Source of the DNA: Lentisphaerota bacterium
GTDB lineage: Bacteria; Verrucomicrobiota; Lentisphaeria; Victivallales; Victivallaceae
Reading direction: 5' to 3'
Assembly (NCBI GenBank): GCA_015061575.1
Contig: SUWF01000001.1
Location: 49,612 to 113,611 of the forward strand
DNA length: 64,000 nt
In this document: positions 1 through 64,000 of the stretch, in pieces
How the letters are laid out: every line of letters starts with the position of its first letter
Position numbering within the stretch: the stretch's first letter is position 1
Notes under the pieces: model-generated
Told to the model about the DNA's origin: nothing
The model's input: the letters and a program-made list of their open reading frames with translations, nothing else
Database searches by the model: none
Made by a program: the position numbers and the translations under genes

Positions 1-518
1 TGGCCGTGATCATCCCGCCGCAGGATCTGACTTTTGCCTTGATCGTCGATCCGGATTCCATGAAACAGGACAGTAAATTTTACACCCTCAGCGGCGGCTA
101 CAACAAAAAGTGGTATTGGTGGATGGCTTTTATGCTGCCGCCGCAAAAAATGGATCCTGACGAAGTGCGCAAATACGCCTTTGCCGCTGCGGTTTATCCG
201 GGATTGAAAAATATTCAGGAAATTTGCGGCGATATTGCCATGTATGCTTATGTAACCAAACGCTCGTTGCCGTGGCGGTTGGGGGTAGTGATGATGGCAG
301 CCAGTCCAACGCAGGAAAACACGATCCAACTGAAATTATCCTCAGAAGATGGCAAGTTTTTTGAAAAAACATTCACTCTGCCGCCCCTGGTGCCGGGCAA
401 GATGCATAATGTAACTTGGACACTTTCCGGCTTTCCGCCCGGCAAGTACCATATATCCGGCAATATTCCCGGCAAGGGCGATTTTTTGCTGCCTGAACCG
501 GTGATCGAAATAAAATAA
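1..518 (+). CDS. C-terminal part of a protein of unknown function (cut by the window edge)
   Basis: The reading frame is open up to the left edge, so the true start lies outside the window; a GTG at position 6 is only an internal candidate. About 170 residues are visible. They are rich in aromatic residues and end in a stretch of alternating beta-type segments with PPG and PGK turns, which suggests an all-beta C-terminal domain. I do not recognise a family. The stop is 28 bases before the GH130-type gene, so the two are probably co-transcribed, which hints at a role in carbohydrate handling. This is inference from position only. Confidence 0.6.
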   Translation, partial: AVIIPPQDLTFALIVDPDSMKQDSKFYTLSGGYNKKWYWWMAFMLPPQKMDPDEVRKYAFAAAVYPGLKNIQEICGDIAMYAYVTKRSLPWRLGVVMMAASPTQENTIQLKLSSEDGKFFEKTFTLPPLVPGKMHNVTWTLSGFPPGKYHISGNIPGKGDFLLPEPVIEIK

Positions 519-546
519 ATCAACAATATGGAAGCTGAACAATATT

Positions 547-1626
547 ATGAAAAATCCATTCCGCCGCAATAAAATGACCGGTATTCACCACAGCAGCAAA
601 ATTCTGCACCGCTATGCCGGTAATCCGATATTGACCGCCGCTGACGTACCTTATCAAGCCGATCTGGTCTACAATGCCGGAGTAACTTTTTTTAACGGCA
701 AATACTGCATTGCTCCCCGGGTGGACTCTGCCGACCCGGCGCCCGAGCCGGGCGAAAGCAATTTTGCTTCGATCAATACCGGTTTGGGCTGGAGCGATGA
801 TGGTATCCACTTTGACATCGAACCGGAATTTGTCCGGGTGCATTACGGCGATGAACTTTTGCCGTGGGTTTGCGACGGCCGTTTGACGGTGCTGGAAGAC
901 GAATTGTATCTGACTTTCTGTTTTGAAAATCAACACTCCGAACGTCCCGGTATTGCCAGATGGCGCGGCAAAGGTACGGATTTTGATGTGGTCTGGCTGG
1001 GCATACCCCAGCAGCGCAACATGGTTTTGTTTCCGGAAAAAATCAACGGCATGTACATGCGTTTGGAACGCCCGTCCAACCAGTGGGGGGATCCTTTCCA
1101 TATCTGGTACGCATTTTCGCCGGATATGCAATATTGGGGCCGGCAGGAACTTATGCTGGGCTGCGAAGATGTGCCGTTTGCCAGCGTAAAGATCGGAGCC
1201 GGGGCGCCGCCGGTAAAAACCGATCGCGGCTGGCTGCTGATTTTCCATGCGGTTGACGGTGTTCCGGCTGCTCCGGAAGAATCTGACAACCGGGGCTGGA
1301 CCAAGCGTTATATGTCCGGAGCTGCCCTCTTTGACCTGAACGATCCCACCAGATTGATCGCTATTACCAAAGAACCGCTGCTGACAGCTGAAATGCCTTA
1401 TGAAACCGGAAAAGACAAAAATTTCTGGGTGCAGGATACAGTTTTCCCTTGCGGCGCGGTGATTGAACCCGATGGCGATACGCTGCGGATCTACTACGGA
1501 GCGGGCGACACTAATACCTGTCTGGCGACCGTTTCTCTGCAGGAGCTGTTTGATTTCATGTCTCCGGCGACCCGGCTTGCCCCGCGGGCAACCATTCCAT
1601 TCCGTTACAAGGATTGGCAAAAATAA
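547..1626 (+). CDS. GH130-family glycoside phosphorylase/hydrolase-like protein
   Basis: This 359-residue protein has the five-bladed propeller signature of GH130 enzymes, which phosphorolyse or hydrolyse beta-mannosides. Visible landmarks are NPIL near residue 26, YNAGV near 42, CDGRLT at 109-114 (D110 sits where the family proton donor lies), the stretch LFPEKINGMYMRLERP at 161-176 with arginines typical of phosphate-binding members, and KIGAGAPPV near 216. It has no signal peptide, so it is cytoplasmic. The ATG at 547 has only a weak GGA-type ribosome site; a second ATG at 574 is possible. The family call is strong; the substrate, and phosphorylase versus hydrolase activity, cannot be read from the sequence. 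Confidence 0.85.
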   Translation: MKNPFRRNKMTGIHHSSKILHRYAGNPILTAADVPYQADLVYNAGVTFFNGKYCIAPRVDSADPAPEPGESNFASINTGLGWSDDGIHFDIEPEFVRVHYGDELLPWVCDGRLTVLEDELYLTFCFENQHSERPGIARWRGKGTDFDVVWLGIPQQRNMVLFPEKINGMYMRLERPSNQWGDPFHIWYAFSPDMQYWGRQELMLGCEDVPFASVKIGAGAPPVKTDRGWLLIFHAVDGVPAAPEESDNRGWTKRYMSGAALFDLNDPTRLIAITKEPLLTAEMPYETGKDKNFWVQDTVFPCGAVIEPDGDTLRIYYGAGDTNTCLATVSLQELFDFMSPATRLAPRATIPFRYKDWQK

Positions 1627-1801
1627 ATCGTTTGGATCAAGCAATGGGTCTGTTGCAAAACCTCGCAAAAGGTTGTAATGCCCCTGTTTTTTGCATGAAT
1701 TTTTAGTTGCTGTCGAAAAAAAACAGTAAGCTTGAATTCATATAACAGCAGTAAATTTTATAATATATAAAATACGGTATCTTTCTTATATAAAATAAGT
1801 T

Positions 1802-1837
1802 GGAATTACTTTTATTACTTGTAATAAAAGTAATTCC
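1802..1837. repeat. Perfect 17-bp palindrome with 2-base loop
   Basis: Arms at 1802-1818 and 1821-1837 are exact reverse complements separated by TT. The arms are AT-rich (GGAATTACTTTTATTAC). There is no T-run next to it, so it is not an ordinary intrinsic terminator. It sits inside the MITE-like element. Confidence 0.75.
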
Positions 1838-1864
1838 GGCGAAAGTTTTTGGAAAATGGGGTGT

Positions 1865-1901
1865 GGGGAAAAGAACCTTTTTTCAAAAAGGTTTTTTCCC
1901 C
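1865..1901. terminator. Long hairpin, possible bidirectional terminator
   Basis: GGGGAAAAG...CTTTTTTCCCC-type arms fold with an inner AACCTTTTT/AAAAAGGTT stem and a very short loop; there is one mismatch. It lies between convergent genes and contains T-runs on both strands, which fits termination, but it is also part of the possible mobile repeat. Confidence 0.45.
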
Positions 1902-1957
1902 ACAAAACAGTTTTGCAACAGCCCATTTTTTGTCTGGAGTATGAGTTTTTTGCCGGG

Positions 1958-2959
1958 TCAGCTGTTTTTGCAGCGTATCCGCAGAGTTACTATCTTGGTG
2001 GGATGATTGAATGGTGCCGGATCCGCCGGGTAATAACTTGCTGATGAATTTGACGGAGCTGTGTAACAAAAGTCTTCCGGTATGGATATAAGCTCTTCTA
2101 AACGCAGGTATATGCCATCGCAAATACTTTCTATGTGCCGCAGAAAATCTTTTCCGGATAAATATAACGCATTGTTGACTACGATCATTATGCCGTTGTC
2201 GGCTGCCAGCGGACGCAGTTTGTTGATCACGTTCAGCGGATTGTTGGCCAGATCGATCACCCCTTTGGCGGTACGGGAGAAAAAGGGCGGATCCACGATC
2301 ACACAATCAAATTTACTTTGCGCTTTACGCAGCGCTCCCACGGTCGGAAAAAAATCTCCGTAACGGAAGTTTTTGCGGGTAAAGGTCAAACCGTTCAGCG
2401 AGGCACTGCGGTAGGCGGTTTTTAAAAATTTTTCCGAAAGATCTGTTTGCAATACCATAGCTGCGCCTCCGGCGGCAGCTGCCACGCCCAGACTGCCGGT
2501 GTAGGCAAAGGTGTTCAGTACATGTTTGCCTTGCATGTTTTCCAGCAAATATTTACGCAGCAAGCGGGTGTCGCTGTAAAAGCTGTTATCGTGGTTCATG
2601 GTCAGGTCAATGGCGTAGCGGACGTGATGTTCTTCGATAAAATCATCGGTTTTGCTGCCGCTCAGCAAAATACCGTTGCGCTCTTCGGCAGTTCGTCCAT
2701 TGCGGCGTTTGAGCAGTACTGCCTGCAAAAAATCCAGTTCGCCGGAGAGTAATTCGGCCAAATCATTGCGATTTGCCCAATCATTGCTGTAATCATGGAT
2801 CACAGCGGTACGGCCCAGCAGATCGATCGCCAGATCCGGAACGCCTTCGGTAAAGCCGTTGCAGAGCCGCAAGGATTGATGATGCGCCGGATCGCTGTTC
2901 AACGCATCTTGCCGCCGTTGGATGGCTGATATGATAAGTTGTTTTGCTTGAGTTTCCAT
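1958..2959 (-). CDS. Class I SAM-dependent methyltransferase, RlmI/RlmK-like
   Basis: The protein (333 residues from the chosen start) has a central Rossmann methyltransferase domain with the SAM-binding motif VLNTFAYTGSLGVAAAAGG, an acidic QTDLSE end of strand 2 and the catalytic-type DPPFFS loop. This is the pattern of RlmI-type 23S rRNA cytosine-C5 methyltransferases and relatives. Its target is probably rRNA, but this is inference. The frame is open 18 codons further upstream, to 3013. I prefer the ATG at 2959 because a TTGCAA-16-TATATT promoter lies directly before it and would start transcription about two bases upstream of this ATG, making the message nearly leaderless. The N-terminal PUA domain of true RlmI appears reduced or absent. 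Confidence 0.8.
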   Translation of the reverse strand: METQAKQLIISAIQRRQDALNSDPAHHQSLRLCNGFTEGVPDLAIDLLGRTAVIHDYSNDWANRNDLAELLSGELDFLQAVLLKRRNGRTAEERNGILLSGSKTDDFIEEHHVRYAIDLTMNHDNSFYSDTRLLRKYLLENMQGKHVLNTFAYTGSLGVAAAAGGAAMVLQTDLSEKFLKTAYRSASLNGLTFTRKNFRYGDFFPTVGALRKAQSKFDCVIVDPPFFSRTAKGVIDLANNPLNVINKLRPLAADNGIMIVVNNALYLSGKDFLRHIESICDGIYLRLEELISIPEDFCYTAPSNSSASYYPADPAPFNHPTKIVTLRIRCKNS

Positions 2960-2967
2960 AATACTAT

Positions 2968-2995
2968 AATATAGCACCGGATATTCATTTTGCAA
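2968..2995 (-). promoter_or_regulatory. Sigma-70-type promoter of the RlmI-like gene
   Basis: On the minus strand TTGCAA (2990-2995), a 16-bp spacer and TATATT (2968-2973). The predicted start point falls at about 2961, two bases before the ATG at 2959. Confidence 0.6.
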
Positions 2996-3050
2996 TCCGC
3001 AGAATTTTTTCAAAAAATTGTTAAAGTTGCCATTCCGGCTGGAGGAATGT

Positions 3051-3078
3051 TTGACTTTTGATGTATAAATGTTATATT
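3051..3078 (+). promoter_or_regulatory. Sigma-70-type promoter of the large secreted protein gene
   Basis: TTGACT (3051-3056), 16-bp spacer, TATATT (3073-3078), about 55 bases before the chosen GTG start. Confidence 0.65.
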
Positions 3079-3133
3079 AACCAAAGTTATGTAAATGGCT
3101 GAAAGGCCGCAACTGATAAAGGAACAGGGTGTT

Positions 3134-6100
3134 GTGAAAAGTAAACTTTACGGATTGATTCTGGCTTTGCTGATGCTGGCAATGGCCGGAGCAGGGGCTG
3201 GAGATTTTACGCTGCAGGAAAAAAATGGATCGTTTGCGATCACGTTCAGAGACCGGGAACTTATTTCGGAAAGTCTCTTTACGATCGATGGCAAAAATGT
3301 TTTTAAGCCCGGCGAGCTGACGGTGGAAAAAAAGCAGCTGGCGGATGGCTCCACGGCTTTCAATATCTGGAGCAAAGACCCGCAGCGGCGCTATCGGCAG
3401 GAAGGTGTGATCAGTGCCGACGGCAAGCGTCTGGAATTGAATATGCAGTTCGATTATCTGGCTTATTCGCCTGCCGAGGGCAAAGTTGTGGAATATATCT
3501 TGAAAATGCCGTTCAAGCCGCTGGCCGGCTGCCGGTTTGAAGCTGTTCATGGCCGCAATATGCGTCCGGTTTGGCAAAAAGGGGTGATCGCTGCGGATCT
3601 GAAAGGCAACCTGACTGCCGACCGGGCCAGAATGTTGACGATCAAATTGCCGGAAGGCGATGTGCTGTTGGATTTTTCGCCGCAAGGCGTGTGCAATTAT
3701 GCAGGTGCTACCGGCAATACTTGCATTGGCATGTGGCAGGTCGCCCGCATGAAGGAAGATCCGGAGGTTCTGAGTCTGGCGGCTATCCGCAAGGTTCCCG
3801 CCTGGGGCGGCGGCATTGCCGGAAAAGTGGTGATCACAGCCGGTTCCAGCAAAGAATACAATACTTATCACCCCCGGAAAAAATATTCTTATTATGATGC
3901 GCTGCCAGCTCAGAAGCTTTACAGCTTTGGTGCGGAAAAGGTCGGTCGCAAATACAGCAAGCTTGATTTGCGCGCTGCCGGCAAGCTCGATGGCTGGGCC
4001 GATCCGGGCAATGGCAAGATCGTTGCCGGCAAGCATCCCGGAGCATTTTATTCGGCGGTAGCCGGTTCCGGAAAGGCTTTGCTCAAAGTTAAGGATCTGC
4101 AGCCCGGGTATTACTTTGTAACAGCCGGGATCGGTAATTTTGACCGGCAGAAAAATAAATTTTCCATCAAGGTCAATGGCGTGGATCTTGCTAAAGATAT
4201 TACCGTAAAAGCTGGTGAAGCTGCTTCGCTGACCAGGGTTTTCAAGCTCGATAAGGGCGTTGCGGATATTGAATTTACCGGCAACTGGCGCATATCTACG
4301 CTGGGTTTTCAGCTGTTGAGTAATTTTTACGAGGACTACAGCTTCAGCCGTGGGTTCTGGGTGACCGATGGATTTGAACCCGGAGTTATGTACAACAACA
4401 GCCACTATGCCAAGGAGCCGGCTTTTGCTACCGGCCGTACTGATGTGGTTATGCCGGATCCGGATAAAGCTCCGGCTCCGGTCAAATCGCTGGTTTATAC
4501 GGTCAAACAGCCCTCGGCCAAGGCGCAGGAAAATATGCGCTGGCGCTATACGGCAAGAGTTTCGCAAGTCGGAACGCAGAACAATGGTACTTTCCAGGAA
4601 TTTATCCAGCCCGGTGCGGTCGAACGGCGCATGGATGAGCTGAAAAAAGAAAATTTCAATCTGATCATAGTCAGTGGATTGCTTTCGCGGCACACTTATC
4701 CTGCGCACCTGCAGCGGGTTCGCAGGCAGGTCAAACGTATGGCCGCCGCCGCCCATGAGCGGGGCATGAAGTTTTATGACCACATCGACTATATCCTGCT
4801 GTGGAATATGGATTCCGGTTTCCGGGTCGCTGCCGAAAAACCGTTCTGGCTGGCCCGTGAATTGGATACACTGCTGCCGACGACCGACTTCTGCGTCAAT
4901 AACCACGAACGCAATTTGGCGTACCGCAAGTATTTGAAAAAATATATCCAGGATACCGCCATTGACGGGATCATGATCGATGAAGTATGCTTCCCGGGCG
5001 GCAATTTCTGTGGCTGCGGCGATTGCCGGGAAGATTTTACTGCCGATACGGCGCAGGAATGGCCGCTCAATGAAATGGCCCCCGATCAAATCACTGCCAA
5101 AGGATCGCAAGCGGCTACTGCATTGGCTAAAACTCATCAGGCGTGGCGGCGCAAACGGGTCGGCGACTGGTGGGTGGAATTGCGCAGCTTTTTGGATAAA
5201 GATTATCCGGAGTTTGGATTTTTCTGTTACTCCACGCATTATGGTTTGAGCAGCAATTATGCTTCCAACAGTCTGGGGTTTGATTTGCTGCAGGTCGGTA
5301 GGGCAGTGGATTTTCTGGGTACTGAGATCATGCCGAGAAATGTCTGGGCGTGTGCCCGGCCGCTCTTTTCTTACCGCAAGGCTAAAAATATGCTGCGCAA
5401 TGCGTTTGGTATGCCGGTCTATGGGCAGATCTATGCGCCCGGCGGCTGGGACGTTGCTTACTTTGGCTGGGGCTTGATGAATATGAATGCGCAGGTTTAC
5501 TGGGCTGAGCCGCCGATGGCATGTCCGCCCGGAAAGTCCGATTATTACAAGTTTTCCGACCGCAATATGGATATTGGCAAGGCGGTCAGCTGTGCTGATG
5601 TGGCGCTGCTTTTTTCCAGTCAGGGGCGCGATAATGGCGTGCGCATGAATTATAAAGTTGAACTCTTCGGTATGGCGCAGACTTTGGGCGAAATGCATGT
5701 CAATTATGATATTATTTGCGATACTGTGCTTTCGCTGGAGCAGCTCAAAAAATACAAGGTGTTGTGGGTGGGGGCCTCGGCTCCGCTGTCGGATAACCAG
5801 ATAGCAATCATCCGCAAATTTGCAGAGCAGGGCGGGCATGTGGTGCTGGGCCCCATTGCGGCTGTGGCCAATGAATATGGTCAAATGCGTGATAAGTGGC
5901 CGTTTGAAGATCTGTTCAAATTCAAACCCGCCAGCCGTCAGAGCAAGGTCAGCCGACTGGATCTGGATAACGGTACGACGGTGACACCAGCTAAGATCAT
6001 TCCGGCCTGGCTGCCGGATCCGCGCAATATGAAAATGCCTGCTGCTCCGGTAACTATGGTTTGGGGTAAGACCCGTATTCCGGCGATTTTCAACGCTCCA

Positions 6101-6586
6101 CTGGGGAAGGGGCAGGTCATGTTTATGCCGCTGGCCATCGGTTCGGTGCTGGTACAGGAAGAGATGATGGTAGGCCGCAAGCTGAATTTTGAGTTGGACG
6201 AAAATACTGCTGCAGCCTGCCGGTATTTGTGGGAAAGTATCCTCAAGAATGCTCAGGCCGGCACCTGGCAGTGTCAGGCTCCGGGTAAGGTGTTGAGTAC
6301 CCTTTATAAGCAGGATGATTGCTATTATGCCCACTTTTTGAACGCTACCGGAGTGAATCTTAAAAAAGATGATGTGGTGACGGTCAATATGCCGGAAAAT
6401 GCGTTCCCGATGATCGGAAAAGATATCGTCTTTACGCTGCCGGATGATTCGCTGACCGTGGCCGAAGCTGCCAGCCCGGACTTTGAAGGCTGGAAAAAAC
6501 TTCCGCTGCGTAAGGTTGCCGGAGGCGTGGAAATAACTTTGAGCAAGGAGCTGCTTAAAGTTTATGCCATGGTGCGGATTAAGTAA
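3134..6586 (+). CDS. Large secreted glycosidase-like protein with TIM-barrel and beta-galactosidase-trimerisation-like domain
   Basis: From GTG 3134 the protein is 1150 residues and begins with a signal peptide (MKSKLYGLILALLMLAMAGA, then GAG). GTG is preferred over the ATG at 3095 because AAAGGAA lies upstream and the signal peptide then starts at residue 1. An N-terminal all-beta half of roughly 420 residues is followed by a barrel-like region containing DGIMIDEVCFPGG and a CGCGDCREDF cysteine cluster. Next comes a Rossmann-like segment (VLWVGASAPLSDNQIAIIRK) resembling the GH42 trimerisation domain. The IDE acidic pair is a plausible catalytic site. It is a paralogue of the protein at 58279-61614 (same order, same ending KVYxMVRI). 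It has its own promoter and a strong terminator, so it is monocistronic. I cannot assign a known CAZy family. Confidence 0.75.
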   Translation: MKSKLYGLILALLMLAMAGAGAGDFTLQEKNGSFAITFRDRELISESLFTIDGKNVFKPGELTVEKKQLADGSTAFNIWSKDPQRRYRQEGVISADGKRLELNMQFDYLAYSPAEGKVVEYILKMPFKPLAGCRFEAVHGRNMRPVWQKGVIAADLKGNLTADRARMLTIKLPEGDVLLDFSPQGVCNYAGATGNTCIGMWQVARMKEDPEVLSLAAIRKVPAWGGGIAGKVVITAGSSKEYNTYHPRKKYSYYDALPAQKLYSFGAEKVGRKYSKLDLRAAGKLDGWADPGNGKIVAGKHPGAFYSAVAGSGKALLKVKDLQPGYYFVTAGIGNFDRQKNKFSIKVNGVDLAKDITVKAGEAASLTRVFKLDKGVADIEFTGNWRISTLGFQLLSNFYEDYSFSRGFWVTDGFEPGVMYNNSHYAKEPAFATGRTDVVMPDPDKAPAPVKSLVYTVKQPSAKAQENMRWRYTARVSQVGTQNNGTFQEFIQPGAVERRMDELKKENFNLIIVSGLLSRHTYPAHLQRVRRQVKRMAAAAHERGMKFYDHIDYILLWNMDSGFRVAAEKPFWLARELDTLLPTTDFCVNNHERNLAYRKYLKKYIQDTAIDGIMIDEVCFPGGNFCGCGDCREDFTADTAQEWPLNEMAPDQITAKGSQAATALAKTHQAWRRKRVGDWWVELRSFLDKDYPEFGFFCYSTHYGLSSNYASNSLGFDLLQVGRAVDFLGTEIMPRNVWACARPLFSYRKAKNMLRNAFGMPVYGQIYAPGGWDVAYFGWGLMNMNAQVYWAEPPMACPPGKSDYYKFSDRNMDIGKAVSCADVALLFSSQGRDNGVRMNYKVELFGMAQTLGEMHVNYDIICDTVLSLEQLKKYKVLWVGASAPLSDNQIAIIRKFAEQGGHVVLGPIAAVANEYGQMRDKWPFEDLFKFKPASRQSKVSRLDLDNGTTVTPAKIIPAWLPDPRNMKMPAAPVTMVWGKTRIPAIFNAPLGKGQVMFMPLAIGSVLVQEEMMVGRKLNFELDENTAAACRYLWESILKNAQAGTWQCQAPGKVLSTLYKQDDCYYAHFLNATGVNLKKDDVVTVNMPENAFPMIGKDIVFTLPDDSLTVAEAASPDFEGWKKLPLRKVAGGVEITLSKELLKVYAMVRIK

Positions 6587-6614
6587 CGCTTAAAAAGAGC
6601 AAGTTCACCTTTCG

Positions 6615-6655
6615 CCGGGGCTGCTGCAAACAGATGATTTTTGCGGCAGCCCCGG
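6615..6655 (+). terminator. Intrinsic terminator after the large secreted protein gene
   Basis: A 16-bp stem with one mismatch (6615-6630 with 6640-6655, CCGGGGCTGCTGCAAA arm) is followed by TTGATTTTTA. Confidence 0.75.
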
Positions 6656-6662
6656 TTGATTT

Positions 6663-7982
6663 TTATTTGACCAGCCGGGCAAAAGTGCAATGGGCTTCCG
6701 GGGTATGCAGGGCGTTTTTTATGGCATCACTGCCAGCGGCGTGCAAGGCCGCCAGTTCGGCAAAAACTTCCCGGAGGGCGGCTCCGTAGAGCATTAATTC
6801 TTTGCTGCTGTGGGCCATGGTCGGGTAAAAAGCGGTTCCGGCTATAAAATTGCGTTCCAGCATTTTTATGGTAAAAAGCGTCCGCATGATATTGGCGTGG
6901 CAACTGTCAAAAGCAAAAGTCGCCAGACAGCCGAATTCGCTGGTCAGTTTGATGGGTAATGCGGATTTTTCTGCCGTCGTTTTCCACAACTCCATTACTT
7001 GTTTGCCGATGTTGTTTACATAGCTTGCGGTGTTGGTCTGCTGCATTTTTTGGAGCGTGACCAATGCGGCAACCGGGCCGGTGCGCTCCGTCCAGTAGGT
7101 GCTGCTCAAAAAGGCACTGGCTGCGCCGTCAAAAAACTCTTTTCTGCCCAGCACTGCTGCGATCGGATGCCCATTGCCCAGAGCTTTGGAGTAGATCGCC
7201 AGATCCGGTTCCAGAGCTAAATTCAGATGCGATCCGCCAAAACAGTAACGCCAGCCGATGGTTATTTCGTCACAAACCAGCAGAGCACCGTATTTAGTGC
7301 AGCTGCTGCGCAAAAGCTGCAGAAATTCCGGCGCAACTTCTTCATGGCGGCAAGGTTCCAAAATGACCGCTGCCAGTTCGCTGCCATGCTGTTTGAATAA
7401 GTCAGCAAGCTGTTCGCAATCGCCGTGCATACAGGGTATGGCTGTGCCGGATAACTCCGATGGAACTCCGTGCGGAGAAAGACCTTGCAGCCACAGTCCG
7501 CCCAATGCGTCAGGATTGCCTAAGTTGGCTGCCAGATACCAGTCGTGCCAGCCGTGATAACCGATGATCAGAACTTTGCTGCGCCGGGTGCAGGCCCGGG
7601 CTATCCGGATGGCCACGGCGCAAATTTCGCCGCCGGTACGGGCAAAACGGGCCCACGATGCCCACGGATGTATTGCGCATAAACGTTCGGCCAATTCGAC
7701 TTCTTCCGGCGGGTTAAGAGTGGAAAAACTGCCGTCAGTTACGGTTTTGATCACTGCCGAGCTGACATCTTCATCGTTGAATCCCAGCAGACATGCGCCG
7801 ATGCCGCAAGTGCTGAAATCGATCAATTCCCGATTGTCGATCGTGGTCAGACGGCAGCCCCGGGCTTTTTTGAAATATGCCGGAAAAACTTCCGGAGCGA
7901 ACATTTCCGGGCGTTTGCTCAAGAGGCCGGTTCCTCCGGGGATGATGGTTTTGGCGTAGCGGTAAAGTTCCTGATCGTTCAT
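6663..7982 (-). CDS. Class-III PLP aminotransferase, glutamate-1-semialdehyde aminomutase-like
   Basis: The 439-residue protein has the class-III aminotransferase layout: GYHGWHDW at 141-148, ILEP at 207-210, the PLP-ring aspartate in CDEITIGWR (D238) and the Schiff-base lysine in YSKALGNG (K266). HemL-like proteins are closest in appearance, but the neighbourhood has no haem genes. The isolated position opposite an AraC regulator suggests a catabolic or cell-surface-sugar amino transfer rather than tetrapyrrole synthesis; that is inference. The start is supported by AGGAG nine bases upstream. An inverted repeat lies in its leader. Confidence 0.85.
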   Translation of the reverse strand: MNDQELYRYAKTIIPGGTGLLSKRPEMFAPEVFPAYFKKARGCRLTTIDNRELIDFSTCGIGACLLGFNDEDVSSAVIKTVTDGSFSTLNPPEEVELAERLCAIHPWASWARFARTGGEICAVAIRIARACTRRSKVLIIGYHGWHDWYLAANLGNPDALGGLWLQGLSPHGVPSELSGTAIPCMHGDCEQLADLFKQHGSELAAVILEPCRHEEVAPEFLQLLRSSCTKYGALLVCDEITIGWRYCFGGSHLNLALEPDLAIYSKALGNGHPIAAVLGRKEFFDGAASAFLSSTYWTERTGPVAALVTLQKMQQTNTASYVNNIGKQVMELWKTTAEKSALPIKLTSEFGCLATFAFDSCHANIMRTLFTIKMLERNFIAGTAFYPTMAHSSKELMLYGAALREVFAELAALHAAGSDAIKNALHTPEAHCTFARLVK

Positions 7983-7998
7983 AACAATATACTCCTGA

Positions 7999-8016
7999 TA
8001 GTTGGTTTGCCAACTA
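7999..8016. promoter_or_regulatory. Inverted repeat in the aminotransferase leader, candidate operator
   Basis: TAGTTGG-TTTG-CCAACTA is a perfect 7-bp inverted repeat. It sits between the minus-strand -10 box and the start codon, overlapping the predicted transcription start. A regulator, possibly the divergent AraC protein, could bind here; a small RNA hairpin is the alternative. Confidence 0.45.
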
Positions 8017-8044
8017 ATATATCTACTATTACCGGAAAACTCAA
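8016..8044 (-). promoter_or_regulatory. Promoter of the aminotransferase gene
   Basis: On the minus strand TTGAGT (8039-8044), 17-bp spacer, TATATT (8016-8021). Confidence 0.6.
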
Positions 8045-8106
8045 TTGATTTTGTATGTAAAAAACGATCACGGATATATAAAAAACGAAATAGCCGCTGT
8101 CGGGAT

Positions 8107-8135
8107 TTGCAAAAATCAGCTTCCGGTAATATATT
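8107..8135 (+). promoter_or_regulatory. Promoter of the AraC regulator gene
   Basis: TTGCAA (8107-8112), 17-bp spacer, TATATT (8130-8135), 24 bases before the ATG. GAGGAG follows as ribosome site. Confidence 0.65.
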
Positions 8136-8159
8136 TTATGAACGAGGAGATAACACGCC

Positions 8160-8924
8160 ATGAATGACCGTTTGAACCGGGTACTTGATTATTTGAAAAA
8201 TTTTGATGTGCAGACGCATCCGGTGAGCTTTCAGAGTGTGCCGGATGGACGGGTGCCGACAGAATCTTTTGATTATCATGTACATAAATATTGGGAAGTA
8301 AAATTTTGCAGCGATCCCGGCGAGTTGATCATTCAGGCTCCGCAGACCGTACACTGCGCTACCCGGACGGATCATGTTTTTGCTGTAACGCATAATTATG
8401 TGCAGCTGGAAGAATGGTTTTTTGATCTTTCGGATGATAAAAATATATATAATTTTTTACCGGAATTGCTGGATAACTTGAGCCGGATGCCGCTGCGGAG
8501 TGAATTCAATACCATGCGCACGCATCTGGTGGAAGCGGTGGTCAGCAATCTGATCGTGATCATGACCAAACTGCAGTGGGATGCCGAAGTTGCGCTAAAA
8601 CAGCGCGATTTGGCGGATCGGGTGCTGGATTATATGCAAAATCACTACTTCCACAGCGATTTGAGCGTGCAGGATATTGCCCGCTTTGCGGGGATTTCTG
8701 CGCAGCGGCTCAATATACTTTTGCGGCGCAAAAACAATTTGGGCATCCGGCAGAACCTTATCCGCATACGCCTGGAACACGCTGCAGAACTGTTGCAGGA
8801 CCCAGCTTATATAGTTAAAGACGCCGCTGCACTTACCGGTTGGAAATCAGCTTTTTATTTTGGCAACAGCTTCCGTAAGCACTTTGGATGTGCTCCGGGC
8901 GAATATCGCAAGAAATTTATTTGA
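8160..8924 (+). CDS. AraC-family transcriptional regulator
   Basis: The 254-residue protein has an N-terminal cupin-like sensing region (HVHKYWEVKF near residues 40-49) and a C-terminal double helix-turn-helix of about 100 residues. The DNA-binding part contains VQDIARFAGISAQRLNILLR and ends with the family signature region FYFGNSFRKHFGCAPGEYRKK. It is transcribed divergently from the aminotransferase, so it probably controls that gene, itself, or both. The ligand is unknown. Confidence 0.9.
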   Translation: MNDRLNRVLDYLKNFDVQTHPVSFQSVPDGRVPTESFDYHVHKYWEVKFCSDPGELIIQAPQTVHCATRTDHVFAVTHNYVQLEEWFFDLSDDKNIYNFLPELLDNLSRMPLRSEFNTMRTHLVEAVVSNLIVIMTKLQWDAEVALKQRDLADRVLDYMQNHYFHSDLSVQDIARFAGISAQRLNILLRRKNNLGIRQNLIRIRLEHAAELLQDPAYIVKDAAALTGWKSAFYFGNSFRKHFGCAPGEYRKKFI

Positions 8925-8978
8925 CTGACTGCCGGAAATTTTTTGATTGGCCCGGCAGCGAACTTCTGAAATTGTTTC

Positions 8979-8996
8979 TGTATTAAAAATAATACA
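8979..8996. promoter_or_regulatory. Palindromic operator candidate upstream of the GntR/LacI-type regulator
   Basis: TGTATTA-AAAA-TAATACA is a perfect 7-bp inverted repeat. The half-site TGTATTA occurs again at 9043-9049, as part of a 12-bp arm (9043-9054) complementary to 8985-8996. Spaced palindromic sites are typical for regulators with a GntR DNA-binding domain and a LacI-like sensor, such as AraR. Binding by the protein encoded at 9122 is inferred. Confidence 0.5.
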
Positions 8997-9066
8997 CTTT
9001 TTCTGGTGTCCAATTATCCGGAGGGCAAAAATCCTGCATTTTTGTATTATTTTTGCCGTTTGAACG

Positions 9067-9095
9067 TTGCATCGTATTTTTAATTTGATTATAAT
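9067..9095 (+). promoter_or_regulatory. Promoter of the sugar operon at 9.1-17.5 kb
   Basis: TTGCAT (9067-9072), 17-bp spacer, TATAAT (9090-9095), 26 bases before the ATG of the regulator gene and downstream of the operator candidate. Confidence 0.65.
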
Positions 9096-9121
9096 AACTT
9101 GCAAACCAAGAGAGTTTTATT

Positions 9122-10264
9122 ATGTCAAAAACGTCTTTATCCAAAAATTATTTGCAGGAACGGCTGGCGAGGTTGTTTGCGGAAAAGATCAGCTCCGGTA
9201 TCTGGCTGCCCGAAAGCCGGATACCGTCGATCCGTCAGCTGGCAGTTGAATATAAAGTTTCCACCGCCAGCGTGGCCGGGGCGGTGAAGATCCTGCAGCA
9301 GAAAAATTTGCTTTCAGTGCGTCCCAACAGCGGATATTTTGTGACTTTGCCGGATTTGTGGCAGGATGATATGTTAACTGAACAAACGGTCGCTGACCCG
9401 CTGTTTGAGCGCGGTGATCAGGTGGAATTTGTCCTGCATTTTCTCTTTCATCTGGATAGCGTGCTGGGAACGGAATTTGTCAAATTTTACACTTCTATCA
9501 TCTGTTTGATGCAAGAGGAAGCGGAGGCGGTGAACTGGCAGCTGCGTATTGGCAACGCAGCCAATATCCGCGAGATCATAGCCAACGCTGACGGCGAATA
9601 TACCCGGGGCGTTATTTATATGCCCGATCAGGTCAATGCCATGGACTTGCAGTGGCCGGAACTGAAATTTCCCAAGGTGCTGTTCAGCATTGGCGAAAAG
9701 AGTTTACATTCCAATTATGTAACTCCCGACAACTATCAGGGCGGCTGTCTGGCCGCTGAGTATATGAGCCAATGTTCGCTGCGCCAGATCATCGTCCGCG
9801 GTCGATCCCAACAGGAACACTATCTGGGAGAACGGCCATACCGGGAACGGCTGCAGGGATATATTGATTATTGTAAACTGAATGATTTGCCGGAACCGGA
9901 AGTTGTGGAGCTGGAAAATTTGCAGGCGCTGAGCCGGGTTTTTGATCCGGCGCTGCAGCTGCCGGAGACGGAACGGCCGGGTGTGGTCTTTTTAGGTGAT
10001 TACTTTATGATCAAGCAGGTCGAAACTGTGTTCAATGAGCTTTACCCGCAGCAGGTATTCGGGCAGGATGTGCGGATTCTGGTGTTTATGGATTATCAGG
10101 ATCATTACAGCAAAAATTATGTTTCTATCGGGTTTTCCAAACGGCAGATGTGCCGGGAGGTCGTGGCGTTGGTACGCCGGGTGGCGCAGCATCCGCGGGA
10201 AACTCCGATCCGGGTGAAAATTCCCATGTTTTTAAGATCTTCTGAAAATCAAGGAGTCGATTGA
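9122..10264 (+). CDS. GntR-type winged-helix regulator with LacI/periplasmic-binding-like sensor domain
   Basis: Residues about 8-75 form a GntR winged helix (RIPSIRQLAVEYKVSTASV, then SGYFVTLP), followed by a sensor of about 290 residues with periplasmic-binding-protein character (QGGCLAAEYMSQCSLRQIIV, GVVFLGDYFMIKQVETVF). This is the AraR-like architecture, in which a sugar ligand releases the repressor. It is the first gene of a six-gene operon with very short gaps, so it probably represses its own transcription unit. The start ATG is preceded by AGAGAG. Confidence 0.85.
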   Translation: MSKTSLSKNYLQERLARLFAEKISSGIWLPESRIPSIRQLAVEYKVSTASVAGAVKILQQKNLLSVRPNSGYFVTLPDLWQDDMLTEQTVADPLFERGDQVEFVLHFLFHLDSVLGTEFVKFYTSIICLMQEEAEAVNWQLRIGNAANIREIIANADGEYTRGVIYMPDQVNAMDLQWPELKFPKVLFSIGEKSLHSNYVTPDNYQGGCLAAEYMSQCSLRQIIVRGRSQQEHYLGERPYRERLQGYIDYCKLNDLPEPEVVELENLQALSRVFDPALQLPETERPGVVFLGDYFMIKQVETVFNELYPQQVFGQDVRILVFMDYQDHYSKNYVSIGFSKRQMCREVVALVRRVAQHPRETPIRVKIPMFLRSSENQGVD

Positions 10265-10266
10265 TA

Positions 10267-12018
10267 ATGGCCGAAAGAAAAAAACTTACCGCTGAGTTTT
10301 GTGTGGTCGGGGCCGGGCTGGCCGGTATGTGTGCAGCATTGGCCGCCGCCCGCAGCGGGATCAAAACTGTGCTTATGCATGACCGGAGTCTGCCCGGCGG
10401 TAACGCTTCCAGCGAGATCCGCATGTGGGTGTGCGGCGCAAGGGGCGAGAATTTGCGGGAAGGCGGCATCATCGAAGAACTGCTGCTGGAAAATCTCTAC
10501 CGCAATCCCGGTGCTGTTCCCGCTTTGTGGGACAGCGTACTTTATGGAGCGTTGGAGTATGAAAAAAATCTTACTTTATTGCTGAATTGCGCCTGTCAGA
10601 GTGCATCTGTTTTGCCGGATGGAAGTATTGCTTCGGTCTGCGGCTATCAAACCACTACGCAGACGTTTATTACGGTTGAAGCCGGATACTTTGCGGATTG
10701 TTCCGGCGACAGCGTGCTGGCTCCGCTCTGCGGTGCGGAATATCGCCACGGCCGGGAGGCCGTAAGCGAATTTGGTGAATCGCTGGCGCAGCCGGAGCGT
10801 GATCGCTGCACTATGGGCAGCAGTTGTCTTTTTCAGGCCCGGCAGCTGCGCAAAAAGACCACTTTTACGCCGCCGGTATGGGCCAAAAAATTCCGCAGTC
10901 CGGAAGAGCTGCCGCCTTATCGGGGTTTGCTGCTGGAGGGTTTGGAAAACTTCTGGTGGATGGAAACCGGCGGACTGGGTGATACTATTGCCGATACCGA
11001 AGAACACCGCCATGAACTGCTGGAACTGGCGTTGGGGATTTGGGATTATTTGAAAAATTATGCTCCGGAAAAAGAAAAAAATGCCTACTGGCAGCTGGAT
11101 TGGCTCGGTTTTCTGCCCGGCAAGCGCGAAAGCCGCCGCTATGTGGGCGATTATATAGTTACTCAGCAGGATGTGCAGTCCGGCGGGAATTTTCCGGACG
11201 TGATCGCTTATGGCGGCTGGACGCTCGATGATCACCACCCCGGCGGGTTTTACTATCCGGGGATGCCGACGGAATTTATTGAAGTCAAAGCTCCATACGC
11301 TCTGCCTTACCGGGCACTCTATTCAGTTAATGTGCCGAATCTTTTCTGCGCCGGACGCAATATAAGCGTCAGCCACACGGCGTTGAGTTCCACCCGGGTC
11401 ATGGCCACTTGCGCCATTTTGGGGCAGGCGTGCGGTACGGCGGCCGCTTTGGCGGTCAGGAACGCTCTTACGCCCCGGGAGGTTGGCACGTTACGGATCA
11501 AAGAATTGCAGCAGCTGCTGCTGGAAAATGATTGTTTCCTGCCCGGCGTGCAGCGTCAGGTGCCTGAGCTGACAATGCGTGCAGCTTTGCAAGTATCCAA
11601 CAGGCAGGATGGCGAAGTGCTGCGCAACGGTTTTGATCGGGGAGATCAAACTCAAACGCATTGCTGGAGCTGCCAAAGCGGGGATACCGCCGAATACCGC
11701 TTTGAATCTCCGCAGCCGGTCAAACGCATCCGGCTGGTGCTGGACAGCGACCTCAACCGGCCGGAAAAAAATATTGTGGCTTTGCGCACACTTGATCAGC
11801 CGGAGCTTAAATTGCCATCGCAGCTGTTGAAATCGTTTGTTCTCAGTTACCAGCTTAGAGAAAACGGCAAATGGTATAAGCTTGCAGAATTTAAGGATAA
11901 CCACCGGCGACTGATCATCTTGAAAGATCTGGATATTGAAGCATTGGCGGTCAAATTGACAGTCAAAAGCTGTTGGGGAAAAACTGCGGGCGGAGTCTTT
12001 TCGTTCGATTTGGCATAA
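10267..12018 (+). CDS. FAD-dependent oxidoreductase with C-terminal beta-sandwich
   Basis: The 583-residue protein begins with a dinucleotide-binding motif GAGLAG at 15-20, then LPGGNASSEIRMW near 42-53 and a second FAD contact around LFCAGRNISVSHTALSSTR. This is the pattern of the FAD_oxidored family (PF12831) found beside glycosidases in PVC and Bacteroidota genomes. About 130 C-terminal residues look like a sugar-binding-type beta-sandwich. Oxidation of a sugar or polyol before the dehydrogenase step is a reasonable guess. The ATG at 10267 lies ten bases after AAGGAG (10251-10256); a TTG at 10261 is less likely. It follows the regulator stop by two bases. Confidence 0.85.
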   Translation: MAERKKLTAEFCVVGAGLAGMCAALAAARSGIKTVLMHDRSLPGGNASSEIRMWVCGARGENLREGGIIEELLLENLYRNPGAVPALWDSVLYGALEYEKNLTLLLNCACQSASVLPDGSIASVCGYQTTTQTFITVEAGYFADCSGDSVLAPLCGAEYRHGREAVSEFGESLAQPERDRCTMGSSCLFQARQLRKKTTFTPPVWAKKFRSPEELPPYRGLLLEGLENFWWMETGGLGDTIADTEEHRHELLELALGIWDYLKNYAPEKEKNAYWQLDWLGFLPGKRESRRYVGDYIVTQQDVQSGGNFPDVIAYGGWTLDDHHPGGFYYPGMPTEFIEVKAPYALPYRALYSVNVPNLFCAGRNISVSHTALSSTRVMATCAILGQACGTAAALAVRNALTPREVGTLRIKELQQLLLENDCFLPGVQRQVPELTMRAALQVSNRQDGEVLRNGFDRGDQTQTHCWSCQSGDTAEYRFESPQPVKRIRLVLDSDLNRPEKNIVALRTLDQPELKLPSQLLKSFVLSYQLRENGKWYKLAEFKDNHRRLIILKDLDIEALAVKLTVKSCWGKTAGGVFSFDLA

Positions 12019-12054
12019 TAAAAATTTACTCAAAAAACCAAAAGGAGAGGTAAA

Positions 12055-12789
12055 ATGAAGCACCATCAAACTGTAAGTCCCCGTTGTGCCGGAGTTAAAA
12101 CACAGCTTTTTACGCTGATCGAACTTCTGGTCGTAATTGCCATCATTGCTATTCTGGCGGCCATGCTGCTGCCGGCGTTGTCAGCTGCCCGGGAGCGGGC
12201 CAGAAGCTCCAACTGTACCGGCAACCTCAAGCAGTTCGGCACGGCGTTGGCGATGTATCTGGGCGATAATCAGGATACATTCATGCCGCAGAACTCGCCC
12301 AGCGGAAGTACGTTCTGGTCGTCCGGAGTTCACGGTTCATTTCCCCGTTATCTTTGTGCCGAAAATCCCAGCGACAGCATCTCCTGGTACAACACTGCTG
12401 CCGGAGCACAAGTAGCCGATTGCCCGACCAATGTCAACGGCGGCGAAGGTACGACCAAAACCAATTTGAATTACGCTTACAACTACCGGCTGGAAAGCAT
12501 TGCTAAAACTGCCGGTAAGGTAACTGATCCCTCCGGCGCATTGGCTTTTACTGACTTTGGCGATACGACGGCCACGGGCGGAGCAGGGATGTATCTTATT
12601 GGCATTAACGGCGTCGGCGTGTGGAACTCGGCCGGGCACATGCAGTTTATCCATGGCGGATTTGCCAATGCTGTAATGGTGGGCGGCAATGTTATGCCCT
12701 TGAGCAAAAAGATGATGGAAGAAAAAACAACCAATACCTCGTACAGCTGGCTGGCAGGAGCCAGCAAATATCTGGTGCCGGTGTATTGA
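12055..12789 (+). CDS. DUF1559-type pseudopilin-like secreted protein
   Basis: The 244-residue protein carries a type IV pilin/general secretion N-terminal methylation motif ([20 protein letters not shown], residues about 19-38), where cleavage would occur before the F. It continues with [11 protein letters not shown] and a soluble domain ending with a [16 protein letters not shown] segment typical of the H-X9-DG/DUF1559 family. Such proteins are numerous in Lentisphaerae and Planctomycetes, and their function is unknown. It lies inside a sugar operon with a good ribosome site (AAGGAGAGG). A surface or secretion-related role in polysaccharide use is inferred. Confidence 0.9.
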
Positions 12790-12809
12790 AAAAAAGCAGG
12801 CTGTTTTTG

Positions 12810-14294
12810 ATGTCAAAATACATGTTTTTTGATGATCTGCATCTGGCTGAAAAGTCCAACTGTGTGGTGCGGACGATTCAGCCGGGACGGGGCTTTACGG
12901 CCTTGAAAGCCGACCGGGAATGGGAACGCTGCGGATTGTGCGGCGATCCTTGCATGACGCTGCTGGATGATGATGGGGTGATCAAACTTTATTACACCAT
13001 AGTTTCGCCGGATGCGGCGCAAGGTTCCCACCGGGAGTTGAGCGCAAGTGAACGGGCCAGTTTGGATCTTGAGCATATCGACGCTAAATTTCTGGCCGAC
13101 ATCCTCTGCCCGGAACGCTACTATTTGTGTTATGCTTACAGTACGGACGGAAGAAACTGGGTCAAGCCCGATCTGGGGATCTATGAAGTTGACGGCAGCA
13201 AACATAACAATATCGTCTGGGGCGGGCGCATCGGCGCAACTGTATTCATTGATCCGACTGCTCCGGCGGAAAGCCGTTACAAGATGATCCACGGCGGCTC
13301 GCTCAAATTGCCGCACTGGATGAATGGAAAGTTTATCCGCATGGCCTACACCGGTATTTACGGAGCTGTCAGCAGTGACGGCATCCACTGGCGCAACAGC
13401 GATAAACCGATCATGCCGCACTACACAGATACGACCAATGTATGCTTTTATGACGATGAACAGCAAAAGTATATCGCTTTTGTCCGCACCGATAAAAACA
13501 TGATCTATGATAATGGCAAGACCGTGATGACCGATCCGGAGCATCGTACCTACCGGATCATATCCAGATCGGAAAGTCGGGATTTTTTCAACTTTCCGCC
13601 GCCGGAAACGGTTATGGAGCCGGCTGCGGAGGATTGCCGGGATTATCACTCGCACTGGCAGTGTAAAGCAGGGATGGATTTCTATAACCCGGCGGCGATG
13701 AAATATCCGGCGGCCAGCGGGGTGTACTTTTTATTTCCATCTTATTTTCATCACGATACTGACGAGGCGATCATCCGGATCGCCGCCGGCAGGGACAGTA
13801 AAAATTTTACCCGCAATGATCAAATTTTGATCCCGCCGGAAGCAGCTCCCGCTTTCCGGGCCCAACAGCAGTATCTGGCTTGCGGTATGCTCAGCGGGGC
13901 GGACGATTCGCTGACTGTATATGCACACGCCTGCAGTGTCGGGCATGATGCGCAGGGAACTGCTGCTGAACGGCAGCATGAAATCGTGGGGTATACTTTC
14001 CAGACGGATGGATTTTTGGGGCAATACAGTCGTGGCGGCAGTTTGACGACGCATTATCTGGACGTTCCGGAAAATTGCCGCACTGTTAAATTACGGGCAC
14101 AAATCAATGCTGGCGGCCAGCTGCAGTTGGTATTGCTGGACGAAAACAGCCAAACTCTGGATGTTCAGTTTGTCCGTCAGGCGGCGGCTAATTGCGGAAC
14201 AATTTTACAGGCCGTTTTGCCGGAACAAGTCAAGCGGATAAAACTGCAGATGCAGATTGTTGAAGCAACGGTTTTTTCGTTGGAATTTTTATAA
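12810..14294 (+). CDS. GH32/GH43-like five-bladed propeller protein
   Basis: The 494-residue protein has repeated propeller-type segments such as CYAYSTDGRNWVKPDLGIYE, AVSSDGIHWRNSDKP and CFYDDEQQKYIAFVRTDKN, as in glycosyl hydrolase family 32/43-like proteins from PVC bacteria. A smaller C-terminal beta domain (from about residue 400) resembles the GH32 C-terminal sandwich. No signal peptide is visible. The ATG at 12810 is chosen because it follows the pseudopilin stop by 20 bases; the frame is open further upstream inside that gene. The ribosome site is weak (AGCAGG). Catalytic residues and substrate cannot be assigned from the sequence alone. Confidence 0.7.
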   Translation: MSKYMFFDDLHLAEKSNCVVRTIQPGRGFTALKADREWERCGLCGDPCMTLLDDDGVIKLYYTIVSPDAAQGSHRELSASERASLDLEHIDAKFLADILCPERYYLCYAYSTDGRNWVKPDLGIYEVDGSKHNNIVWGGRIGATVFIDPTAPAESRYKMIHGGSLKLPHWMNGKFIRMAYTGIYGAVSSDGIHWRNSDKPIMPHYTDTTNVCFYDDEQQKYIAFVRTDKNMIYDNGKTVMTDPEHRTYRIISRSESRDFFNFPPPETVMEPAAEDCRDYHSHWQCKAGMDFYNPAAMKYPAASGVYFLFPSYFHHDTDEAIIRIAAGRDSKNFTRNDQILIPPEAAPAFRAQQQYLACGMLSGADDSLTVYAHACSVGHDAQGTAAERQHEIVGYTFQTDGFLGQYSRGGSLTTHYLDVPENCRTVKLRAQINAGGQLQLVLLDENSQTLDVQFVRQAAANCGTILQAVLPEQVKRIKLQMQIVEATVFSLEFL

Positions 14295-14309
14295 AAGAAA
14301 GGTCAAAAA

Positions 14310-16262
14310 ATGTTTAAAAAACTCCAATTATGTTTGCTGTTGACTGCAGCGGTAAATATGTTGCCGGTGAATGCTGCTGAGCTGGTGCTGGCCCAAAATA
14401 AAACCGCTGCGGCGGTGATCGTAACACCGGAAAACTGTGGAAAAGTTGTTGAATTTGCCGCCCGGGAGCTCAAACAGTTTCTGGATGAAGCCACCGGTGC
14501 GGACTTCAGAATAGTCAAAGCTGCTGAAGATGGAGAAAATGCCATTGTGCTGGGCGATTGTTCCGCAGCACAAAAGGCCGGGATCGAGGTGAAAACGCTC
14601 AAACGGGATGGGTTCCGGCTGCTGCGGCAGGGCAACAGGATCTTTATCGCCGGTCGGGATGATAAAAATTATGACCTGGATGCTTTTGTGAAAATGCAAA
14701 AAGTTCCTCCGCACAATGGCCGGGGCTGGTTCAATCATGCAAGCAAACCGGAATATGCTACTTTGTTTGGCGTGTATGATTTTCTGGAACGGACTGCCGG
14801 GGTACGTTTTTACTATCCCGGCAAGCTGGGTACTTATGTGCCCAAACTGGATAAGTTGAGCGTGGATAAATTGGATGTGATCAATGAACCGGCTATGATT
14901 TTCCGTTTTACCATGGGCCTGGGGGATCGCAGTCACGGCAAATACCGGGTGTGGCGCATGGCCGATTATCCGGAAATCGGGGTCAGCCGTGAAGATTCCA
15001 ACTATTACTCTTTGCGCTGCCGTCAGAGTACGCTTTATGTTCCGCAAAATCACGCAGAGGGTATGCTGCGCTGGCACAAACGCTTTTGGGAAAAACCGGA
15101 AAACCGGCGGGCAGAACTTTTTGCCCTCAAAGCGGACGGCAGCCGTTATGCCGAAAGTCAGCACAAATTTTCGCTTTGCTACTCCAATGAGGCGGTCGTC
15201 AGGCAGATGGCCGAAGATGCCTGCGTATTTTTTGCCGGACTGCCGGCAACTAAAATGAAAAATGCGCCGTGGAATGCCAAATGGGTGGAAGACCGGGCGC
15301 AGGGAGATTATTTTTCCATTCAGCCCAATGACTTTTACGGCAGCGGTTGTATGTGCAGCAAATGTACGGCGTTGGCCAATAAGAATTTTTCCAGCGGGCA
15401 GAATGCCGACTTGCCTGGCGAATTTGTTGCCAATCCTGCTGAATACAGCAAAGTTATGTGGGATTATTATCGGAATGTTGCCGAAGCGGTCGGCAAAAAA
15501 TATCCCGGTAAGTATCTGACTACGCTGGCTTACGGCAAGTGGCGGCTGCCGTACGAAAATATGACTGAATTGCCCGATAACCTTTTAGTTGGCGTGACTA
15601 CTATACCCAACGGCAGCAGCAATGATCATCCGGCGATGAAAATTATTTTTAACGAAATCGCCAAATGGAGCAAATTGACTGATTCCGGCATCTGGTTGTG
15701 GCACTATCAGATCAACCGTCCGCAGTATGACGGTATTCCCCAGCCGAGATTGTGGGCCGCCGGGCGGTTCTATAACGAACTTGCGCAGTATAAACTTGTC
15801 GGGATTTTTATGGAAACTGAAATAACCCATGGCTTCCAGCACCATCTGGATATTTATTTGAACTGCCGCTTGATGTGGGATCCGGCCGCTGATGCCGACA
15901 GTATGATCAAAGAATACGCCCGGAATATGTATGGCGAGGCAGCAAATGAGGTGTTGAAATTGCTGCATATCTTTGAAGATTGCTACCTTAAAGGTATTGT
16001 GCGCAAGGAAGCGGCCGGTATTTCCGGCGCTGCCTACCGGGATGTGGTGGATTGGCCGGAAGGCCGCTGGCCCGGCGAAGGTATGAAGGGTTTGCGCCGG
16101 GAAGTTTATAATGATGCTGTGATCGATGAAATAATCAAATTGTCCAAACAGGCCAAAAGCAAAGCAGCAGCAGACTCTGTTGAAGGGCAGCGTTTGAAAC
16201 TCTTTACCGGACGCATGGTTGGCGAATTATTGAAAAAACTTAATATCAACAGGGAATATTAA
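14310..16262 (+). CDS. Secreted DUF4838-domain protein (alpha-glucuronidase-like N-terminus)
   Basis: The 650-residue protein starts with a signal peptide (MFKKLQLCLLLTAAVNMLPV, then NAAE). It continues with a GH67-N-like domain (AARELKQFLDEATGADFRIV near residues 50-70) and a DUF4838 region with the hallmark SIQPNDFYGSGCMCSKC. The cysteine motif and the following long helical part are typical of this family, which is frequent in polysaccharide loci and thought to include glycosidases. The stop is one base before the next gene, so translation is probably coupled. Activity is unproven for the family. Confidence 0.85.
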   Translation: MFKKLQLCLLLTAAVNMLPVNAAELVLAQNKTAAAVIVTPENCGKVVEFAARELKQFLDEATGADFRIVKAAEDGENAIVLGDCSAAQKAGIEVKTLKRDGFRLLRQGNRIFIAGRDDKNYDLDAFVKMQKVPPHNGRGWFNHASKPEYATLFGVYDFLERTAGVRFYYPGKLGTYVPKLDKLSVDKLDVINEPAMIFRFTMGLGDRSHGKYRVWRMADYPEIGVSREDSNYYSLRCRQSTLYVPQNHAEGMLRWHKRFWEKPENRRAELFALKADGSRYAESQHKFSLCYSNEAVVRQMAEDACVFFAGLPATKMKNAPWNAKWVEDRAQGDYFSIQPNDFYGSGCMCSKCTALANKNFSSGQNADLPGEFVANPAEYSKVMWDYYRNVAEAVGKKYPGKYLTTLAYGKWRLPYENMTELPDNLLVGVTTIPNGSSNDHPAMKIIFNEIAKWSKLTDSGIWLWHYQINRPQYDGIPQPRLWAAGRFYNELAQYKLVGIFMETEITHGFQHHLDIYLNCRLMWDPAADADSMIKEYARNMYGEAANEVLKLLHIFEDCYLKGIVRKEAAGISGAAYRDVVDWPEGRWPGEGMKGLRREVYNDAVIDEIIKLSKQAKSKAAADSVEGQRLKLFTGRMVGELLKKLNINREY

Positions 16263-16263
16263 A

Positions 16264-17451
16264 ATGAAAAAATTACGTTTGGGCGTGATCGGTACCTGCT
16301 GCCGCGGACTGCTGGCTGATTGGGCACATCAAAAAGAAAACGGTGTGGAAATCGTTGCCGGTGCTGATATTTATGAAGAACAGTTGAACAGCTTTATTGC
16401 CCGGTACAAAGAAAAGAACAGCACGGTCAAGGGCTATTTTGACTATCGGGAAATGATCGAAAAAGAACATTTGGACGGTGTGTTTATAACGTCGCCGGAT
16501 TTCTGCCACGAAGAACACGCCTGCTTTGCACTGGCCAACCATGTGCCGGTCTATCTGGAAAAACCGATGGCGATCTCGCTGGCCGGTGCTGATCATATCC
16601 TGCAATGCGCTCATGACAATAAAACTCAGTTGATGCTTGGCCACAATATGCGCTATATGGATTTTACCCGCAAAATGCGTGAAATCATCCGCTCCGGTAT
16701 GATCGGCGAAGTAAAGGCTGTCTGGTGCCGCCACTTTGTCAGCTATGGCGGTGATGCCTACTTCCGGGATTGGCACGCCGACCGGGCCAAAACCGGTTCG
16801 CTGCTGCTGCAGAAAGGCGCACACGATATTGATATAATCCATTATCTGGCGGAAAGCCGTACCGAGCGGGTCAACGGTATTGGCTCGCTTGCAGTCTACG
16901 GCAATCTGCCCCGGCGGGAAAAGGAAAAACTTGATTGTCTGACCATTGTAGATGTCTGGAGTACCAAACACTGGCCGCCGGAAGAACAAAAAGATTTTTC
17001 ACCTAACGTAAATAATGAAGATATAAATATGATCAATATGCAGTTGGCCAACGGTGTGCAGGCTTGTTATTTGCAGTGTCATTTTACGCCGGACAGCTGC
17101 CGCAACTACACGGTCATCGGCACCCGGGGCAGAATCGAAAACTTTGGCGACTTTGGCGACTCCTGCACCATTCAGGTGTGGAACCGCCGAACCGATCACT
17201 ATGCGCTGGAGGGCGATATAACTTACCGGATGCCGCCGCCCGGCGAAGGTCATGGCGGAGCTGATCCTTTGATTGTCAACGGATTTATCGATATGCTGCG
17301 GGGCAAATCTTCTCCGGAATCCACTCCGCAGGGGGCCCGCTACGCTGTAGCGGCCGGGATATTGGGCGCTGAATCCATTCGCAATGGCGGAATGCCGTAT
17401 GCGGTGCCGCAGTTGCCGGATGAATTGGAAAAATACGACTTTTCCAAATAA
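16264..17451 (+). CDS. Gfo/Idh/MocA-family oxidoreductase
   Basis: The 395-residue protein has an N-terminal NAD(P)-binding fold (LRLGVIGTCCRG at residues 4-15), the family motif VYLEKPMAI near residue 100 and the C-terminal alpha/beta domain with a SLLLQKGAHDIDIIHYL helix. Members oxidise or reduce sugars and inositols, or open glycosidic bonds by an oxidation-elimination cycle. Its place at the end of an operon with an FAD oxidoreductase and glycosidase-like proteins suggests that it acts on the released sugar. The substrate is not determinable here. Confidence 0.9.
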   Translation: MKKLRLGVIGTCCRGLLADWAHQKENGVEIVAGADIYEEQLNSFIARYKEKNSTVKGYFDYREMIEKEHLDGVFITSPDFCHEEHACFALANHVPVYLEKPMAISLAGADHILQCAHDNKTQLMLGHNMRYMDFTRKMREIIRSGMIGEVKAVWCRHFVSYGGDAYFRDWHADRAKTGSLLLQKGAHDIDIIHYLAESRTERVNGIGSLAVYGNLPRREKEKLDCLTIVDVWSTKHWPPEEQKDFSPNVNNEDINMINMQLANGVQACYLQCHFTPDSCRNYTVIGTRGRIENFGDFGDSCTIQVWNRRTDHYALEGDITYRMPPPGEGHGGADPLIVNGFIDMLRGKSSPESTPQGARYAVAAGILGAESIRNGGMPYAVPQLPDELEKYDFSK

Positions 17452-17474
17452 AACAGCCGCAGTTTATAATCGCC

Positions 17475-17525
17475 AAACGGGTGAGTTGACAACATCAAAA
17501 AAGATGTGCTGCCGCCCGTTTTTAT
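17475..17525 (+). terminator. Intrinsic terminator of the six-gene sugar operon
   Basis: Outer stem AAACGGG (17475-17481) with CCCGTTT (17515-17521), an inner ACATC/GATGT helix and a T-rich tail. Confidence 0.65.
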
Positions 17526-17610
17526 TTTATAGAGTACCGGAAATGATACTTAAAAGAATTATTTGAAATTTTTTACCGGATAAAAGACTCCGGAATAGAT
17601 TTGTTTTTAC

Positions 17611-17638
17611 TTGCAATTTCGCTGGAGTGTGTTAGCTT
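17611..17638 (+). promoter_or_regulatory. Weak promoter candidate for the fucosidase gene
   Basis: TTGCAA (17611-17616), 16-bp spacer, TAGCTT (17633-17638). The -10 box is poor, so activation or another site is possible. Confidence 0.4.
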
Positions 17639-17675
17639 ATTTTAAGCAATCAGATGATCAAACAGGAGTTTTTTT

Positions 17676-18944
17676 ATGACTTACGAAGAAAAAATGCGGC
17701 GTTTTAATCAGGACCGCTTCGGTATTTATGTACATTTCGGGTTGTATTCGCTGTTGGGGCGCGGCGAGTGGACGATGTATTCGGAACGTATCCCGGCAGC
17801 GGAGTATGCCAAGCTGGCGGATAAGTTCCAGCCGCATGCCAACTGCGCCCGGGAGTGGGTGGAAGCTGCGGTGGCCGCCGGGGCCAAATATATGGTTTTG
17901 ACGACCCGTCACCATGAAGGTTTTTGTCTTTTTGACAGTGCTTATTCAGATTATACCAGCGCCAAACTGGGCTGTAAACGGGATATTGTCCGGGAATATG
18001 TGGACGCAGCCCGGGCGGCCGGATTGCGGGTAGGGCTGTATTACTCACTGCTGGATTGGCGCTTTCCCGGCTACTTTGAGCCGGAAAAATATCCGGAATC
18101 AAAAGCAGCTTTGATCAAACAGATCTTTGGTCAGGTGCGGGAGCTGATGACCAATTACGGCAAGATCGATATTCTGGAATATGATGGCGGCTGGGATGCC
18201 AAATTGTGCAAAGACCGAGCGCAGTGGGCCGAATTCTGGAACGCAGTTGAGCTCAACAAAATGGTGCGCTCGCTGCAGCCGGATATTATCATCAACGACC
18301 GCTCCGGAGCTGATGAAGATATCGAAACACCTGAACAGGTGGTCAGAGCCGGTGTGCAGCGCATGACCGAAAGCTGCATGTGCATCGGCGATTCCTGCGC
18401 CTGGGGTTATACCAGATTCAATCCCAATTGGAAATCGCCGGAACAACTGCTGCAGCATCTGGTCATGGCTGCGCAGCTGGGCGGGAATTATCTGCTCAAT
18501 ATCGGTCCGTGCCCGGATGGCTCCATCCGTAATGAGGAGTTGGAGCGTTTGCAGGCAGTCGGACGCTGGCTGAAAGATAATCACGAAGCGATCTACGGTT
18601 CCGAAAGCTGCGAGCTTATCGGGGCATCGCAGCCCGGTTGCGTGGATTTGAATCTGCAGGGACCGTGGACACGCAAAGGCAATATCGGCTATTGGTGTAT
18701 TTTCCGCTGGCCCGGCAAAACGGCTGCGGCAGTGCGGGTGGGCGTGCCGATAAAAAAAGTTGCTTTACTGGCCACTGGTCAGGAATATCCGTTCACTTGG
18801 GATCCATGCGACGGTAAGTTGACCATTTTTGATTTGCCGGAGCTGCCGCCGGATCCGTTGGCGTCGGTGCTGAAAGTGGAGTTTGAGGATATACCCAAAC
18901 GGATGACTGAAACTGATCTGGCAGCGTGGCTCAAGCTGGATTGA
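17676..18944 (+). CDS. GH29 alpha-L-fucosidase
   Basis: The 422-residue protein shows the GH29 pattern: FGIYVHFGLYS at 15-25, the substrate-binding TTRHHEGFCLFDS at 76-88, and LEYDGGWDA, where D170 takes the nucleophile position. It lacks a signal peptide, so it would act on imported fuco-oligosaccharides or be exported another way. CAGGAG precedes the ATG. It lies just after the terminator of the sugar operon and may be separately transcribed. The second half forms the usual beta-sandwich. The family call is firm; linkage preference is unknown. Confidence 0.92.
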   Translation: MTYEEKMRRFNQDRFGIYVHFGLYSLLGRGEWTMYSERIPAAEYAKLADKFQPHANCAREWVEAAVAAGAKYMVLTTRHHEGFCLFDSAYSDYTSAKLGCKRDIVREYVDAARAAGLRVGLYYSLLDWRFPGYFEPEKYPESKAALIKQIFGQVRELMTNYGKIDILEYDGGWDAKLCKDRAQWAEFWNAVELNKMVRSLQPDIIINDRSGADEDIETPEQVVRAGVQRMTESCMCIGDSCAWGYTRFNPNWKSPEQLLQHLVMAAQLGGNYLLNIGPCPDGSIRNEELERLQAVGRWLKDNHEAIYGSESCELIGASQPGCVDLNLQGPWTRKGNIGYWCIFRWPGKTAAAVRVGVPIKKVALLATGQEYPFTWDPCDGKLTIFDLPELPPDPLASVLKVEFEDIPKRMTETDLAAWLKLD

Positions 18945-19098
18945 CGGTCAGGGTCTGCTGCCGGACAGCTGCCGTCTGTCAATGACTTAGCACATCTGTT
19001 GGCAGTTTGAGCAAGGCCGCAAGCAGGCATTATGCTTTTTACAGTCATGTGTAAATATAAAAAATGCAGATTTTTTGCAAGAAAAGTGCGTATAAAAC

Positions 19099-19126
19099 TT
19101 GCGAAATTTTAAAATGCGGTTATATT
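19099..19126 (+). promoter_or_regulatory. Promoter of rpmA
   Basis: TTGCGA (19099-19104), 16-bp spacer, TATATT (19121-19126), about 60 bases before the start. Confidence 0.55.
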
Positions 19127-19186
19127 AATGTTTCATTGTGTTACGTTAGAACAATTATAAAAATTTTTACATAAAGGGATTTTATC

Positions 19187-19438
19187 ATGGCACATAAAAA
19201 AGGTCAATCCAGCAGCCGTAACGGCCGCGACAGCAATCCGCAGTATCTGGGTGTGAAAAAGTACGGTGGGCAGAGCGTTCTCGCCGGCAACATCATCGTC
19301 CGTCAGTGCGGTACCAAATTTCATCCGGGCAAAAACGTTGGCTGCGGCCGCGATTACACGCTTTTCGCTCTTTGCGATGGTATTGTGGAATTCCGCAAAT
19401 CCGCTCGCACTGTCAGCGTGATTCCGGTCGAAGCGTAA
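19187..19438 (+). CDS. rpmA: 50S ribosomal protein bL27
   Basis: The 83-residue protein begins [20 protein letters not shown] and contains [21 protein letters not shown], the hallmark of bL27, which reaches towards the peptidyl-transferase centre. Length and start match the family, and it has no N-terminal extension that would need processing. In most bacteria rplU (bL21) directly precedes it; here the upstream gene is a fucosidase, so rplU must lie elsewhere. It is followed by a terminator and obgE. Confidence 0.98.
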
Positions 19439-19467
19439 GTTTGACGCTTCCTGCGAACAGATTTTTC

Positions 19468-19504
19468 AAGCCCGTACTCTGTTTTATTCAGAGGTGCGGG
19501 CTTT
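19468..19504 (+). terminator. Terminator or attenuator between rpmA and obgE
   Basis: AAGCCCGTACTCTG pairs imperfectly with CAGAGGTGCGGGCTT around a TTTTATT loop, followed by TCTGTTTG. Partial read-through into obgE is likely, given the short distance. Confidence 0.55.
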
Positions 19505-19550
19505 CTGTTTGTCGGGAAAATAGCAAGATATTTATATTGAGGTAGATCGT

Positions 19551-20678
19551 ATGTTTGTTGATCGGGTAAAGATTTCTGTAAAAGGCGGCCGGGGCGGCAA
19601 CGGCTGTGTGAGCTTCCATCGCGAAAAATTCGTGCCGCGCGGCGGTCCGGATGGCGGTAACGGCGGCAACGGCGGCAGTGTCATACTCAAGGCTGATGTC
19701 AATGAACAGAGCCTTATTGATCTGAGCTATAACCGCCACTACGATGCGGCGAACGGGCCGCATGGCAAAGGCAAAAATATGTATGGCCGCAATGCCGATA
19801 ATGTTATCGTCAAAGTGCCGGTCGGAACGGTGGTTTATGATGAAGAAAGCGGCGAGTTTCTCGGTGATTTGGAAACTGCCGGTATGGAGCTGGTCGTAGC
19901 GCGCGGCGGCAAGGGAGGCAAAGGCAATGCGGCTTTTGCCACCAGCGGCAACCGGGCTCCGCGTTTTGCCGAAGAAGGTACTGAGGGCGAAGAAAAACTT
20001 TTGCTCCTGGAGCTTAAAACCATTGCTGATGTGGGGCTGGTGGGGTATCCCAATGCCGGAAAATCCACGCTGCTGCGGGCGCTTTCGGCGGCCAAGCCCA
20101 AGGTGGCGCCCTATCCGTTTACCACGCTGCACCCCATGGTCGGGGTGGTGGAGTATCCGGACTTCGGACGCTTGACGGTTGCGGATATACCCGGGTTGAT
20201 CGATGGAGCGCACCGCAATGTGGGATTGGGACATCACTTTTTGCGCCACATCGAACGGACGCACCTTTTGGTCTACGTTCTGGATATGGCCGGGATCGAC
20301 GGACGCACGCCGTGGGAGGATTTCCGCCATCTGCAAAGCGAGCTGGAGCTTTACATGAAGGGGCTCAGCAAACGCCCGGCTCTGATCGCTGCCAATAAGA
20401 TGGATTTGCCGGAAAGTGCCGAAAATCTGGCGCTGCTGCGGGAGGAACTTGCCAGCGAAGTAATTGATATCGTGCCGATTTCGGCAGATAAGTGCGAGCT
20501 GGATAATTTGAAAACGCTGCTGCGGGAAAAAGTCGGTTCCATCCAGAAGTCGTCGCCATTCTTTGTGGGCGCCAAGCATACCGGCGGGGTGGACTTGGTG
20601 GAGCTGGAAGATTCTGACGAGCTGCCGGATATTTTGCCCGATCTGGATATGCTGCTTGATGACAACGATGAACTTTGA
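19551..20678 (+). CDS. obgE: Obg-family GTPase
   Basis: The 375-residue protein has the glycine-rich Obg fold in the first 155 residues (GGRGGNGCVSF, then GGPDGGNGGNGG) and a G domain with GYPNAGKST at 165-173, DIPG at 212-215, a NKMD specificity motif near residue 280, and an ISADK-type G5 motif. It acts in 50S maturation and stress signalling. The C-terminus is short and acidic. Its position after rpmA is the conserved bacterial arrangement. The following rsmA start lies 8 bases after its stop. Confidence 0.97.
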   Translation: MFVDRVKISVKGGRGGNGCVSFHREKFVPRGGPDGGNGGNGGSVILKADVNEQSLIDLSYNRHYDAANGPHGKGKNMYGRNADNVIVKVPVGTVVYDEESGEFLGDLETAGMELVVARGGKGGKGNAAFATSGNRAPRFAEEGTEGEEKLLLLELKTIADVGLVGYPNAGKSTLLRALSAAKPKVAPYPFTTLHPMVGVVEYPDFGRLTVADIPGLIDGAHRNVGLGHHFLRHIERTHLLVYVLDMAGIDGRTPWEDFRHLQSELELYMKGLSKRPALIAANKMDLPESAENLALLREELASEVIDIVPISADKCELDNLKTLLREKVGSIQKSSPFFVGAKHTGGVDLVELEDSDELPDILPDLDMLLDDNDEL

Positions 20679-20686
20679 GTGTATCT

Positions 20687-21511
20687 ATGAATAAAAGTGA
20701 ACTGCTTGCCCAGTTGGAAAAACTCAATATGCGCCCGGGCCGCGGCTTGGGGCAGAACTTTTTGCTGGATAACAATCTGCTGGAGTTCATCGCCCGCAGT
20801 GCCAATATCATGCCCGGAGAAGTGGTGCTGGAAGTCGGCCCCGGATTCGGAGCGTTGACCGAAAAACTGCTGGCGTACGGTGCTGAACTCTACGCTGTGG
20901 AGTTCGATCACCGGGTGTGTGAGTTTTTGCGTGCCAATCATCAGGAAAGTAATTTCCATCTGACTGAAGGCGATGGCTGCCGGGTTGATTATGCGCAGCT
21001 TTTGGGCGCAGAAACTCCGTTCCGGGCCATTGCCAATTTGCCTTATGCGGTAAGCAGTGTGCTGATCGCCAGGTTTCTGGAGCTGCCCAATCCGCCGCAG
21101 CAGATGATTTTTATGCTGCAAAAAGAGATGGGCGAACGTCTGGCGGCGCAGCCGGGGAAGGGCAGTTATGGGGCGCTTTCGGTGCGGGTGCAGCAGCTCT
21201 ATGATGTAAAAATATTGCGCATTGTGCCGCCGGAAGTATTTTATCCGGCCCCGGCTGTGGATTCGGCGTTGGTCGCATTTGACCGCAAAGCGGATTTTCC
21301 GGCTCCGGAGGCGCGGAAAAAGTTGGAAAAAGTGGTCAAATTAGCTTTCCTCAACCGGCGCAAACAGCTTGGTAAGGTGCTTAAACAGCACTATTCCGAA
21401 GAAGCGATCCGCGCCGCTTTGGCAGAGGTCGGACACCCGTGGGAGATCCGGCCGGAAAAAATTACAGTTCAGGAGTTTGAAAAATTGGCAAATCTGCTGA
21501 ACGATCGCTGA
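20687..21511 (+). CDS. rsmA: 16S rRNA (adenine1518/1519-N6)-dimethyltransferase
   Basis: The protein (274 residues from ATG 20687) has RGLGQNFLLDNN, the SAM motif VLEVGPGFGALTE and the catalytic NLPYAVSS loop of the RsmA/KsgA family, which dimethylates two adjacent adenines near the 3' end of 16S rRNA. A TTG at 20675 overlapping the obgE stop is an alternative start; the ATG is preferred. It probably shares a transcript with obgE. The gene ends before a new promoter at 21526. Confidence 0.96.
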   Translation: MNKSELLAQLEKLNMRPGRGLGQNFLLDNNLLEFIARSANIMPGEVVLEVGPGFGALTEKLLAYGAELYAVEFDHRVCEFLRANHQESNFHLTEGDGCRVDYAQLLGAETPFRAIANLPYAVSSVLIARFLELPNPPQQMIFMLQKEMGERLAAQPGKGSYGALSVRVQQLYDVKILRIVPPEVFYPAPAVDSALVAFDRKADFPAPEARKKLEKVVKLAFLNRRKQLGKVLKQHYSEEAIRAALAEVGHPWEIRPEKITVQEFEKLANLLNDR

Positions 21512-21525
21512 AAAATTATTTTAAG

Positions 21526-21553
21526 TTGACAAAAACTCTTCTTGTTGCTAACA
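21526..21553 (+). promoter_or_regulatory. Promoter of the unknown four-gene cassette
   Basis: TTGACA (21526-21531) with CTAACA 16 bp later (21548-21553); TAACAC at 17 bp is the alternative -10. AAGGAG (21561-21566) follows. Confidence 0.5.
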
Positions 21554-21575
21554 CCGTTACAAGGAGAGTTTTTTT

Positions 21576-22760
21576 ATGCAGATACAATTTTTGGATGCAC
21601 CGGAGTTTGCCATTGACCGCAATGGCGTATTGCGCCGCTCAGGCAGTTGGCTTTTGAGTGCCGCAGAAGATACCTGTGATATTGCTGCTGCCGCTGAGAG
21701 CTGGGCCGGAACCACCGGCAGCGCATGGCGCAAACCGACCGCTTCCGGCGAAGATTATACTTTGGATCCGGAGGTTATTGTTACTTCCATAAATTGTCAG
21801 GCCTTGGACAGTTTGAATGTCAAAGTTACTTTTCAGGGGACCAAGAGTTCCGGACAGGTGATCGAAGCAATCAAGTCAAGTTACCGCTTTGAACGGCGCA
21901 AAGATCTCAGCGAATACAAGATCGCTCAATTTGAAATGGCCGCCTCCGACGTCGAGTCCATGCCCAAAATCGGCGATTTGATCGATTGGGCCGGCGAAAA
22001 TTACCGCTGCGAGTCCGCTGTGGCCGAAGCTCAGGGCGATGAAGCGGCAATCGTTACTTTGACGGCAGTAAATATTGCTGTTGAACTGGAAGGTCGGATC
22101 GAATCTGTCAGCAATGCGGAATTTGAACAGGTCAAGGTCGGTACATTTTTGCTTATGCCGGATGCGCTGGAGGCGTTTCTGGAGCGTAATTCACTGCACA
22201 GTCCGGCCGAGTGGGCGGGCGAAAATTTTTATATTTTCAATCAGGAGTGCGAGGTCGCTGATTCTGCGTTGCGCACCCGGGTGATCCTCAAGGCCCGCTA
22301 TGTGCAGCTGCAGATGATCGAAAATCTGCGCAGCGAAGAGATCGTTTCGCTGGGCAATGATATTCCGGAAATACTCTATATCTGGAGCAGCCGCTGGCGG
22401 GCCGCCGCCGGAGACCAGGCGATTTTTGAAGCCATGTTGGGTACGGCGCCGGTCAATTGGGGCCACCCGGAGGCGGTGATTTGTCAGATCACTCCCAAGC
22501 GGATTTCGGATTGCGAGTTTGAATATCAGTTGGAAGCCCGGCTGCCGGAAACGGTCGGCTGTTCTATCAACAATAAATATTGGCAGGATCGGGATCTGCC
22601 GGATCGCCGGGAATATTATGCCCGGGTGGGGGAAATGCGTTTTTCGCCGGTGCAGTGCGGCTATACCTGGCGGAGCAATGGCAACTACACGCCGCTGAAT
22701 AACTGGCAGCCGGCTATGCAATGCCCGCTGAATACAACCAATCCGCTGCCCCAGCGCTGA
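21576..22760 (+). CDS. Protein of unknown function, phage-structural-like
   Basis: The 394-residue protein is not recognised. It has no signal peptide or membrane segment, and it is acidic and rich in Trp, Glu and Ala. The sequence alternates short beta-type segments (ITSINCQALDSLNVKVTFQG, EQVKVGTFLLMP) and ends with a proline- and asparagine-rich tail. It overlaps the next frame if that gene starts at 22721. With its neighbours it forms a cassette with its own promoter, inserted between housekeeping rsmA and an FMN reductase. The size, overlapping frames and a partner with a Ser-rich linker suggest bacteriophage tail or virion proteins; this is inference. Confidence 0.7.
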   Translation: MQIQFLDAPEFAIDRNGVLRRSGSWLLSAAEDTCDIAAAAESWAGTTGSAWRKPTASGEDYTLDPEVIVTSINCQALDSLNVKVTFQGTKSSGQVIEAIKSSYRFERRKDLSEYKIAQFEMAASDVESMPKIGDLIDWAGENYRCESAVAEAQGDEAAIVTLTAVNIAVELEGRIESVSNAEFEQVKVGTFLLMPDALEAFLERNSLHSPAEWAGENFYIFNQECEVADSALRTRVILKARYVQLQMIENLRSEEIVSLGNDIPEILYIWSSRWRAAAGDQAIFEAMLGTAPVNWGHPEAVICQITPKRISDCEFEYQLEARLPETVGCSINNKYWQDRDLPDRREYYARVGEMRFSPVQCGYTWRSNGNYTPLNNWQPAMQCPLNTTNPLPQR

Positions 22761-23026
22761 TCAATCAGCCGGTCAAGATGCTGGAGATCGTTGAAGTTAC
22801 TTATCTTAAAGGAGTATCTTCCAAAAATATGGATAGTATCGTCAGCTGGTTTACTGGCGGCAGGGTGAGCAATACTACTTTGATCGGCATTACGGGCAGT
22901 TTTCTGCGGTATGATCTGGATGTGGACGATGTTATCGACAGCCGTGACCGCAAATGGACCCGGATCACCAAAGCTTACCGGCTGGCTCCCGGCGGATTTG
23001 ACTGGAGCCCGACTTACTGGATCTGA
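22721..23026 (+). CDS. Small protein of unknown function in the phage-like cassette
   Basis: This frame of up to 101 residues overlaps the previous gene by 40 bases. A start at 22778 (MLEIVEVTYLKG) would avoid the overlap and give 82 residues; neither has a clear ribosome site. The C-terminus contains DVDDVIDSRDRKWTRITKAY, which reads like a compact beta domain. Its stop codon overlaps an ATG at 23026, showing tight coupling to the next gene. No family recognised. Confidence 0.6.
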   Translation: MPAEYNQSAAPALINQPVKMLEIVEVTYLKGVSSKNMDSIVSWFTGGRVSNTTLIGITGSFLRYDLDVDDVIDSRDRKWTRITKAYRLAPGGFDWSPTYWI

Positions 23027-23043
23027 TGGGAGGAGTGAAAATT

Positions 23044-24270
23044 ATGATCAGAAAATATACCCCGGTACCGCACAGTAATTTTCCGCTGATCGGCGGCGAA
23101 TGGCTTATTGCCGAAAACAACGCCCGGGAATCGATAATCAATTTTTCGCCGGAGTTTTGCCTGGAAGATCCGTCAACTTACCGGGGCAACTTTCATGTGG
23201 TACCCGGTTCCAACGATGGACAGGTATCGGTTTTTGATACGTCGTTCAGCGACGAAAGCAGCGCCTTGGCTCAAAGCCGTTCCGGTACGGTGCAGCTGCG
23301 CTGGCAGGAAATTTTTTCCGGCGAGCTGGCCAACAGTTATTACTCCCGGCCGCAGCGGGTGGTGACCAATGTGGCTCCGCTGATTGATTTTGATGTTGTG
23401 CAAAGCGGCTGGCTGCTGCTGCGCATGACGCTGGCCACAGCAAATCTTTTTGATTTTTTCTTTGAAGACAGTTATTTGGGAAAGGTCTATTTGAAATTCG
23501 CCTGGGTGCTGTTGCCGGAACTGCCGGAACCATCGGAAAAAAGCGATTATTTGCCGGTGGCAGCCTTGATATTGGACAGCAGTGGCAATGTGGAAATCAT
23601 TCAGCAGCATTATGGGCCGGGAACGTTGTGGATACCGCTAAAGGAAGCATCGCAAAGTGACAGTCAGGATAGTTCAAGTTCCAGTTCCAGCAGCTCTTCT
23701 GGCTTGGAATCCAGTTCCAGTTTGAGCGAAAGCGGCTCTTCCAGCTCGGTTTCGGATTCCGACAGCAGCAACAGCGATGAAACAGCAGAAATCGAAGTGA
23801 CTTTTGTTTATCAGGAATCGACTGATTCGCTGGAGTCGGATGGCTCCACTTTCCGGCGTTATGGTGAAGTATCGCTCAGCGGCAGTTTTACTGCGGCGGC
23901 GCCTTACCCGGATGGCGGCTACACCGTGGTTTTGACCGGCAGCGAAACTTACGATGACGGCGAAGGTTACGGCGAACAAACCTATCCGGCACAGCACACG
24001 ATGAATATTTTCCGTAACGATGAACTCGGTCGATGGGATTTTTATGATGCGGATGCTTTTGATTGGGCGGATCTGCTTGATTATGAAGATACTGTCGATG
24101 ATATAAGTTACAGTACGCCGGTTTATGATTTTCCGAAAGCATCGCCCGGAGATGTTTATCCTGACGGCACGATCCAGGTCGATCACTATGTGGTCAACGG
24201 CCTCAACGAGCCGGTGCCGTTTTATGTGCTGACCAGTTCGCTTATTGTAACATTCAAGGTAAAAAAATAA
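23044..24270 (+). CDS. Two-domain protein with a serine-rich linker, phage-structural-like
   Basis: From ATG 23044 (GGGAGGAG eight bases upstream; the ATG at 23026 overlaps that ribosome site) the protein is 408 residues. An N-terminal domain of about 200 residues is joined by a linker at about 205-247, made almost only of Ser with Asp and Glu, to a C-terminal domain of about 160 residues rich in Tyr, Asp and Gly. Such linkers are frequent in structural proteins of PVC-group phages, to my recollection. No signal peptide is present, so the linker is not an ordinary secreted-protein stalk. Function unknown. Confidence 0.7.
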   Translation: MIRKYTPVPHSNFPLIGGEWLIAENNARESIINFSPEFCLEDPSTYRGNFHVVPGSNDGQVSVFDTSFSDESSALAQSRSGTVQLRWQEIFSGELANSYYSRPQRVVTNVAPLIDFDVVQSGWLLLRMTLATANLFDFFFEDSYLGKVYLKFAWVLLPELPEPSEKSDYLPVAALILDSSGNVEIIQQHYGPGTLWIPLKEASQSDSQDSSSSSSSSSSGLESSSSLSESGSSSSVSDSDSSNSDETAEIEVTFVYQESTDSLESDGSTFRRYGEVSLSGSFTAAAPYPDGGYTVVLTGSETYDDGEGYGEQTYPAQHTMNIFRNDELGRWDFYDADAFDWADLLDYEDTVDDISYSTPVYDFPKASPGDVYPDGTIQVDHYVVNGLNEPVPFYVLTSSLIVTFKVKK

Positions 24271-24271
24271 A

Positions 24272-25000
24272 ATGCACAGCAGTACAGTCGATATAGTTAT
24301 ACCGTTGGGCAGCACCAGCAAATATGCCAACTTTGAACTGCGTATGGCGCTGCGCAGTATCCATAAATATGGGCGGCATTGCCGGAATATTTATCTGGTG
24401 GGTTCCGATATTCCAACTTGGGTGCGCAACTGCCGGATCATTGAGTATCCGGATCATCACCGGCACAACAAAGATGCCAATTTGATCGATAAATTGCTGG
24501 CGGCTGCCCAGCTGCCGGATTTGAGCAGAAAATTTATCTTTTGGAGCGATGATCAAGTTGCGCTGCACCGTTTCAGTGCGGTTGCGTTGCAGCCGGCTTA
24601 CAATCGCCGCAGTGCTGCGGCATTTGACCGGCAGCGCATCTGGCACCGCCGTATGAAAAATACGCTGGAATATTTGCAAAAGCACGGCTGCTCAATCAAA
24701 TACAATTGGGATAGTCACCTGCCGCAGATCATGGATAAAGAGTTATTTTGCCGGATCATGAGTCAGGTAAATTATACAGCGGAACCCGGTTTTTGTATAA
24801 ATACGCTCTATTTCGGTTTGCTCAATACTCCGCCGGTAGTGGAGCAGAGTCAAATCAAAAAAACGATCGAAAGGGGGGAGTTTTTAACCGCTTTGCCTGG
24901 CGATAAACTCTTTTTGGGCTACAATGACTCCGCTTTGCAGGGCAATTTAGCCGGGCTGCTGTTGGAACATTTTCCGCACGCAAGTGTATTTGAAGAGTAA
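24272..25000 (+). CDS. Stealth-type/glycosyltransferase-like protein
   Basis: The 242-residue protein begins VDIVIPLGSTSKYANFELRM and contains ALRSIHKYGRHCRNIYLVG and KFIFWSDDQVAL. This matches the Stealth CR2 pattern (paired SIxK...YLV and F.SDD segments) and small transferases encoded near phage tail genes. Known Stealth proteins move sugar-phosphates onto surface glycans. Only the core is present; other conserved regions are short or missing. It starts one base after the previous stop, so it belongs to the same cassette. It could glycosylate the serine-rich linker of its neighbour; this is a hypothesis. Confidence 0.65.
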   Translation: MHSSTVDIVIPLGSTSKYANFELRMALRSIHKYGRHCRNIYLVGSDIPTWVRNCRIIEYPDHHRHNKDANLIDKLLAAAQLPDLSRKFIFWSDDQVALHRFSAVALQPAYNRRSAAAFDRQRIWHRRMKNTLEYLQKHGCSIKYNWDSHLPQIMDKELFCRIMSQVNYTAEPGFCINTLYFGLLNTPPVVEQSQIKKTIERGEFLTALPGDKLFLGYNDSALQGNLAGLLLEHFPHASVFEE

Positions 25001-25009
25001 AGAGGCAGC

Positions 25010-25038
25010 TTGACAAATCGCCCACCAGGGTATATATT
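25010..25038 (+). promoter_or_regulatory. Promoter of the FMN reductase gene
   Basis: TTGACA (25010-25015), 17-bp spacer, TATATT (25033-25038): a near-consensus promoter. Confidence 0.75.
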
Positions 25039-25078
25039 AGCAGAAAATTATCCCAACGGAGAGATACGGAGGTTTTTT

Positions 25079-25705
25079 ATGAAAGTATTACTGGTCAATG
25101 GCAGTCCGCATAAAGAAGGCTGCGTTTTTACCGCTTTGTCGGAAATCGCCGGTACTTTGCAGCAGGAAGGAGTGAACAGCGAAATTTTCTGGATCGGCAA
25201 CAAGCCGGTGCAGGGCTGTATTGCCTGCTGGCAATGCCGCAGTGAGGAATCAACGACTCACCGCTGTGTTTTTCAGGACGAACTTTACAGGAGTTTTGTG
25301 GAAAAAATGGCGGCAGCTGATGCGGTCATTATTGGCGCACCTGTCTATTATGCCGGGCCGCCCGGAGCGTTGTGTGCGATCCTTGACCGGGTATGTTTTT
25401 CGGCATCGGAGCTGTTCAAACACAAACCGGCGGCGTGCGTTGTCAACTGTCGCCGGGGCGGGGCCAGTTCGACCTTTGACCGCTTGAATAAGTATTTTAC
25501 GATTTTGCAAATGCCGGTGGTTTCCAGTCAGTATTGGAACTCAACGCACGGTTTTACGCCTGAAGATGTACAAAAGGATCTGGAAGGTTTGCAGACTATG
25601 CGCACATTGGGTAGAAACATGGCGCATTTGCTGAAAAGTTATAAGCTTGCATCCCTGCCGCTGCCGGAAGCAGAAGAACCGGTAATGACCAACTTCATCG
25701 ACTGA
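25079..25705 (+). CDS. NADPH-dependent FMN reductase/flavodoxin-fold protein
   Basis: The protein is 208 residues from ATG 25079, with GGAGG seven bases upstream. It has the flavodoxin-like start KVLLVNGSPHKEGCVFTAL, a cysteine pair GCIACWQC (residues about 48-55) and GAPVYYAGPPG, the pattern of iron-sulphur flavoprotein and WrbA-like NADPH:FMN reductases. The two cysteines may bind a metal or form a redox pair. It is monocistronic between its own promoter and terminator. Its electron acceptor is unknown. Confidence 0.9.
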   Translation: MKVLLVNGSPHKEGCVFTALSEIAGTLQQEGVNSEIFWIGNKPVQGCIACWQCRSEESTTHRCVFQDELYRSFVEKMAAADAVIIGAPVYYAGPPGALCAILDRVCFSASELFKHKPAACVVNCRRGGASSTFDRLNKYFTILQMPVVSSQYWNSTHGFTPEDVQKDLEGLQTMRTLGRNMAHLLKSYKLASLPLPEAEEPVMTNFID

Positions 25706-25728
25706 AGTTGCCGGTGTTGAAATTAAAA

Positions 25729-25770
25729 AAGGCCGCCGCAAACGGTTAAGTTTTGCGGCGGCCTTGATTT
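25729..25770. terminator. Bidirectional terminator between convergent genes
   Basis: A perfect 14-bp stem AAGGCCGCCGCAAA (25729-25742) with its complement (25752-25765), flanked by an A-run on the left and a T-rich tail on the right. Confidence 0.8.
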
Positions 25771-25788
25771 TATTCAGCTAAGCTTGGG

Positions 25789-27114
25789 TCAGATATTTTT
25801 TATCGACGCTTCGATGATTGCTTCGGCTGCTTCCGGAGCTACGGTATCTACGCCCGGCTGGACTTCGTAGCCGCCGCGGGCAAAACATTCCTTCATCGGA
25901 ACATAACCGGAGGGCGACTGAGCCAGTTCGGCGATAAACGTGTATTTGTAGGAACTGGCTTCGCGGATCGCCTGCGCAATGCCGTTGAAAGGTTCGCCCG
26001 GCAGACTGACAAATGCCAGATCATTGCCGATTTCGATCGCCGTCAGGCGGCAGTCGTGCGACGGCACGCTCTTGGCTTTGCAATCCAAGGCCCGCTGCGC
26101 AAAGTAACGCAAGGCAGCCGGAACCTTGTTGGCCAAATCCTGACTTTCAAAGTCGCCATCTTTTTTGATATCCGGAACCGTGTCCAGAATGTTCTGGGCC
26201 GCTGCAACTTCGGCATCCGTAAGCTGACGGTGCGGAATGGTTACCGTGGTATTTTTGATCTGCAGTTTGTCGGCAGCTACCGGTTGGAGATCGCTCAACG
26301 CATCCAGCACGATCCGGGCGTAACCGCGGCCGATGCGCACGGCTTCGTGATAACCTGTTTGATTGATCTGCTGGTGGAAGTCAAAGTGGTTGATGTTGCC
26401 GGAAGCATCATCCAGCACCATCACCGGCAAGCTGCTTTTGAGTTCGTGTTGAACAGCTTGCACAAAACGGCCATACCAGTCCGCCGAAACCAGATTTCCT
26501 CCGATGGTATCACCGTGGTTGGCAATGTTGCAGATCAAAGCCGCAATGCGGCCGCCCTGCTTGAGCGCCAGAATATTGATTGTGCGGTCGTAGTCACATT
26601 CAGGTTTATCGATATTGGGATTGCGCCAGCCCGGATTGGTCACGATGTCGCCGCTGGTCATCCAGTAACGACGGACAAAACCGTAGGGGTTGTTGAATAC
26701 TTTGGTGGCTTCCAATTCCGCCGGCAGCAAACTCATAAAGGCACGTTTGAGGGCCCGCAGAACAGCGTCAACGATCATATCAAAGGCATATTGATGCAGC
26801 TCATCAACTTGCTGATCTTTGTTGACAAATTTGGGACCGGTATGGGTGTGAGTTGCGCAAATCAGCAGATTTTCGTAAAGACCTTCGCCAAATTCCGCAT
26901 CCACACGTTTTTTGATCGCCGTAAACATTGCTCCGGTGATATTGCAAAGTTCCAGCGATACCAAACCGGTACGTTTGCCATCGATTTCCATGGCAATGAC
27001 TTTGACAAAAAGGTCGTCAAACATCCCTTCGTTGGGGCGTTCATTAAAGTAACCGGCCAACCCGACTCCGGCAGGAGGGGTCATTACTTCCTGTGCGTAA
27101 CCAGCTTTGAGCAT
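25789..27114 (-). CDS. Neutral/alkaline ceramidase-like hydrolase
   Basis: The 441-residue protein starts MLKAGYAQEVMTPPAGVGLA and has CATHTHTGPKF and CNIANHGDT, which correspond to metal-binding histidines in the N-terminal domain of neutral ceramidases (PF04734). No signal peptide is visible, unlike true ceramidases, and the C-terminal immunoglobulin-like domain is missing. PVC and Bacteroidota genomes encode many such shortened members, often of unknown amidase specificity. It lies 33 bases downstream of the symporter gene on the same strand with a strong ribosome site (AAAGGAG), so the two probably form an operon that imports and cleaves one compound. Confidence 0.8.
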   Translation of the reverse strand: MLKAGYAQEVMTPPAGVGLAGYFNERPNEGMFDDLFVKVIAMEIDGKRTGLVSLELCNITGAMFTAIKKRVDAEFGEGLYENLLICATHTHTGPKFVNKDQQVDELHQYAFDMIVDAVLRALKRAFMSLLPAELEATKVFNNPYGFVRRYWMTSGDIVTNPGWRNPNIDKPECDYDRTINILALKQGGRIAALICNIANHGDTIGGNLVSADWYGRFVQAVQHELKSSLPVMVLDDASGNINHFDFHQQINQTGYHEAVRIGRGYARIVLDALSDLQPVAADKLQIKNTTVTIPHRQLTDAEVAAAQNILDTVPDIKKDGDFESQDLANKVPAALRYFAQRALDCKAKSVPSHDCRLTAIEIGNDLAFVSLPGEPFNGIAQAIREASSYKYTFIAELAQSPSGYVPMKECFARGGYEVQPGVDTVAPEAAEAIIEASIKNI

Positions 27115-27147
27115 TTTTTTTACTCCTTTGCCTTGCGGCTGTATTTT

Positions 27148-28716
27148 TTATTTTTCTTCAACTGCAACAGCAGTATCGTTGAGATTGTTTTCTATCGGCT
27201 GCCGGGAGCGGTCAAACAAGTCAATGACCACCTTGTCGGGCTGGGCGCTGAGCAGCGAAACCACTACCGTAGCGATGGCGCCAGCGGCAAACCCCGGGAT
27301 GATTTCATAGATCATGGTCCAGCCCATAAACATATACCACAGGGCATCCACAACAAAACCGACAATGATCCCCGCCAGTGCGCCGTTGTAGGTCATGCGC
27401 TTCCAGTACAGCGCCAGTAAAATTACCGGTCCAAAGGCCGCACCAAAGGCCGCCCAGGCGCAGGAAACCAGTCCCATAATGCCCTGACAGCTGGGATTGC
27501 TGGCGATAAAATAAGCAACAATGGCAATGACGAATACGATAACTCTTCCGGCCCACATCATCTCTTTACCAGAGGCATTTTTGCGGAAAATCGGTTTGTA
27601 GAGGTCGGAGGCAAAAGCTGATGCCGAAGCCAGCAGCTGCGAATCCGCCGTACTCATGGAGGCTGCCAGAATTGCCGACAACAGGATACCTGCAGCAAAG
27701 CTGGCGATCATCACGATACTGGCGGAATCGCCGATCCAGGCAAACACATTGCGCACCATGTTGATGAATACCAATGTGTTGCCATCTTTGGTGGTTGTGA
27801 GCGTATCGCCGAGGAAGCGGCGGCCCAGCAAACCCACGATCGAAGTGGCCAGCAAGATCAAAAAGAGCCAGCTGCAGCCGATGATCTGGGATTTGCGCAT
27901 CTCTTTTTCGCTCTTGACCGAAAAATAGCGGATCAGAATGTGGGGCATACCAAAGTAGCCAAGGCCCCAGCCCAGACCGGAAATGATGTCCGAGGCACTC
28001 TTCCAATCCATCTTGCCGCTGGAAAGGATGTTGTAGTAGCTTGCCGGAATCGAAAATTGCGGCTGCACAAAACCCGTGGAATTCATCATGGCCACGGTCA
28101 GAATCGGTACAAGCATCAAAGCTCCCAGCATGAGCATACCTTGGAAAAAGTCCGTCCAGCACACCGCATTGAATCCGCCCAGCAAGGTATAAAAGACGAT
28201 GACCACACTGGCAATAAGCATCGCCGTTTGCGGCTGCATACCTATAACAGTATTGAACAAAGTGCCGCAGGCATAAAGACTGGAAGCTGTGTAAACGCAG
28301 TATGTTATCACAAAAACCACCGCTGAGATCGTCATGATGCCTTTGCGTTCGGTGCAGAAACGGCGGGTCAGAAACTGCGGTACGGTAATTGCGTCGTTGG
28401 CTGCGATCGAATATCTGCGCAGTGCCGGAGCCACCCAGATCCAGGCGATGATCGTACCCAGCAGCAGCCCGATAGCGATCCAAAGCTGGCCGACTCCGTA
28501 AAGGTATATGGAACCGGGCAATCCCATGAGCACCCATGCGCTCATATCTGAAGCTCCGGCCGAGAGGGCCGAAACCCAGCCGTTCATCTGGCGGCCGCCA
28601 AGGAAGTACGCTTTTTCGCCGTTGTTGCCTTTCCGGTCTTTCCAGAAAAAGTAGATACCGACGTAAAGAACCAGTGCAAAGTAGCAGAGCAAAGCTGCCA
28701 ATTCAGCAATTTTCAT
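27148..28716 (-). CDS. putP: Sodium:solute symporter, PutP-like
   Basis: The protein (522 residues from ATG 28716) has about 13 membrane spans with the SSS-family signature region SALSAGASDMSAWVLMGLPG, which holds the Na-site serine and aspartate residues seen in PutP. GGGFNA-type and CAWAAFGAAFGP stretches further support the proline-symporter branch. The frame also has an ATG at 28725, but GGAG lies directly before that codon; the ATG at 28716 has correct nine-base spacing. Substrate could be proline or a related amino acid. The downstream ceramidase-like amidase suggests an N-acyl or amide compound. Confidence 0.85.
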   Translation of the reverse strand: MKIAELAALLCYFALVLYVGIYFFWKDRKGNNGEKAYFLGGRQMNGWVSALSAGASDMSAWVLMGLPGSIYLYGVGQLWIAIGLLLGTIIAWIWVAPALRRYSIAANDAITVPQFLTRRFCTERKGIMTISAVVFVITYCVYTASSLYACGTLFNTVIGMQPQTAMLIASVVIVFYTLLGGFNAVCWTDFFQGMLMLGALMLVPILTVAMMNSTGFVQPQFSIPASYYNILSSGKMDWKSASDIISGLGWGLGYFGMPHILIRYFSVKSEKEMRKSQIIGCSWLFLILLATSIVGLLGRRFLGDTLTTTKDGNTLVFINMVRNVFAWIGDSASIVMIASFAAGILLSAILAASMSTADSQLLASASAFASDLYKPIFRKNASGKEMMWAGRVIVFVIAIVAYFIASNPSCQGIMGLVSCAWAAFGAAFGPVILLALYWKRMTYNGALAGIIVGFVVDALWYMFMGWTMIYEIIPGFAAGAIATVVVSLLSAQPDKVVIDLFDRSRQPIENNLNDTAVAVEEK

Positions 28717-28767
28717 TTGATCCATCTCCGTTTGTTATGTTTGTTTCAGACGTACTAAAATGTATTT

Positions 28768-28795
28768 AATATACATCCATACAAAGATTTTACAA
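28768..28795 (-). promoter_or_regulatory. Promoter of the symporter operon
   Basis: On the minus strand TTGTAA (28790-28795), 16-bp spacer, TATATT (28768-28773). Confidence 0.6.
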
Positions 28796-28867
28796 CCCGT
28801 CAATGCGCTTTTTTGCAATACGGGGGGATTTTTCCTGGCAAAAAGCGCTTTTCCATTGCCTTGAATG

Positions 28868-28896
28868 TTGCAATAATCATTTTAAGGTAGTATATT
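28868..28896 (+). promoter_or_regulatory. Promoter of the GltS-like gene
   Basis: TTGCAA (28868-28873), 17-bp spacer, TATATT (28891-28896). The leader to the ATG is about 105 bases and holds no strong hairpin. Confidence 0.6.
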
Positions 28897-29006
28897 AGAT
28901 GAAATGCATCCGACTTCGGGATGGTTTAGATTTGCCGCCGCTCCGGAGAGGGGAGGTTTTGTTGTAATTGTAATTCCGGAACAGTTGAACAAGGGAGTTG
29001 TTTTTT

Positions 29007-30359
29007 ATGTTGGCAGTCGTGGTTTTTTGCGGCCTTTCGCTATTGCTGGTGGCGGGAAAGATCATCCGCAGCTATTTTTCTTTTTTTCAAAAGCTCTATC
29101 TGCCCAGTTCAGTCATCGGCGGCTTGCTGGGACTGGTGCTGATTTCGGTTTTTCACAACTATATTCCGGCGGAATGGATCACTACGATCAAAAAGCTGCC
29201 GGGATTTTTGATCAATGTGATTTTTGCCACGCTGTTTCTGGGGTTGGCTACTCCCCGCTTCAAAGAAATTTTCCGTATTGCGCTGCCGCAGCTTTGTCTG
29301 GGGCAGATCCTGTCCTGGGGACAGTATGTTATTGGTCTGGGCGTGACCGGATTGGTGCTGTGCAAGCTTTTTGATGTGCCGGCGGCCTTCGGCAATTTGC
29401 TGGAAATCGGCTTTCAGGGCGGTCACGGCACGGTCGGCGGCATGAGCCAGAGTTTTGAAACTTACAACTGGTCAGAAGGTATTGCGCTGGGGTACACTGT
29501 TGCTACCGGCGGCATGATCATTGGCATCATCGTCGGTATGATGCTGGTCAACTGGGCGTTGAAAAATGGCTTTGTCAAATCGGTGCGTACTTTTGCACAG
29601 CGCAGTCAGCTGGAACGTATCGGGGTTTACCGTAAACTTAAACAGCCTTCTGCCGGACGGCAGACAGTGCTGAGCGATTCGATCGATTCGCTGGCGCTGC
29701 ATCTGGCTTTGGTGGGGGTGTCGATCCTGATCGGGTTCGGTATCCTCAAAGGCTTGCAGGCGTTGGAAGTTGCGCTGCTGCCGGATTGCAAAACCAGAAT
29801 TTTTATCGGTTTTCCGCTTTTTCCGCTTTGTATGATCGGCGGAGTTATGCTGCAGATATTTATGCAGAAAAGACGGCTTTCCCGGTTGGTCGATCATGAT
29901 CAGATGCAGCGGATCTCCGGAGCAGCACTGGATTATCTGGTGGTTTCGGCAGTGGCAACTATCCAGCTTTCGGTAGTGGTCAAAAACTGGCTGCCGCTGC
30001 TGATAATCATTGCGCTGGGCGCTCTCTTTTGTGTGGCCATGGTAGTGTGGCTGGCGCCCCGGTTGTTCAAAGAAGATTGGTTTGAACGGGCTATTGCTGA
30101 CTTTGGCCAGGCCACCGGAGTTACCGCCACCGGGCTGATGCTGCTGCGCACCGTGGACCCCGATAATAAAACCTCGGCGGCTTCGTCGTTTGGATATAAA
30201 CAGCTGATCCATGAACCGTTCATGGGCGGCGGAATTTGGACGGCACTGGCTTTGACACTGGTCTTTACCATCGGCTGGCTGCCGGTTTGGATCTTTTGCA
30301 TCGTCATGCTGATCTTCTGGGGAGTGATCGCATTGGTCATTATCCGGAAAAACCGCTAA
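29007..30359 (+). CDS. gltS: Sodium:glutamate symporter family protein, GltS-like
   Basis: The 450-residue protein has about 11 membrane spans and the GltS landmark GFQGGHGTVGGMSQSFE in the first half, with a pseudo-repeated second half. The first ATG with correct spacing to AAGGGAG is 29007; a TTG at 28998 is too close. Members import glutamate with sodium. The sequence is divergent, and the ligase gene 27 bases downstream suggests a different carboxylate as substrate. Both statements beyond the family are inference. Confidence 0.75.
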   Translation: MLAVVVFCGLSLLLVAGKIIRSYFSFFQKLYLPSSVIGGLLGLVLISVFHNYIPAEWITTIKKLPGFLINVIFATLFLGLATPRFKEIFRIALPQLCLGQILSWGQYVIGLGVTGLVLCKLFDVPAAFGNLLEIGFQGGHGTVGGMSQSFETYNWSEGIALGYTVATGGMIIGIIVGMMLVNWALKNGFVKSVRTFAQRSQLERIGVYRKLKQPSAGRQTVLSDSIDSLALHLALVGVSILIGFGILKGLQALEVALLPDCKTRIFIGFPLFPLCMIGGVMLQIFMQKRRLSRLVDHDQMQRISGAALDYLVVSAVATIQLSVVVKNWLPLLIIIALGALFCVAMVVWLAPRLFKEDWFERAIADFGQATGVTATGLMLLRTVDPDNKTSAASSFGYKQLIHEPFMGGGIWTALALTLVFTIGWLPVWIFCIVMLIFWGVIALVIIRKNR

Positions 30360-30386
30360 CTACAGTAAAATTAAGGATATATATCT

Positions 30387-32024
30387 ATGATTATTACCAG
30401 GATACTTGAACGCAACGCCCAGCTTTACGGTAATGATGTGGCTTTGGTGGAAATAAATCCGCAGGAATTGGAAAAACGCCACACTTCATGGCGGGAATAT
30501 TCTTTGATCGAACCCAGTCCGGCAGATTCTTTCCGGAACGAAATGACCTGGAACGAGTTCGAACGCAAAGCCAACCGGATGGCCAATTTTCTGCTGTCAC
30601 GCAATATCCGCAAAGGCTGCAAAGTAGCTATATTGCTGATGAATTCTCTGGAATGGCTGCCGATATACTTTGGTATCCTCAAATGCGGCGCACTGGCAGT
30701 GCCGCTGAACTTCCGCTATACATCGGACGAAATCAAGTATTGTCTGGAACTTGCTGATGTGGACTGTTTGGTTTTCGGTCCGGCTTTTACCGGACGTATT
30801 GAAGCGATCTGCGACCGGATACCCCGGGTCAAGACGTTGCTGTATACCGGCGAAGATTGTCCGAGTTTTGCCGAACCGTATTCGCTGGCATCCTACTGCT
30901 CAAGCAAGGCTCCGGCGGTGGCAATTGAGTTGGATGACGAAGCTGCTATCTATTTTTCCAGCGGTACGACAGGATTCCCCAAGGCGATCGTCCATGCACA
31001 CCGCAGCTTGTACCACGCCTGTGTAGTTGAGCAAAAACACCATCACCAGACCCGGCAGGATAATTTTCTTTGTATTCCGCCGCTCTATCACACCGGGGCC
31101 AAGATGCACTGGTTCGGGAGCTTTTTAGTCGGCGGCAAAGCGGTATTGCTCAAGGGGATCAAGCCGGAGTGGATCATCCGGGCGGTTTCCGAAGAACAAT
31201 GCACTGTAGTGTGGCTGCTGGTGCCGTGGGCGCAGGATATACTTGACGCTATCGAGCGGGGCGAGATCCGTTTGAACGACTATCAGCTGGCGCAGTGGCG
31301 GCTGATGCACATCGGCGCCCAGCCGGTGCCGCCGAGTTTGATCAAACGCTGGAAAAAGGTCTTTCCGCACCATGATTACGATACCAACTACGGCTTGAGC
31401 GAATCCATCGGTCCCGGCGCTGTGCATCTGGGGATGGAAAATATCGACCACGTCGGCGCTATCGGCAAAGCTGGCTACAACTGGCAGACAATGATTGTTG
31501 ACGCCAACCGCCAAGCGGTCAAACCCGGCGAAGTCGGCGAACTGGCGGTCAAAGGCGACGGGGTGATGCTGCGTTATTACAAAGACGAAAAAGCCACTGC
31601 GGAAGTGCTTTCAAGTGATGGCTGGCTTTACACCGGAGATATGGCTAAAGAAGACAAAGATGGTTTTATTTATCTTGTTGACCGCAAAAAGGATGTGATT
31701 ATTTCCGGCGGTGAGAACCTTTATCCGGTGCAGATCGAAGACTTCCTGCGGCGGCACAACTCCATCAAAGATGTGGCGGTCATCGGTTTGCCGGATCCCC
31801 GGCTGGGCGAAATCGCCGCTGCGATCATTGAGGTTAAACCGGATTGTACGCTTACTGAAGAAATGGTCAATGATTTTTGTCTGGATCTGCCGCGTTATCA
31901 GCGTCCCCGCAAGATAATTTTTGCCGGGGTGCCCAGAAATCCCACTGGTAAGATCGAAAAGCCGCTGCTGCGTCAAAAATACGGCGCCGATCTGCTGGTA
32001 GCTCAGCAGAACGAAATAAAATAA
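30387..32024 (+). CDS. AMP-forming acyl-CoA synthetase (ligase)
   Basis: The 545-residue protein has the adenylate-forming motifs IYFSSGTTGFPKAIVHAH (P-loop), NYGLSES (A5), WLYTGDMAKEDKDGF (A7) and the catalytic lysine in NPTGKIEKPLL near the C-terminus. It activates a carboxylic acid with ATP and CoA. It is probably co-transcribed with the GltS-like carrier, which may import the acid. The substrate class is not readable; medium-chain or aryl acids are typical for this branch. AAGGAT precedes the start. Confidence 0.88.
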   Translation: MIITRILERNAQLYGNDVALVEINPQELEKRHTSWREYSLIEPSPADSFRNEMTWNEFERKANRMANFLLSRNIRKGCKVAILLMNSLEWLPIYFGILKCGALAVPLNFRYTSDEIKYCLELADVDCLVFGPAFTGRIEAICDRIPRVKTLLYTGEDCPSFAEPYSLASYCSSKAPAVAIELDDEAAIYFSSGTTGFPKAIVHAHRSLYHACVVEQKHHHQTRQDNFLCIPPLYHTGAKMHWFGSFLVGGKAVLLKGIKPEWIIRAVSEEQCTVVWLLVPWAQDILDAIERGEIRLNDYQLAQWRLMHIGAQPVPPSLIKRWKKVFPHHDYDTNYGLSESIGPGAVHLGMENIDHVGAIGKAGYNWQTMIVDANRQAVKPGEVGELAVKGDGVMLRYYKDEKATAEVLSSDGWLYTGDMAKEDKDGFIYLVDRKKDVIISGGENLYPVQIEDFLRRHNSIKDVAVIGLPDPRLGEIAAAIIEVKPDCTLTEEMVNDFCLDLPRYQRPRKIIFAGVPRNPTGKIEKPLLRQKYGADLLVAQQNEIK

Positions 32025-32039
32025 GTTGCAGGCTTCAAG

Positions 32040-32074
32040 TTGTGCTCCACGCATCACAAGTGGAGCGCAATTTT
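32040..32074 (+). terminator. Intrinsic terminator after the acyl-CoA synthetase gene
   Basis: TTGTGCTCCAC (32040-32050) pairs with GTGGAGCGCAA (32060-32070) with one mismatch, followed by TTTT. Confidence 0.65.
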
Positions 32075-32119
32075 AGCGGTTCGGCAATATTTAGTTCATA
32101 ATATAGGAAGTTGCAGAGT

Positions 32120-35100
32120 ATGATTTATTACCATGATTTACCGCATAATATAGCTCCGGTGATTCCGTGGTGGACTTTCAATGGCTATATGACCGAAGCG
32201 GAATCCTGCCGCCAGCTGGATGATTTTTGCAGCAAAGGTATCAGCGAGTTTTTTATCTATCCCAATTTCGGTTTGGAATATCCGGATTTTTTGAGCGATA
32301 ACTGGTTTGAGTTTATCGCTTTTTTGCTGCAAGAGTGTAAAGTTCGGGGGTTGCGTTTCTGGATATATGATGAACTCAACTGGCCCAGCGGTTCCGCTGG
32401 CGGGCGCATGGCCGATGAACACCCGGAATATTTGATGCGTACCATGCGGCGCCAGGATCACCCCTTGCAGCCCGGCGAAAGCTGGCAGCCGGAACCAGAC
32501 GCCGAGTATATCTGGTGCGGGGTCTTTGACAATAACTGCACAGCGCCAACAGAAATAGCTTTTGATCAGATATACATTAACCGATCTGATCAAAAGCAAA
32601 CAATTATGACGATCGAAAAGGTGTTGATCAATGATAATTTTTTGTGCAGTATGGGCATATCCAACACCCGCAATCAGCGGGGGATCATGGATGCACTTAA
32701 TCCGGCGGCGGTGCGCTGCTGGATGCAGTACAATTACCTGCCTTATGCGGAGCATTTTCCATCTGAATTAGGCAAAACCATCCGGGGATTTTTCTATGAT
32801 GAACCGACCATGGTGTCGCCTTTCCATACTGGAGACCTGCCGTGGACGCCCGATTTGGAGGAGGCGTTTTCTGCGCGGTACAATTATTCCTGCCGGGAGC
32901 TGTATTGGTCGCTCTTTTATCCGGCGGCAGATTTGACAGGATGCAACCGGCATATTCTGCAGTTCCGTTATGATTTCTGGCGATTGGTCAGCGGCCGCTT
33001 TGCGGAGGCTTTTGCCCAACAGCTTTCGGAGTGGTGCAGTGAGCATGGTTTGCTCTTTTCAGGACATAACTGGCCGGAAGAAGTTTCGTGTCAGCGTTTG
33101 ATGATCACTACGGTGGGCGATATATTCTATCAGCAGCAGTATTTGCATGTACCGGGAACGGATTTTCTCTTTTTTGAAAATTGTTTTGCTCTCAGTGCCG
33201 GCATGAATCCGGGCGAGGCCAAATGGGCCCGCAATCTGATTTATTCGGCCCGGCACCCGGTTTCGGTGGCCCGCTACAATGGGGCGGTGCATACGATTTG
33301 TGAGTCATCGGCGTGTTTGGGCAAAAACGGATCTTCGCCGGCGGTGCAGAAAAAAATGTATGACTTTTTGTATGCTATGGGTATATCGCTGATGAATCCG
33401 GCCCGGGCGTATGATTTTACGGATTTCCGCAAATATGCTGTTGCACAGGATGCAGCTCAGCCTTATTGGGAACATTACCGGCATTTTGTTGATTACATGC
33501 GCATTATGAGCAACTTCAACAGTCGGGGACATATTGATGCGCAAATAGCGGTGCTCAACGCAGTTTCCGGCAAATTTGCGTTCAGCGATATTGCTGCCGA
33601 TACTTCCATAAGACAGGAACGCACGCCGCTGGAGCCATTGGGTGATGCCCGGGAAGCCACGTTGTCGGTGTTGGATGCGCTGGTCAGAAATCACCGGGAT
33701 TTTGAACTGATCTTTGAAGATATTGTTTTAAATAGCCACGTTGGCAGTGACGGCACTTTGCTGGCGCCCAACAGTGCGTTTAAAGTCATAATTCTGCCTA
33801 ATTGCAGTGCGCTGGATGATGCAGTATGGAGCAAATTGTCGGAATTTGCCCAAGCTGGCGGTGTGGTAATCACGGTCGGAAATGCGCCTTTCATACCTTT
33901 GAAGCACGACCATACGGCATTAAATGTACAAACTTTGCCATCGGTAAATGTGCAGCTGGATGAAAAGTTTCCGGAAAATCTGCTCAGATTTGTAACTGCT
34001 GCTGTACCGGAAAAATATACTTTGCATGGCGAAAAATGTGATGAAGTGCTTACGTTGCTGCGCAGCAGCGGAGATTGGCATGGTTTGCTGGTGGTCAATG
34101 GCACCGCAGGCAGTAAAACGCTGGAGCTGACCGGTGATTTAACAGCCGGTATCCGCTCAGTGGTGGATAGCTGCAATGGCCGCTGTTATCGCTGGCTGCC
34201 GGGCAAAAAGTTTGTTTTGCCGGAAAACGGAGCTTTTTTGCTGACCGGTGATGAGCCGCCTGCAGATGCGCCGGGGTTTCCGGCGGAACTGCAATGTGTT
34301 CAAGCGTTGGATGATTTGCTGTGGCAGTGCGGCAACCGGGTGCGCAACACCATGCTTATGGCTTTGGAATGTACCTGCAATGGAAAAACTCTGGCGCTGG
34401 ATGACGATGGCGCTTGTGAAGTAAAACTGGATCCGGAGACGGCTGATAGTGTTTTACTGCATGGACGCTTTACCGTGCGTGACCGGGTGCCGGAGGATTT
34501 GCGGATCTGGTTTGAAAAGGCTGATTTTGCGGAGCTTAAAGTAAATGGTCATGCTTTGTTGGAATGCAATAGCGAGTTTTTGTTTGCACCGGAAAATGTA
34601 AGTGTGCCGATCGGGCAATATTGTCATCTGGGGGTGAACGAAGTTACAGTCCGGGTTCCGCTTTCCCCGTGGATGCGGGATCGTCACGGTTTGCGCATAC
34701 ATTTTCACATGCTTATGCAAGGTTGTCAACCGCTGGTGCTGATGGGGACTTTTGCCGCTGAAGGCGATCACACGATCGCTGCGTTGCCGGAAAAGTTCCA
34801 CGCCGGAGCGCTGGAAGTGCAGGGCTTCGGAATGTTTGCAGATAAATTGACTTTAAGCAGTTCTTTTGATGCGCCGGAGTGGCAAGTTGTCACCCATTTG
34901 GCGATCGCTGATACGCTGCTGCCGCTTGCTGTAGAGCTTAACGGCGTGGCGCTGGGGGTGCGTTTCTGGCAGAATGAGGCTTTGTGCATACCGGAAAATG
35001 TGTTGAAAGCAAGCGGTAACCAGCTTAAAATCACTCTTTACGGCGAGATGAAAAATATGCTGGGGCGGGGCTGGCTGGGCGGAAAAATCCCAAAAACGCC

Positions 35101-35143
35101 CTTTATATTGCCGACTTTTGAGTTAACCAGAGAAATTTATTGA
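32120..35143 (+). CDS. Large cytoplasmic glycoside hydrolase, GH106-like
   Basis: From ATG 32120 the protein is 1007 residues with no signal peptide. An N-terminal TIM-barrel contains WWTFNGYMTEAESCRQLD and the segment IYDELNWPSGSAGG near residue 90, which resembles the conserved region of GH106-type alpha-L-rhamnosidases. FYDEPTM near 240 supplies a candidate acidic residue. Later segments (IILPNCSALDDAVWSKLSEF) form a Rossmann-like domain, and the C-terminal 250 residues are beta-sandwich-like. The frame opens with TTG at 32111, but the ATG has AGGAAG at proper spacing. It is followed closely by a GNAT gene. Substrate specificity is uncertain. Confidence 0.7.
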   Translation: MIYYHDLPHNIAPVIPWWTFNGYMTEAESCRQLDDFCSKGISEFFIYPNFGLEYPDFLSDNWFEFIAFLLQECKVRGLRFWIYDELNWPSGSAGGRMADEHPEYLMRTMRRQDHPLQPGESWQPEPDAEYIWCGVFDNNCTAPTEIAFDQIYINRSDQKQTIMTIEKVLINDNFLCSMGISNTRNQRGIMDALNPAAVRCWMQYNYLPYAEHFPSELGKTIRGFFYDEPTMVSPFHTGDLPWTPDLEEAFSARYNYSCRELYWSLFYPAADLTGCNRHILQFRYDFWRLVSGRFAEAFAQQLSEWCSEHGLLFSGHNWPEEVSCQRLMITTVGDIFYQQQYLHVPGTDFLFFENCFALSAGMNPGEAKWARNLIYSARHPVSVARYNGAVHTICESSACLGKNGSSPAVQKKMYDFLYAMGISLMNPARAYDFTDFRKYAVAQDAAQPYWEHYRHFVDYMRIMSNFNSRGHIDAQIAVLNAVSGKFAFSDIAADTSIRQERTPLEPLGDAREATLSVLDALVRNHRDFELIFEDIVLNSHVGSDGTLLAPNSAFKVIILPNCSALDDAVWSKLSEFAQAGGVVITVGNAPFIPLKHDHTALNVQTLPSVNVQLDEKFPENLLRFVTAAVPEKYTLHGEKCDEVLTLLRSSGDWHGLLVVNGTAGSKTLELTGDLTAGIRSVVDSCNGRCYRWLPGKKFVLPENGAFLLTGDEPPADAPGFPAELQCVQALDDLLWQCGNRVRNTMLMALECTCNGKTLALDDDGACEVKLDPETADSVLLHGRFTVRDRVPEDLRIWFEKADFAELKVNGHALLECNSEFLFAPENVSVPIGQYCHLGVNEVTVRVPLSPWMRDRHGLRIHFHMLMQGCQPLVLMGTFAAEGDHTIAALPEKFHAGALEVQGFGMFADKLTLSSSFDAPEWQVVTHLAIADTLLPLAVELNGVALGVRFWQNEALCIPENVLKASGNQLKITLYGEMKNMLGRGWLGGKIPKTPFILPTFELTREIY

Positions 35144-35155
35144 AAGGAATCGGAA

Positions 35156-35866
35156 ATGCTTGATAAATCTGTGCCTTACGTCGGTTTTATTATGAAGATG
35201 CGCCGGGAGAAACTCAATAAATTGCAAGTTCCGGAGCTGCCCGATGGGTATTATTTTAAATTTTACGAACCCGGCAACGAAAATGATTGGGCCCGCTTGG
35301 AAAGTCTGGTCGATGAGTTCCCCAGTTTGGAAAAGGCCTTGGAGTATTTTAATAATGAATACCGCAATCCCTACAGCGATGAGCTGCGCCGGCGCTGTGT
35401 TTTTGTCTGCAGTGCCGATGGTACGCCGGTGGCTACGGCTACTGCGTGGTTCATGTCCAGCAGTTTGGGCATGAAAAGCTGGCTGCAGTGGATCTCCTGC
35501 GATACCGCGCATCAGGGCAAAGGCCTGGGGCGGGCGGTCATTGCCAAAGCTTTGAGCTGTTACCCGGATATTGCTCCGGAGTCAGATGTGTATTTGCACA
35601 CGCAAACCTGGAGCCATACAGCTATGTATTTATATTGGAAGCTGGGCTTTGAACTGTTTTTAGGTGACGCTATCAAGGTGGCGTGGCACCGGGAGCCGGG
35701 GTTCCGGGTGATGACCAACGATCCATTAAAAGCGTTGGATACCCTGCAGGGTGTTTACACCGATGAGCTGATCGGAAAAATGCGGCAGGGCGCCGAAGCT
35801 CCGACTGCTGATGAACTTATTGAACATGAATTACTGTCGCCGTTTCCGGCAGGATATAGTTACTGA
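35156..35866 (+). CDS. GNAT-family N-acetyltransferase
   Basis: The 236-residue protein has the acetyl-CoA-binding motif A, WISCDTAHQGKGLGRAVIAK (QGKGLGRA at 120-127), and the following LYWKLGFE strand-helix of the GNAT fold. The first 100 residues form the usual variable half. It is 12 bases downstream of the large glycosidase gene with an AAAGGAA ribosome site, so it is probably co-transcribed and may modify a sugar amine or a small metabolite. The acceptor is unknown. Confidence 0.88.
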   Translation: MLDKSVPYVGFIMKMRREKLNKLQVPELPDGYYFKFYEPGNENDWARLESLVDEFPSLEKALEYFNNEYRNPYSDELRRRCVFVCSADGTPVATATAWFMSSSLGMKSWLQWISCDTAHQGKGLGRAVIAKALSCYPDIAPESDVYLHTQTWSHTAMYLYWKLGFELFLGDAIKVAWHREPGFRVMTNDPLKALDTLQGVYTDELIGKMRQGAEAPTADELIEHELLSPFPAGYSY

Positions 35867-35914
35867 GCAACTGCGCTGCTGGTGGAAAGCAAGCTCTTGG
35901 CCCGGCAAAAAAAA

Positions 35915-35957
35915 TGCTGCAAAAGTTAAAATGCAACTTTTGCAGCAAATTTTTTTC
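35915..35957. terminator. Bidirectional terminator between convergent genes
   Basis: A perfect 13-bp stem TGCTGCAAAAGTT (35915-35927) with 35935-35947, with an A-run before and a T-run after. Confidence 0.8.
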
Positions 35958-35970
35958 AGTCTGAGCTGTT

Positions 35971-37659
35971 TTATTCCCAGAAGCCTTCGCCGGTTTCGGC
36001 GTATTTGCGCAGAATATCCCGCTTGATCTTGCCCGAAAAAGTTTTGGGCAGACTGTGGACAAATTCGATTTCCCGCGGATATTTGTACGGTGCCGTGATG
36101 CGCTTGCAGTGCTGCTGCAGCTCTTTGACCAGCGATTCGGTGGCTTCCCAGCCGTCGTGCAGCACAATATAGGCTTTGACTTTGGCTCCGCGCATCGGGT
36201 CGGGCGCACCGACCACAGCCACTTCGTGAACTGCATCGTGCTGCATGATGGCTTCTTCAACTTCCAGCGGGCCGATCCGGTAGCCGGAGCTTTTGATGAT
36301 ATCATCGCTGCGTCCCAGGAACCAGAAGTTGCCGTCTTCATCTTTCCGGGCCTTGTCGCCGGTGTAGTAATAGTCGCCGATAAAGCACTGTTCGTTGTCT
36401 TTGCGGCCAAAGAGATAGCCGTTGAACAAGCCCAGCGGACGCCTTTCGCTGATTTTTACTGCAATGCGGCCATCTTCCCCATCCGGCACAGGTTTGCCGT
36501 CATCGTCGTGCAGCTCAATATCCCAGCCGGGGGAGGCTTTGCCCATTGCGCCCTGACAGGGCTCAAAACCGGCGGGGTTGCAGATCATACAGACGGTTTC
36601 GGTCTGACCGTAGCCTTCGCGGATGGTTATGCCGGTGCCTTCTTTCCACAGCCGGATAGTTTCAGTATGCAGTGATTCCCCGGCGGAGGTGCATTGTTTG
36701 AGGCTGCTGAGGTCAAATTTATGCAGATCGTTCAGCACCAGCATCCGGTAGATGGTCGGCGGTGCGCAAAATGAGGTAATGCTGTATTTTTCCAGCATCG
36801 GCAGCACCAGATCGGGATCAAATTTGCCGCGGATGTCAAAAATAAACACACAGGCGCCCACGATCCACTGACCGAAATAGTTTCCCCAGAGGTTTTTGGC
36901 CCATCCGGTATCGGAGGCTGTGTAGTGCAAGTCGTTGCTGCTGAGTCCGTGCCAGATTTCGGCCGTGATCCGGTGAGCCAGCGGGTAACTGCAGGGGTGC
37001 GATACCAGTTTGGGCGTCTTGCTGGTGCCGGAAGTAAAGACCAGCAGCAGCGGATCGGTGGCTTTGGTCGTAAAGCGTCGGGCGCTGGTCACTGCCGTAG
37101 ACGAAAGTTTTACCGGATAGAGAATATCGGTCTGATAATTGATCCAGTTTTTACGTTCGCCATCGACCAGCACTTTATCGCTCAAACTGGGACATTCGTC
37201 GCAGATAGCTTCCACCTTGTCAGCATTGCTGGAGTCGGCAATGATCATCTTGAATTTGCCGAAATTGATCCGCTGTTTGAGGTCAGCCGGGGTCAGCAGA
37301 GTCGGCACATGGCACTGGACTGCGCCCAACCGGATCAGCGCCAGAGAAAAGACCCACCATTGAGGCAGCCGGGGCAGCATCATAATGACTTTATCGCCCT
37401 TGGAAATGCCATGTTTGAGCAGCAGGTTAGCCGCCTGGATCGAGAGTTTGCTCAAATCATGAAAGGTAAACTTTTTTTCGCCGCCGTGCTGATCGACCCA
37501 GATCATAGCCAGTTTGTTGCGGTCACGTTCGGCCCATACATCCACAATATCAGTGGCAAAGTTGAAGTATTCCGGACAATCGATGTTAAATTTGCTGATT
37601 CGTTCGGCAAAATCTGCCGACGGAGCAGTGATTTCATACTTTTTGCTGTTTACAGCCAT
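35971..37659 (-). CDS. Acyl-CoA synthetase, medium-chain (AcsM)-like
   Basis: The protein (562 residues from ATG 37659) has LLVFTSGTSKTPKLVSHP as P-loop, EGYGQTET, DYYYTGDKARKDEDGNFWF, RSDDIIKSSGYRIGPLEVE and a C-terminal TFSGKIKR with the catalytic lysine. These are typical of acetyl/butyryl/medium-chain acyl-CoA synthetases. The P-loop has SK in place of the usual TG, a variation seen in some members. The ATG at 37659 has AAGGAG six bases upstream; the frame is open to 37701 but with no ribosome site. It probably recycles short or medium-chain acids. Confidence 0.9.
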   Translation of the reverse strand: MAVNSKKYEITAPSADFAERISKFNIDCPEYFNFATDIVDVWAERDRNKLAMIWVDQHGGEKKFTFHDLSKLSIQAANLLLKHGISKGDKVIMMLPRLPQWWVFSLALIRLGAVQCHVPTLLTPADLKQRINFGKFKMIIADSSNADKVEAICDECPSLSDKVLVDGERKNWINYQTDILYPVKLSSTAVTSARRFTTKATDPLLLVFTSGTSKTPKLVSHPCSYPLAHRITAEIWHGLSSNDLHYTASDTGWAKNLWGNYFGQWIVGACVFIFDIRGKFDPDLVLPMLEKYSITSFCAPPTIYRMLVLNDLHKFDLSSLKQCTSAGESLHTETIRLWKEGTGITIREGYGQTETVCMICNPAGFEPCQGAMGKASPGWDIELHDDDGKPVPDGEDGRIAVKISERRPLGLFNGYLFGRKDNEQCFIGDYYYTGDKARKDEDGNFWFLGRSDDIIKSSGYRIGPLEVEEAIMQHDAVHEVAVVGAPDPMRGAKVKAYIVLHDGWEATESLVKELQQHCKRITAPYKYPREIEFVHSLPKTFSGKIKRDILRKYAETGEGFWE

Positions 37660-37731
37660 AGTTAACTCCTTGTTTTGGCCGTTGGGTGAGGATGAATACA
37701 TCAGCGTTCCGAAGCGGCCTTATCAAAAAAT

Positions 37732-37759
37732 AATATACCATAAGAATCATTATTTGCAA
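37732..37759 (-). promoter_or_regulatory. Promoter of the AcsM-like gene
   Basis: On the minus strand TTGCAA (37754-37759), 16-bp spacer, TATATT (37732-37737). Confidence 0.6.
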
Positions 37760-37876
37760 AAAAAAACTATTCCGGCGGGGAATTTTTTTTACAAAAACTT
37801 TGGAAAAATCTTGCATCGATCAAAGAAATAAAGTAATGAATTTTGCTGAATTACTTGGACAAAAAGCATTTTGGGT

Positions 37877-37905
37877 TTGACAAAGAGTGCTTTTTATGCT
37901 AAGTT
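37877..37905 (+). promoter_or_regulatory. Promoter of the HprK-like/PqqD/ABC cassette
   Basis: TTGACA (37877-37882), 17-bp spacer, TAAGTT (37900-37905). The -35 box is perfect and the -10 box weak. Confidence 0.55.
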
Positions 37906-37925
37906 ATGCGGGAGGGAATGTGGGC

Positions 37926-37970
37926 GTGAGAATGTTGGTGTATCAGTTGCCGCTGAATGCTGCGGCTTAA
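37926..37970 (+). CDS. Tiny open frame, candidate leader or precursor peptide
   Basis: GTG at 37926 lies nine bases after the strong GGGAGGG site and encodes MRMLVYQLPLNAAA before TAA. An internal ATG at 37932 would give 12 residues, and a GTG at 37920 would give 16. The ribosome site is the best one in the cassette, yet the next large gene at 37995 has only a weak one, so ribosomes probably initiate here. It may be a peptide substrate for the PqqD-like system, a regulatory leader, or chance. No cysteine is present. Evidence is only position and spacing. Confidence 0.3.
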   Translation: MRMLVYQLPLNAAA

Positions 37971-37994
37971 AAATCTTGAAACCAAGTTGGATTT

Positions 37995-38861
37995 ATGAAG
38001 CAAATCAGTTTTCCGCTGAGCCGGCATGAATGTATTACTTTGCAGGGAAACTACAGTTCCACGGCGGGCGATATTGAATTGTTGGGTCGCCTGACCGGAT
38101 TGCCGCTGGTGGAAAAGAGTCAGTGCGCTCCGGAAGTTGTCTGGGAGCCGTGCGGCAAGCCGGTTCCGCCGGATAGTGTGGTGGTTTACCGGACCAAAAC
38201 GGTTCGCATGGTCTATTGTGACAATGACCACTCTTTTCACCTTTATCTACTCAATGATTCCCAGCTGTACCGGAAAATATATGGGGTGTTTTTGTGGCAT
38301 CTTTCCATACTTTGCGCAGCGGTCGCGGCAATTTTGCGGGGCAAAAAAGTACTGATCGTGCATTGCTCAATGTTGGAAAAAGCTTCCCGGGCATTGCTGC
38401 TTATGGGCGAGAGCGGCATCGGCAAAAGCACCAGTATGCGGCGCTGGCAAGCATCCGGCGGACGGGGCGTAAGCGATGATATGGTTTTGCTGGAATATGC
38501 TGAAGATGACCGGATATTGGTGCATCATATGCCGACTTGGAGTGCCTGCCGGGTCGGGTTGGAAAATTTGTATTATCCGTTTGAAGTACCGCTGGAACTT
38601 GCCAGTGTGCTGGCGGTCACCCGCGGCAAAGATACGGAAGTGGTGGACAAGGTAAGTTATGCAGAATTTTTTGCGCAAATTTACCGTTGCTGTTTTTACC
38701 ATTATTTGTTTGTAGCCGGGGAGTTGCCGGAACCGGAAAAAAAGCTGCTGACTTCTGCGGTGCGGGAGTGGGCAGAGGTTATTGCCGGACGCTTCCCGCA
38801 TCGGGCTTTGTTCGCTCATTTGGATGGCAATATAAGTAAAAGTTTGGAGGGTATTTTATGA
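37995..38861 (+). CDS. HPr kinase-like P-loop protein
   Basis: The 288-residue protein has a P-loop LLLMGESGIGKSTSMRRW (K144) and a following GRGVSDDMVLLE (D161, D162), the arrangement of HPr kinase/phosphorylase catalytic domains. The CSMLEKASRALLL strand before the P-loop also fits. The first 115 residues are a family-specific N-terminal domain. No HPr, PTS or HprK N-terminal domain is nearby. HprK-like kinases paired with PqqD-like proteins occur in lasso-peptide clusters, where one such kinase phosphorylates a precursor, and in uncharacterised HPr-rel systems. The stop overlaps the next start by four bases. The substrate is unknown. Confidence 0.8.
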   Translation: MKQISFPLSRHECITLQGNYSSTAGDIELLGRLTGLPLVEKSQCAPEVVWEPCGKPVPPDSVVVYRTKTVRMVYCDNDHSFHLYLLNDSQLYRKIYGVFLWHLSILCAAVAAILRGKKVLIVHCSMLEKASRALLLMGESGIGKSTSMRRWQASGGRGVSDDMVLLEYAEDDRILVHHMPTWSACRVGLENLYYPFEVPLELASVLAVTRGKDTEVVDKVSYAEFFAQIYRCCFYHYLFVAGELPEPEKKLLTSAVREWAEVIAGRFPHRALFAHLDGNISKSLEGIL

Positions 38862-39118
38862 AAGTAAATCCGTTTGCAGTTATGCAGGAAGAATTTGATC
38901 ATACCGGCATTGTTTTTAATCCCGATAACAACCGGGTGCTGACTTTGAACAAAAGCGGTGTGGTGCTGTGGAAGGCTTTTGAAGAAAATTGTACACTCGA
39001 CGAAGCGGCGGCTTTGCTGGTGGAAAGATTTGACGGCGTTACACTGGAAGATGCCCGGCGTGATGCGGAAACTTTTGCCGCCTGCCTGGTGGAAAAATCC
39101 CTCCTGAGTATGGATTAA
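38858..39118 (+). CDS. PqqD-family protein (RiPP precursor recognition element)
   Basis: The 86-residue protein has the PqqD pattern: a beta hairpin ending in GIVFNPDNNRVLTLNKSG, then VVLWKAFEENCTLDEAAALL and a C-terminal winged helix FDGVTLEDARRDAETFAACL. PqqD-like domains bind leader peptides and present them to modifying enzymes. GGAGGG lies upstream, and the ATGA overlap with the HprK-like gene shows translational coupling. No radical-SAM, cyclodehydratase, transglutaminase or asparagine-synthetase partner lies in this window, which is unusual. Confidence 0.85.
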   Translation: MKVNPFAVMQEEFDHTGIVFNPDNNRVLTLNKSGVVLWKAFEENCTLDEAAALLVERFDGVTLEDARRDAETFAACLVEKSLLSMD

Positions 39119-39127
39119 GCGTTGTTT

Positions 39128-39193
39128 ATGGTATCGCCGGCTATTGCGGCAGCGGCATGTATCCGGGGTAGCGTTTTTGGAAAAAAGCTGTAA
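39128..39193 (+). CDS. Tiny open frame with a cysteine, second precursor-peptide candidate
   Basis: ATG 39128 encodes MVSPAIAAAACIRGSVFGKK plus a final L before TAA, 21 residues. It fills the gap between the PqqD-like gene (stop 39118) and the ABC transporter (ATG 39195), and its stop is one base before that ATG. No convincing ribosome site precedes it, so coupling to the PqqD gene would be needed. A hydrophobic Ala-rich part and one Cys are compatible with a small modified peptide, but a chance frame is at least as likely. Confidence 0.25.
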   Translation: MVSPAIAAAACIRGSVFGKKL

Positions 39194-39194
39194 A

Positions 39195-40838
39195 ATGATG
39201 AAAAAAAATAAATCCACGCTCAGACGATTGATTTTTTCGGCGGCCTTCCGGCGTTATTCGCTGACAGTCGTGGCGGCCGAAGCCGTGGCTGTGCTGCTGG
39301 GGGCGGTCAGTCCGCTGGCTCAGAAATTTATGATCGATGGCGCCAGCCGGGGAACGTTGTCAGCTGTGTTGTATGCGGCAAGCGTTTTGGCTCTGCTGCT
39401 GGTGGGCCAGTTTGCCTTGCGCAGTCTGGGGCGTCTGCTGCGTGGTATATTGGGTGTGGAACTGCACAAAAAGCTGAAAAGCGATATTTTCCGTCATCTG
39501 CTGGCCTTGCCGGAGGAGTTTTTGCGCAGCCGGGGCGCCGGATATTTTTTCAACCGCATCCAGCACGATATTGGCGAAATCGGCGCTTTTGTTACCGGCA
39601 ACGGGCTGCTGCAGTATTCCGAAATGGTCAAACTGGCGGCGGCAGCTTTGGTGATATTATATTTGAATTGGTCGTGCCTGCTGTTGCTGCTGCCGTTTCT
39701 GCTGCTGCAGGTGTTTTTTTGTTACCGATTCCGGCGGCGGCAGTATCAATTGGCGCACCAGCTGCAGGAGTGTGTGGCGCAGGAGCGGCAGCTGATGCAG
39801 GAGTATCTGGCAACGCACACGATCGTTAAGACCCATTCCGTCGGTGCCAGTGCCGGAGAACGTATCGATGACGGCTTGAGCAGATGGGGCAGTTTGATGC
39901 GCAACCGTCTTGGCCACGAAAATGTCTTCCTGGCCTGTTTGCAGATACCCATGTGGCTCTGCGGCGGATCGATCCTGCTGTTCGGACTTTATCAGGTGAT
40001 CGAACAGCAAACGACTTTGGGCGAAGTCTGGGCGCTGCTGATGCTGATGAATATGTTTTTTGCGCCCGCCCGGACTTTGGGCGGGATCATCGTCCAACAG
40101 CAGTCGGCATTGGCCGCCTGGTGGCGTTTGCAGGAACTTTGGCGAACGGATACAGAAGACGGTGCAGGCAGTGTACCTGAAGTCGATTTAAGGGGAGAGG
40201 TGGTGTTCGATAAAGTCGTATTTGGCTACAATCCCAGCCGGATGATCTTGAATAAACTTTCGTTGCAGGTGCCGTGGGGCAGTGGAGTTTTTTTGTGCGG
40301 AGCCAATGGCAGCGGCAAAAGCACTTTATTTTCGCTGTTGCTGCGGCTCTACGCTCCCGGGCAGGGCAGTATAAAAATCAACAACTGCAATATCAACGAT
40401 TATCCGCTGGCTGAGTACCGGCAGCGGATCGGTTATATCGGTCAATATTTGGAGTTTATTCCCGGAACGCTGCGGGATAATCTGCTGATGGGCAAAACTG
40501 CGGTCAGCGACGAAACACTTGAGGCGTTGTTCCGGCAGCTGGATTGTGCGGATTTGCTTGAACGTTTGCCGGATAAGCTGGATACAATGGTCGCTGAACG
40601 GGGCGAAAATTTTTCCGGCGGCGAACGGCTGCGATTGGTCTTAGTGCGCGAGCTGCTGCGCGATACTGACTGGCTGTTGTTCGACGAAGCCGCTGCCAAT
40701 CTGGATATGGCCGGCCGGCAGCGTTTTTATGAGCTGCTGCAGAAGTTGCCGGGGCAAAAAGGAGTGATTGCTATTGCCCATGATTTGCCGGAAAACTCCA
40801 GTTGGCCGGTGCTGCAGATCGAAAAATTACAGGAATAA
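39195..40838 (+). CDS. ABC transporter, fused membrane and ATPase domains (exporter type)
   Basis: From ATG 39195 the protein is 547 residues, with a six-span membrane domain in the first 310 residues and an ATPase domain containing GANGSGKST (369-377), GYIGQYLEFIPGTLRDNLLM (Q-loop), FSGGERLRLVLVRELL (signature), WLLFDEAAANLD (Walker B) and IAIAHD (H-loop). There is no C39 peptidase domain, as in lasso-peptide or multidrug-type exporters. The frame is open upstream to a TTG at 39144, but the ATG follows the tiny frame directly. As the third large gene of the cassette it probably exports or secures immunity to the product of the system. Confidence 0.88.
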   Translation: MMKKNKSTLRRLIFSAAFRRYSLTVVAAEAVAVLLGAVSPLAQKFMIDGASRGTLSAVLYAASVLALLLVGQFALRSLGRLLRGILGVELHKKLKSDIFRHLLALPEEFLRSRGAGYFFNRIQHDIGEIGAFVTGNGLLQYSEMVKLAAAALVILYLNWSCLLLLLPFLLLQVFFCYRFRRRQYQLAHQLQECVAQERQLMQEYLATHTIVKTHSVGASAGERIDDGLSRWGSLMRNRLGHENVFLACLQIPMWLCGGSILLFGLYQVIEQQTTLGEVWALLMLMNMFFAPARTLGGIIVQQQSALAAWWRLQELWRTDTEDGAGSVPEVDLRGEVVFDKVVFGYNPSRMILNKLSLQVPWGSGVFLCGANGSGKSTLFSLLLRLYAPGQGSIKINNCNINDYPLAEYRQRIGYIGQYLEFIPGTLRDNLLMGKTAVSDETLEALFRQLDCADLLERLPDKLDTMVAERGENFSGGERLRLVLVRELLRDTDWLLFDEAAANLDMAGRQRFYELLQKLPGQKGVIAIAHDLPENSSWPVLQIEKLQE

Positions 40839-40881
40839 TGCCCAATTAAGCTTTTTTAAGCAAAAAATCCTGCAAAAAGAT

Positions 40882-40910
40882 TTGACAATATCAATATTTG
40901 ATGTTATATT
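40882..40910 (+). promoter_or_regulatory. Promoter of the tRNA-Leu gene
   Basis: TTGACA (40882-40887), 17-bp spacer, TATATT (40905-40910), about 14 bases before the tRNA 5' end: the strongest promoter of the window. Confidence 0.8.
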
Positions 40911-40923
40911 AAACAATGTACCA

Positions 40924-41010
40924 GCCGAAGTGGCGGAATTGGCAGACGCACTAGACTCAAAATCTGGCGGTGGTGACACCATGTGGGTTCGATTCCCACC
41001 TTCGGTACCA
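40924..41010 (+). tRNA. tRNA-Leu (anticodon CAA)
   Basis: An 87-base class-II tRNA with a long variable arm. Acceptor stem GCCGAAG pairs with CTTCGGT (first pair G-U), discriminator A and an encoded CCA. The anticodon stem CTAGA/TCTGG encloses the loop CTCAAAA with anticodon CAA at 40958-40960, reading UUG. The T-arm has GGTTCGATTCC. A strong promoter and terminator flank it, so it is a single-gene unit. No integrase or attachment-site duplication was seen beside it. Confidence 0.97.
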
Positions 41011-41022
41011 TTTGATTTTATC

Positions 41023-41051
41023 ATCCTGCTTGAATGAGCAGGATTTTTTTT
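41023..41051 (+). terminator. Intrinsic terminator of the tRNA-Leu gene
   Basis: ATCCTGCT (41023-41030) pairs with AGCAGGAT (41037-41044), followed by a run of eight T. Confidence 0.85.
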
Positions 41052-41130
41052 GCCTTGCTGGCAGCTTGGTCAGCAAAATCTTTTTCAAGTGACTATGCCA
41101 CTATATTTGTAAAATAATTGATGCGGCAGA

Positions 41131-41158
41131 TTGATTTTTCCATTTCCGGGGTTATAGT
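41131..41158 (+). promoter_or_regulatory. Promoter of the GH78 gene
   Basis: TTGATT (41131-41136), 16-bp spacer, TATAGT (41153-41158). Confidence 0.5.
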
Positions 41159-41311
41159 ACCACATATAGCAGACAAGAGCTGTACAGGCACTTTGCCTGC
41201 CCGGGCGTTTCCAGCGGCCGGCCGGCGGATCAGGCCGTGATACCGGAAGCCGCACGCACGATTACAGTTGCAGCAGTAAGATGAAATTATTTCAAGGATA
41301 AGGAAAAAGCT

Positions 41312-43645
41312 ATGTCATTATCAGCTCCCTGGTTTGGTGCATGTCGTTTGTGGCTGGATGAAAATGGCAGCCGTCCGAATGCTTTTATGAATGTGCGTAA
41401 GGTTTTTACGGTGGAAAATACCTGGCAAAACTGCCTGCTGCGCATTATGGCTGACTCGGACTTCATGGTTTATCTGGACGGAGTGGAAATAGCCCGCGGA
41501 CAATTTTCAGATGATCCGGATTCGCCGACTTATACAGATGTGATGCTGGAGGATCTGCAGCCGGGCAAACATCTGCTGGCGGTAAGAGTTTATCATAAAG
41601 GGCATGAATTTTCGGTCTATGCGCCCGGTTTGCCGGGAGTGGTCTTTGCCTTGCTGGCTGCCGGGGAAGCCAAGGTGCTTTCGGATGGCGACTGCAAAGT
41701 TTCTGAGGCCGTTGAGTTCCGCAGCGGCATGATGCCGTTTACTACTGTGCAGCTGGGATTCAGCTGCCAATACGATGCCCGGCTGGGCGATGATGCCTGG
41801 CTGCAGCAGATTGAGTTTGATGACCATGTCTGGCAGCGGCCTTTTGCTGAAATTGAAACGCGCACCATGCAGCCGCGTCCCGCAGCGGCCAAACCGGTGC
41901 TGGAAAAATTCATTCCCGGCAAACTGATCAAAAGCGGTTGGCTGCAGCGTTACGGTGAACAGGACTCTTTTGCCGCAACAATGGCTTGTGATCATGTCTG
42001 CTGGTGGCGCAATTTTTCCGACAGCCAAAAATTCGATCGTCAGTTGCAGGTTTGCGACGGCTGGGCGATGATCTATGATCTGGGCGAAGAAAAGGTCGGT
42101 TTTATTGAATTTGCGTTGAACGCTCCCGCCGGAACTGTTGTGGATTATGCGCATGGTGAACATCTGGACGATGGGCATGTGCGTATGGAGTGCTTTAAGC
42201 GCAATTTTGCTGACCGCTACATCTGCCGGGGCGGCGGTGAGCGTTTTCAGCTGCCGTTCCGGAGAATTGGCGGCCGTTATATAGAATTGCATATCATTGC
42301 CCCCGAAGATTGCGCAACTGTAACAATCGAAGAAGTGGGTATTGTGCCGTGGACGCTGCCGCTGCCGGAACCGGTATCTTTCTATACAGAGGATGAAAAA
42401 CTTCTGGAAGTGCGCAAACTGGCTATCCGCACGCTGGAACATTGTATGCACGAGCATTACGAAGATTGTCCGTGGCGGGAACAGGCACTTTACACTTATG
42501 ACTCCCGCAATCAGATGCTCTACGGGTATTATTTGTGGGGCAACTACGACTTTGCGGCATCTTCGCTGAATTTATTTGCCACCGGGGTGCTGCCATCTGG
42601 TCAGATACGTTTGTGTGTGCCGACCAGAATGAAGCTGGTAATTCCGGTTTTCAGCATGATCTGGCCGCTGCAGGTCTATGAACATTTGCTCTACAGCAAT
42701 GATGTTTCAGTCTGGCAGCAGAACAAAGAAAAGATCCGCTTTATGTGCCGGACGCTGCGGCAGACTCAGGATGCGGAAACTACGCTTTATCAGGCGTTGG
42801 ATCCGGATTTCTGGAACTTTTATGAATGGACTCCCGGTTTGGATCGCACGAGTATGGGCAAAGCGGAAGTCCACAGCCTTTACAATTTGTATCTGGCCAA
42901 CATGCTGGAAGCGGTCAGCAAGTTGGAGGCTTGGGAAGGAAATGCTTCAGCTGCGGAAGAATTGGCCAATGAAACCCGGCGCATCCGGCAAAAAGTTGAC
43001 GAACTTTTTTATCTGCCGCAGGAAAATTGCTACGCCAGTTTCCTCAAAAACGGCATCCCCACCAGCGACCGCCACGAGCATGTGCAGATAATGATGCTTT
43101 ATTCTCATGCAGTGCCGGAAGAACGCTGCGGAAAAGTTCTGCAGAAACTGTTCGAGTGCGATGGATCACTGGTGCCGATCACACTCAGTGTGATGCCTTA
43201 TCTGATGGCCGCTATGCTGATACATGACTACGGCACGGCAGGGCGCAGCTTTATCCGGCGCAAGCTGGAAGAAAATTACTACCCCATGCTGGATGGTAAC
43301 AGCACTACTTTGTGGGAAACCGCCAAGGGGAGCGATGACTTTATTTTTGCCGGCAGTTTGTGTCATGGCTGGAGCAGTTTGCCGGTCTATTACTGCGGCG
43401 CCGGTCTGCTGGGGGTGATGCCGCTGGAGCCGGGGTTCCGGAAGTTCCGGGTGCGTCCGTGGTCGGATGGGCGGGTGAGTGCGGAAGGTTTTATTCCTGC
43501 GCCGTCGGGCCGGATACATGTCAAATGGCAGCTTAATGATCAGCAGAAGTATGATTTGCAAATCACCAGTCCGGCAGGTTTGGAAGCGGTCGTTGAAGAA
43601 TTGCCGGATACTCCGCTGGGCAAGGTGGAAATAATAAGCTGCTGA
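41312..43645 (+). CDS. GH78-like alpha-L-rhamnosidase
   Basis: The 777-residue protein has N-terminal beta-sandwich domains and an (alpha/alpha)6 barrel with the landmark HYEDCPWREQALYTYDSRNQ near residue 385, where the family has its acid residue. STTLWETAKGSDDFIFAGSL near residue 670 corresponds to the second catalytic region. The C-terminal beta domain ends in SPAGLEAVVEELPDTPLG. There is no signal peptide. It removes terminal alpha-L-rhamnose from glycosides or oligosaccharides; the natural substrate is unknown. It is flanked by its own promoter and a terminator. Confidence 0.85.
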   Translation: MSLSAPWFGACRLWLDENGSRPNAFMNVRKVFTVENTWQNCLLRIMADSDFMVYLDGVEIARGQFSDDPDSPTYTDVMLEDLQPGKHLLAVRVYHKGHEFSVYAPGLPGVVFALLAAGEAKVLSDGDCKVSEAVEFRSGMMPFTTVQLGFSCQYDARLGDDAWLQQIEFDDHVWQRPFAEIETRTMQPRPAAAKPVLEKFIPGKLIKSGWLQRYGEQDSFAATMACDHVCWWRNFSDSQKFDRQLQVCDGWAMIYDLGEEKVGFIEFALNAPAGTVVDYAHGEHLDDGHVRMECFKRNFADRYICRGGGERFQLPFRRIGGRYIELHIIAPEDCATVTIEEVGIVPWTLPLPEPVSFYTEDEKLLEVRKLAIRTLEHCMHEHYEDCPWREQALYTYDSRNQMLYGYYLWGNYDFAASSLNLFATGVLPSGQIRLCVPTRMKLVIPVFSMIWPLQVYEHLLYSNDVSVWQQNKEKIRFMCRTLRQTQDAETTLYQALDPDFWNFYEWTPGLDRTSMGKAEVHSLYNLYLANMLEAVSKLEAWEGNASAAEELANETRRIRQKVDELFYLPQENCYASFLKNGIPTSDRHEHVQIMMLYSHAVPEERCGKVLQKLFECDGSLVPITLSVMPYLMAAMLIHDYGTAGRSFIRRKLEENYYPMLDGNSTTLWETAKGSDDFIFAGSLCHGWSSLPVYYCGAGLLGVMPLEPGFRKFRVRPWSDGRVSAEGFIPAPSGRIHVKWQLNDQQKYDLQITSPAGLEAVVEELPDTPLGKVEIISC

Positions 43646-43664
43646 GGTATTAAAAATTTCCGGG

Positions 43665-43706
43665 AGCCGGGTGATGGCATTGTGATGCTGTCAGCCCGGC
43701 TTTTTC
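43665..43706 (+). terminator. Intrinsic terminator of the GH78 gene
   Basis: AGCCGGG (43665-43671) pairs with CCCGGCT (43695-43701), with additional inner pairing, followed by TTTTCTG. Confidence 0.65.
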
Positions 43707-43728
43707 TGTAAAAAAGGTGGATATTTAA

Positions 43729-43757
43729 TTGCAATATCAAGTTTGGAATGGTACATT
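43729..43757 (+). promoter_or_regulatory. Promoter of the DUF4434-like gene
   Basis: TTGCAA (43729-43734), 17-bp spacer, TACATT (43752-43757). Confidence 0.55.
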
Positions 43758-43811
43758 AAAGAACTGTATTTATATACAACTCTAAAACAAAATAAAATAA
43801 GGATCAAGGCC

Positions 43812-44810
43812 ATGCTTAAAAATGTGGAAATCAAACCGATCACCGGTACTTTTGTCAATATGCTTATTTCCGATACCGGGATCGTTAACGCCGGACTCAA
43901 AGAATGGGAACAGGATTTTAAGATGATGAAAACTATCGGGATCGATCAGCTTTTTATCATTCGTACCGAAGTTGAGCAAAATGGCGTCCGGCTTTCTGCA
44001 GAAGACCCCCGCTCCACAACCTGGCCGGAAGATGAAAATTTGCTGGATATGGTGTTCCGGCTGGGCGATAAATATGATATGACGGTATTTTTAGGCGGCC
44101 CGCAGAATATAACGAATCTGCACATGGGCGATTGGCTGAAGGAAGTCGATGATAATAAGCGTTACTACGATCGAACCGTGGCTAAATATGCTCACCATAA
44201 ATGCTTCAAGGGCTTGTATGTAACGCTGGAAGCGCTGCCGTGGCACTTCAACTTTCTGGATATTTGTGCCGAAGTTTTGAAGTATATGCGCAGCAATTAT
44301 CCGGATATGAAAACCTTTATGAGCCCGAGTTTCCGGGGGCCGCTGGGCGACATGGCCCGGCAGTATACGCCGGATCAGTGGGTGGATATTTACGGCCGGT
44401 ATTTCTTTGAACGGGTCGCCGGTATGCTGGACTATTGCGCTCCGCAGGATAAGATTGCAGCCCCCGCCTGCTATTACGGCGAGATCCAGGATAACGGTCT
44501 GGCAGAGTGGTACACCAAAGTGGGCAAGCTTTTTGATAAGTGCGGTATTGAATTGTGGAGCAACATCGAAACTTTCCAGCGTCCGTTCCCCGGCCACGGC
44601 GAGCCCCGCGGGGTGTTCCGGCAGGGCGATTACCGGTCGCTCTACATGAAGTTGTCGGAAGCGTCACCGTTAGTCAAGCGGATCATTACCTATGAATTTT
44701 TCAGCTGCATGAGTCCAAATACTGAGTGGGGATCGGCCCGGAGATTGCTTTCGCGCTATCTGGAGATCATCGGCAAAGATCCGGCGATCATTGACGAAAT
44801 TTATAATTGA
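43812..44810 (+). CDS. DUF4434-like TIM-barrel protein
   Basis: From ATG 43812 the protein is 332 residues. It starts KPITGTFVNMLISD and continues with KEWEQDFKMMKTIGIDQLFI and an FKGLYVTLEALPW segment, the pattern of DUF4434 proteins, which are predicted TIM-barrel glycosidase relatives. ELWSNIETFQ near residue 260 supplies a candidate acidic residue. The frame is open upstream to 43743, but the ATG at 43812 follows AAGG and starts at the conserved region. There is no signal peptide. Function is not established for the family. Confidence 0.7.
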   Translation: MLKNVEIKPITGTFVNMLISDTGIVNAGLKEWEQDFKMMKTIGIDQLFIIRTEVEQNGVRLSAEDPRSTTWPEDENLLDMVFRLGDKYDMTVFLGGPQNITNLHMGDWLKEVDDNKRYYDRTVAKYAHHKCFKGLYVTLEALPWHFNFLDICAEVLKYMRSNYPDMKTFMSPSFRGPLGDMARQYTPDQWVDIYGRYFFERVAGMLDYCAPQDKIAAPACYYGEIQDNGLAEWYTKVGKLFDKCGIELWSNIETFQRPFPGHGEPRGVFRQGDYRSLYMKLSEASPLVKRIITYEFFSCMSPNTEWGSARRLLSRYLEIIGKDPAIIDEIYN

Positions 44811-44880
44811 TCAAAAAGTTGTGCAGTCAAGCGGGAACCGTCTGCAGTATGGCGGTTCCTGCTGGAGAAATATCCTGCTT

Positions 44881-45390
44881 ATGGACGAAATGTTTGATGT
44901 TTATGACCAAGATGGCTGCTGGATCGGGGTGCGTCCGAGGAAAGAGTGCCACGGCAATCCGGCGTTGATCCACCGTTCTGTACATGTGGTGGTATTTGAT
45001 TCAACTGGCAAGCAAATATTGCTGCAGAAGCGTTCGGCCGCCAAAGATATCCAACCCGGCAAATGGGATACCGCCGTCGGCGGGCATGTGGCCGCCGGGG
45101 AAAGTGTGGAAGCTGCGGCCCGGCGGGAGCTGGCCGAGGAGCTGGGTTTGACCACAGACGATTTGGAGCTTTTCTTTGAATCGACTATCCGCAACAGTAT
45201 TGAATCCGAGAATGTTACTGTTTTTAAGCTGGTCAGCGATGGGCCGTTTGAATTTGCCGCAGATGAAATCGACGAAGTAAAATTCTGGCCGCTGGAGCAA
45301 TTCAAATCTGCTGCCGGACGGGAACGGAATGATTTTACGCCCAATCTGCAAGTGGAATTAGCTGAAATAGTTGCCCGGTGCGCCCAATAG
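44881..45390 (+). CDS. NUDIX hydrolase
   Basis: The 169-residue protein has a complete Nudix box GHVAAGESVEAAARRELAEE, then LG (G68, E74, R82-E83, E86-E87, G89). The N-terminus (FDVYDQDGCWIGVRPRKECH) resembles the YfcD and isopentenyl-diphosphate isomerase-like subgroup. It hydrolyses a nucleoside-diphosphate-linked or similar compound. The frame is open back into the preceding gene; ATG 44881 is the first reasonable start and 44890 an alternative. It lies 12 bases before the MFS gene, so the two probably form an operon. Confidence 0.88.
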   Translation: MDEMFDVYDQDGCWIGVRPRKECHGNPALIHRSVHVVVFDSTGKQILLQKRSAAKDIQPGKWDTAVGGHVAAGESVEAAARRELAEELGLTTDDLELFFESTIRNSIESENVTVFKLVSDGPFEFAADEIDEVKFWPLEQFKSAAGRERNDFTPNLQVELAEIVARCAQ

Positions 45391-45402
45391 GGGGGCGTTG
45401 AG

Positions 45403-46617
45403 ATGAAAAAAATTTCCTGGAAACGCAATTTGGCCTGTATATGGATCGGGCAGCTTCTGGCCATGGCCGGTACTTCCATGGTTTTGCCGTTTATTCCGCT
45501 GTTTTTGCGGGAAAAATTGGGGATCGCCGCCGAAGCGCAGCGGGCGATGGCCGTATCGATGTTTTATTCGGTGGGCATGTTCAGCTTTTGTCTGTCCAAT
45601 CCGATTTGGGGCGCTTTGGGCGACCGGTACGGGCGTAAGCTTATGCTGTTGCGGGCATATTTTTTTACTGCCTTAACGTTTCCTGCAATGTATTTTATGC
45701 CGACTTGGGGAAGCTTGATCGTAATGCGCTTTTTTGCCTCGATGTTTTCCGGAACGGTGGCGGCGGCACAGGCGCTGGTGGCGGTGACTACGCCGGATAA
45801 ACATCAGGGATTTGCGTTGGGGACGCTTTCCACTGCTTTCTGGTCCGGCAATATGCTGGGTATGGTTGCCGGTGGGGTGGTGGTGCATTATTGCGGCTAT
45901 ATGAGCGCTTTTTTAGCTTGCGGCGGCGCTTTTTTAATCGCCGGGATTATGACGTTGCTGCTGGTCGAAGAAAATTTTGTGCCGCCGTTGAAAAAGCTTG
46001 CCGTAAAGAATGGTGCCCGCCGCTGGAAGCTGGCGCTGCCGGATTTTTCATTTGGAGTGTGGGTACTGCTGGGGTTGTTTTTTATTCTGCCGCTGGCAAG
46101 GCGGTGCGACGAACCTTTTCTGGCATTGCTGGTCGAGCTTATTTCCGGCGAGGAAAAAGCTGCGCTCAATACCGGTTGGGTGACGGCTTTGGCGGCAGCA
46201 GGCGGCATCCTTTCCGGAGTATTTTTTGGTTATATGAGTGACCGCTGCAAGCCGTTGCAGCTGGCGATCCCGGCTTTGGCGGCGGCGGGAGTTTTTATGA
46301 TCATACAGTCAACGGCCCAATCTCTGCTGGTGTTGGGGATGACCCGTTTTCTGGTGTTTTTTGCAGCCGGCGGTCTGGAACCGATCTTTCTGGCTATGTT
46401 GTCCCAAACGGTTGATCCGGCCAAACGGGGGAGTGCTTTTGGCTGGACTGCCAGTTCCCGGGTGTTTGGCGGCATGTTTGGCGCCTTGATCGGCGGAGCG
46501 GTCATTGCGTGGCTGGGCACCCGGGGAGTATTTGCTTTTGGCGGCATATTGATGCTGCTTCTGATCCCGATATTGATCGGTGCATTCAAACTTATCAAGC
46601 GCAGCAAAAGATCTTGA
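45403..46617 (+). CDS. Major facilitator superfamily transporter
   Basis: The 404-residue protein has 12 predicted spans and the MFS loop motif GALGDRYGRK between spans 2 and 3, with a related GYMSDRCKP after span 8. FIPLFLREKLGIAAEAQ in the first loop recalls multidrug/H+ antiporters of the MdtG type. The substrate is unknown. A GGGG-type ribosome site precedes the ATG. It converges with the recombinase gene, the stops being separated by only three bases, with no hairpin terminator between them. Confidence 0.85.
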   Translation: MKKISWKRNLACIWIGQLLAMAGTSMVLPFIPLFLREKLGIAAEAQRAMAVSMFYSVGMFSFCLSNPIWGALGDRYGRKLMLLRAYFFTALTFPAMYFMPTWGSLIVMRFFASMFSGTVAAAQALVAVTTPDKHQGFALGTLSTAFWSGNMLGMVAGGVVVHYCGYMSAFLACGGAFLIAGIMTLLLVEENFVPPLKKLAVKNGARRWKLALPDFSFGVWVLLGLFFILPLARRCDEPFLALLVELISGEEKAALNTGWVTALAAAGGILSGVFFGYMSDRCKPLQLAIPALAAAGVFMIIQSTAQSLLVLGMTRFLVFFAAGGLEPIFLAMLSQTVDPAKRGSAFGWTASSRVFGGMFGALIGGAVIAWLGTRGVFAFGGILMLLLIPILIGAFKLIKRSKRS

Positions 46618-46620
46618 GCT

Positions 46621-47586
46621 TCAGTCGGAGGTATTGCCTTTAGCTGATTTGGCCCGGGGATGCGCTTTGCGGTAAGCTTCTTTCATGCGTTCGGTACTTA
46701 CATGAGTGTAAATTTGCGTAGTGCCTAAATCGGCGTGGCCGAGCATTTCCTGCACGCTGCGTAAATCAGCTCCGGCATCCAAGAGATGCGTGGCAAAGCT
46801 GTGACGCAGTTTGTGCGGCGTAAAATCCGGCGGCAGACCGGCTGTCTGCAAATATTCTTTTAAGTTGCGCTGAAAACTCCGGGGCGTTATACGGCCGCCA
46901 TTGCGGTTGATAAAAACCGGGTCGTTGGGACTTTCGCTGCCCCGGCGCAGACGACGTTCGATTATATATTCACGCAGAGCGTTGCGGGCCGGGCGGCCGA
47001 GTGCGCAGTAGCGCTCTTTTTTGCCTTTGCCATGCACCAGAACAGTTCCGCTCAGCAGGTCTATATCACGAAAATTCATCCCCACCGCTTCGCTTATACG
47101 CAAGCCTCCGGAATAGATAACTTCGATCAAAGCCCGGTCACGGGCGGCGGCAAAGTCAGCGAGTTCAGCATTTTTGGCCATGCCGTGTGCCAGCTGCTGT
47201 GTCCAATAACTGCGCACGCCTTCCAGCAGAGTTTCGATTGCTCCCAGACTCATTACCTGCGGCAGTTTGCGCTCCCGACCCTGCGGCGGCAGCCGGGTGA
47301 ACGGATTATTGGTAAGCACGCCTTCCAGCTGCATATATTTGTAGAAACTCCGGATGCTGGCCAATTTTCTGGAAACGGAGTTTTTGGCCAATTTAAGTTT
47401 ATGCAGTTCCTGCAGATAGCTGCGGGCATCATCCCGGGAAAATTTTCCCCAATCGTCAAAAGTCAGGTCATTGTTGGCCATCAATTCAATAAATTGCTGC
47501 AGATCCAGCCGGTAACCATTTATGGTATGTTCGCTGGCTTGTTTTTCCACGCTCAAATATTTGAGGAACTTTTCCAAATTAGTCAT
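46621..47586 (-). CDS. Tyrosine recombinase, XerC/XerD type
   Basis: The 321-residue protein has a SAM-like N-terminal core-binding domain (residues 1-90) and a catalytic domain with the full set R163 (SGGLRISE), K187 (HGKGKKER), H258 and R261 (HKLRH), H284 (LGHADLGTT) and Y293 (IYTHVS). This is the chromosome-dimer-resolution type rather than a phage integrase. XerC and XerD cannot be separated here. It is the last gene behind an esterase and mntP on the minus strand. No dif site was identified in the window. Confidence 0.92.
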   Translation of the reverse strand: MTNLEKFLKYLSVEKQASEHTINGYRLDLQQFIELMANNDLTFDDWGKFSRDDARSYLQELHKLKLAKNSVSRKLASIRSFYKYMQLEGVLTNNPFTRLPPQGRERKLPQVMSLGAIETLLEGVRSYWTQQLAHGMAKNAELADFAAARDRALIEVIYSGGLRISEAVGMNFRDIDLLSGTVLVHGKGKKERYCALGRPARNALREYIIERRLRRGSESPNDPVFINRNGGRITPRSFQRNLKEYLQTAGLPPDFTPHKLRHSFATHLLDAGADLRSVQEMLGHADLGTTQIYTHVSTERMKEAYRKAHPRAKSAKGNTSD

Positions 47587-47629
47587 AAATCGAATGCTCC
47601 GGTCATTGCAAGTAAATCATTTGACCATT

Positions 47630-48181
47630 TTATGACCAGATGATCACTTTTATTCCCAGCATTATCAGCACCGCTGCACCCAATATCGTGCAGTGTTTGC
47701 CCAGAAGTTTACCGGACCAACGTCCCAACAGACAACCCGCTGCCGAGATCAATAAGGTAACAACGCCGATAACGATCACATCCATAAATATGCTGCTGCG
47801 CAGCATACAACGGTAACTTACCCCGACAAACAAAGCATCGATACTGGTGGCCAGCGCCAGAATGAACAGCTGTTTGACGGAAAACGCATGAGGCCGGTCA
47901 TCGCTGCCGTCAAAGAACATCTTGCCGCCGATAACGATCAGCAGCAGTCCGGCGATCCAGTTGCCGTATTGATGAACGATTTTTTCGGCAAAACCACTGA
48001 TATAAAAACCGATCAGCGGCATGAAAAACTGGAAGAAGCCAAAAGCTCCGGCGGTCAATAATATTCTTGACCAGTAAAAACGCCGCCGGTTAGCTGCCCC
48101 CAAGGCAACTGAAGCGGCCAGTGCATCCATAGCCAGCGCTCCGCCCAGCAGAACTGCTTCCAGAAAATTGTTCCAGTTCAT
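47630..48181 (-). CDS. mntP: Manganese efflux pump MntP
   Basis: The 183-residue protein has six predicted spans and the two conserved intramembrane aspartate motifs ALAMDALAASVALG and LATSIDALFVGVSY of the MntP (DUF204) family, which exports manganese. The length matches. No mntR or yybP-ykoY-like riboswitch is visible upstream; the gene follows an esterase gene by 15 bases and probably shares its transcript. Confidence 0.93.
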   Translation of the reverse strand: MNWNNFLEAVLLGGALAMDALAASVALGAANRRRFYWSRILLTAGAFGFFQFFMPLIGFYISGFAEKIVHQYGNWIAGLLLIVIGGKMFFDGSDDRPHAFSVKQLFILALATSIDALFVGVSYRCMLRSSIFMDVIVIGVVTLLISAAGCLLGRWSGKLLGKHCTILGAAVLIMLGIKVIIWS

Positions 48182-48196
48182 CCCCGTATTCCCGTT

Positions 48197-48949
48197 TTAC
48201 CACCCCAGATCGCTGAGGAAGCGTGCCGCAAGTTCCGGCCACGATTTTACCCAGTCAAATTGTCCTTCCATATTGGGGCGATCCCCCAAACCCAAACCGT
48301 GCGGGCCGCTCGGGTAGATGTGCATTTCGGCGTGGATATTGAGTTTTTTCAGTGCCAGAAAGTATTCAATACTGTTGCCCACCGGTACGGCGGTATCGGT
48401 GGCGGTATGCCACAAAAATGCGGGTGGTGTGCTGCTGTTGGCAACCTCCGGCCAGCTGTACTCTGAATAGGCTTCTGCCGGCAGATCATTGCCGAAAAGA
48501 TTATGATAACTGCCCAGATGGATCAAATCCTCCCGGCAGCTCAAAACCGGGTAACAAAGTATCGAACTGTCCGGACGTGCTTCCGGCGAACCGGGCATAT
48601 TGGAAACCATACCGGCCAGATGGCCGCCGGCGGAAAATCCCAAAACCGCAATTTTATCGGCCTTTACTCCCAATTCATCCGCATGTTCGCGGGTGTAACG
48701 CACTGCGTTGCGGGCATCTTCCAGCGGCACCGGGAAAACTGCCGGTTTTACCCGATACATGCAAACTGCTGCATGAAAGCCCATTTCCACAAATTTTTGA
48801 GCCACCGGAATCGCTTCATGGGGGGCCAGATGTTGATATCCGCCACCGGGAAACACAATGATTATACCACGTTTGCCGCCTTCCGGATGCAAAAAATACT
48901 CAATAGTACAAGCTTGATCCTGAATTATTTCACCAAGTTGAATTTTCAT
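48197..48949 (-). CDS. Alpha/beta-hydrolase esterase, acetylxylan-esterase/BD-FAE-like
   Basis: The 250-residue protein has an oxyanion-hole FPGGGYQHLAPHE at 33-45, the nucleophile elbow GFSAGGH (S106), a candidate acid in HTATDTAVP and histidine in GPHGLGLG. It matches small carbohydrate esterases that deacetylate xylan or other sugars. There is no signal peptide, so it would act on imported oligosaccharides. AAGGAT is the ribosome site. It heads a three-gene minus-strand unit with mntP and the Xer recombinase. Confidence 0.88.
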   Translation of the reverse strand: MKIQLGEIIQDQACTIEYFLHPEGGKRGIIIVFPGGGYQHLAPHEAIPVAQKFVEMGFHAAVCMYRVKPAVFPVPLEDARNAVRYTREHADELGVKADKIAVLGFSAGGHLAGMVSNMPGSPEARPDSSILCYPVLSCREDLIHLGSYHNLFGNDLPAEAYSEYSWPEVANSSTPPAFLWHTATDTAVPVGNSIEYFLALKKLNIHAEMHIYPSGPHGLGLGDRPNMEGQFDWVKSWPELAARFLSDLGW

Positions 48950-49041
48950 GACAGCAGATCCTTATTTAAATCTGATAAATATATATAATGCTTGAATATG
49001 TCTGCGGTTGCGGTTGTTTAACCATTGCTGCGCTCAAGCGG

Positions 49042-49080
49042 CTTAATGCAGGCAGGCAACAACGTCCTGTCTGCATTAAG
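49042..49080. repeat. Long inverted repeat downstream of the SGNH gene
   Basis: CTTAATGCAGGCAGG (49042-49056) pairs with 49066-49080 with a single mismatch, and flanking AAGCGG/CCGCTT (49036-49041 and 49096-49101) can extend the pairing around a G-run. There is no T-run, so it is not a typical intrinsic terminator. It lies between the SGNH and esterase genes. Confidence 0.7.
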
Positions 49081-49099
49081 TCGGGGGGGGGAAGACCGC

Positions 49100-49729
49100 T
49101 TAAAGGATGGGCTTGGCCGCTTCCAGCCAGGCATCGGCGATCAGCTGATGACCGGCCGGGGAGGGGTGAACTCCATCCCACAACCAATAGCTGTTGGGAG
49201 CCAGTTTGGCTGCGGCGTCCAGTTTATCCTGCAGCGGCAGGAAAATGGCGTCAAATTCAGCAGCTACTTTGCGGGCGATCGCCGCCCGGGCTTTGACTTC
49301 CTGCAAAAATTCTTCATCGACCACATCGCTGAGCAAGGCAAACGGCTCCATGATCAAAAGTTTAACTTCGGGCAGCACTTCTTTGGTCCAGCTCAGCAGC
49401 ATCCGGTAAACTTGCTCAAAGCGTTCACACTCCACGCCGTTCTGATGGCCGAACTCGTGCCAGACATCGTTTACGCCGATAAGTATGGAAATAATATCCG
49501 GACTGAAGTTCAACGCATCGATCTTCCAGCGGGCATACAAATCGACCACCCGGTTGCCGGAGATGCCCTTATCAATACAGCGGTACATTGCTTCAGGATT
49601 GTTCAGCAGCAGCCGGCCGCTGACAAAGTTGGGATAACCGTAGCCCAGATGAGCCGGTCTGTTGATTTCAGCTTCCCGGGAACGGCCGCAATCGGTGATG
49701 CTGTCGCCTTGAAAAAGAATCGTTTTCAT
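49100..49729 (-). CDS. SGNH/GDSL hydrolase
   Basis: The 209-residue protein has the block-I motif FQGDSITDCG (S10), GYP and GISGNRV (block II), IGVNDVW (block III) and DGVHPSPAGH (block V), so it is a complete SGNH esterase of the acetylesterase type. It lacks a signal peptide. It is 25 bases downstream of lysS and probably on the same transcript. Carbohydrate deacetylation is the likeliest role. Confidence 0.92.
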   Translation of the reverse strand: MKTILFQGDSITDCGRSREAEINRPAHLGYGYPNFVSGRLLLNNPEAMYRCIDKGISGNRVVDLYARWKIDALNFSPDIISILIGVNDVWHEFGHQNGVECERFEQVYRMLLSWTKEVLPEVKLLIMEPFALLSDVVDEEFLQEVKARAAIARKVAAEFDAIFLPLQDKLDAAAKLAPNSYWLWDGVHPSPAGHQLIADAWLEAAKPIL

Positions 49730-49754
49730 AGTTTTTACTGCTCCGTATTTGAGA

Positions 49755-51278
49755 TTATTTGCGTTTCATGTGCGGGAAAAGGATCACGTCGCGGATGGAA
49801 TCTGCTCCGGTGAGCAGGATCACCAGCCGGTCGATCCCCACGCCCATACCGCCGGCCGGCGGCATACCGTATTCCAAGGCGGTAAGGAAGTCTTCGTCGA
49901 TCTTGTCGGCCATGAGTTCTCCGGCAGCCTTGTCACGCTCGAACTGTTCGGTAAAGCGTTTGCGCTGTTCGATGGGGTCGTTGAGTTCGGTATAAGCCGG
50001 GGCGATTTCCTGACCGTTGATTTCCAATTCAAAGACATCCACCAGATTGGCATCATCTTTGCAAGCCCGGGCCAGCGGCAGCAGCACCGAAGGCATCCGC
50101 ATGACGAAGGTCGGCTGGATCAGGGTATGTTCGATGAGTTTTTCATAAACTTCGTTGGTTACTTCAAAATCCGGCGTGGTGTTGTCCACATCCAGACCCA
50201 ATGCTTGCGCGCGCTTGACCCGTTCTTCGTAAGTTACGTCGAACCAGTCATCTCCGCCTTTTTCGCGCACCAGATCGTGATAAGTCACCCGCCGCCAGGG
50301 TTTGCCCAGATCGATGATCTTGCCGGCACCGTTGTCGATGGTCAGCGTGCCGCAAACTTTCATGGCCACAGTTTTGATCATTGATTCGATGAGTTCCATC
50401 ATCGTTTCGCAGTTGCCGTAAGCCTGATAGAGTTCCAGCATGGTGAATTCCGGGCTGTGACGGCGGTCGATACCTTCGTTACGGAAGTTGCGGTTCATTT
50501 CAAAAACCCGTTCAAAACCGCCGACCAGCAGCCGTTTGAGGTAGAGTTCCGGCGCAATACGCATGTACATATCAGTGCTGAGTGCTTCGTAATAGGTTTT
50601 GAAGGGCTTGGCACTGGCGCCGCCGGGGATGGGCTGCATCATGGGAGTTTCGACTTCCACAAAGTCACGTTCGCTCAAAAAGTTGCGGACTTCACGCAAA
50701 ATGGCAAAACGTTTGCGGAAAACTTCCATGCTGTCCGGATTGGTCATCAAATCCAGATAGCGCTGGCGGTAACGCTGTTCAACATTGGTCAGGCCGTGGA
50801 ATTTTTCCGGCAAAGTACGCAAGCTTTTGCACAACAGAGTAAATTCTTTGACTTTGATGGTCAATTCGCCGGTGCGGGTGATGAACAAATTACCTTTGAC
50901 GCCAACAATATCGCCGATATCCAGCTTTTTGAACAGCGCAAACGCTTCGTCGCCCAAATCACTTTTGCCGATAAAGAGCTGCATACGGCCCGAACTGTCC
51001 TGCAAGTTGGCAAAAATGCTTTTGCCCATCAAGCGGATGGCCATCAAGCGGCCGGCAGCGCAAGCGGGTTGTTCAACTTCCGGGGCGGCTTCCGGATCAA
51101 ATTTTTCCCGCAAGGCGGCACATTTTTCGGCACCGTCAAAGCGTTCTCCCCACGGATTGATGTTCATTGCTTCCAGTTCCCGGACCTTCACGGTACGCTG
51201 GGCAACGATCTTGTTGTCGTTTTCGATAGTGTTTTCCACCTGGTTTTCCATTTCAGGTGTCTGAGGCTGTTCGCTCAT
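49755..51278 (-). CDS. lysS: Lysyl-tRNA synthetase, class II
   Basis: The 507-residue protein has an N-terminal OB-fold (residues about 70-170), motif 1 around EVETPMMQPIPGGA, motif 2 FRNEGIDRRHSPEFTMLE and motif 3 GMGVGIDRLVILLTG. It charges tRNA-Lys with lysine. The start is supported by AAAGGAAC. The N-terminal 30 residues are rich in Glu and Asn and variable, as usual. A promoter lies 78 bases upstream. Confidence 0.97.
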   Translation of the reverse strand: MSEQPQTPEMENQVENTIENDNKIVAQRTVKVRELEAMNINPWGERFDGAEKCAALREKFDPEAAPEVEQPACAAGRLMAIRLMGKSIFANLQDSSGRMQLFIGKSDLGDEAFALFKKLDIGDIVGVKGNLFITRTGELTIKVKEFTLLCKSLRTLPEKFHGLTNVEQRYRQRYLDLMTNPDSMEVFRKRFAILREVRNFLSERDFVEVETPMMQPIPGGASAKPFKTYYEALSTDMYMRIAPELYLKRLLVGGFERVFEMNRNFRNEGIDRRHSPEFTMLELYQAYGNCETMMELIESMIKTVAMKVCGTLTIDNGAGKIIDLGKPWRRVTYHDLVREKGGDDWFDVTYEERVKRAQALGLDVDNTTPDFEVTNEVYEKLIEHTLIQPTFVMRMPSVLLPLARACKDDANLVDVFELEINGQEIAPAYTELNDPIEQRKRFTEQFERDKAAGELMADKIDEDFLTALEYGMPPAGGMGVGIDRLVILLTGADSIRDVILFPHMKRK

Positions 51279-51640
51279 GATTTTGTTCCTTTCAGCAAAA
51301 AAAATATATTTTTCAGCAATTACTGTTTTTTGTTACTGCATTAAACACATTTATTAATATAACATCGTTTGGCAAAACTTGCAATTTCCGGAAATGGAGA
51401 TATAGTAATAAAGCTGAAAAATTCGCATGATACCATGACGATCAGCGTTTGAGGAAGAAAAATCAAAGCGCATCGTCTGGTTTTTTTTGTGCCGAAAATA
51501 ACAGCTGACACGGGTTTGCAGGCTTTTTTGTGAAGTTTGAAGTCCGGACAACGCATTTGCAATATACACGTTGGCCGGTCTTGAAACTCTGCAAAAAGTT
51601 TGCGGGAATAATAACATCAATTATTGAGGAGGTCATGAAA
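51279..51640. other. Divergent intergenic region between lysS and hppA
   Basis: Contains the lysS promoter (51356-51384). For hppA no convincing -35/-10 pair was found; a strong GAGGAGG ribosome site lies at 51626-51632. An open frame continues upstream of the hppA start to 51530 but has no ribosome site and does not look coding. Confidence 0.5.
51356..51384 (-). promoter_or_regulatory. Promoter of lysS
   Basis: On the minus strand TTGCAA (51379-51384), 17-bp spacer, TATATT (51356-51361). Confidence 0.65.
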
Positions 51641-54019
51641 ATGATCCAAAAGTTGTTCGGTGCCGTTTTGGCGGCATTGGCGCTGGCTCCGGCAGCCGGT
51701 GCGGCAGAAGCCTGCAACGCTGCAGTTTGCAAACTGCAGATGCTCTGGCTGGTCGCTCCGGTCGCATCGGTGTTGGCATTGGTTGTGGCGGTCGTCTTCT
51801 ACAAGAAGATGATGGCGGCCAGCGAAGGCAGTGACAAGATGAAAGAGATCGCCGGTTATGTGCGCGAAGGTGCCATGGCTTATCTCTTCCGTCAGTACAA
51901 GATCGTCGGCTGGGTTTTTGCCGTGCTGTTTGTGCTGTTTGCCGTGCTGGCTTACTTCGGTTTGCAGAACCCCTTTGTGCCGGTGGCGTTTCTTACCGGC
52001 GGTTTCTTCAGCGGTCTTTGCGGTTACATTGGTATGCGCACTGCTACGGCGGCCAGCAACCGTACCGCTCAGGCGGCCAGCGAAGGCTTGAACCGCGGTC
52101 TGCAGGTGGCGTTCCGCTCCGGTGCGGTCATGGGTTTGGTCGTGGTCGGTTTGGGCTTGTTGGATATCTGCCTGTGGTATGTCATTCTTGACAAATTGGT
52201 CTTTACAGCTGCCAATATGACCAGCGGTCTGGAAGTTTTGGGCCTGGAACTGGTCAAAGCCGGCTGCACGGTTCCGGAAAAATATGTGTCGATCACCACT
52301 ACCATGTTGACCTTTGGTATGGGTGCATCTACTCAGGCTCTGTTTGCCCGTGTCGGCGGCGGTATCTACACCAAGGCTGCTGACGTCGGTGCTGACCTGG
52401 TGGGTAAGGTCGAAGCCGGTATCCCGGAAGACGACCCCCGCAACCCGGCTACCATTGCTGACAACGTTGGTGACAACGTCGGTGACGTCGCCGGTATGGG
52501 TGCTGACCTTTACGAAAGCTATTGCGGTTCCATTCTGGCAACTGCCAGCTTGGGTGCTGCTGTGGCGGTGGGTGCTGCCCAGTGGGATCTGGCCAGTGCG
52601 CTCAAATTGATCCTGGCTCCGATGATCGTCGGCGGTCTGGGTACTATTTTCTCTATCTTCGGTATGCTTATGGTGCGCTGCAAAGAAGGTGCCTCGCAGA
52701 AGAATCTGCTCAACAGTTTGTTGACCGGTACGCTTGGCAGCAGCATTCTTATTCTGCTGGCTTTGGTCGTGATGGTTCAGCTGAACTTCATCACCTGGGG
52801 CCTCTTTGGTTCAGTGGTGGCCGGTCTGCTCTGCGGCGTGATCATTGGTCAGGCTACTGAATACTACACCTCTGACGAATACAAACCCACCAAGGGTATC
52901 GCTGCTCAGGCAGTGATGGGACCGGCGACCACCATCATCGACGGTTTGGCTACGGGTATGTACTCCACGGGTATTCCGGTCATCACGGTCTGCGTGGCAA
53001 TTCTGTGCGCCTTCGGCTTTGCCGGTGGTTTCGGCAACTTTGCTATGGGTCTGTATGGTATTGGTTTTGCGGCAGTTGGTATGCTTTCCACGCTGGGTAT
53101 TACTTTGGCTACTGACGCTTACGGCCCGATTGCTGACAACGCCGGTGGTAACGCCGAAATGTCCGGTATGCCCCACGAAGTGCGTGAACGCACCGACGCG
53201 CTGGACAGCTTGGGCAACACCACTGCTGCTACCGGTAAAGGTTTTGCCATCGGTTCGGCGGCTTTGACCGCCATGGCTCTGTTGGCCGCTTATCTGGAAG
53301 AAGCCAAGCTGGTGCTGATGAAGGGCGTCAATCTGGCGACCAAAGAAGGTCAGGAACTGGCGGCCAAGATCAAAGATATTCCGGGTATGGCTGATTACTT
53401 TACGCTGCATTTGATGAACCCCTATCTGATCTGCGGTCTGTTTGTCGGCGGTATGATGGCTTTCATCTTCTGCGCCATGACCATGAAAGCTGTGGGTCGT
53501 GCGGCTGGCAGCATGGTCGAAGAAGTCCGTCGTCAGTTCCGCGAACTGCCCGGCATCATGGAAGGCAAAGATAAGCCGGACTATGCCCGCTGCGTGGAAA
53601 TTTCCACCGCCGGTGCCCAGAAAGAAATGATCGTTCCGAGTCTGTTGGCCATCATCGTTCCGGTTGTGACCGGTCTGGTGCTGGGCGTGGCCGGGGTGAT
53701 CGGGCTGCTGGCTGGCGGTCTGGTGGCCGGTTTCATGCTCGCTACGCTGTTGAACAACGCTGGCGGTGCGTGGGATAACGCCAAGAAATTCATCGAAAAG
53801 GGCAACCACGGCGGCAAGAAGCTGGCTGACGGCAGCAAGAATCCGGTTCACGGTGCTGCGGTTATCGGCGATACCGTTGGTGACCCCTGCAAAGATACCT
53901 CCGGCCCGAGCTTGAACATTCTGATCAAGCTTATGAGCATGGTCAGCGTGGTCTTTGCTCCGGTGGTGATCAAGTTTGCTCCGGTCATTCAGAATTGGCT
54001 GGGCCTGGGTCAGCTCTAA
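51641..54019 (+). CDS. hppA: Membrane-bound ion-translocating pyrophosphatase
   Basis: The protein (792 residues from ATG 51641, eight bases after GAGGAGG; an ATG at 51635 is too close) has about 16 spans. It carries the pyrophosphate-binding [40 protein letters not shown] and [15 protein letters not shown]. The determinant [10 protein letters not shown] has Ala at 529 and Gly at 532, where potassium-independent enzymes have Lys and Thr; this predicts the potassium-dependent class, so sodium or proton pumping are both possible. The N-terminus has a hydrophobic lead ([14 protein letters not shown]) before the first conserved span. The codon use is more C-ending than its neighbours, as expected for high expression. 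Confidence 0.96.
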
Positions 54020-54054
54020 GCTGATTTGGACTTGATCAAGTCCACAAAAAATTC

Positions 54055-54092
54055 AAGGGCTGCTGCAAAAGTTTTGCAGCAGCCCTTTTTAC
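54055..54092 (+). terminator. Intrinsic terminator of hppA
   Basis: AAGGGCTGCTGCAAAA (54055-54070) pairs perfectly with 54072-54087, followed by TTT. Confidence 0.85.
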
Positions 54093-54283
54093 ATTCCTGG
54101 AATATAAAAAACAGCAAGGCCGATCTTCCGGCTGTGGCTGTTGGCAAGCAATGCCTGGTATCTCCAGCCACTGTAATTATAGCAGCAATATTGATATTAT
54201 TATCAATCTTCTATTACCAAGGCGCAACATAACGTTTGATTCTCAGATTGCCATAATTGAGCAGGTAATAGCGCATTGTCAAG

Positions 54284-54323
54284 GCAAAAAAAAGGCAATG
54301 TGCAAATAATTTGCACATTGCCT
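54284..54323 (-). terminator. Intrinsic terminator of ilvC
   Basis: A perfect 14-bp stem (54293-54306 with 54310-54323, AGGCAATGTGCAAA arm) and, on the minus strand, a T-run at 54286-54292. Confidence 0.85.
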
Positions 54324-54337
54324 GAAAAAAATCGCGA

Positions 54338-55330
54338 TTACTTGTTGAGAGTAATTTCGAACATGCTGCGAATCTTTTTGCCGACGACTTCGACCGGGTG
54401 AGCGGCCAGAGCTTCGCGGGCAGCAATGAGGTTGGGAGCACCGTTGCCGGCTTCTTCCAGCCACTTCTTGGCAAATTCGCCCTGTTCGATGCGACGCAAG
54501 GATTCCTTCATGCGGGCCTTGAGTTCATCGTGCGGCAGAATGAACGGACCATTGCTGTATTCACCCCATTCGGCGGTGTTGGAAATAACGGTGTTCATCT
54601 TCTGGATACCGCCTTCGTAGATCAGGTCAACGATCAGCTTGGCTTCATGGACACATTCAAAATAGGCCATTTCGGCGGGATAACCGGCTTCGATAAGAGT
54701 TTCAAAACCGCATTCCATCAGGTCAACGATACCGCCGCAGATGACGTTCTGTTCGCCGAACAAGTCTTCGTAGGCTTCCTGTTTCATGGTGCATTCCAGC
54801 ACGCCGGCACGGGTCAGACCCAAAGCCTTGGCCATGGCCAGAGCAATGTCACGGGCATTGCCGGAAACATTCTGATGCACGCTGATCAGACCGGGAACGC
54901 CAAAGCCTTCCACAAAGCGGCGACGCACTTCGGTACCGGGGCTCTTGGGAGCGACCATGATCACGTCCACATCGGCGGGAGGATTGATCACATCAAAAGC
55001 ATAGGCAAAACCGTGGGAGCAGGAAAGAACTTTGCCTGCGGTCAGACCGGCTTTGATTTCGTTGGTATAAACGGTGCCGTGCATTTCATCGGGCAGCAGA
55101 ATGTGGATGATGTCGGCAGTTTTGGCTGCTTCAGCAACGCTCATGACCTGCATGCCATCGCGGGTGGCAGCGTCAAAAGATTTGCCGGGACGGATACCGA
55201 TGATGACCTGCACACCGCAGTCACGCATACAGAGAGCCTGATTGCGGCCCTGAGCACCGTAACCGATAATGGCAACAGTCTTGCCCTGCAACGCATCAAA
55301 GGTTGCAGCATTGTCGTGGATAAGTTCCAT
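54338..55330 (-). CDS. ilvC: Ketol-acid reductoisomerase
   Basis: The protein is 330 residues from ATG 55330 and of class-I length. It has the NAD(P)H-binding GYGAQGRNQALCMRDCG and IGIRPGKSFD; the Arg and Ser of this loop favour NADPH. The knotted C-terminal domain contains the metal ligands around YEDLFGEQNVICGG and HEAKLIVDLIYEGG. It catalyses the second step of valine and isoleucine synthesis. The ribosome site is AAGGAAAA. It stands alone, with no ilvB, ilvN or ilvD beside it. The frame is open upstream to 55414 but without support. Confidence 0.96.
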   Translation of the reverse strand: MELIHDNAATFDALQGKTVAIIGYGAQGRNQALCMRDCGVQVIIGIRPGKSFDAATRDGMQVMSVAEAAKTADIIHILLPDEMHGTVYTNEIKAGLTAGKVLSCSHGFAYAFDVINPPADVDVIMVAPKSPGTEVRRRFVEGFGVPGLISVHQNVSGNARDIALAMAKALGLTRAGVLECTMKQEAYEDLFGEQNVICGGIVDLMECGFETLIEAGYPAEMAYFECVHEAKLIVDLIYEGGIQKMNTVISNTAEWGEYSNGPFILPHDELKARMKESLRRIEQGEFAKKWLEEAGNGAPNLIAAREALAAHPVEVVGKKIRSMFEITLNK

Positions 55331-55436
55331 GATACTTTTTCCTTTATTTTTGCGGATGTCCCAACTGTCAGACTGCTCCCTTGGGAACCGGAAGATTCCG
55401 ACATTTAAAAACACCCTGAGTTTAGTTCAAAATTAC

Positions 55437-55464
55437 AATATAACTCAAGCTGAGGAAATTGCAA
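55437..55464 (-). promoter_or_regulatory. Promoter of ilvC
   Basis: On the minus strand TTGCAA (55459-55464), 16-bp spacer, TATATT (55437-55442). The leader is about 100 bases; no clear leucine- or valine-rich attenuator peptide was seen. Confidence 0.6.
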
Positions 55465-55512
55465 GTTTCAGAGTGATTATTTTGCATAAAAACTCCCAAA
55501 AAACTCCCCCTC

Positions 55513-55704
55513 TCAACGGATAAGCTTTTTGAGCAGCCTGCCGGGAGTGATGACGCATCGCTGTTTGATGAAAATATGCAGATGGGCAGCACTCTTCATG
55601 CCCGCAGTGTCGACGATCCCTATAACGCCGCAAATAGCTCCAAATTATGAGTTGCCGGAGCACTTCAAGCTGGCATCGCACGTCGGGCATATAAACTTAC
55701 CTGA
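55513..55704 (-). pseudogene. Possible remnant of a small zinc-ribbon-type protein
   Basis: Read on the minus strand in one frame, the segment gives KFICPTCDASLKCSGNS, one in-frame TAA, then FGAICGVIGIVDTAGMKSAA and HLHIFIKQRCVITPGRLLKK, ending LIR before TGA at 55513-55515. The CPTC motif and the ordered composition look like a decayed gene rather than random sequence. No start codon is evident and the family is not recognised. It fills a 500-base gap between ilvC and the broken EamA gene, a stretch that may be under little selection. Confidence 0.35.
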
Positions 55705-55845
55705 GTATTGGCTCCGATCAGATCAAACACTTCAGGCCGGGAATGGTGAAAATAAGTATAAAGTTTTACTGACGAGAGTGATAAGGAAATTATTTGTGAT
55801 ACTTATACGGCATCAGCAACAAACATCTGTTCATACTGTCGCAGT

Positions 55846-56714
55846 TTATTTTTCAGTGCGGTCGGGCAGCTGAACCAGCACTACCGCAGCAAAGATCAAA
55901 CCGCATCCAGTCAGATTGACTATGGAATAACTTTCGTGCAGAAGCCCCCAGCCCCAGATCACCGCAAACACCGATGCGGTACTCAAAATGATCGCCGTGG
56001 TTGCCGGATGGACACATTTTTGTACTGCAACCTGAATGGTGCAGGCAAAACCGATAGCGATCACGCCGCAGTAAAAAAGCGGCAGCCAGCAGCCGGTAAT
56101 ATTGCGGCAGGTTAAATCTTCTCCACCGATCAATGCGGCAATTCCGGAGAGAATTGCCACGGTAAAAAACTGCACTGCCGCCAGCTGCAGCGCATCACTT
56201 TGCGGCGCAAATTTGGCCAGCGAAATGAATTGAAACGCAAAAAACAGCGCACAAATCAACATCAGTATATCACCGGCATTGCCAAAACTTTTCAGCGTGC
56301 CATCCGAACATAGCAGATAAGCTCCGGCTACTGAAAGCAGCGAAGCCGCCCAAATCTTTGTGGTGGATTTTTTCTTGAACAGCACTCCGATCACCGGGAT
56401 CATGATCACATAAAGAGCGGTCAAAAAGCCTGCTTTGCCGGCGGTCGTGTAGAGTAAGCCGATTTGCTGCAGTATTTCGCCGCCGGCCAAAAAAAATCCG
56501 CAGATAATGCCGCCGGAAAGCAGTTGCTTATGGGGTTTTTCCGTTGATAAAAAATCACCGGCAAAAGCACTGCACTGCCAATCAAATAACGCACACAAAC
56601 AAACCACAACGGCGGCATACTTTTCATTGCTTCCGACTGAGCAGAATAAGATAATCCCCAGATAGCTGCTGTCAGAAAAAGGGCAAATATTGCCAGTAAA
56701 TTAGATTTTTTCAT
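55846..56714 (-). pseudogene. EamA/DMT-family transporter gene interrupted by a frameshift
   Basis: Two overlapping minus-strand frames together make a normal 10-span EamA transporter. The first part runs MKKSNLLAIFALFLTAAIWG to VIFYQRKNP. The second part continues with HKQLLSGGIICGFFLAGGEI and ends in VQLPDRTEK. They join at about 56532-56540, where the plus strand reads TGGGGTTTTT; one extra base in the A or C run of the coding strand would restore the frame. This is either a real inactivation or a homopolymer sequencing error. The gene is divergent from the MocR regulator and is its likely target; substrate unknown. Confidence 0.8.
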
Positions 56715-56743
56715 TGAAAATTTATCCATCGATTTATTTTGAT

Positions 56744-56772
56744 TTGACTTTAATATAATCGTGTTGTATATT
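56744..56772 (+). promoter_or_regulatory. Promoter of the MocR-type regulator gene
   Basis: TTGACT (56744-56749), 17-bp spacer, TATATT (56767-56772). It overlaps the divergent EamA promoter. Confidence 0.6.
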
Positions 56773-56781
56773 CAATTACAA
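56752..56781 (-). promoter_or_regulatory. Promoter candidate of the EamA gene
   Basis: On the minus strand TTGTAA (56776-56781), 18-bp spacer, TATATT (56752-56757). The overlap with the divergent promoter would let one bound regulator control both. Confidence 0.5.
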
Positions 56782-56789
56782 ACAATAAA

Positions 56790-56806
56790 ATTGTATGGAA
56801 TACAAT
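56790..56806. promoter_or_regulatory. Inverted repeat at the MocR gene start, candidate operator
   Basis: ATTGTAT-GGA-ATACAAT is a perfect 7-bp inverted repeat; TTGTA also occurs at 56764-56768, with TACAA at 56777-56781. It covers the first possible ATG (56795), so translation more likely starts at ATG 56810 and this is an autoregulatory site. Confidence 0.5.
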
Positions 56807-58198
56807 AAAATGCCGATAAACTCATTTGCCCATTTCTATTTGAGCTGGATGCCGGATAAACACAAACTTAAACGGCCGTACTATCTGACTTTGGCTAATT
56901 TGCTGGAAGCTGACATTGTTTCGGGCAAGCTGACGGCCGGAACCAAACTGCCGCCGCAGCGGGAATTGGCGGATTATCTGGATATGCACTTTACGACTGT
57001 AACACAGGCGTACAATCTTTGCCGGGAACGTAATTTGATCTATGGCGTGGTCGGACGGGGGACTTTTGTTTCGCCGTTGCCCGGTAAGAATATCATCCAT
57101 GCGCACGCCGGGCAGGGGGATTGGATCGAACTGGGGCTGGTCAAAGGTTTTGATCAACTTAAAACCCCTATTATCGAAGCCAGCAAAAGCGTGCTGCAAA
57201 AAGGTTATATTGAGGAACTTTATTCCTACGCCGATGCGGCCGGGCATCTGCACCAGCGGGCGGCCGGAGCGCATTGGATGAAGCAGATGAATGTTAATAC
57301 CGACAGTGAACACACAGCGATTTTTTCCGGGGCGCAAAATATCATCAGTGCAGCGTTGCTGGCGCTCTTTAAAATCGGTGATAAGATCGCTATTGATGAG
57401 TTTACTTACTCCAATCTGATCGGTTTGGCCCGGCTTTCGCACATCCGGTTGATCCCTATTCCCGGAGATGCCGGGGGCATGAATGCCGATGAATTGGACT
57501 ACTGGTGCAAAAAGGAAGATATAAGCGGGATTTTTCTGATGCCCAACTGCGCCAATCCCACTACCTGCACCATTTCAGAAAAACGCAAGGTTGAATTAGC
57601 TGAAGTTATTGCCCGGCATAATCTTATATTGATCGAGGACGATAATACCGGTTTGCCGCCATATAAGCATAGCGATTATCACTCCATGTTTTACCATCTG
57701 CCGGAGCAGACGATTTATATTTGCAATTCAACTATGGCGTTGTGCAATGGTTTGCGGGTGGCGTTTGCGGCATTTCCGGAAGCGTTCAGAGTGCCGCTAT
57801 TGAATGCGCTTTTCCATTTGAGCATCAAAACTTCTTCGCTGGATGCGGAAATCATGACCGAATTGATTTTAAGCGGTAAGGCCGCCAAACTTTTGGAGCA
57901 GAAAGCGGAGCTGGCCAAGGTTAGGAATCAACTGTTCGATCAGTTTTTTCCGGAAGCGGTCAAGCCGGGCAATCCGGCGGCATTTTTCCGCTGGCTGCCG
58001 ATACCTCAGCTGGGGATGGACGGCATGGAAATCGAACGGCAGCTGCAGCAGCGGGGAGTAAATGTACATTGCTCCTACCGCTTCACGGTAATGAATAATC
58101 CGCCGGATTTTATGCGGATAGCAGTTTCGTCGCCGGCAGATGAAGCGCAGCTGCAAAAAGGTTGTACCGTGATCCGGGATTTTATCCAAAATCACTGA
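56795..58198 (+). CDS. MocR-type regulator with a degenerate aminotransferase domain
   Basis: The 467-residue protein (462 from ATG 56810) has a GntR winged helix (KLPPQRELADYLDMHFTTVT, then QAYN) and a class-I aminotransferase-like domain. In MocR proteins such as PdxR the PLP lysine lies in a SFSK-L-PGLR-G motif; here the matching segment reads YICNSTMALCNGLRVAF, with Met314 at the lysine place (codon ATG at 57734-57736). The usual DDYDxEF is also altered to DDNTGLPP. PLP therefore cannot form the internal aldimine by this residue. It may sense another ligand or be constitutive. The divergent EamA gene is the presumed target. Confidence 0.85.
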   Translation: MEYNKMPINSFAHFYLSWMPDKHKLKRPYYLTLANLLEADIVSGKLTAGTKLPPQRELADYLDMHFTTVTQAYNLCRERNLIYGVVGRGTFVSPLPGKNIIHAHAGQGDWIELGLVKGFDQLKTPIIEASKSVLQKGYIEELYSYADAAGHLHQRAAGAHWMKQMNVNTDSEHTAIFSGAQNIISAALLALFKIGDKIAIDEFTYSNLIGLARLSHIRLIPIPGDAGGMNADELDYWCKKEDISGIFLMPNCANPTTCTISEKRKVELAEVIARHNLILIEDDNTGLPPYKHSDYHSMFYHLPEQTIYICNSTMALCNGLRVAFAAFPEAFRVPLLNALFHLSIKTSSLDAEIMTELILSGKAAKLLEQKAELAKVRNQLFDQFFPEAVKPGNPAAFFRWLPIPQLGMDGMEIERQLQQRGVNVHCSYRFTVMNNPPDFMRIAVSSPADEAQLQKGCTVIRDFIQNH

Positions 58199-58225
58199 AA
58201 AATAATAAAACCAGCGTTGATCTCA

Positions 58226-58260
58226 AAAAAAAACGGCGCCCAACTGCAGCGGACGCCGTT
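58226..58260 (-). terminator. Intrinsic terminator of the minus-strand sugar operon
   Basis: On the minus strand AACGGCG pairs with CGCCGTT around a 15-base loop, followed by eight T. It lies 19 bases after the stop of the large secreted protein gene. Confidence 0.8.
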
Positions 58261-58278
58261 AAAAACTGCCATGATGCT

Positions 58279-61200
58279 TTAACGTATACGCACCATGGTG
58301 TACACTTTGAACAACTCTTTGGGTAAAACTACCTGAATTTTGCCGTTTTTGAGCTGCTTGAACTTCAATGCTCTGCCGCCTTCAAAGTCCGGACTGCAGG
58401 CGATAACTTCCCGGCAGTTGGCCTTGGCGATGGTAAAAGTTATATCCTTTTCGACCGGCGGGAAGGCGGGAACCGGCGCTTTGAGTCCGGTGACCTGACC
58501 GGGCTTCATGCAGGCACCTTGCGCATTGATAAAATGCACCACAATACTGCCGTCTTTTTCCTGCCACAGCGAGGTGAAAACCTTTTCCGGAGCATCGGTC
58601 TGCCAGATGTTGGCGGATTTGAAAACCGCAGTGAGTTCTTTCTGATAGAGCTTCTGCAATTCAGCATCGTGGTTGTATCCCCACTTGTGATTCGGCATGA
58701 GTTCGGATTCGTAAAGTTCGCTGGCAATCGCCATTGAGCAGTAGATCATTTCGCCTTTGCCGTATTTGGCACGCATTTGCAGCAAATTGGGTTTCTTGAC
58801 GTTTTTGGGCAAAAACGCCGTGACCGGCCGGTTGATCGGTGTAACCTGCATCCGGTAAGCTTTGAGTGCTTTGTAACGGCGGGGATTACCTGGCGAGAAT
58901 CCGAAAATTTCTTTAAACGGCCACACCTTGCGTTTTACCCCGTACTGCGTGTAAGCTCCGGCAATGGTTGACAGATACACCGTTCCGCCGTTGCGGGCAA
59001 ACGCCTTGATCGCTTCGATCTCCTGATCGCTCAGGCAGCCGGCACCGCTGATCGCCAGCAATTTATATTTGCTGAGGACCTTTTCGTTCAAACTCATGCT
59101 GCCGACAAATTCATAGGGTATGTGCAGTGTTTCCAGCGTCTGCGCCAAGCCGTAAAGTTCCGATGGATAACTGACCCGCACGTTCCAGTCCCGGCTGTCC
59201 GGCGAAAAGAGCAGGGCGGCTTTGGCCAGCACTTTGCTGCCCACGCGCTGCATATTTATCGGCAGGGCATTGAAACGTTCAAAATCCACTCCGTTGGCCG
59301 GGCGTTCCAAAAATGACGGCTTCATGCTGCTTTGACCTGTCATGTTGGCAATGCCCCAGGCAAAATAGGCTGACGGCCAGTCGTGGACATAATACCAGGC
59401 ATCTACCGGCATACCGTAGGCCAGAGTAAAGACATTCTGGGTGCGGCGGAACGGCAGCAGACTGCGGGAGGTTTGAATGACATTGCGGGTCATGACTTCG
59501 GTGCCGACCCAATCCAGCACCCGGCTCTGGTCAAAAAGATCCCAGCCCAGATTGACAGTCCGGCGGCTGCGGACGATGTAGCCGCGGTGAGTGGAGTAGT
59601 TGCGCAGCACCAGTTTGGGATTGAATTTATTGAGATATTTGCGCATGGCAATGTAACAATTCGTGATCGATATATCCCGCCAGGTGCTCCAGCGTTTCCA
59701 CAATTCCGAATCCGGATTATTGATGTTTTTATCCAGTTCATTGACTGGCAACTGACAGCCGGTCGCCCGGTAAAACTCATTGCGGCAGTAGCTGCATGCG
59801 CAGGAGTGCGGCCAGTAGTTGAACTCATCCAGCTGGAAGCCATCTACCCCCAGTTTGACCAGATCGGCCAGATACTCAAAGTATACTTTCTGATACAGCG
59901 GATTATTGGGGCAGAGCTGGAACGTCGGCAGCTGATCCATGTAAGCTCTGCTCAGGTGCGGCAGCCGTTCAGTCAAAACCCGCGGTCCGGCGTCGCTGTT
60001 CCACAAGATCGTGGTCGAGTGGTGGTCGATGAGCTTGATGTTGCGGGCGTGGGCAGCTTTGACAATACGTCCGACGGCCGCTTTGCCCCGCTCAAGATGG
60101 CTGAAGTAGGTGTGTCTGGTGTGCATTCCTGAAAGCTCAATAGAGGTGTAGTTTTTATCTTTGAGCAGATTATCCATGTAACGGTTCAGGCGTTTGGGAT
60201 CGTCCATTTCGGCCATGGTGGCGGCGTGGCCGAGCATCTTGGCGCTGTTGACGTTATGCAGCCAGGCAAATTCCTTCTGGCTCAGATCCTGATGCCAGAC
60301 CGGGCGTTCCGGTTCCCGGGGATTTTTCGGCAGCTCCGTACCGGGTACGGGCAGCGTTATTTCCTCAATGGAAGTGGGGAATACCGGTTTTTTTGCATAA
60401 TTTTCGTTGCGGTATATGTTGCTGGGTTCATAGCCGTTGGTGAGCCACAAACCACGGTTGAAGGAGTAGTCTTCGGAATCAAACAGCACCGGCTGTACGG
60501 CGATGGTCGAAAGTATATAGTTGCCTTCGAGCGTAAATTCCAACGTGTTGTTCTGCACATGGATGGTTTTGCTGCCCAGCCAGGCGGTGCGTTTTTTTAC
60601 CGAAACATCCTTGCCGATCATCTTACCGTTGATTGTTACATCAAATTTATTTTCAGCTCCGGAATAGTTGCCGGCGCCAACAGTCGCTACATAAAAACCA
60701 TTGGTCAGGCCGCTGACCTTAAAAGTCCGCTTGCCCTGACCGTAAATATGTGCATAGTAAGCTCCTTCCGGCGAACCGATGCGTTTGGCGGGCAGTTCCG
60801 TATCGCCTACCCAGCCAAAGCTGCTTTGGTCACTGAATTTCTGATTCCCGGCGGTGTAGATCTTGCCGAATTTATCAGCTCCGAAACTGTACAATTTGCT
60901 GGGGAACAAATGTTGATTGTATACATAAGTGCGCATACTGTGCAACTTGTCGTAATCGCTGTTCACGCCCTCCCGGATAACGATTTTGGCACCGGTCAAA
61001 CCGCCGTAATTGTAGAGTTCCGAGCCGCCCTGAAACATAAGACGGCCGTCCTGATAGCGGCATCCCCATTGCCCTTTGATCACGCCGACTTTGTACATCA
61101 TGCAGTAATCGGTCGGCCCGATGGGGTTGAAATCCAATATTACACCGTCACAGGCCAGCCAGCGGAACAGATCTTTGGTTTTTTTGCTGAAAGTCTGCTT

Positions 61201-61614
61201 GTCCGGCAGCCAGAGGCGGCCGTTGGTTTTAAGCGCATCGTAACTTTTGCCGAGCCACAAATCTTTGGGCATGTGCAGATAAAGCATCCGCACCAGATTG
61301 GTGTCATATACTTCGTTTTCTCCGGCGAGGGTGATTTCGATGGTGTTATTGCTTTTGTCGGCGACTTCCAGCCGGAAACGGTTGCCCCGTTTTTCGCACC
61401 AACGGTTCCAGACTTTGCTGCCGTCCGGGAGGGTTTGGAAGCTCTCCTGGACGGGCAGTTGATCCAGCGGCACGCTGGTTTTGACTTCCACGGTTTCAAA
61501 AAGAACCTGATTGTTGCGTTTGATGACAAAGTTTTTGCCTTGCGGCTCTACTGATAAGTCCGCAAACAGCGACGCCGCAGTAAAAAATACTGCAGCCCAA
61601 GATAAAATTTTCAT
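58279..61614 (-). CDS. Large secreted glycosidase-like protein, paralogue of the 3.1-kb gene product
   Basis: The 1111-residue protein has a signal peptide (MKILSWAAVFFTAASLFADL) and the same order of parts as the protein at 3134-6586. An N-terminal beta-rich half is followed by a barrel segment with DGFQLDEFNYWPHSCACSYC, then a YKLLAISGAGCLSDQEIEAI Rossmann-like segment and the ending KELFKVYTMVRIR. The LDE acidic pair and the cysteine cluster match the paralogue. It is the third gene of a minus-strand operon after a GntR/LacI-type regulator and a pseudopilin. No CAZy family could be named with certainty; the beta-galactosidase-trimerisation-like domain suggests GH42-related enzymes. Confidence 0.75.
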   Translation of the reverse strand: MKILSWAAVFFTAASLFADLSVEPQGKNFVIKRNNQVLFETVEVKTSVPLDQLPVQESFQTLPDGSKVWNRWCEKRGNRFRLEVADKSNNTIEITLAGENEVYDTNLVRMLYLHMPKDLWLGKSYDALKTNGRLWLPDKQTFSKKTKDLFRWLACDGVILDFNPIGPTDYCMMYKVGVIKGQWGCRYQDGRLMFQGGSELYNYGGLTGAKIVIREGVNSDYDKLHSMRTYVYNQHLFPSKLYSFGADKFGKIYTAGNQKFSDQSSFGWVGDTELPAKRIGSPEGAYYAHIYGQGKRTFKVSGLTNGFYVATVGAGNYSGAENKFDVTINGKMIGKDVSVKKRTAWLGSKTIHVQNNTLEFTLEGNYILSTIAVQPVLFDSEDYSFNRGLWLTNGYEPSNIYRNENYAKKPVFPTSIEEITLPVPGTELPKNPREPERPVWHQDLSQKEFAWLHNVNSAKMLGHAATMAEMDDPKRLNRYMDNLLKDKNYTSIELSGMHTRHTYFSHLERGKAAVGRIVKAAHARNIKLIDHHSTTILWNSDAGPRVLTERLPHLSRAYMDQLPTFQLCPNNPLYQKVYFEYLADLVKLGVDGFQLDEFNYWPHSCACSYCRNEFYRATGCQLPVNELDKNINNPDSELWKRWSTWRDISITNCYIAMRKYLNKFNPKLVLRNYSTHRGYIVRSRRTVNLGWDLFDQSRVLDWVGTEVMTRNVIQTSRSLLPFRRTQNVFTLAYGMPVDAWYYVHDWPSAYFAWGIANMTGQSSMKPSFLERPANGVDFERFNALPINMQRVGSKVLAKAALLFSPDSRDWNVRVSYPSELYGLAQTLETLHIPYEFVGSMSLNEKVLSKYKLLAISGAGCLSDQEIEAIKAFARNGGTVYLSTIAGAYTQYGVKRKVWPFKEIFGFSPGNPRRYKALKAYRMQVTPINRPVTAFLPKNVKKPNLLQMRAKYGKGEMIYCSMAIASELYESELMPNHKWGYNHDAELQKLYQKELTAVFKSANIWQTDAPEKVFTSLWQEKDGSIVVHFINAQGACMKPGQVTGLKAPVPAFPPVEKDITFTIAKANCREVIACSPDFEGGRALKFKQLKNGKIQVVLPKELFKVYTMVRIR

Positions 61615-61644
61615 AGCTGTACTCTTGTTGTAGAATTCTGGATT

Positions 61645-62448
61645 TTATTGATGACGGCCGTAGTTGGGCATTTCCGGTTCGATGTTGTGGGCAATGTGTT
61701 TGGTAAAACCGGTAGCACGCACTTCGCTTTCTTTTACGTTGACGACCTGAACATTTCCGCCCAAGCGCAGAGTGTTTACTATTGAACCATGCACCATACC
61801 GCCGCCGCCATTGGCTCCGGTTGTTCCGTTTTTATCTTTGCCGTCACTCCAGGGCAGCATATCCATGGTAATGGTGAATCCGGGATCATCCCGGCCGATG
61901 ATCATACGTTTATTCAACGCATGGCTGGCGGTAAAGGTCCATTTTCCGCAGGAGCCATGATTTACGACCAGAAACATATATGAACACTCGACCTGGTCGC
62001 CTTCATCCTGGAAAAAGTATGTATCGCTGGGACATTTGAAATTATTCTTTTTATCCATCATGCCATTGGCCAGCTCGCCGAAGTATTGGCCGTTGTAGAG
62101 CAGCAGTCCGGCGATACTTGATCCGCCTTTACTGTAGCTGCCGGACATGCGGGAACCGGTCAAAGCCACACAGCTGTTGCAGGTGCATCCGCTGCGCAGG
62201 GCATATACCGGCAGACAATCACCATTGCTGTTGGCATACATGTGCATGGCTGTGCCGATCTGCTTGAGTTTGTTTACGCAGCTGGCACTTCTGGCCCGTT
62301 CCCGGGCGGCCGAGAGGGCTGGAAGCAGCATCGCTGCCAGAATGGCAATAATAGCGATGACGACCAGAAGTTCAATCAGCGTAAAGCTGAAGCCCATGGG
62401 CTTTCTGTCAGTGCTCTGACAGAAAATGATTGTTCGGTTGAGTTTCAT
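61645..62448 (-). CDS. DUF1559-type pseudopilin-like secreted protein
   Basis: The 267-residue protein has an N-terminal extension of about 20 residues, the methylation motif [20 protein letters not shown] and [11 protein letters not shown]. The soluble domain has a cysteine cluster (CTCNSC) and ends in a [20 protein letters not shown] segment typical of this family. The ribosome site AAAGGAG is strong. It lies between the regulator and the large secreted protein gene with gaps of 44 and 30 bases, so all three share a transcript. Function unknown; this mirrors the pseudopilin at 12055. Confidence 0.9.
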
Positions 62449-62492
62449 TTTTTTTGCTCCTTTGTGGGTTTGTTTATATTGTGTTGATAAAT

Positions 62493-63575
62493 TTATACTG
62501 AATTTCTTGCGTGATAAATATAATCCACATATATTTCAGCGGGCGCAGTCTGCGGCGAATACAGCAGCTTGACCGCCTCGCAGCCGCACGCCGCCAGATT
62601 GGAATCAAAAGCGGTGATACCGATGGTATTGGCTGCCAGCAGCGGACTATCCTGCAAGCTGATCAAAGATACATCTTCCGGAATCCGGCGGGATCGTTCT
62701 TTGAGCAATTTGTAAATTTCCAGCGCGTGATGCGGATAAACTGTAATGATTCCGTCAATATCATCGAGCCGGTGCTGCAAAGTTCTCATTCTGGACCGGC
62801 ACTGACCGGGTTTGGCGGTAGCGTAGAGTTCGTTGCTCAATTTAAATTCCAGACCACAACTGCTCAATGTCTCCCGGAACGCAGTGCGTATGGGATTATC
62901 CCAAGAGGGGCCTTCATGAACCAGAAAAAGATTTTTTCTGCCCCGGGCGGCCATAAGTTCCACAGCTTTGCAGACGCACTCTTTGCGCATAAAATATATA
63001 TTGTGGATCTTTTCCAACAGCGGCTGCCAATCCAAATAGTATTCCGGGCGGGAATTGACCAGAGCGATCTTGCACTCCCGCTGGATCAGATATTCGATGA
63101 TATAACGGTAATTGCTGATGCTGTCGAGCAAAACCAGCGCCCCCGGCGGAATCGTTTTGACGCTGTTCCAATTTACATCGCCCTGCACATCGTTGTTGGT
63201 CAGGGGCACGAGCCGGATCTTGCCGCCGCTTAATTCAGTTTGAGCTATGGCACTATCCAATATAGGATTACGTTCGACTTTCAGCTCCAGCGGGCAGTGT
63301 ATCAGGTAATAGATCGTGGCGTTGCTCCGGGCCGCCGTAAAAGTTCCTTTGCCCTGAAAGCGCACGATATCACCCCGCACCACCAATTCATCCAACGCCC
63401 GGGTTATGGTCATATAAGCTACATTGAACCGCTTTTTCAGCTCTGCCGTGCTGGGAACAGCCGTGCCCGGGGGCAGGGCGGCAAATTCCGCCGACAAACC
63501 GCTGACCAGCTGCCGGTGCAGACTGGGGGCGTTTTCATCGTGACAAAGCACAAAAGGTTTTTCAGCGGAATCCAT
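62493..63575 (-). CDS. GntR-type winged-helix regulator with LacI/periplasmic-binding-like sensor domain
   Basis: The 360-residue protein has a GntR winged helix at about residues 15-80 ([29 protein letters not shown]) and a LacI-type sensor ([40 protein letters not shown]). It is the first gene of the minus-strand operon and probably represses it until a sugar signal appears. It shares the architecture with the regulator at 9122 but is clearly a different protein. AAAGG precedes the ATG; the promoter is at 63623-63651. Confidence 0.85.
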
Positions 63576-63622
63576 GGATGAACCTTTCTTTTTCAGCGAT
63601 GCAAATTTACTATCTCGTTTAA

Positions 63623-63651
63623 ACTATACCACATTGAAAAGTAGATTTCAA
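63623..63651 (-). promoter_or_regulatory. Promoter of the minus-strand sugar operon
   Basis: On the minus strand TTGAAA (63646-63651), 17-bp spacer, TATAGT (63623-63628). The palindrome GTTTAAAC lies directly downstream and could be part of an operator. Confidence 0.65.
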
Positions 63652-63976
63652 GGGGTAAAACACTCTTTGCTGATAAAATATTGTAGATGAGAGAGCGTTT
63701 TTTATCATCATTCTGTAGATGACTTAAAAAAACTTATTGCTGTTTTAAAAATATGAAAGCGGCCGTTGCAAAACCTCATAAAATAAATAGCATGTTCAAT
63801 TTTATAATTTGAGCAGGATTTGGGCCTGAAAGCGAATCTTATGGCCTGTTTTTTGCACCAAATTTACCAATACTTACTGTCAGCTCAAACAGTTGGTTTG
63901 AGCCGGCAGTAAAACAAACGTATTTAATGCGCTGCTTACTTTTACAGCAGCTCAAAAGTATATACAATGCGCATCC

Positions 63977-64000
63977 ACGGGGGAATCGCATTTCCCCCGT
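63977..64000. repeat. Perfect hairpin at the window edge
   Basis: ACGGGGGAA-TCGCAT-TTCCCCCGT, 9-bp arms. What follows is outside the window, so a terminator cannot be confirmed. Confidence 0.6.

Follow-up and report, generated by a model that had tools for sequence, protein, structure and literature searches.

A kinase, a PqqD-like protein and an ABC exporter in a Lentisphaerota genome: probable remnant of an operon predicted to mature and export giant adhesin-like proteins

The Kinase-PqqD-Exporter Trio

The window analyzed here—that is, the whole 64,000-nucleotide stretch of DNA from a Lentisphaerota bacterium—carries three open reading frames on one strand, found at the position given in a preliminary description of the locus and encoding a kinase, a PqqD-like protein, and an ABC exporter (Table 1). 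Of that description, the trio itself, its overlapping genes, its catalytic residues, and the lack of a peptidase in the exporter were all borne out, but its promoter and its self-containment were not. A TTGACA hexamer does occur at 37877, yet a promoter scan at its thresholds passed no site there, with 5 sites found in the region and 3.3 expected. The tRNA-Leu(caa) gene marks the boundary of the cassette; a promoter-like site (40882-40910, 11/12) lies ahead of it.

Table 1. Features of the locus (positions are those of the window).
Feature	Position	Strand	Remarks
Promoter-like TTGACA and weak extended -10 (TGCTAAGTT)	37877..37905	+	sequence reading; unconfirmed
HprK/PEPCK-fold kinase (ScmC-like), 288 aa	37995..38861	+	
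H123, invariant	38361..38363	+	30/30 aligned sequences
P-loop K144 (GESGIGKST)	38424..38426	+	30/30 aligned sequences
D161-D162	38475..38480	+	30/30 aligned sequences
PTWS motif, residues 180-183	38532..38543	+	invariant in kinase family, 30/30 aligned sequences
PqqD-like protein (ScmD-like), 86 aa	38858..39118	+	PF05402
Scar of S24/S26-like gene start	39128..39193	+	32 well-matched bases, one 1-nt gap, then decayed sequence
Peptidase-less ABC exporter (TMD + NBD), 547 aa	39195..40838	+	PF00664 + PF00005
tRNA-Leu(caa), cassette boundary	40924..41010	+	ARAGORN

The kinase belongs to the HprK/PEPCK fold superfamily, with the HPr kinase models themselves remaining under their cut-offs (PF07475, 19.8 of 33.3; TIGR00679, 20.3 of 240) and a PDB sequence search giving a best E of only 0.62. 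K144 and D161-D162 are as previously described and, together with H123, are invariant throughout an alignment of 30 kinases in which that of the window is included. The kinase and PqqD frames overlap by 4 nt (38858-38861), and the PqqD-like protein is a member of its family by Pfam score (PF05402, 48.5 bits; cut-off 23.4). The exporter starts at ATG 39195 or ATG 39198, the listed TTG 39144 falling inside the scar described below. In Pfam it matched ABC_membrane and ABC_tran without any peptidase family, and models of MsbA and of type I exporters scored it nearly equally (211.6 and 211.9 bits). Radical-SAM (PF04055) and asparagine-synthase (PF00733) matches are absent from the window's contig, C37, at E <= 1e-5, in agreement with the preliminary description; the genome totals are 21 and 2, respectively, with the latter only on contigs C55 and C42.

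A Longer Operon in the Same Genus and a Scar in the Window

A same-genus genome, G002, carries a longer form of the cassette (locus L021), in which genes for a giant repeat protein, the kinase, the PqqD-like protein, an S24/S26-like protein, an NTP_transf_5 nucleotidyltransferase (PF14907, 110.9 bits), and the ABC exporter follow one another on one strand, with a gap of 6 nt between the giant and the kinase; the S24/S26 label denotes a sub-threshold family match. Identity between the window's proteins and those of this operon is 80% for PqqD, 65% for the ABC exporter, and 44% for the kinase. The corresponding dN/dS values are ~0.08, ~0.27, and ~0.30, with dS near saturation, and they take in time before the deletion described next, which is undatable from them. 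Purifying selection on the three genes, as these values suggest it, argues against long inactivity.

Between PqqD and the exporter, the window retains a scar of the S24/S26-like gene. From 39128 on, 32 bases can be aligned with nucleotides 1-33 of the L021 gene at a score of 31, and no other position scores 27 or more among the 127,936 window positions on both strands. This scar begins 9 nt past the PqqD stop codon, and the L021 gene has equal spacing. In a wider local alignment of the spacer with the L021 gene, the score was reached by 0 of 1000 shuffles; against three other S24/S26-like genes, the matches were weak, 19, 57, and 69 of 1000 shuffles reaching the score, such that the spacer clearly matches only the same-genus gene. 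A 3′ remnant of the nucleotidyltransferase gene was also sought in the spacer and rejected, with a score of 18 vs. 30 in the best of 300 shuffles. The alignment indicates that the window has lost its own S24/S26-like gene. Because the relatives have two further genes in the interval from PqqD to ABC, the first of which has left its scar in the window, the trio is not self-contained as had been proposed.

Counterparts of the missing parts are found elsewhere in the window's genome. On contig C46, a single gene of 576 aa fuses the S24/S26-like and nucleotidyltransferase parts. Given this fused gene and the scar, the lack of other enzymes at the locus largely reflects secondary gene loss, with the functions kept elsewhere in the genome. 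In addition, contig C4 carries an HlyB-HlyD pair (HlyB, 651 bits, cut-off 725.55; HlyD, 286.8 bits, cut-off 208.65).

Giant Proteins and their C-Terminal Domain

A C-terminal domain (CTD) of ~175 aa, often with a tail of -KLA, -SLA, or similar, is common to the giant proteins whose genes precede the kinase in relatives. No Pfam family was matched at E <= 0.1 in the two CTDs scanned; the CTD model shows a possible likeness in fold to the autochaperone end of autotransporter passengers. The CTD is the end of the protein, and no beta-barrel family was found at E <= 0.01 in the five CTD proteins scanned. The scanned cargo showed no obvious signal peptide by a simple hydrophobicity-window test of narrow margin, whose controls were chosen by eye, whose start codons are uncertain, and whose set included cargo without a clear CTD (L028, L040, L091, and the second giant of L098). 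The CTD has no invariant C-terminal Ser, and a lasso-like modification site should therefore not be assumed.

The window's genome has two CTD genes, on contigs C71 and C55. The C71 protein comprises 750 aa with AIDA-type repeats (PF16168); the C55 copy is cut by the contig end, and its last eight residues are identical to those of the G002 giant. Neither the kinase nor the CTD was found in the same-genus genomes G001 and G003, which are drafts of 80 and 89% completeness.

Linkage Across the Class

Among 197 genomes of the class, the CTD was found in 40, the kinase in 50, and both in 31, these counts being lower bounds because at most 12 kinase candidates were scored per genome and, in some genomes, at most 18 CTD candidates. 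Of 63 kinase matches, 20 (15 genomes, three families) have a same-strand CTD gene no more than 3.5 kb upstream; none has one on the opposite strand. The remaining 43 matches, the window kinase among them, are without such a linked CTD. Of 85 genera, 21 have the kinase, and these include all 13 with the CTD; two of the 13 have CTD and kinase in different genomes. The CTD model was first built from kinase-adjacent proteins, and 12 of the 20 linkages come from genomes outside it; kinase model A2 contains rows from some of the tested loci, and the Fisher tests ignore relatedness.

For the wider neighborhood, 42 kinase-like entries were considered, from which L090 and L109 were dropped as duplicates and the 30 with scores of at least 150 were kept. 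Within 5 kb and on the same strand, these 30 strong loci have a PqqD gene in 28 cases, an S24/S26-like gene in 22, a CTD gene in 15, an ABC gene in 11, and a nucleotidyltransferase gene in seven; the CTD count is biased upward, 12 of 20 sampled regions having been picked for a CTD near a kinase, and the figure to rely on is the 20 of 63 given above. An ScmE-like radical SAM gene occurs in five loci (four of the 30, and L034). Kinase, PqqD, and ABC occur together in 11 of the 30, the window's included, so the trio is conserved. The preliminary description's reading of a minimal system, odd for its missing enzymes, finds no support in these loci with their additional genes; the idea of a modifying kinase with a RiPP-type recognition protein and an exporter stands.

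In a kinase tree of 37 rows, from which low-scoring kinases were excluded, the window kinase falls in a supported clade of eight rows. Only L021 and L097 in this clade have a known context, and both are cargo-linked, with a giant upstream.

Several relatives combine the kinase with type I secretion genes or a radical SAM gene. In L028 and L113, the order is kinase, PqqD, S24/S26-nucleotidyltransferase fusion, HlyB-type ABC, and HlyD; the L028 cassette stands behind a giant with RTX-like repeats, as judged by eye, and that of L113 behind a 662-aa piece cut by the contig start, the last six residues of which are the same as in the L028 giant. In L026, HlyB and HlyD are followed by PqqD, S24/S26-like, ScmE-like radical SAM, and kinase genes. 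The same order is seen in L108, L110, and L115, where HlyB and HlyD were identified from the open reading frames without a family-model scan. The radical SAM proteins of these four loci have ScmE as best hit (158.7-173.2 bits; cut-off 400). In L034, the order is giant, ScmE-like radical SAM (239.6 bits), and kinase. HlyB-HlyD lies within the kinase cluster of L026, L028, and L113; HlyD exceeds its cut-off in the clusters of two relatives as well as in the window's genome.

Comparison with Known Systems

The nearest named families for the window's kinase and PqqD-like protein are ScmC (TIGR04249) and ScmD (TIGR04248) of the SynChlorMet cassette. Each kinase in the alignment of 30 matches ScmC (E <= 0.001), and the radical SAM proteins of the five related loci have ScmE (TIGR04250) as best hit. 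However, the scores lie below the NCBIfam cut-offs (ScmC, 43.6 of 125; ScmD, 42.5 of 100; ScmE, 158.7-239.6 of 400), the radical SAM proteins ScmE and ScmF of that cassette are unmatched on contig C37 (PF04055), and the relatives' genes have giant proteins or genes of type I secretion for neighbors.

The placement of relatives' kinases near a PF14907 nucleotidyltransferase resembles the lasso kinase/nucleotidyltransferase pairs (PadeK/ThcoK, PsmK/PsmN), PsmN presumably being a PF14907 member. Lasso systems differ in their asparagine-synthetase-like cyclase, unmatched on the window's contig (PF00733), and in their precursor, none having been noticed by eye among the small open reading frames, whereas the relatives carry an extra S24/S26-like gene and a giant cargo. 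For lasso-peptide kinases, PMC9266682 states a His-Lys-Asp-Asp set, to which H123, K144, D161, and D162 of the window kinase would correspond. Rumen lasso clusters with HPr kinase, PqqD, and nucleotidyltransferase are reported in PMC7533575.

With type I secretion, the relatives' clusters and the window's own genome share HlyD, the cargo is without an obvious signal peptide, and one linked giant (L028) has RTX-like repeats by eye. The window's ABC protein differs in being a short half-transporter without an adaptor (172.7 of 725.55 bits against HlyB), HlyD being unmatched on C37, and, to our knowledge, textbook type I systems include no such kinase, PqqD, or nucleotidyltransferase. Like monomeric autotransporters (IcsA, pertactin, Ag43), the C71 protein has AIDA-type repeats, and the CTD may share the fold of their autochaperone passenger end; however, the cargo ends at the CTD, without a barrel family and without an obvious Sec signal. 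No paper on this system was found in the open-licence literature searched.

Possible Function of the Trio

Judged from sequence and gene order, the trio is probably the remnant of a maturation-export operon. Its predicted targets are giant adhesin-like proteins whose genes lie at other sites in this genome, the likely substrate being a giant protein rather than a small peptide. The cargo would be bound by the PqqD-like protein, probably through the conserved CTD, where the kinase would phosphorylate a Ser/Thr. Working in trans, the C46 protein may trim the cargo, attach a sugar or nucleotide to the residue that carries the phosphate, or do both; the analogy is with the PsmK/PsmN pair of pseudomycoidin. 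Export independent of a Sec signal peptide would follow, through the ABC exporter, HlyB-HlyD, or both. The CTD would cap the folding cargo, as the autochaperone region does at the end of an autotransporter passenger, though here no barrel follows.

PqqD-type domains and HprK-like kinases are usually taken as signs of small RiPP peptides, and a minimal RiPP system, with the kinase phosphorylating a small unannotated precursor on the PqqD-like protein and the ABC protein exporting the peptide, has in its favor the His-Lys-Asp-Asp set given for lasso-peptide kinases in PMC9266682, the PqqD-type domain, and ScmC/ScmD as nearest named families; distant loci L036 and L038 also have small Cys-rich open reading frames near kinase, ABC, and S24/S26-like genes. 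We consider it unlikely, since visual inspection of the small open reading frames (>= 18 aa) around the trio gave nothing precursor-like, the scar overlaps the frame located between PqqD and ABC, and the two clade relatives with known context have a giant upstream instead. A precursor peptide beside the trio was rejected as a candidate on this inspection.

Somewhat less probable still is that, having lost the S24/S26-like and nucleotidyltransferase genes, the trio is decaying and non-functional. The scar and internal deletion, the separation of the trio from its cargo, and the failure to find kinase and CTD in the G001 and G003 drafts would fit such decay, but the three frames are intact with their catalytic residues kept, the dN/dS values are low within the limits stated above, and a fusion gene still carries the missing functions. 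A regulatory or unrelated role, in which HprK-like energy sensing controls surface-protein expression and the short ABC protein exports a lipid or other substrate, appears very improbable: the HprK/PEPCK fold and the even match to MsbA and type I models are compatible with it, but the HPr-kinase models miss their cut-offs, and PqqD, S24/S26-like, and nucleotidyltransferase neighbors indicate protein modification.

The remnant of an operon for giant proteins is thus the reading that we prefer, and the best reading of the wider family is that RiPP-type enzymes may have been redeployed for the maturation and export of giant surface proteins. A bolder and quite tentative proposal is a distinct secretion route for surface proteins, in which giant, autotransporter-like passengers with neither signal peptide nor barrel would bind a PqqD-like adaptor through their autochaperone-like CTD. 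RiPP-derived enzymes would phosphorylate them—and, where a nucleotidyltransferase is present, add a sugar or a nucleotide—and ABC machinery would export them, the marking serving as an export ticket.

Implications

RiPP-type genes are here tied by gene order to giant adhesin-like proteins in 15 genomes, which span three families of the class. If the preferred reading is true, such loci are wrongly filed by genome-mining pipelines, and the CTD proteins would be testable substrates for the uncharacterized ScmC/ScmD-like and NTP_transf_5 proteins. The locus also suggests that deletion can produce a "minimal" gene set whose lost functions are kept in trans. Overall, the trio may be of more interest as one cut-down representative of a cassette that would mature and export giant proteins lacking a barrel.

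A second PqqD-ABC pair and other loci of note

In G004, a genome of the same genus as that from which the window derives, the PqqD-like protein and ABC exporter of one locus were found to be 61% and 56% identical, respectively, to those of the window, with no match to the S24/S26-like, nucleotidyltransferase, or kinase gene adjoining the pair. The kinase found in G004 lies on a different contig, together with its own PqqD and an S24/S26-like gene.

Coordinates of related features
Feature	Location	Source
PqqD-ABC pair	L095:3352-5411	G004
Paired radical SAM genes, two copies	L083:2383-4567; L082:1102-3952	Source genome of the window, contigs C8 and C35
Full-length asparagine synthase gene	L080:7054-9671	Source genome, C55
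Giant protein (at least 1853 aa, extending beyond the stretch read)	L142:12443-18001	Source genome, C4
Large proteins alike in final residues (by eye)	3095-6586; 58279-61614; L021:1089-4463	Window (first two); G002
Small Cys- and Gly/Ala-rich ORFs	L036:2073-2282; L038:1470-1769	Two relatives

The radical SAM pairs look like a RiPP system separate from the kinase-PqqD-exporter trio. Partial PqqD matches share their reading frames, and a Cys-containing ORF of 55 codons lies upstream of the C8 pair. The asparagine synthase gene is convergent with a fragment, at the contig end, of a likely adhesin-like cargo gene of the kind that carries the C-terminal domain (CTD). The C4 giant protein, divergent from the HlyB-HlyD pair, is possibly additional type I cargo; the CTD search of the source genome gave no match on C4.

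The small ORFs lie close to divergent kinase, ABC, and S24/S26-like genes, with radical SAM-like genes (recognized by eye or Pfam) also present, and may be genuine RiPP precursors that go with distant members of the kinase family. By eye, the large proteins end in similar residues (L-K/F-K-V-Y) and turn up repeatedly close to regulator-like genes in the window and L021; they perhaps represent a family expanded in this lineage.
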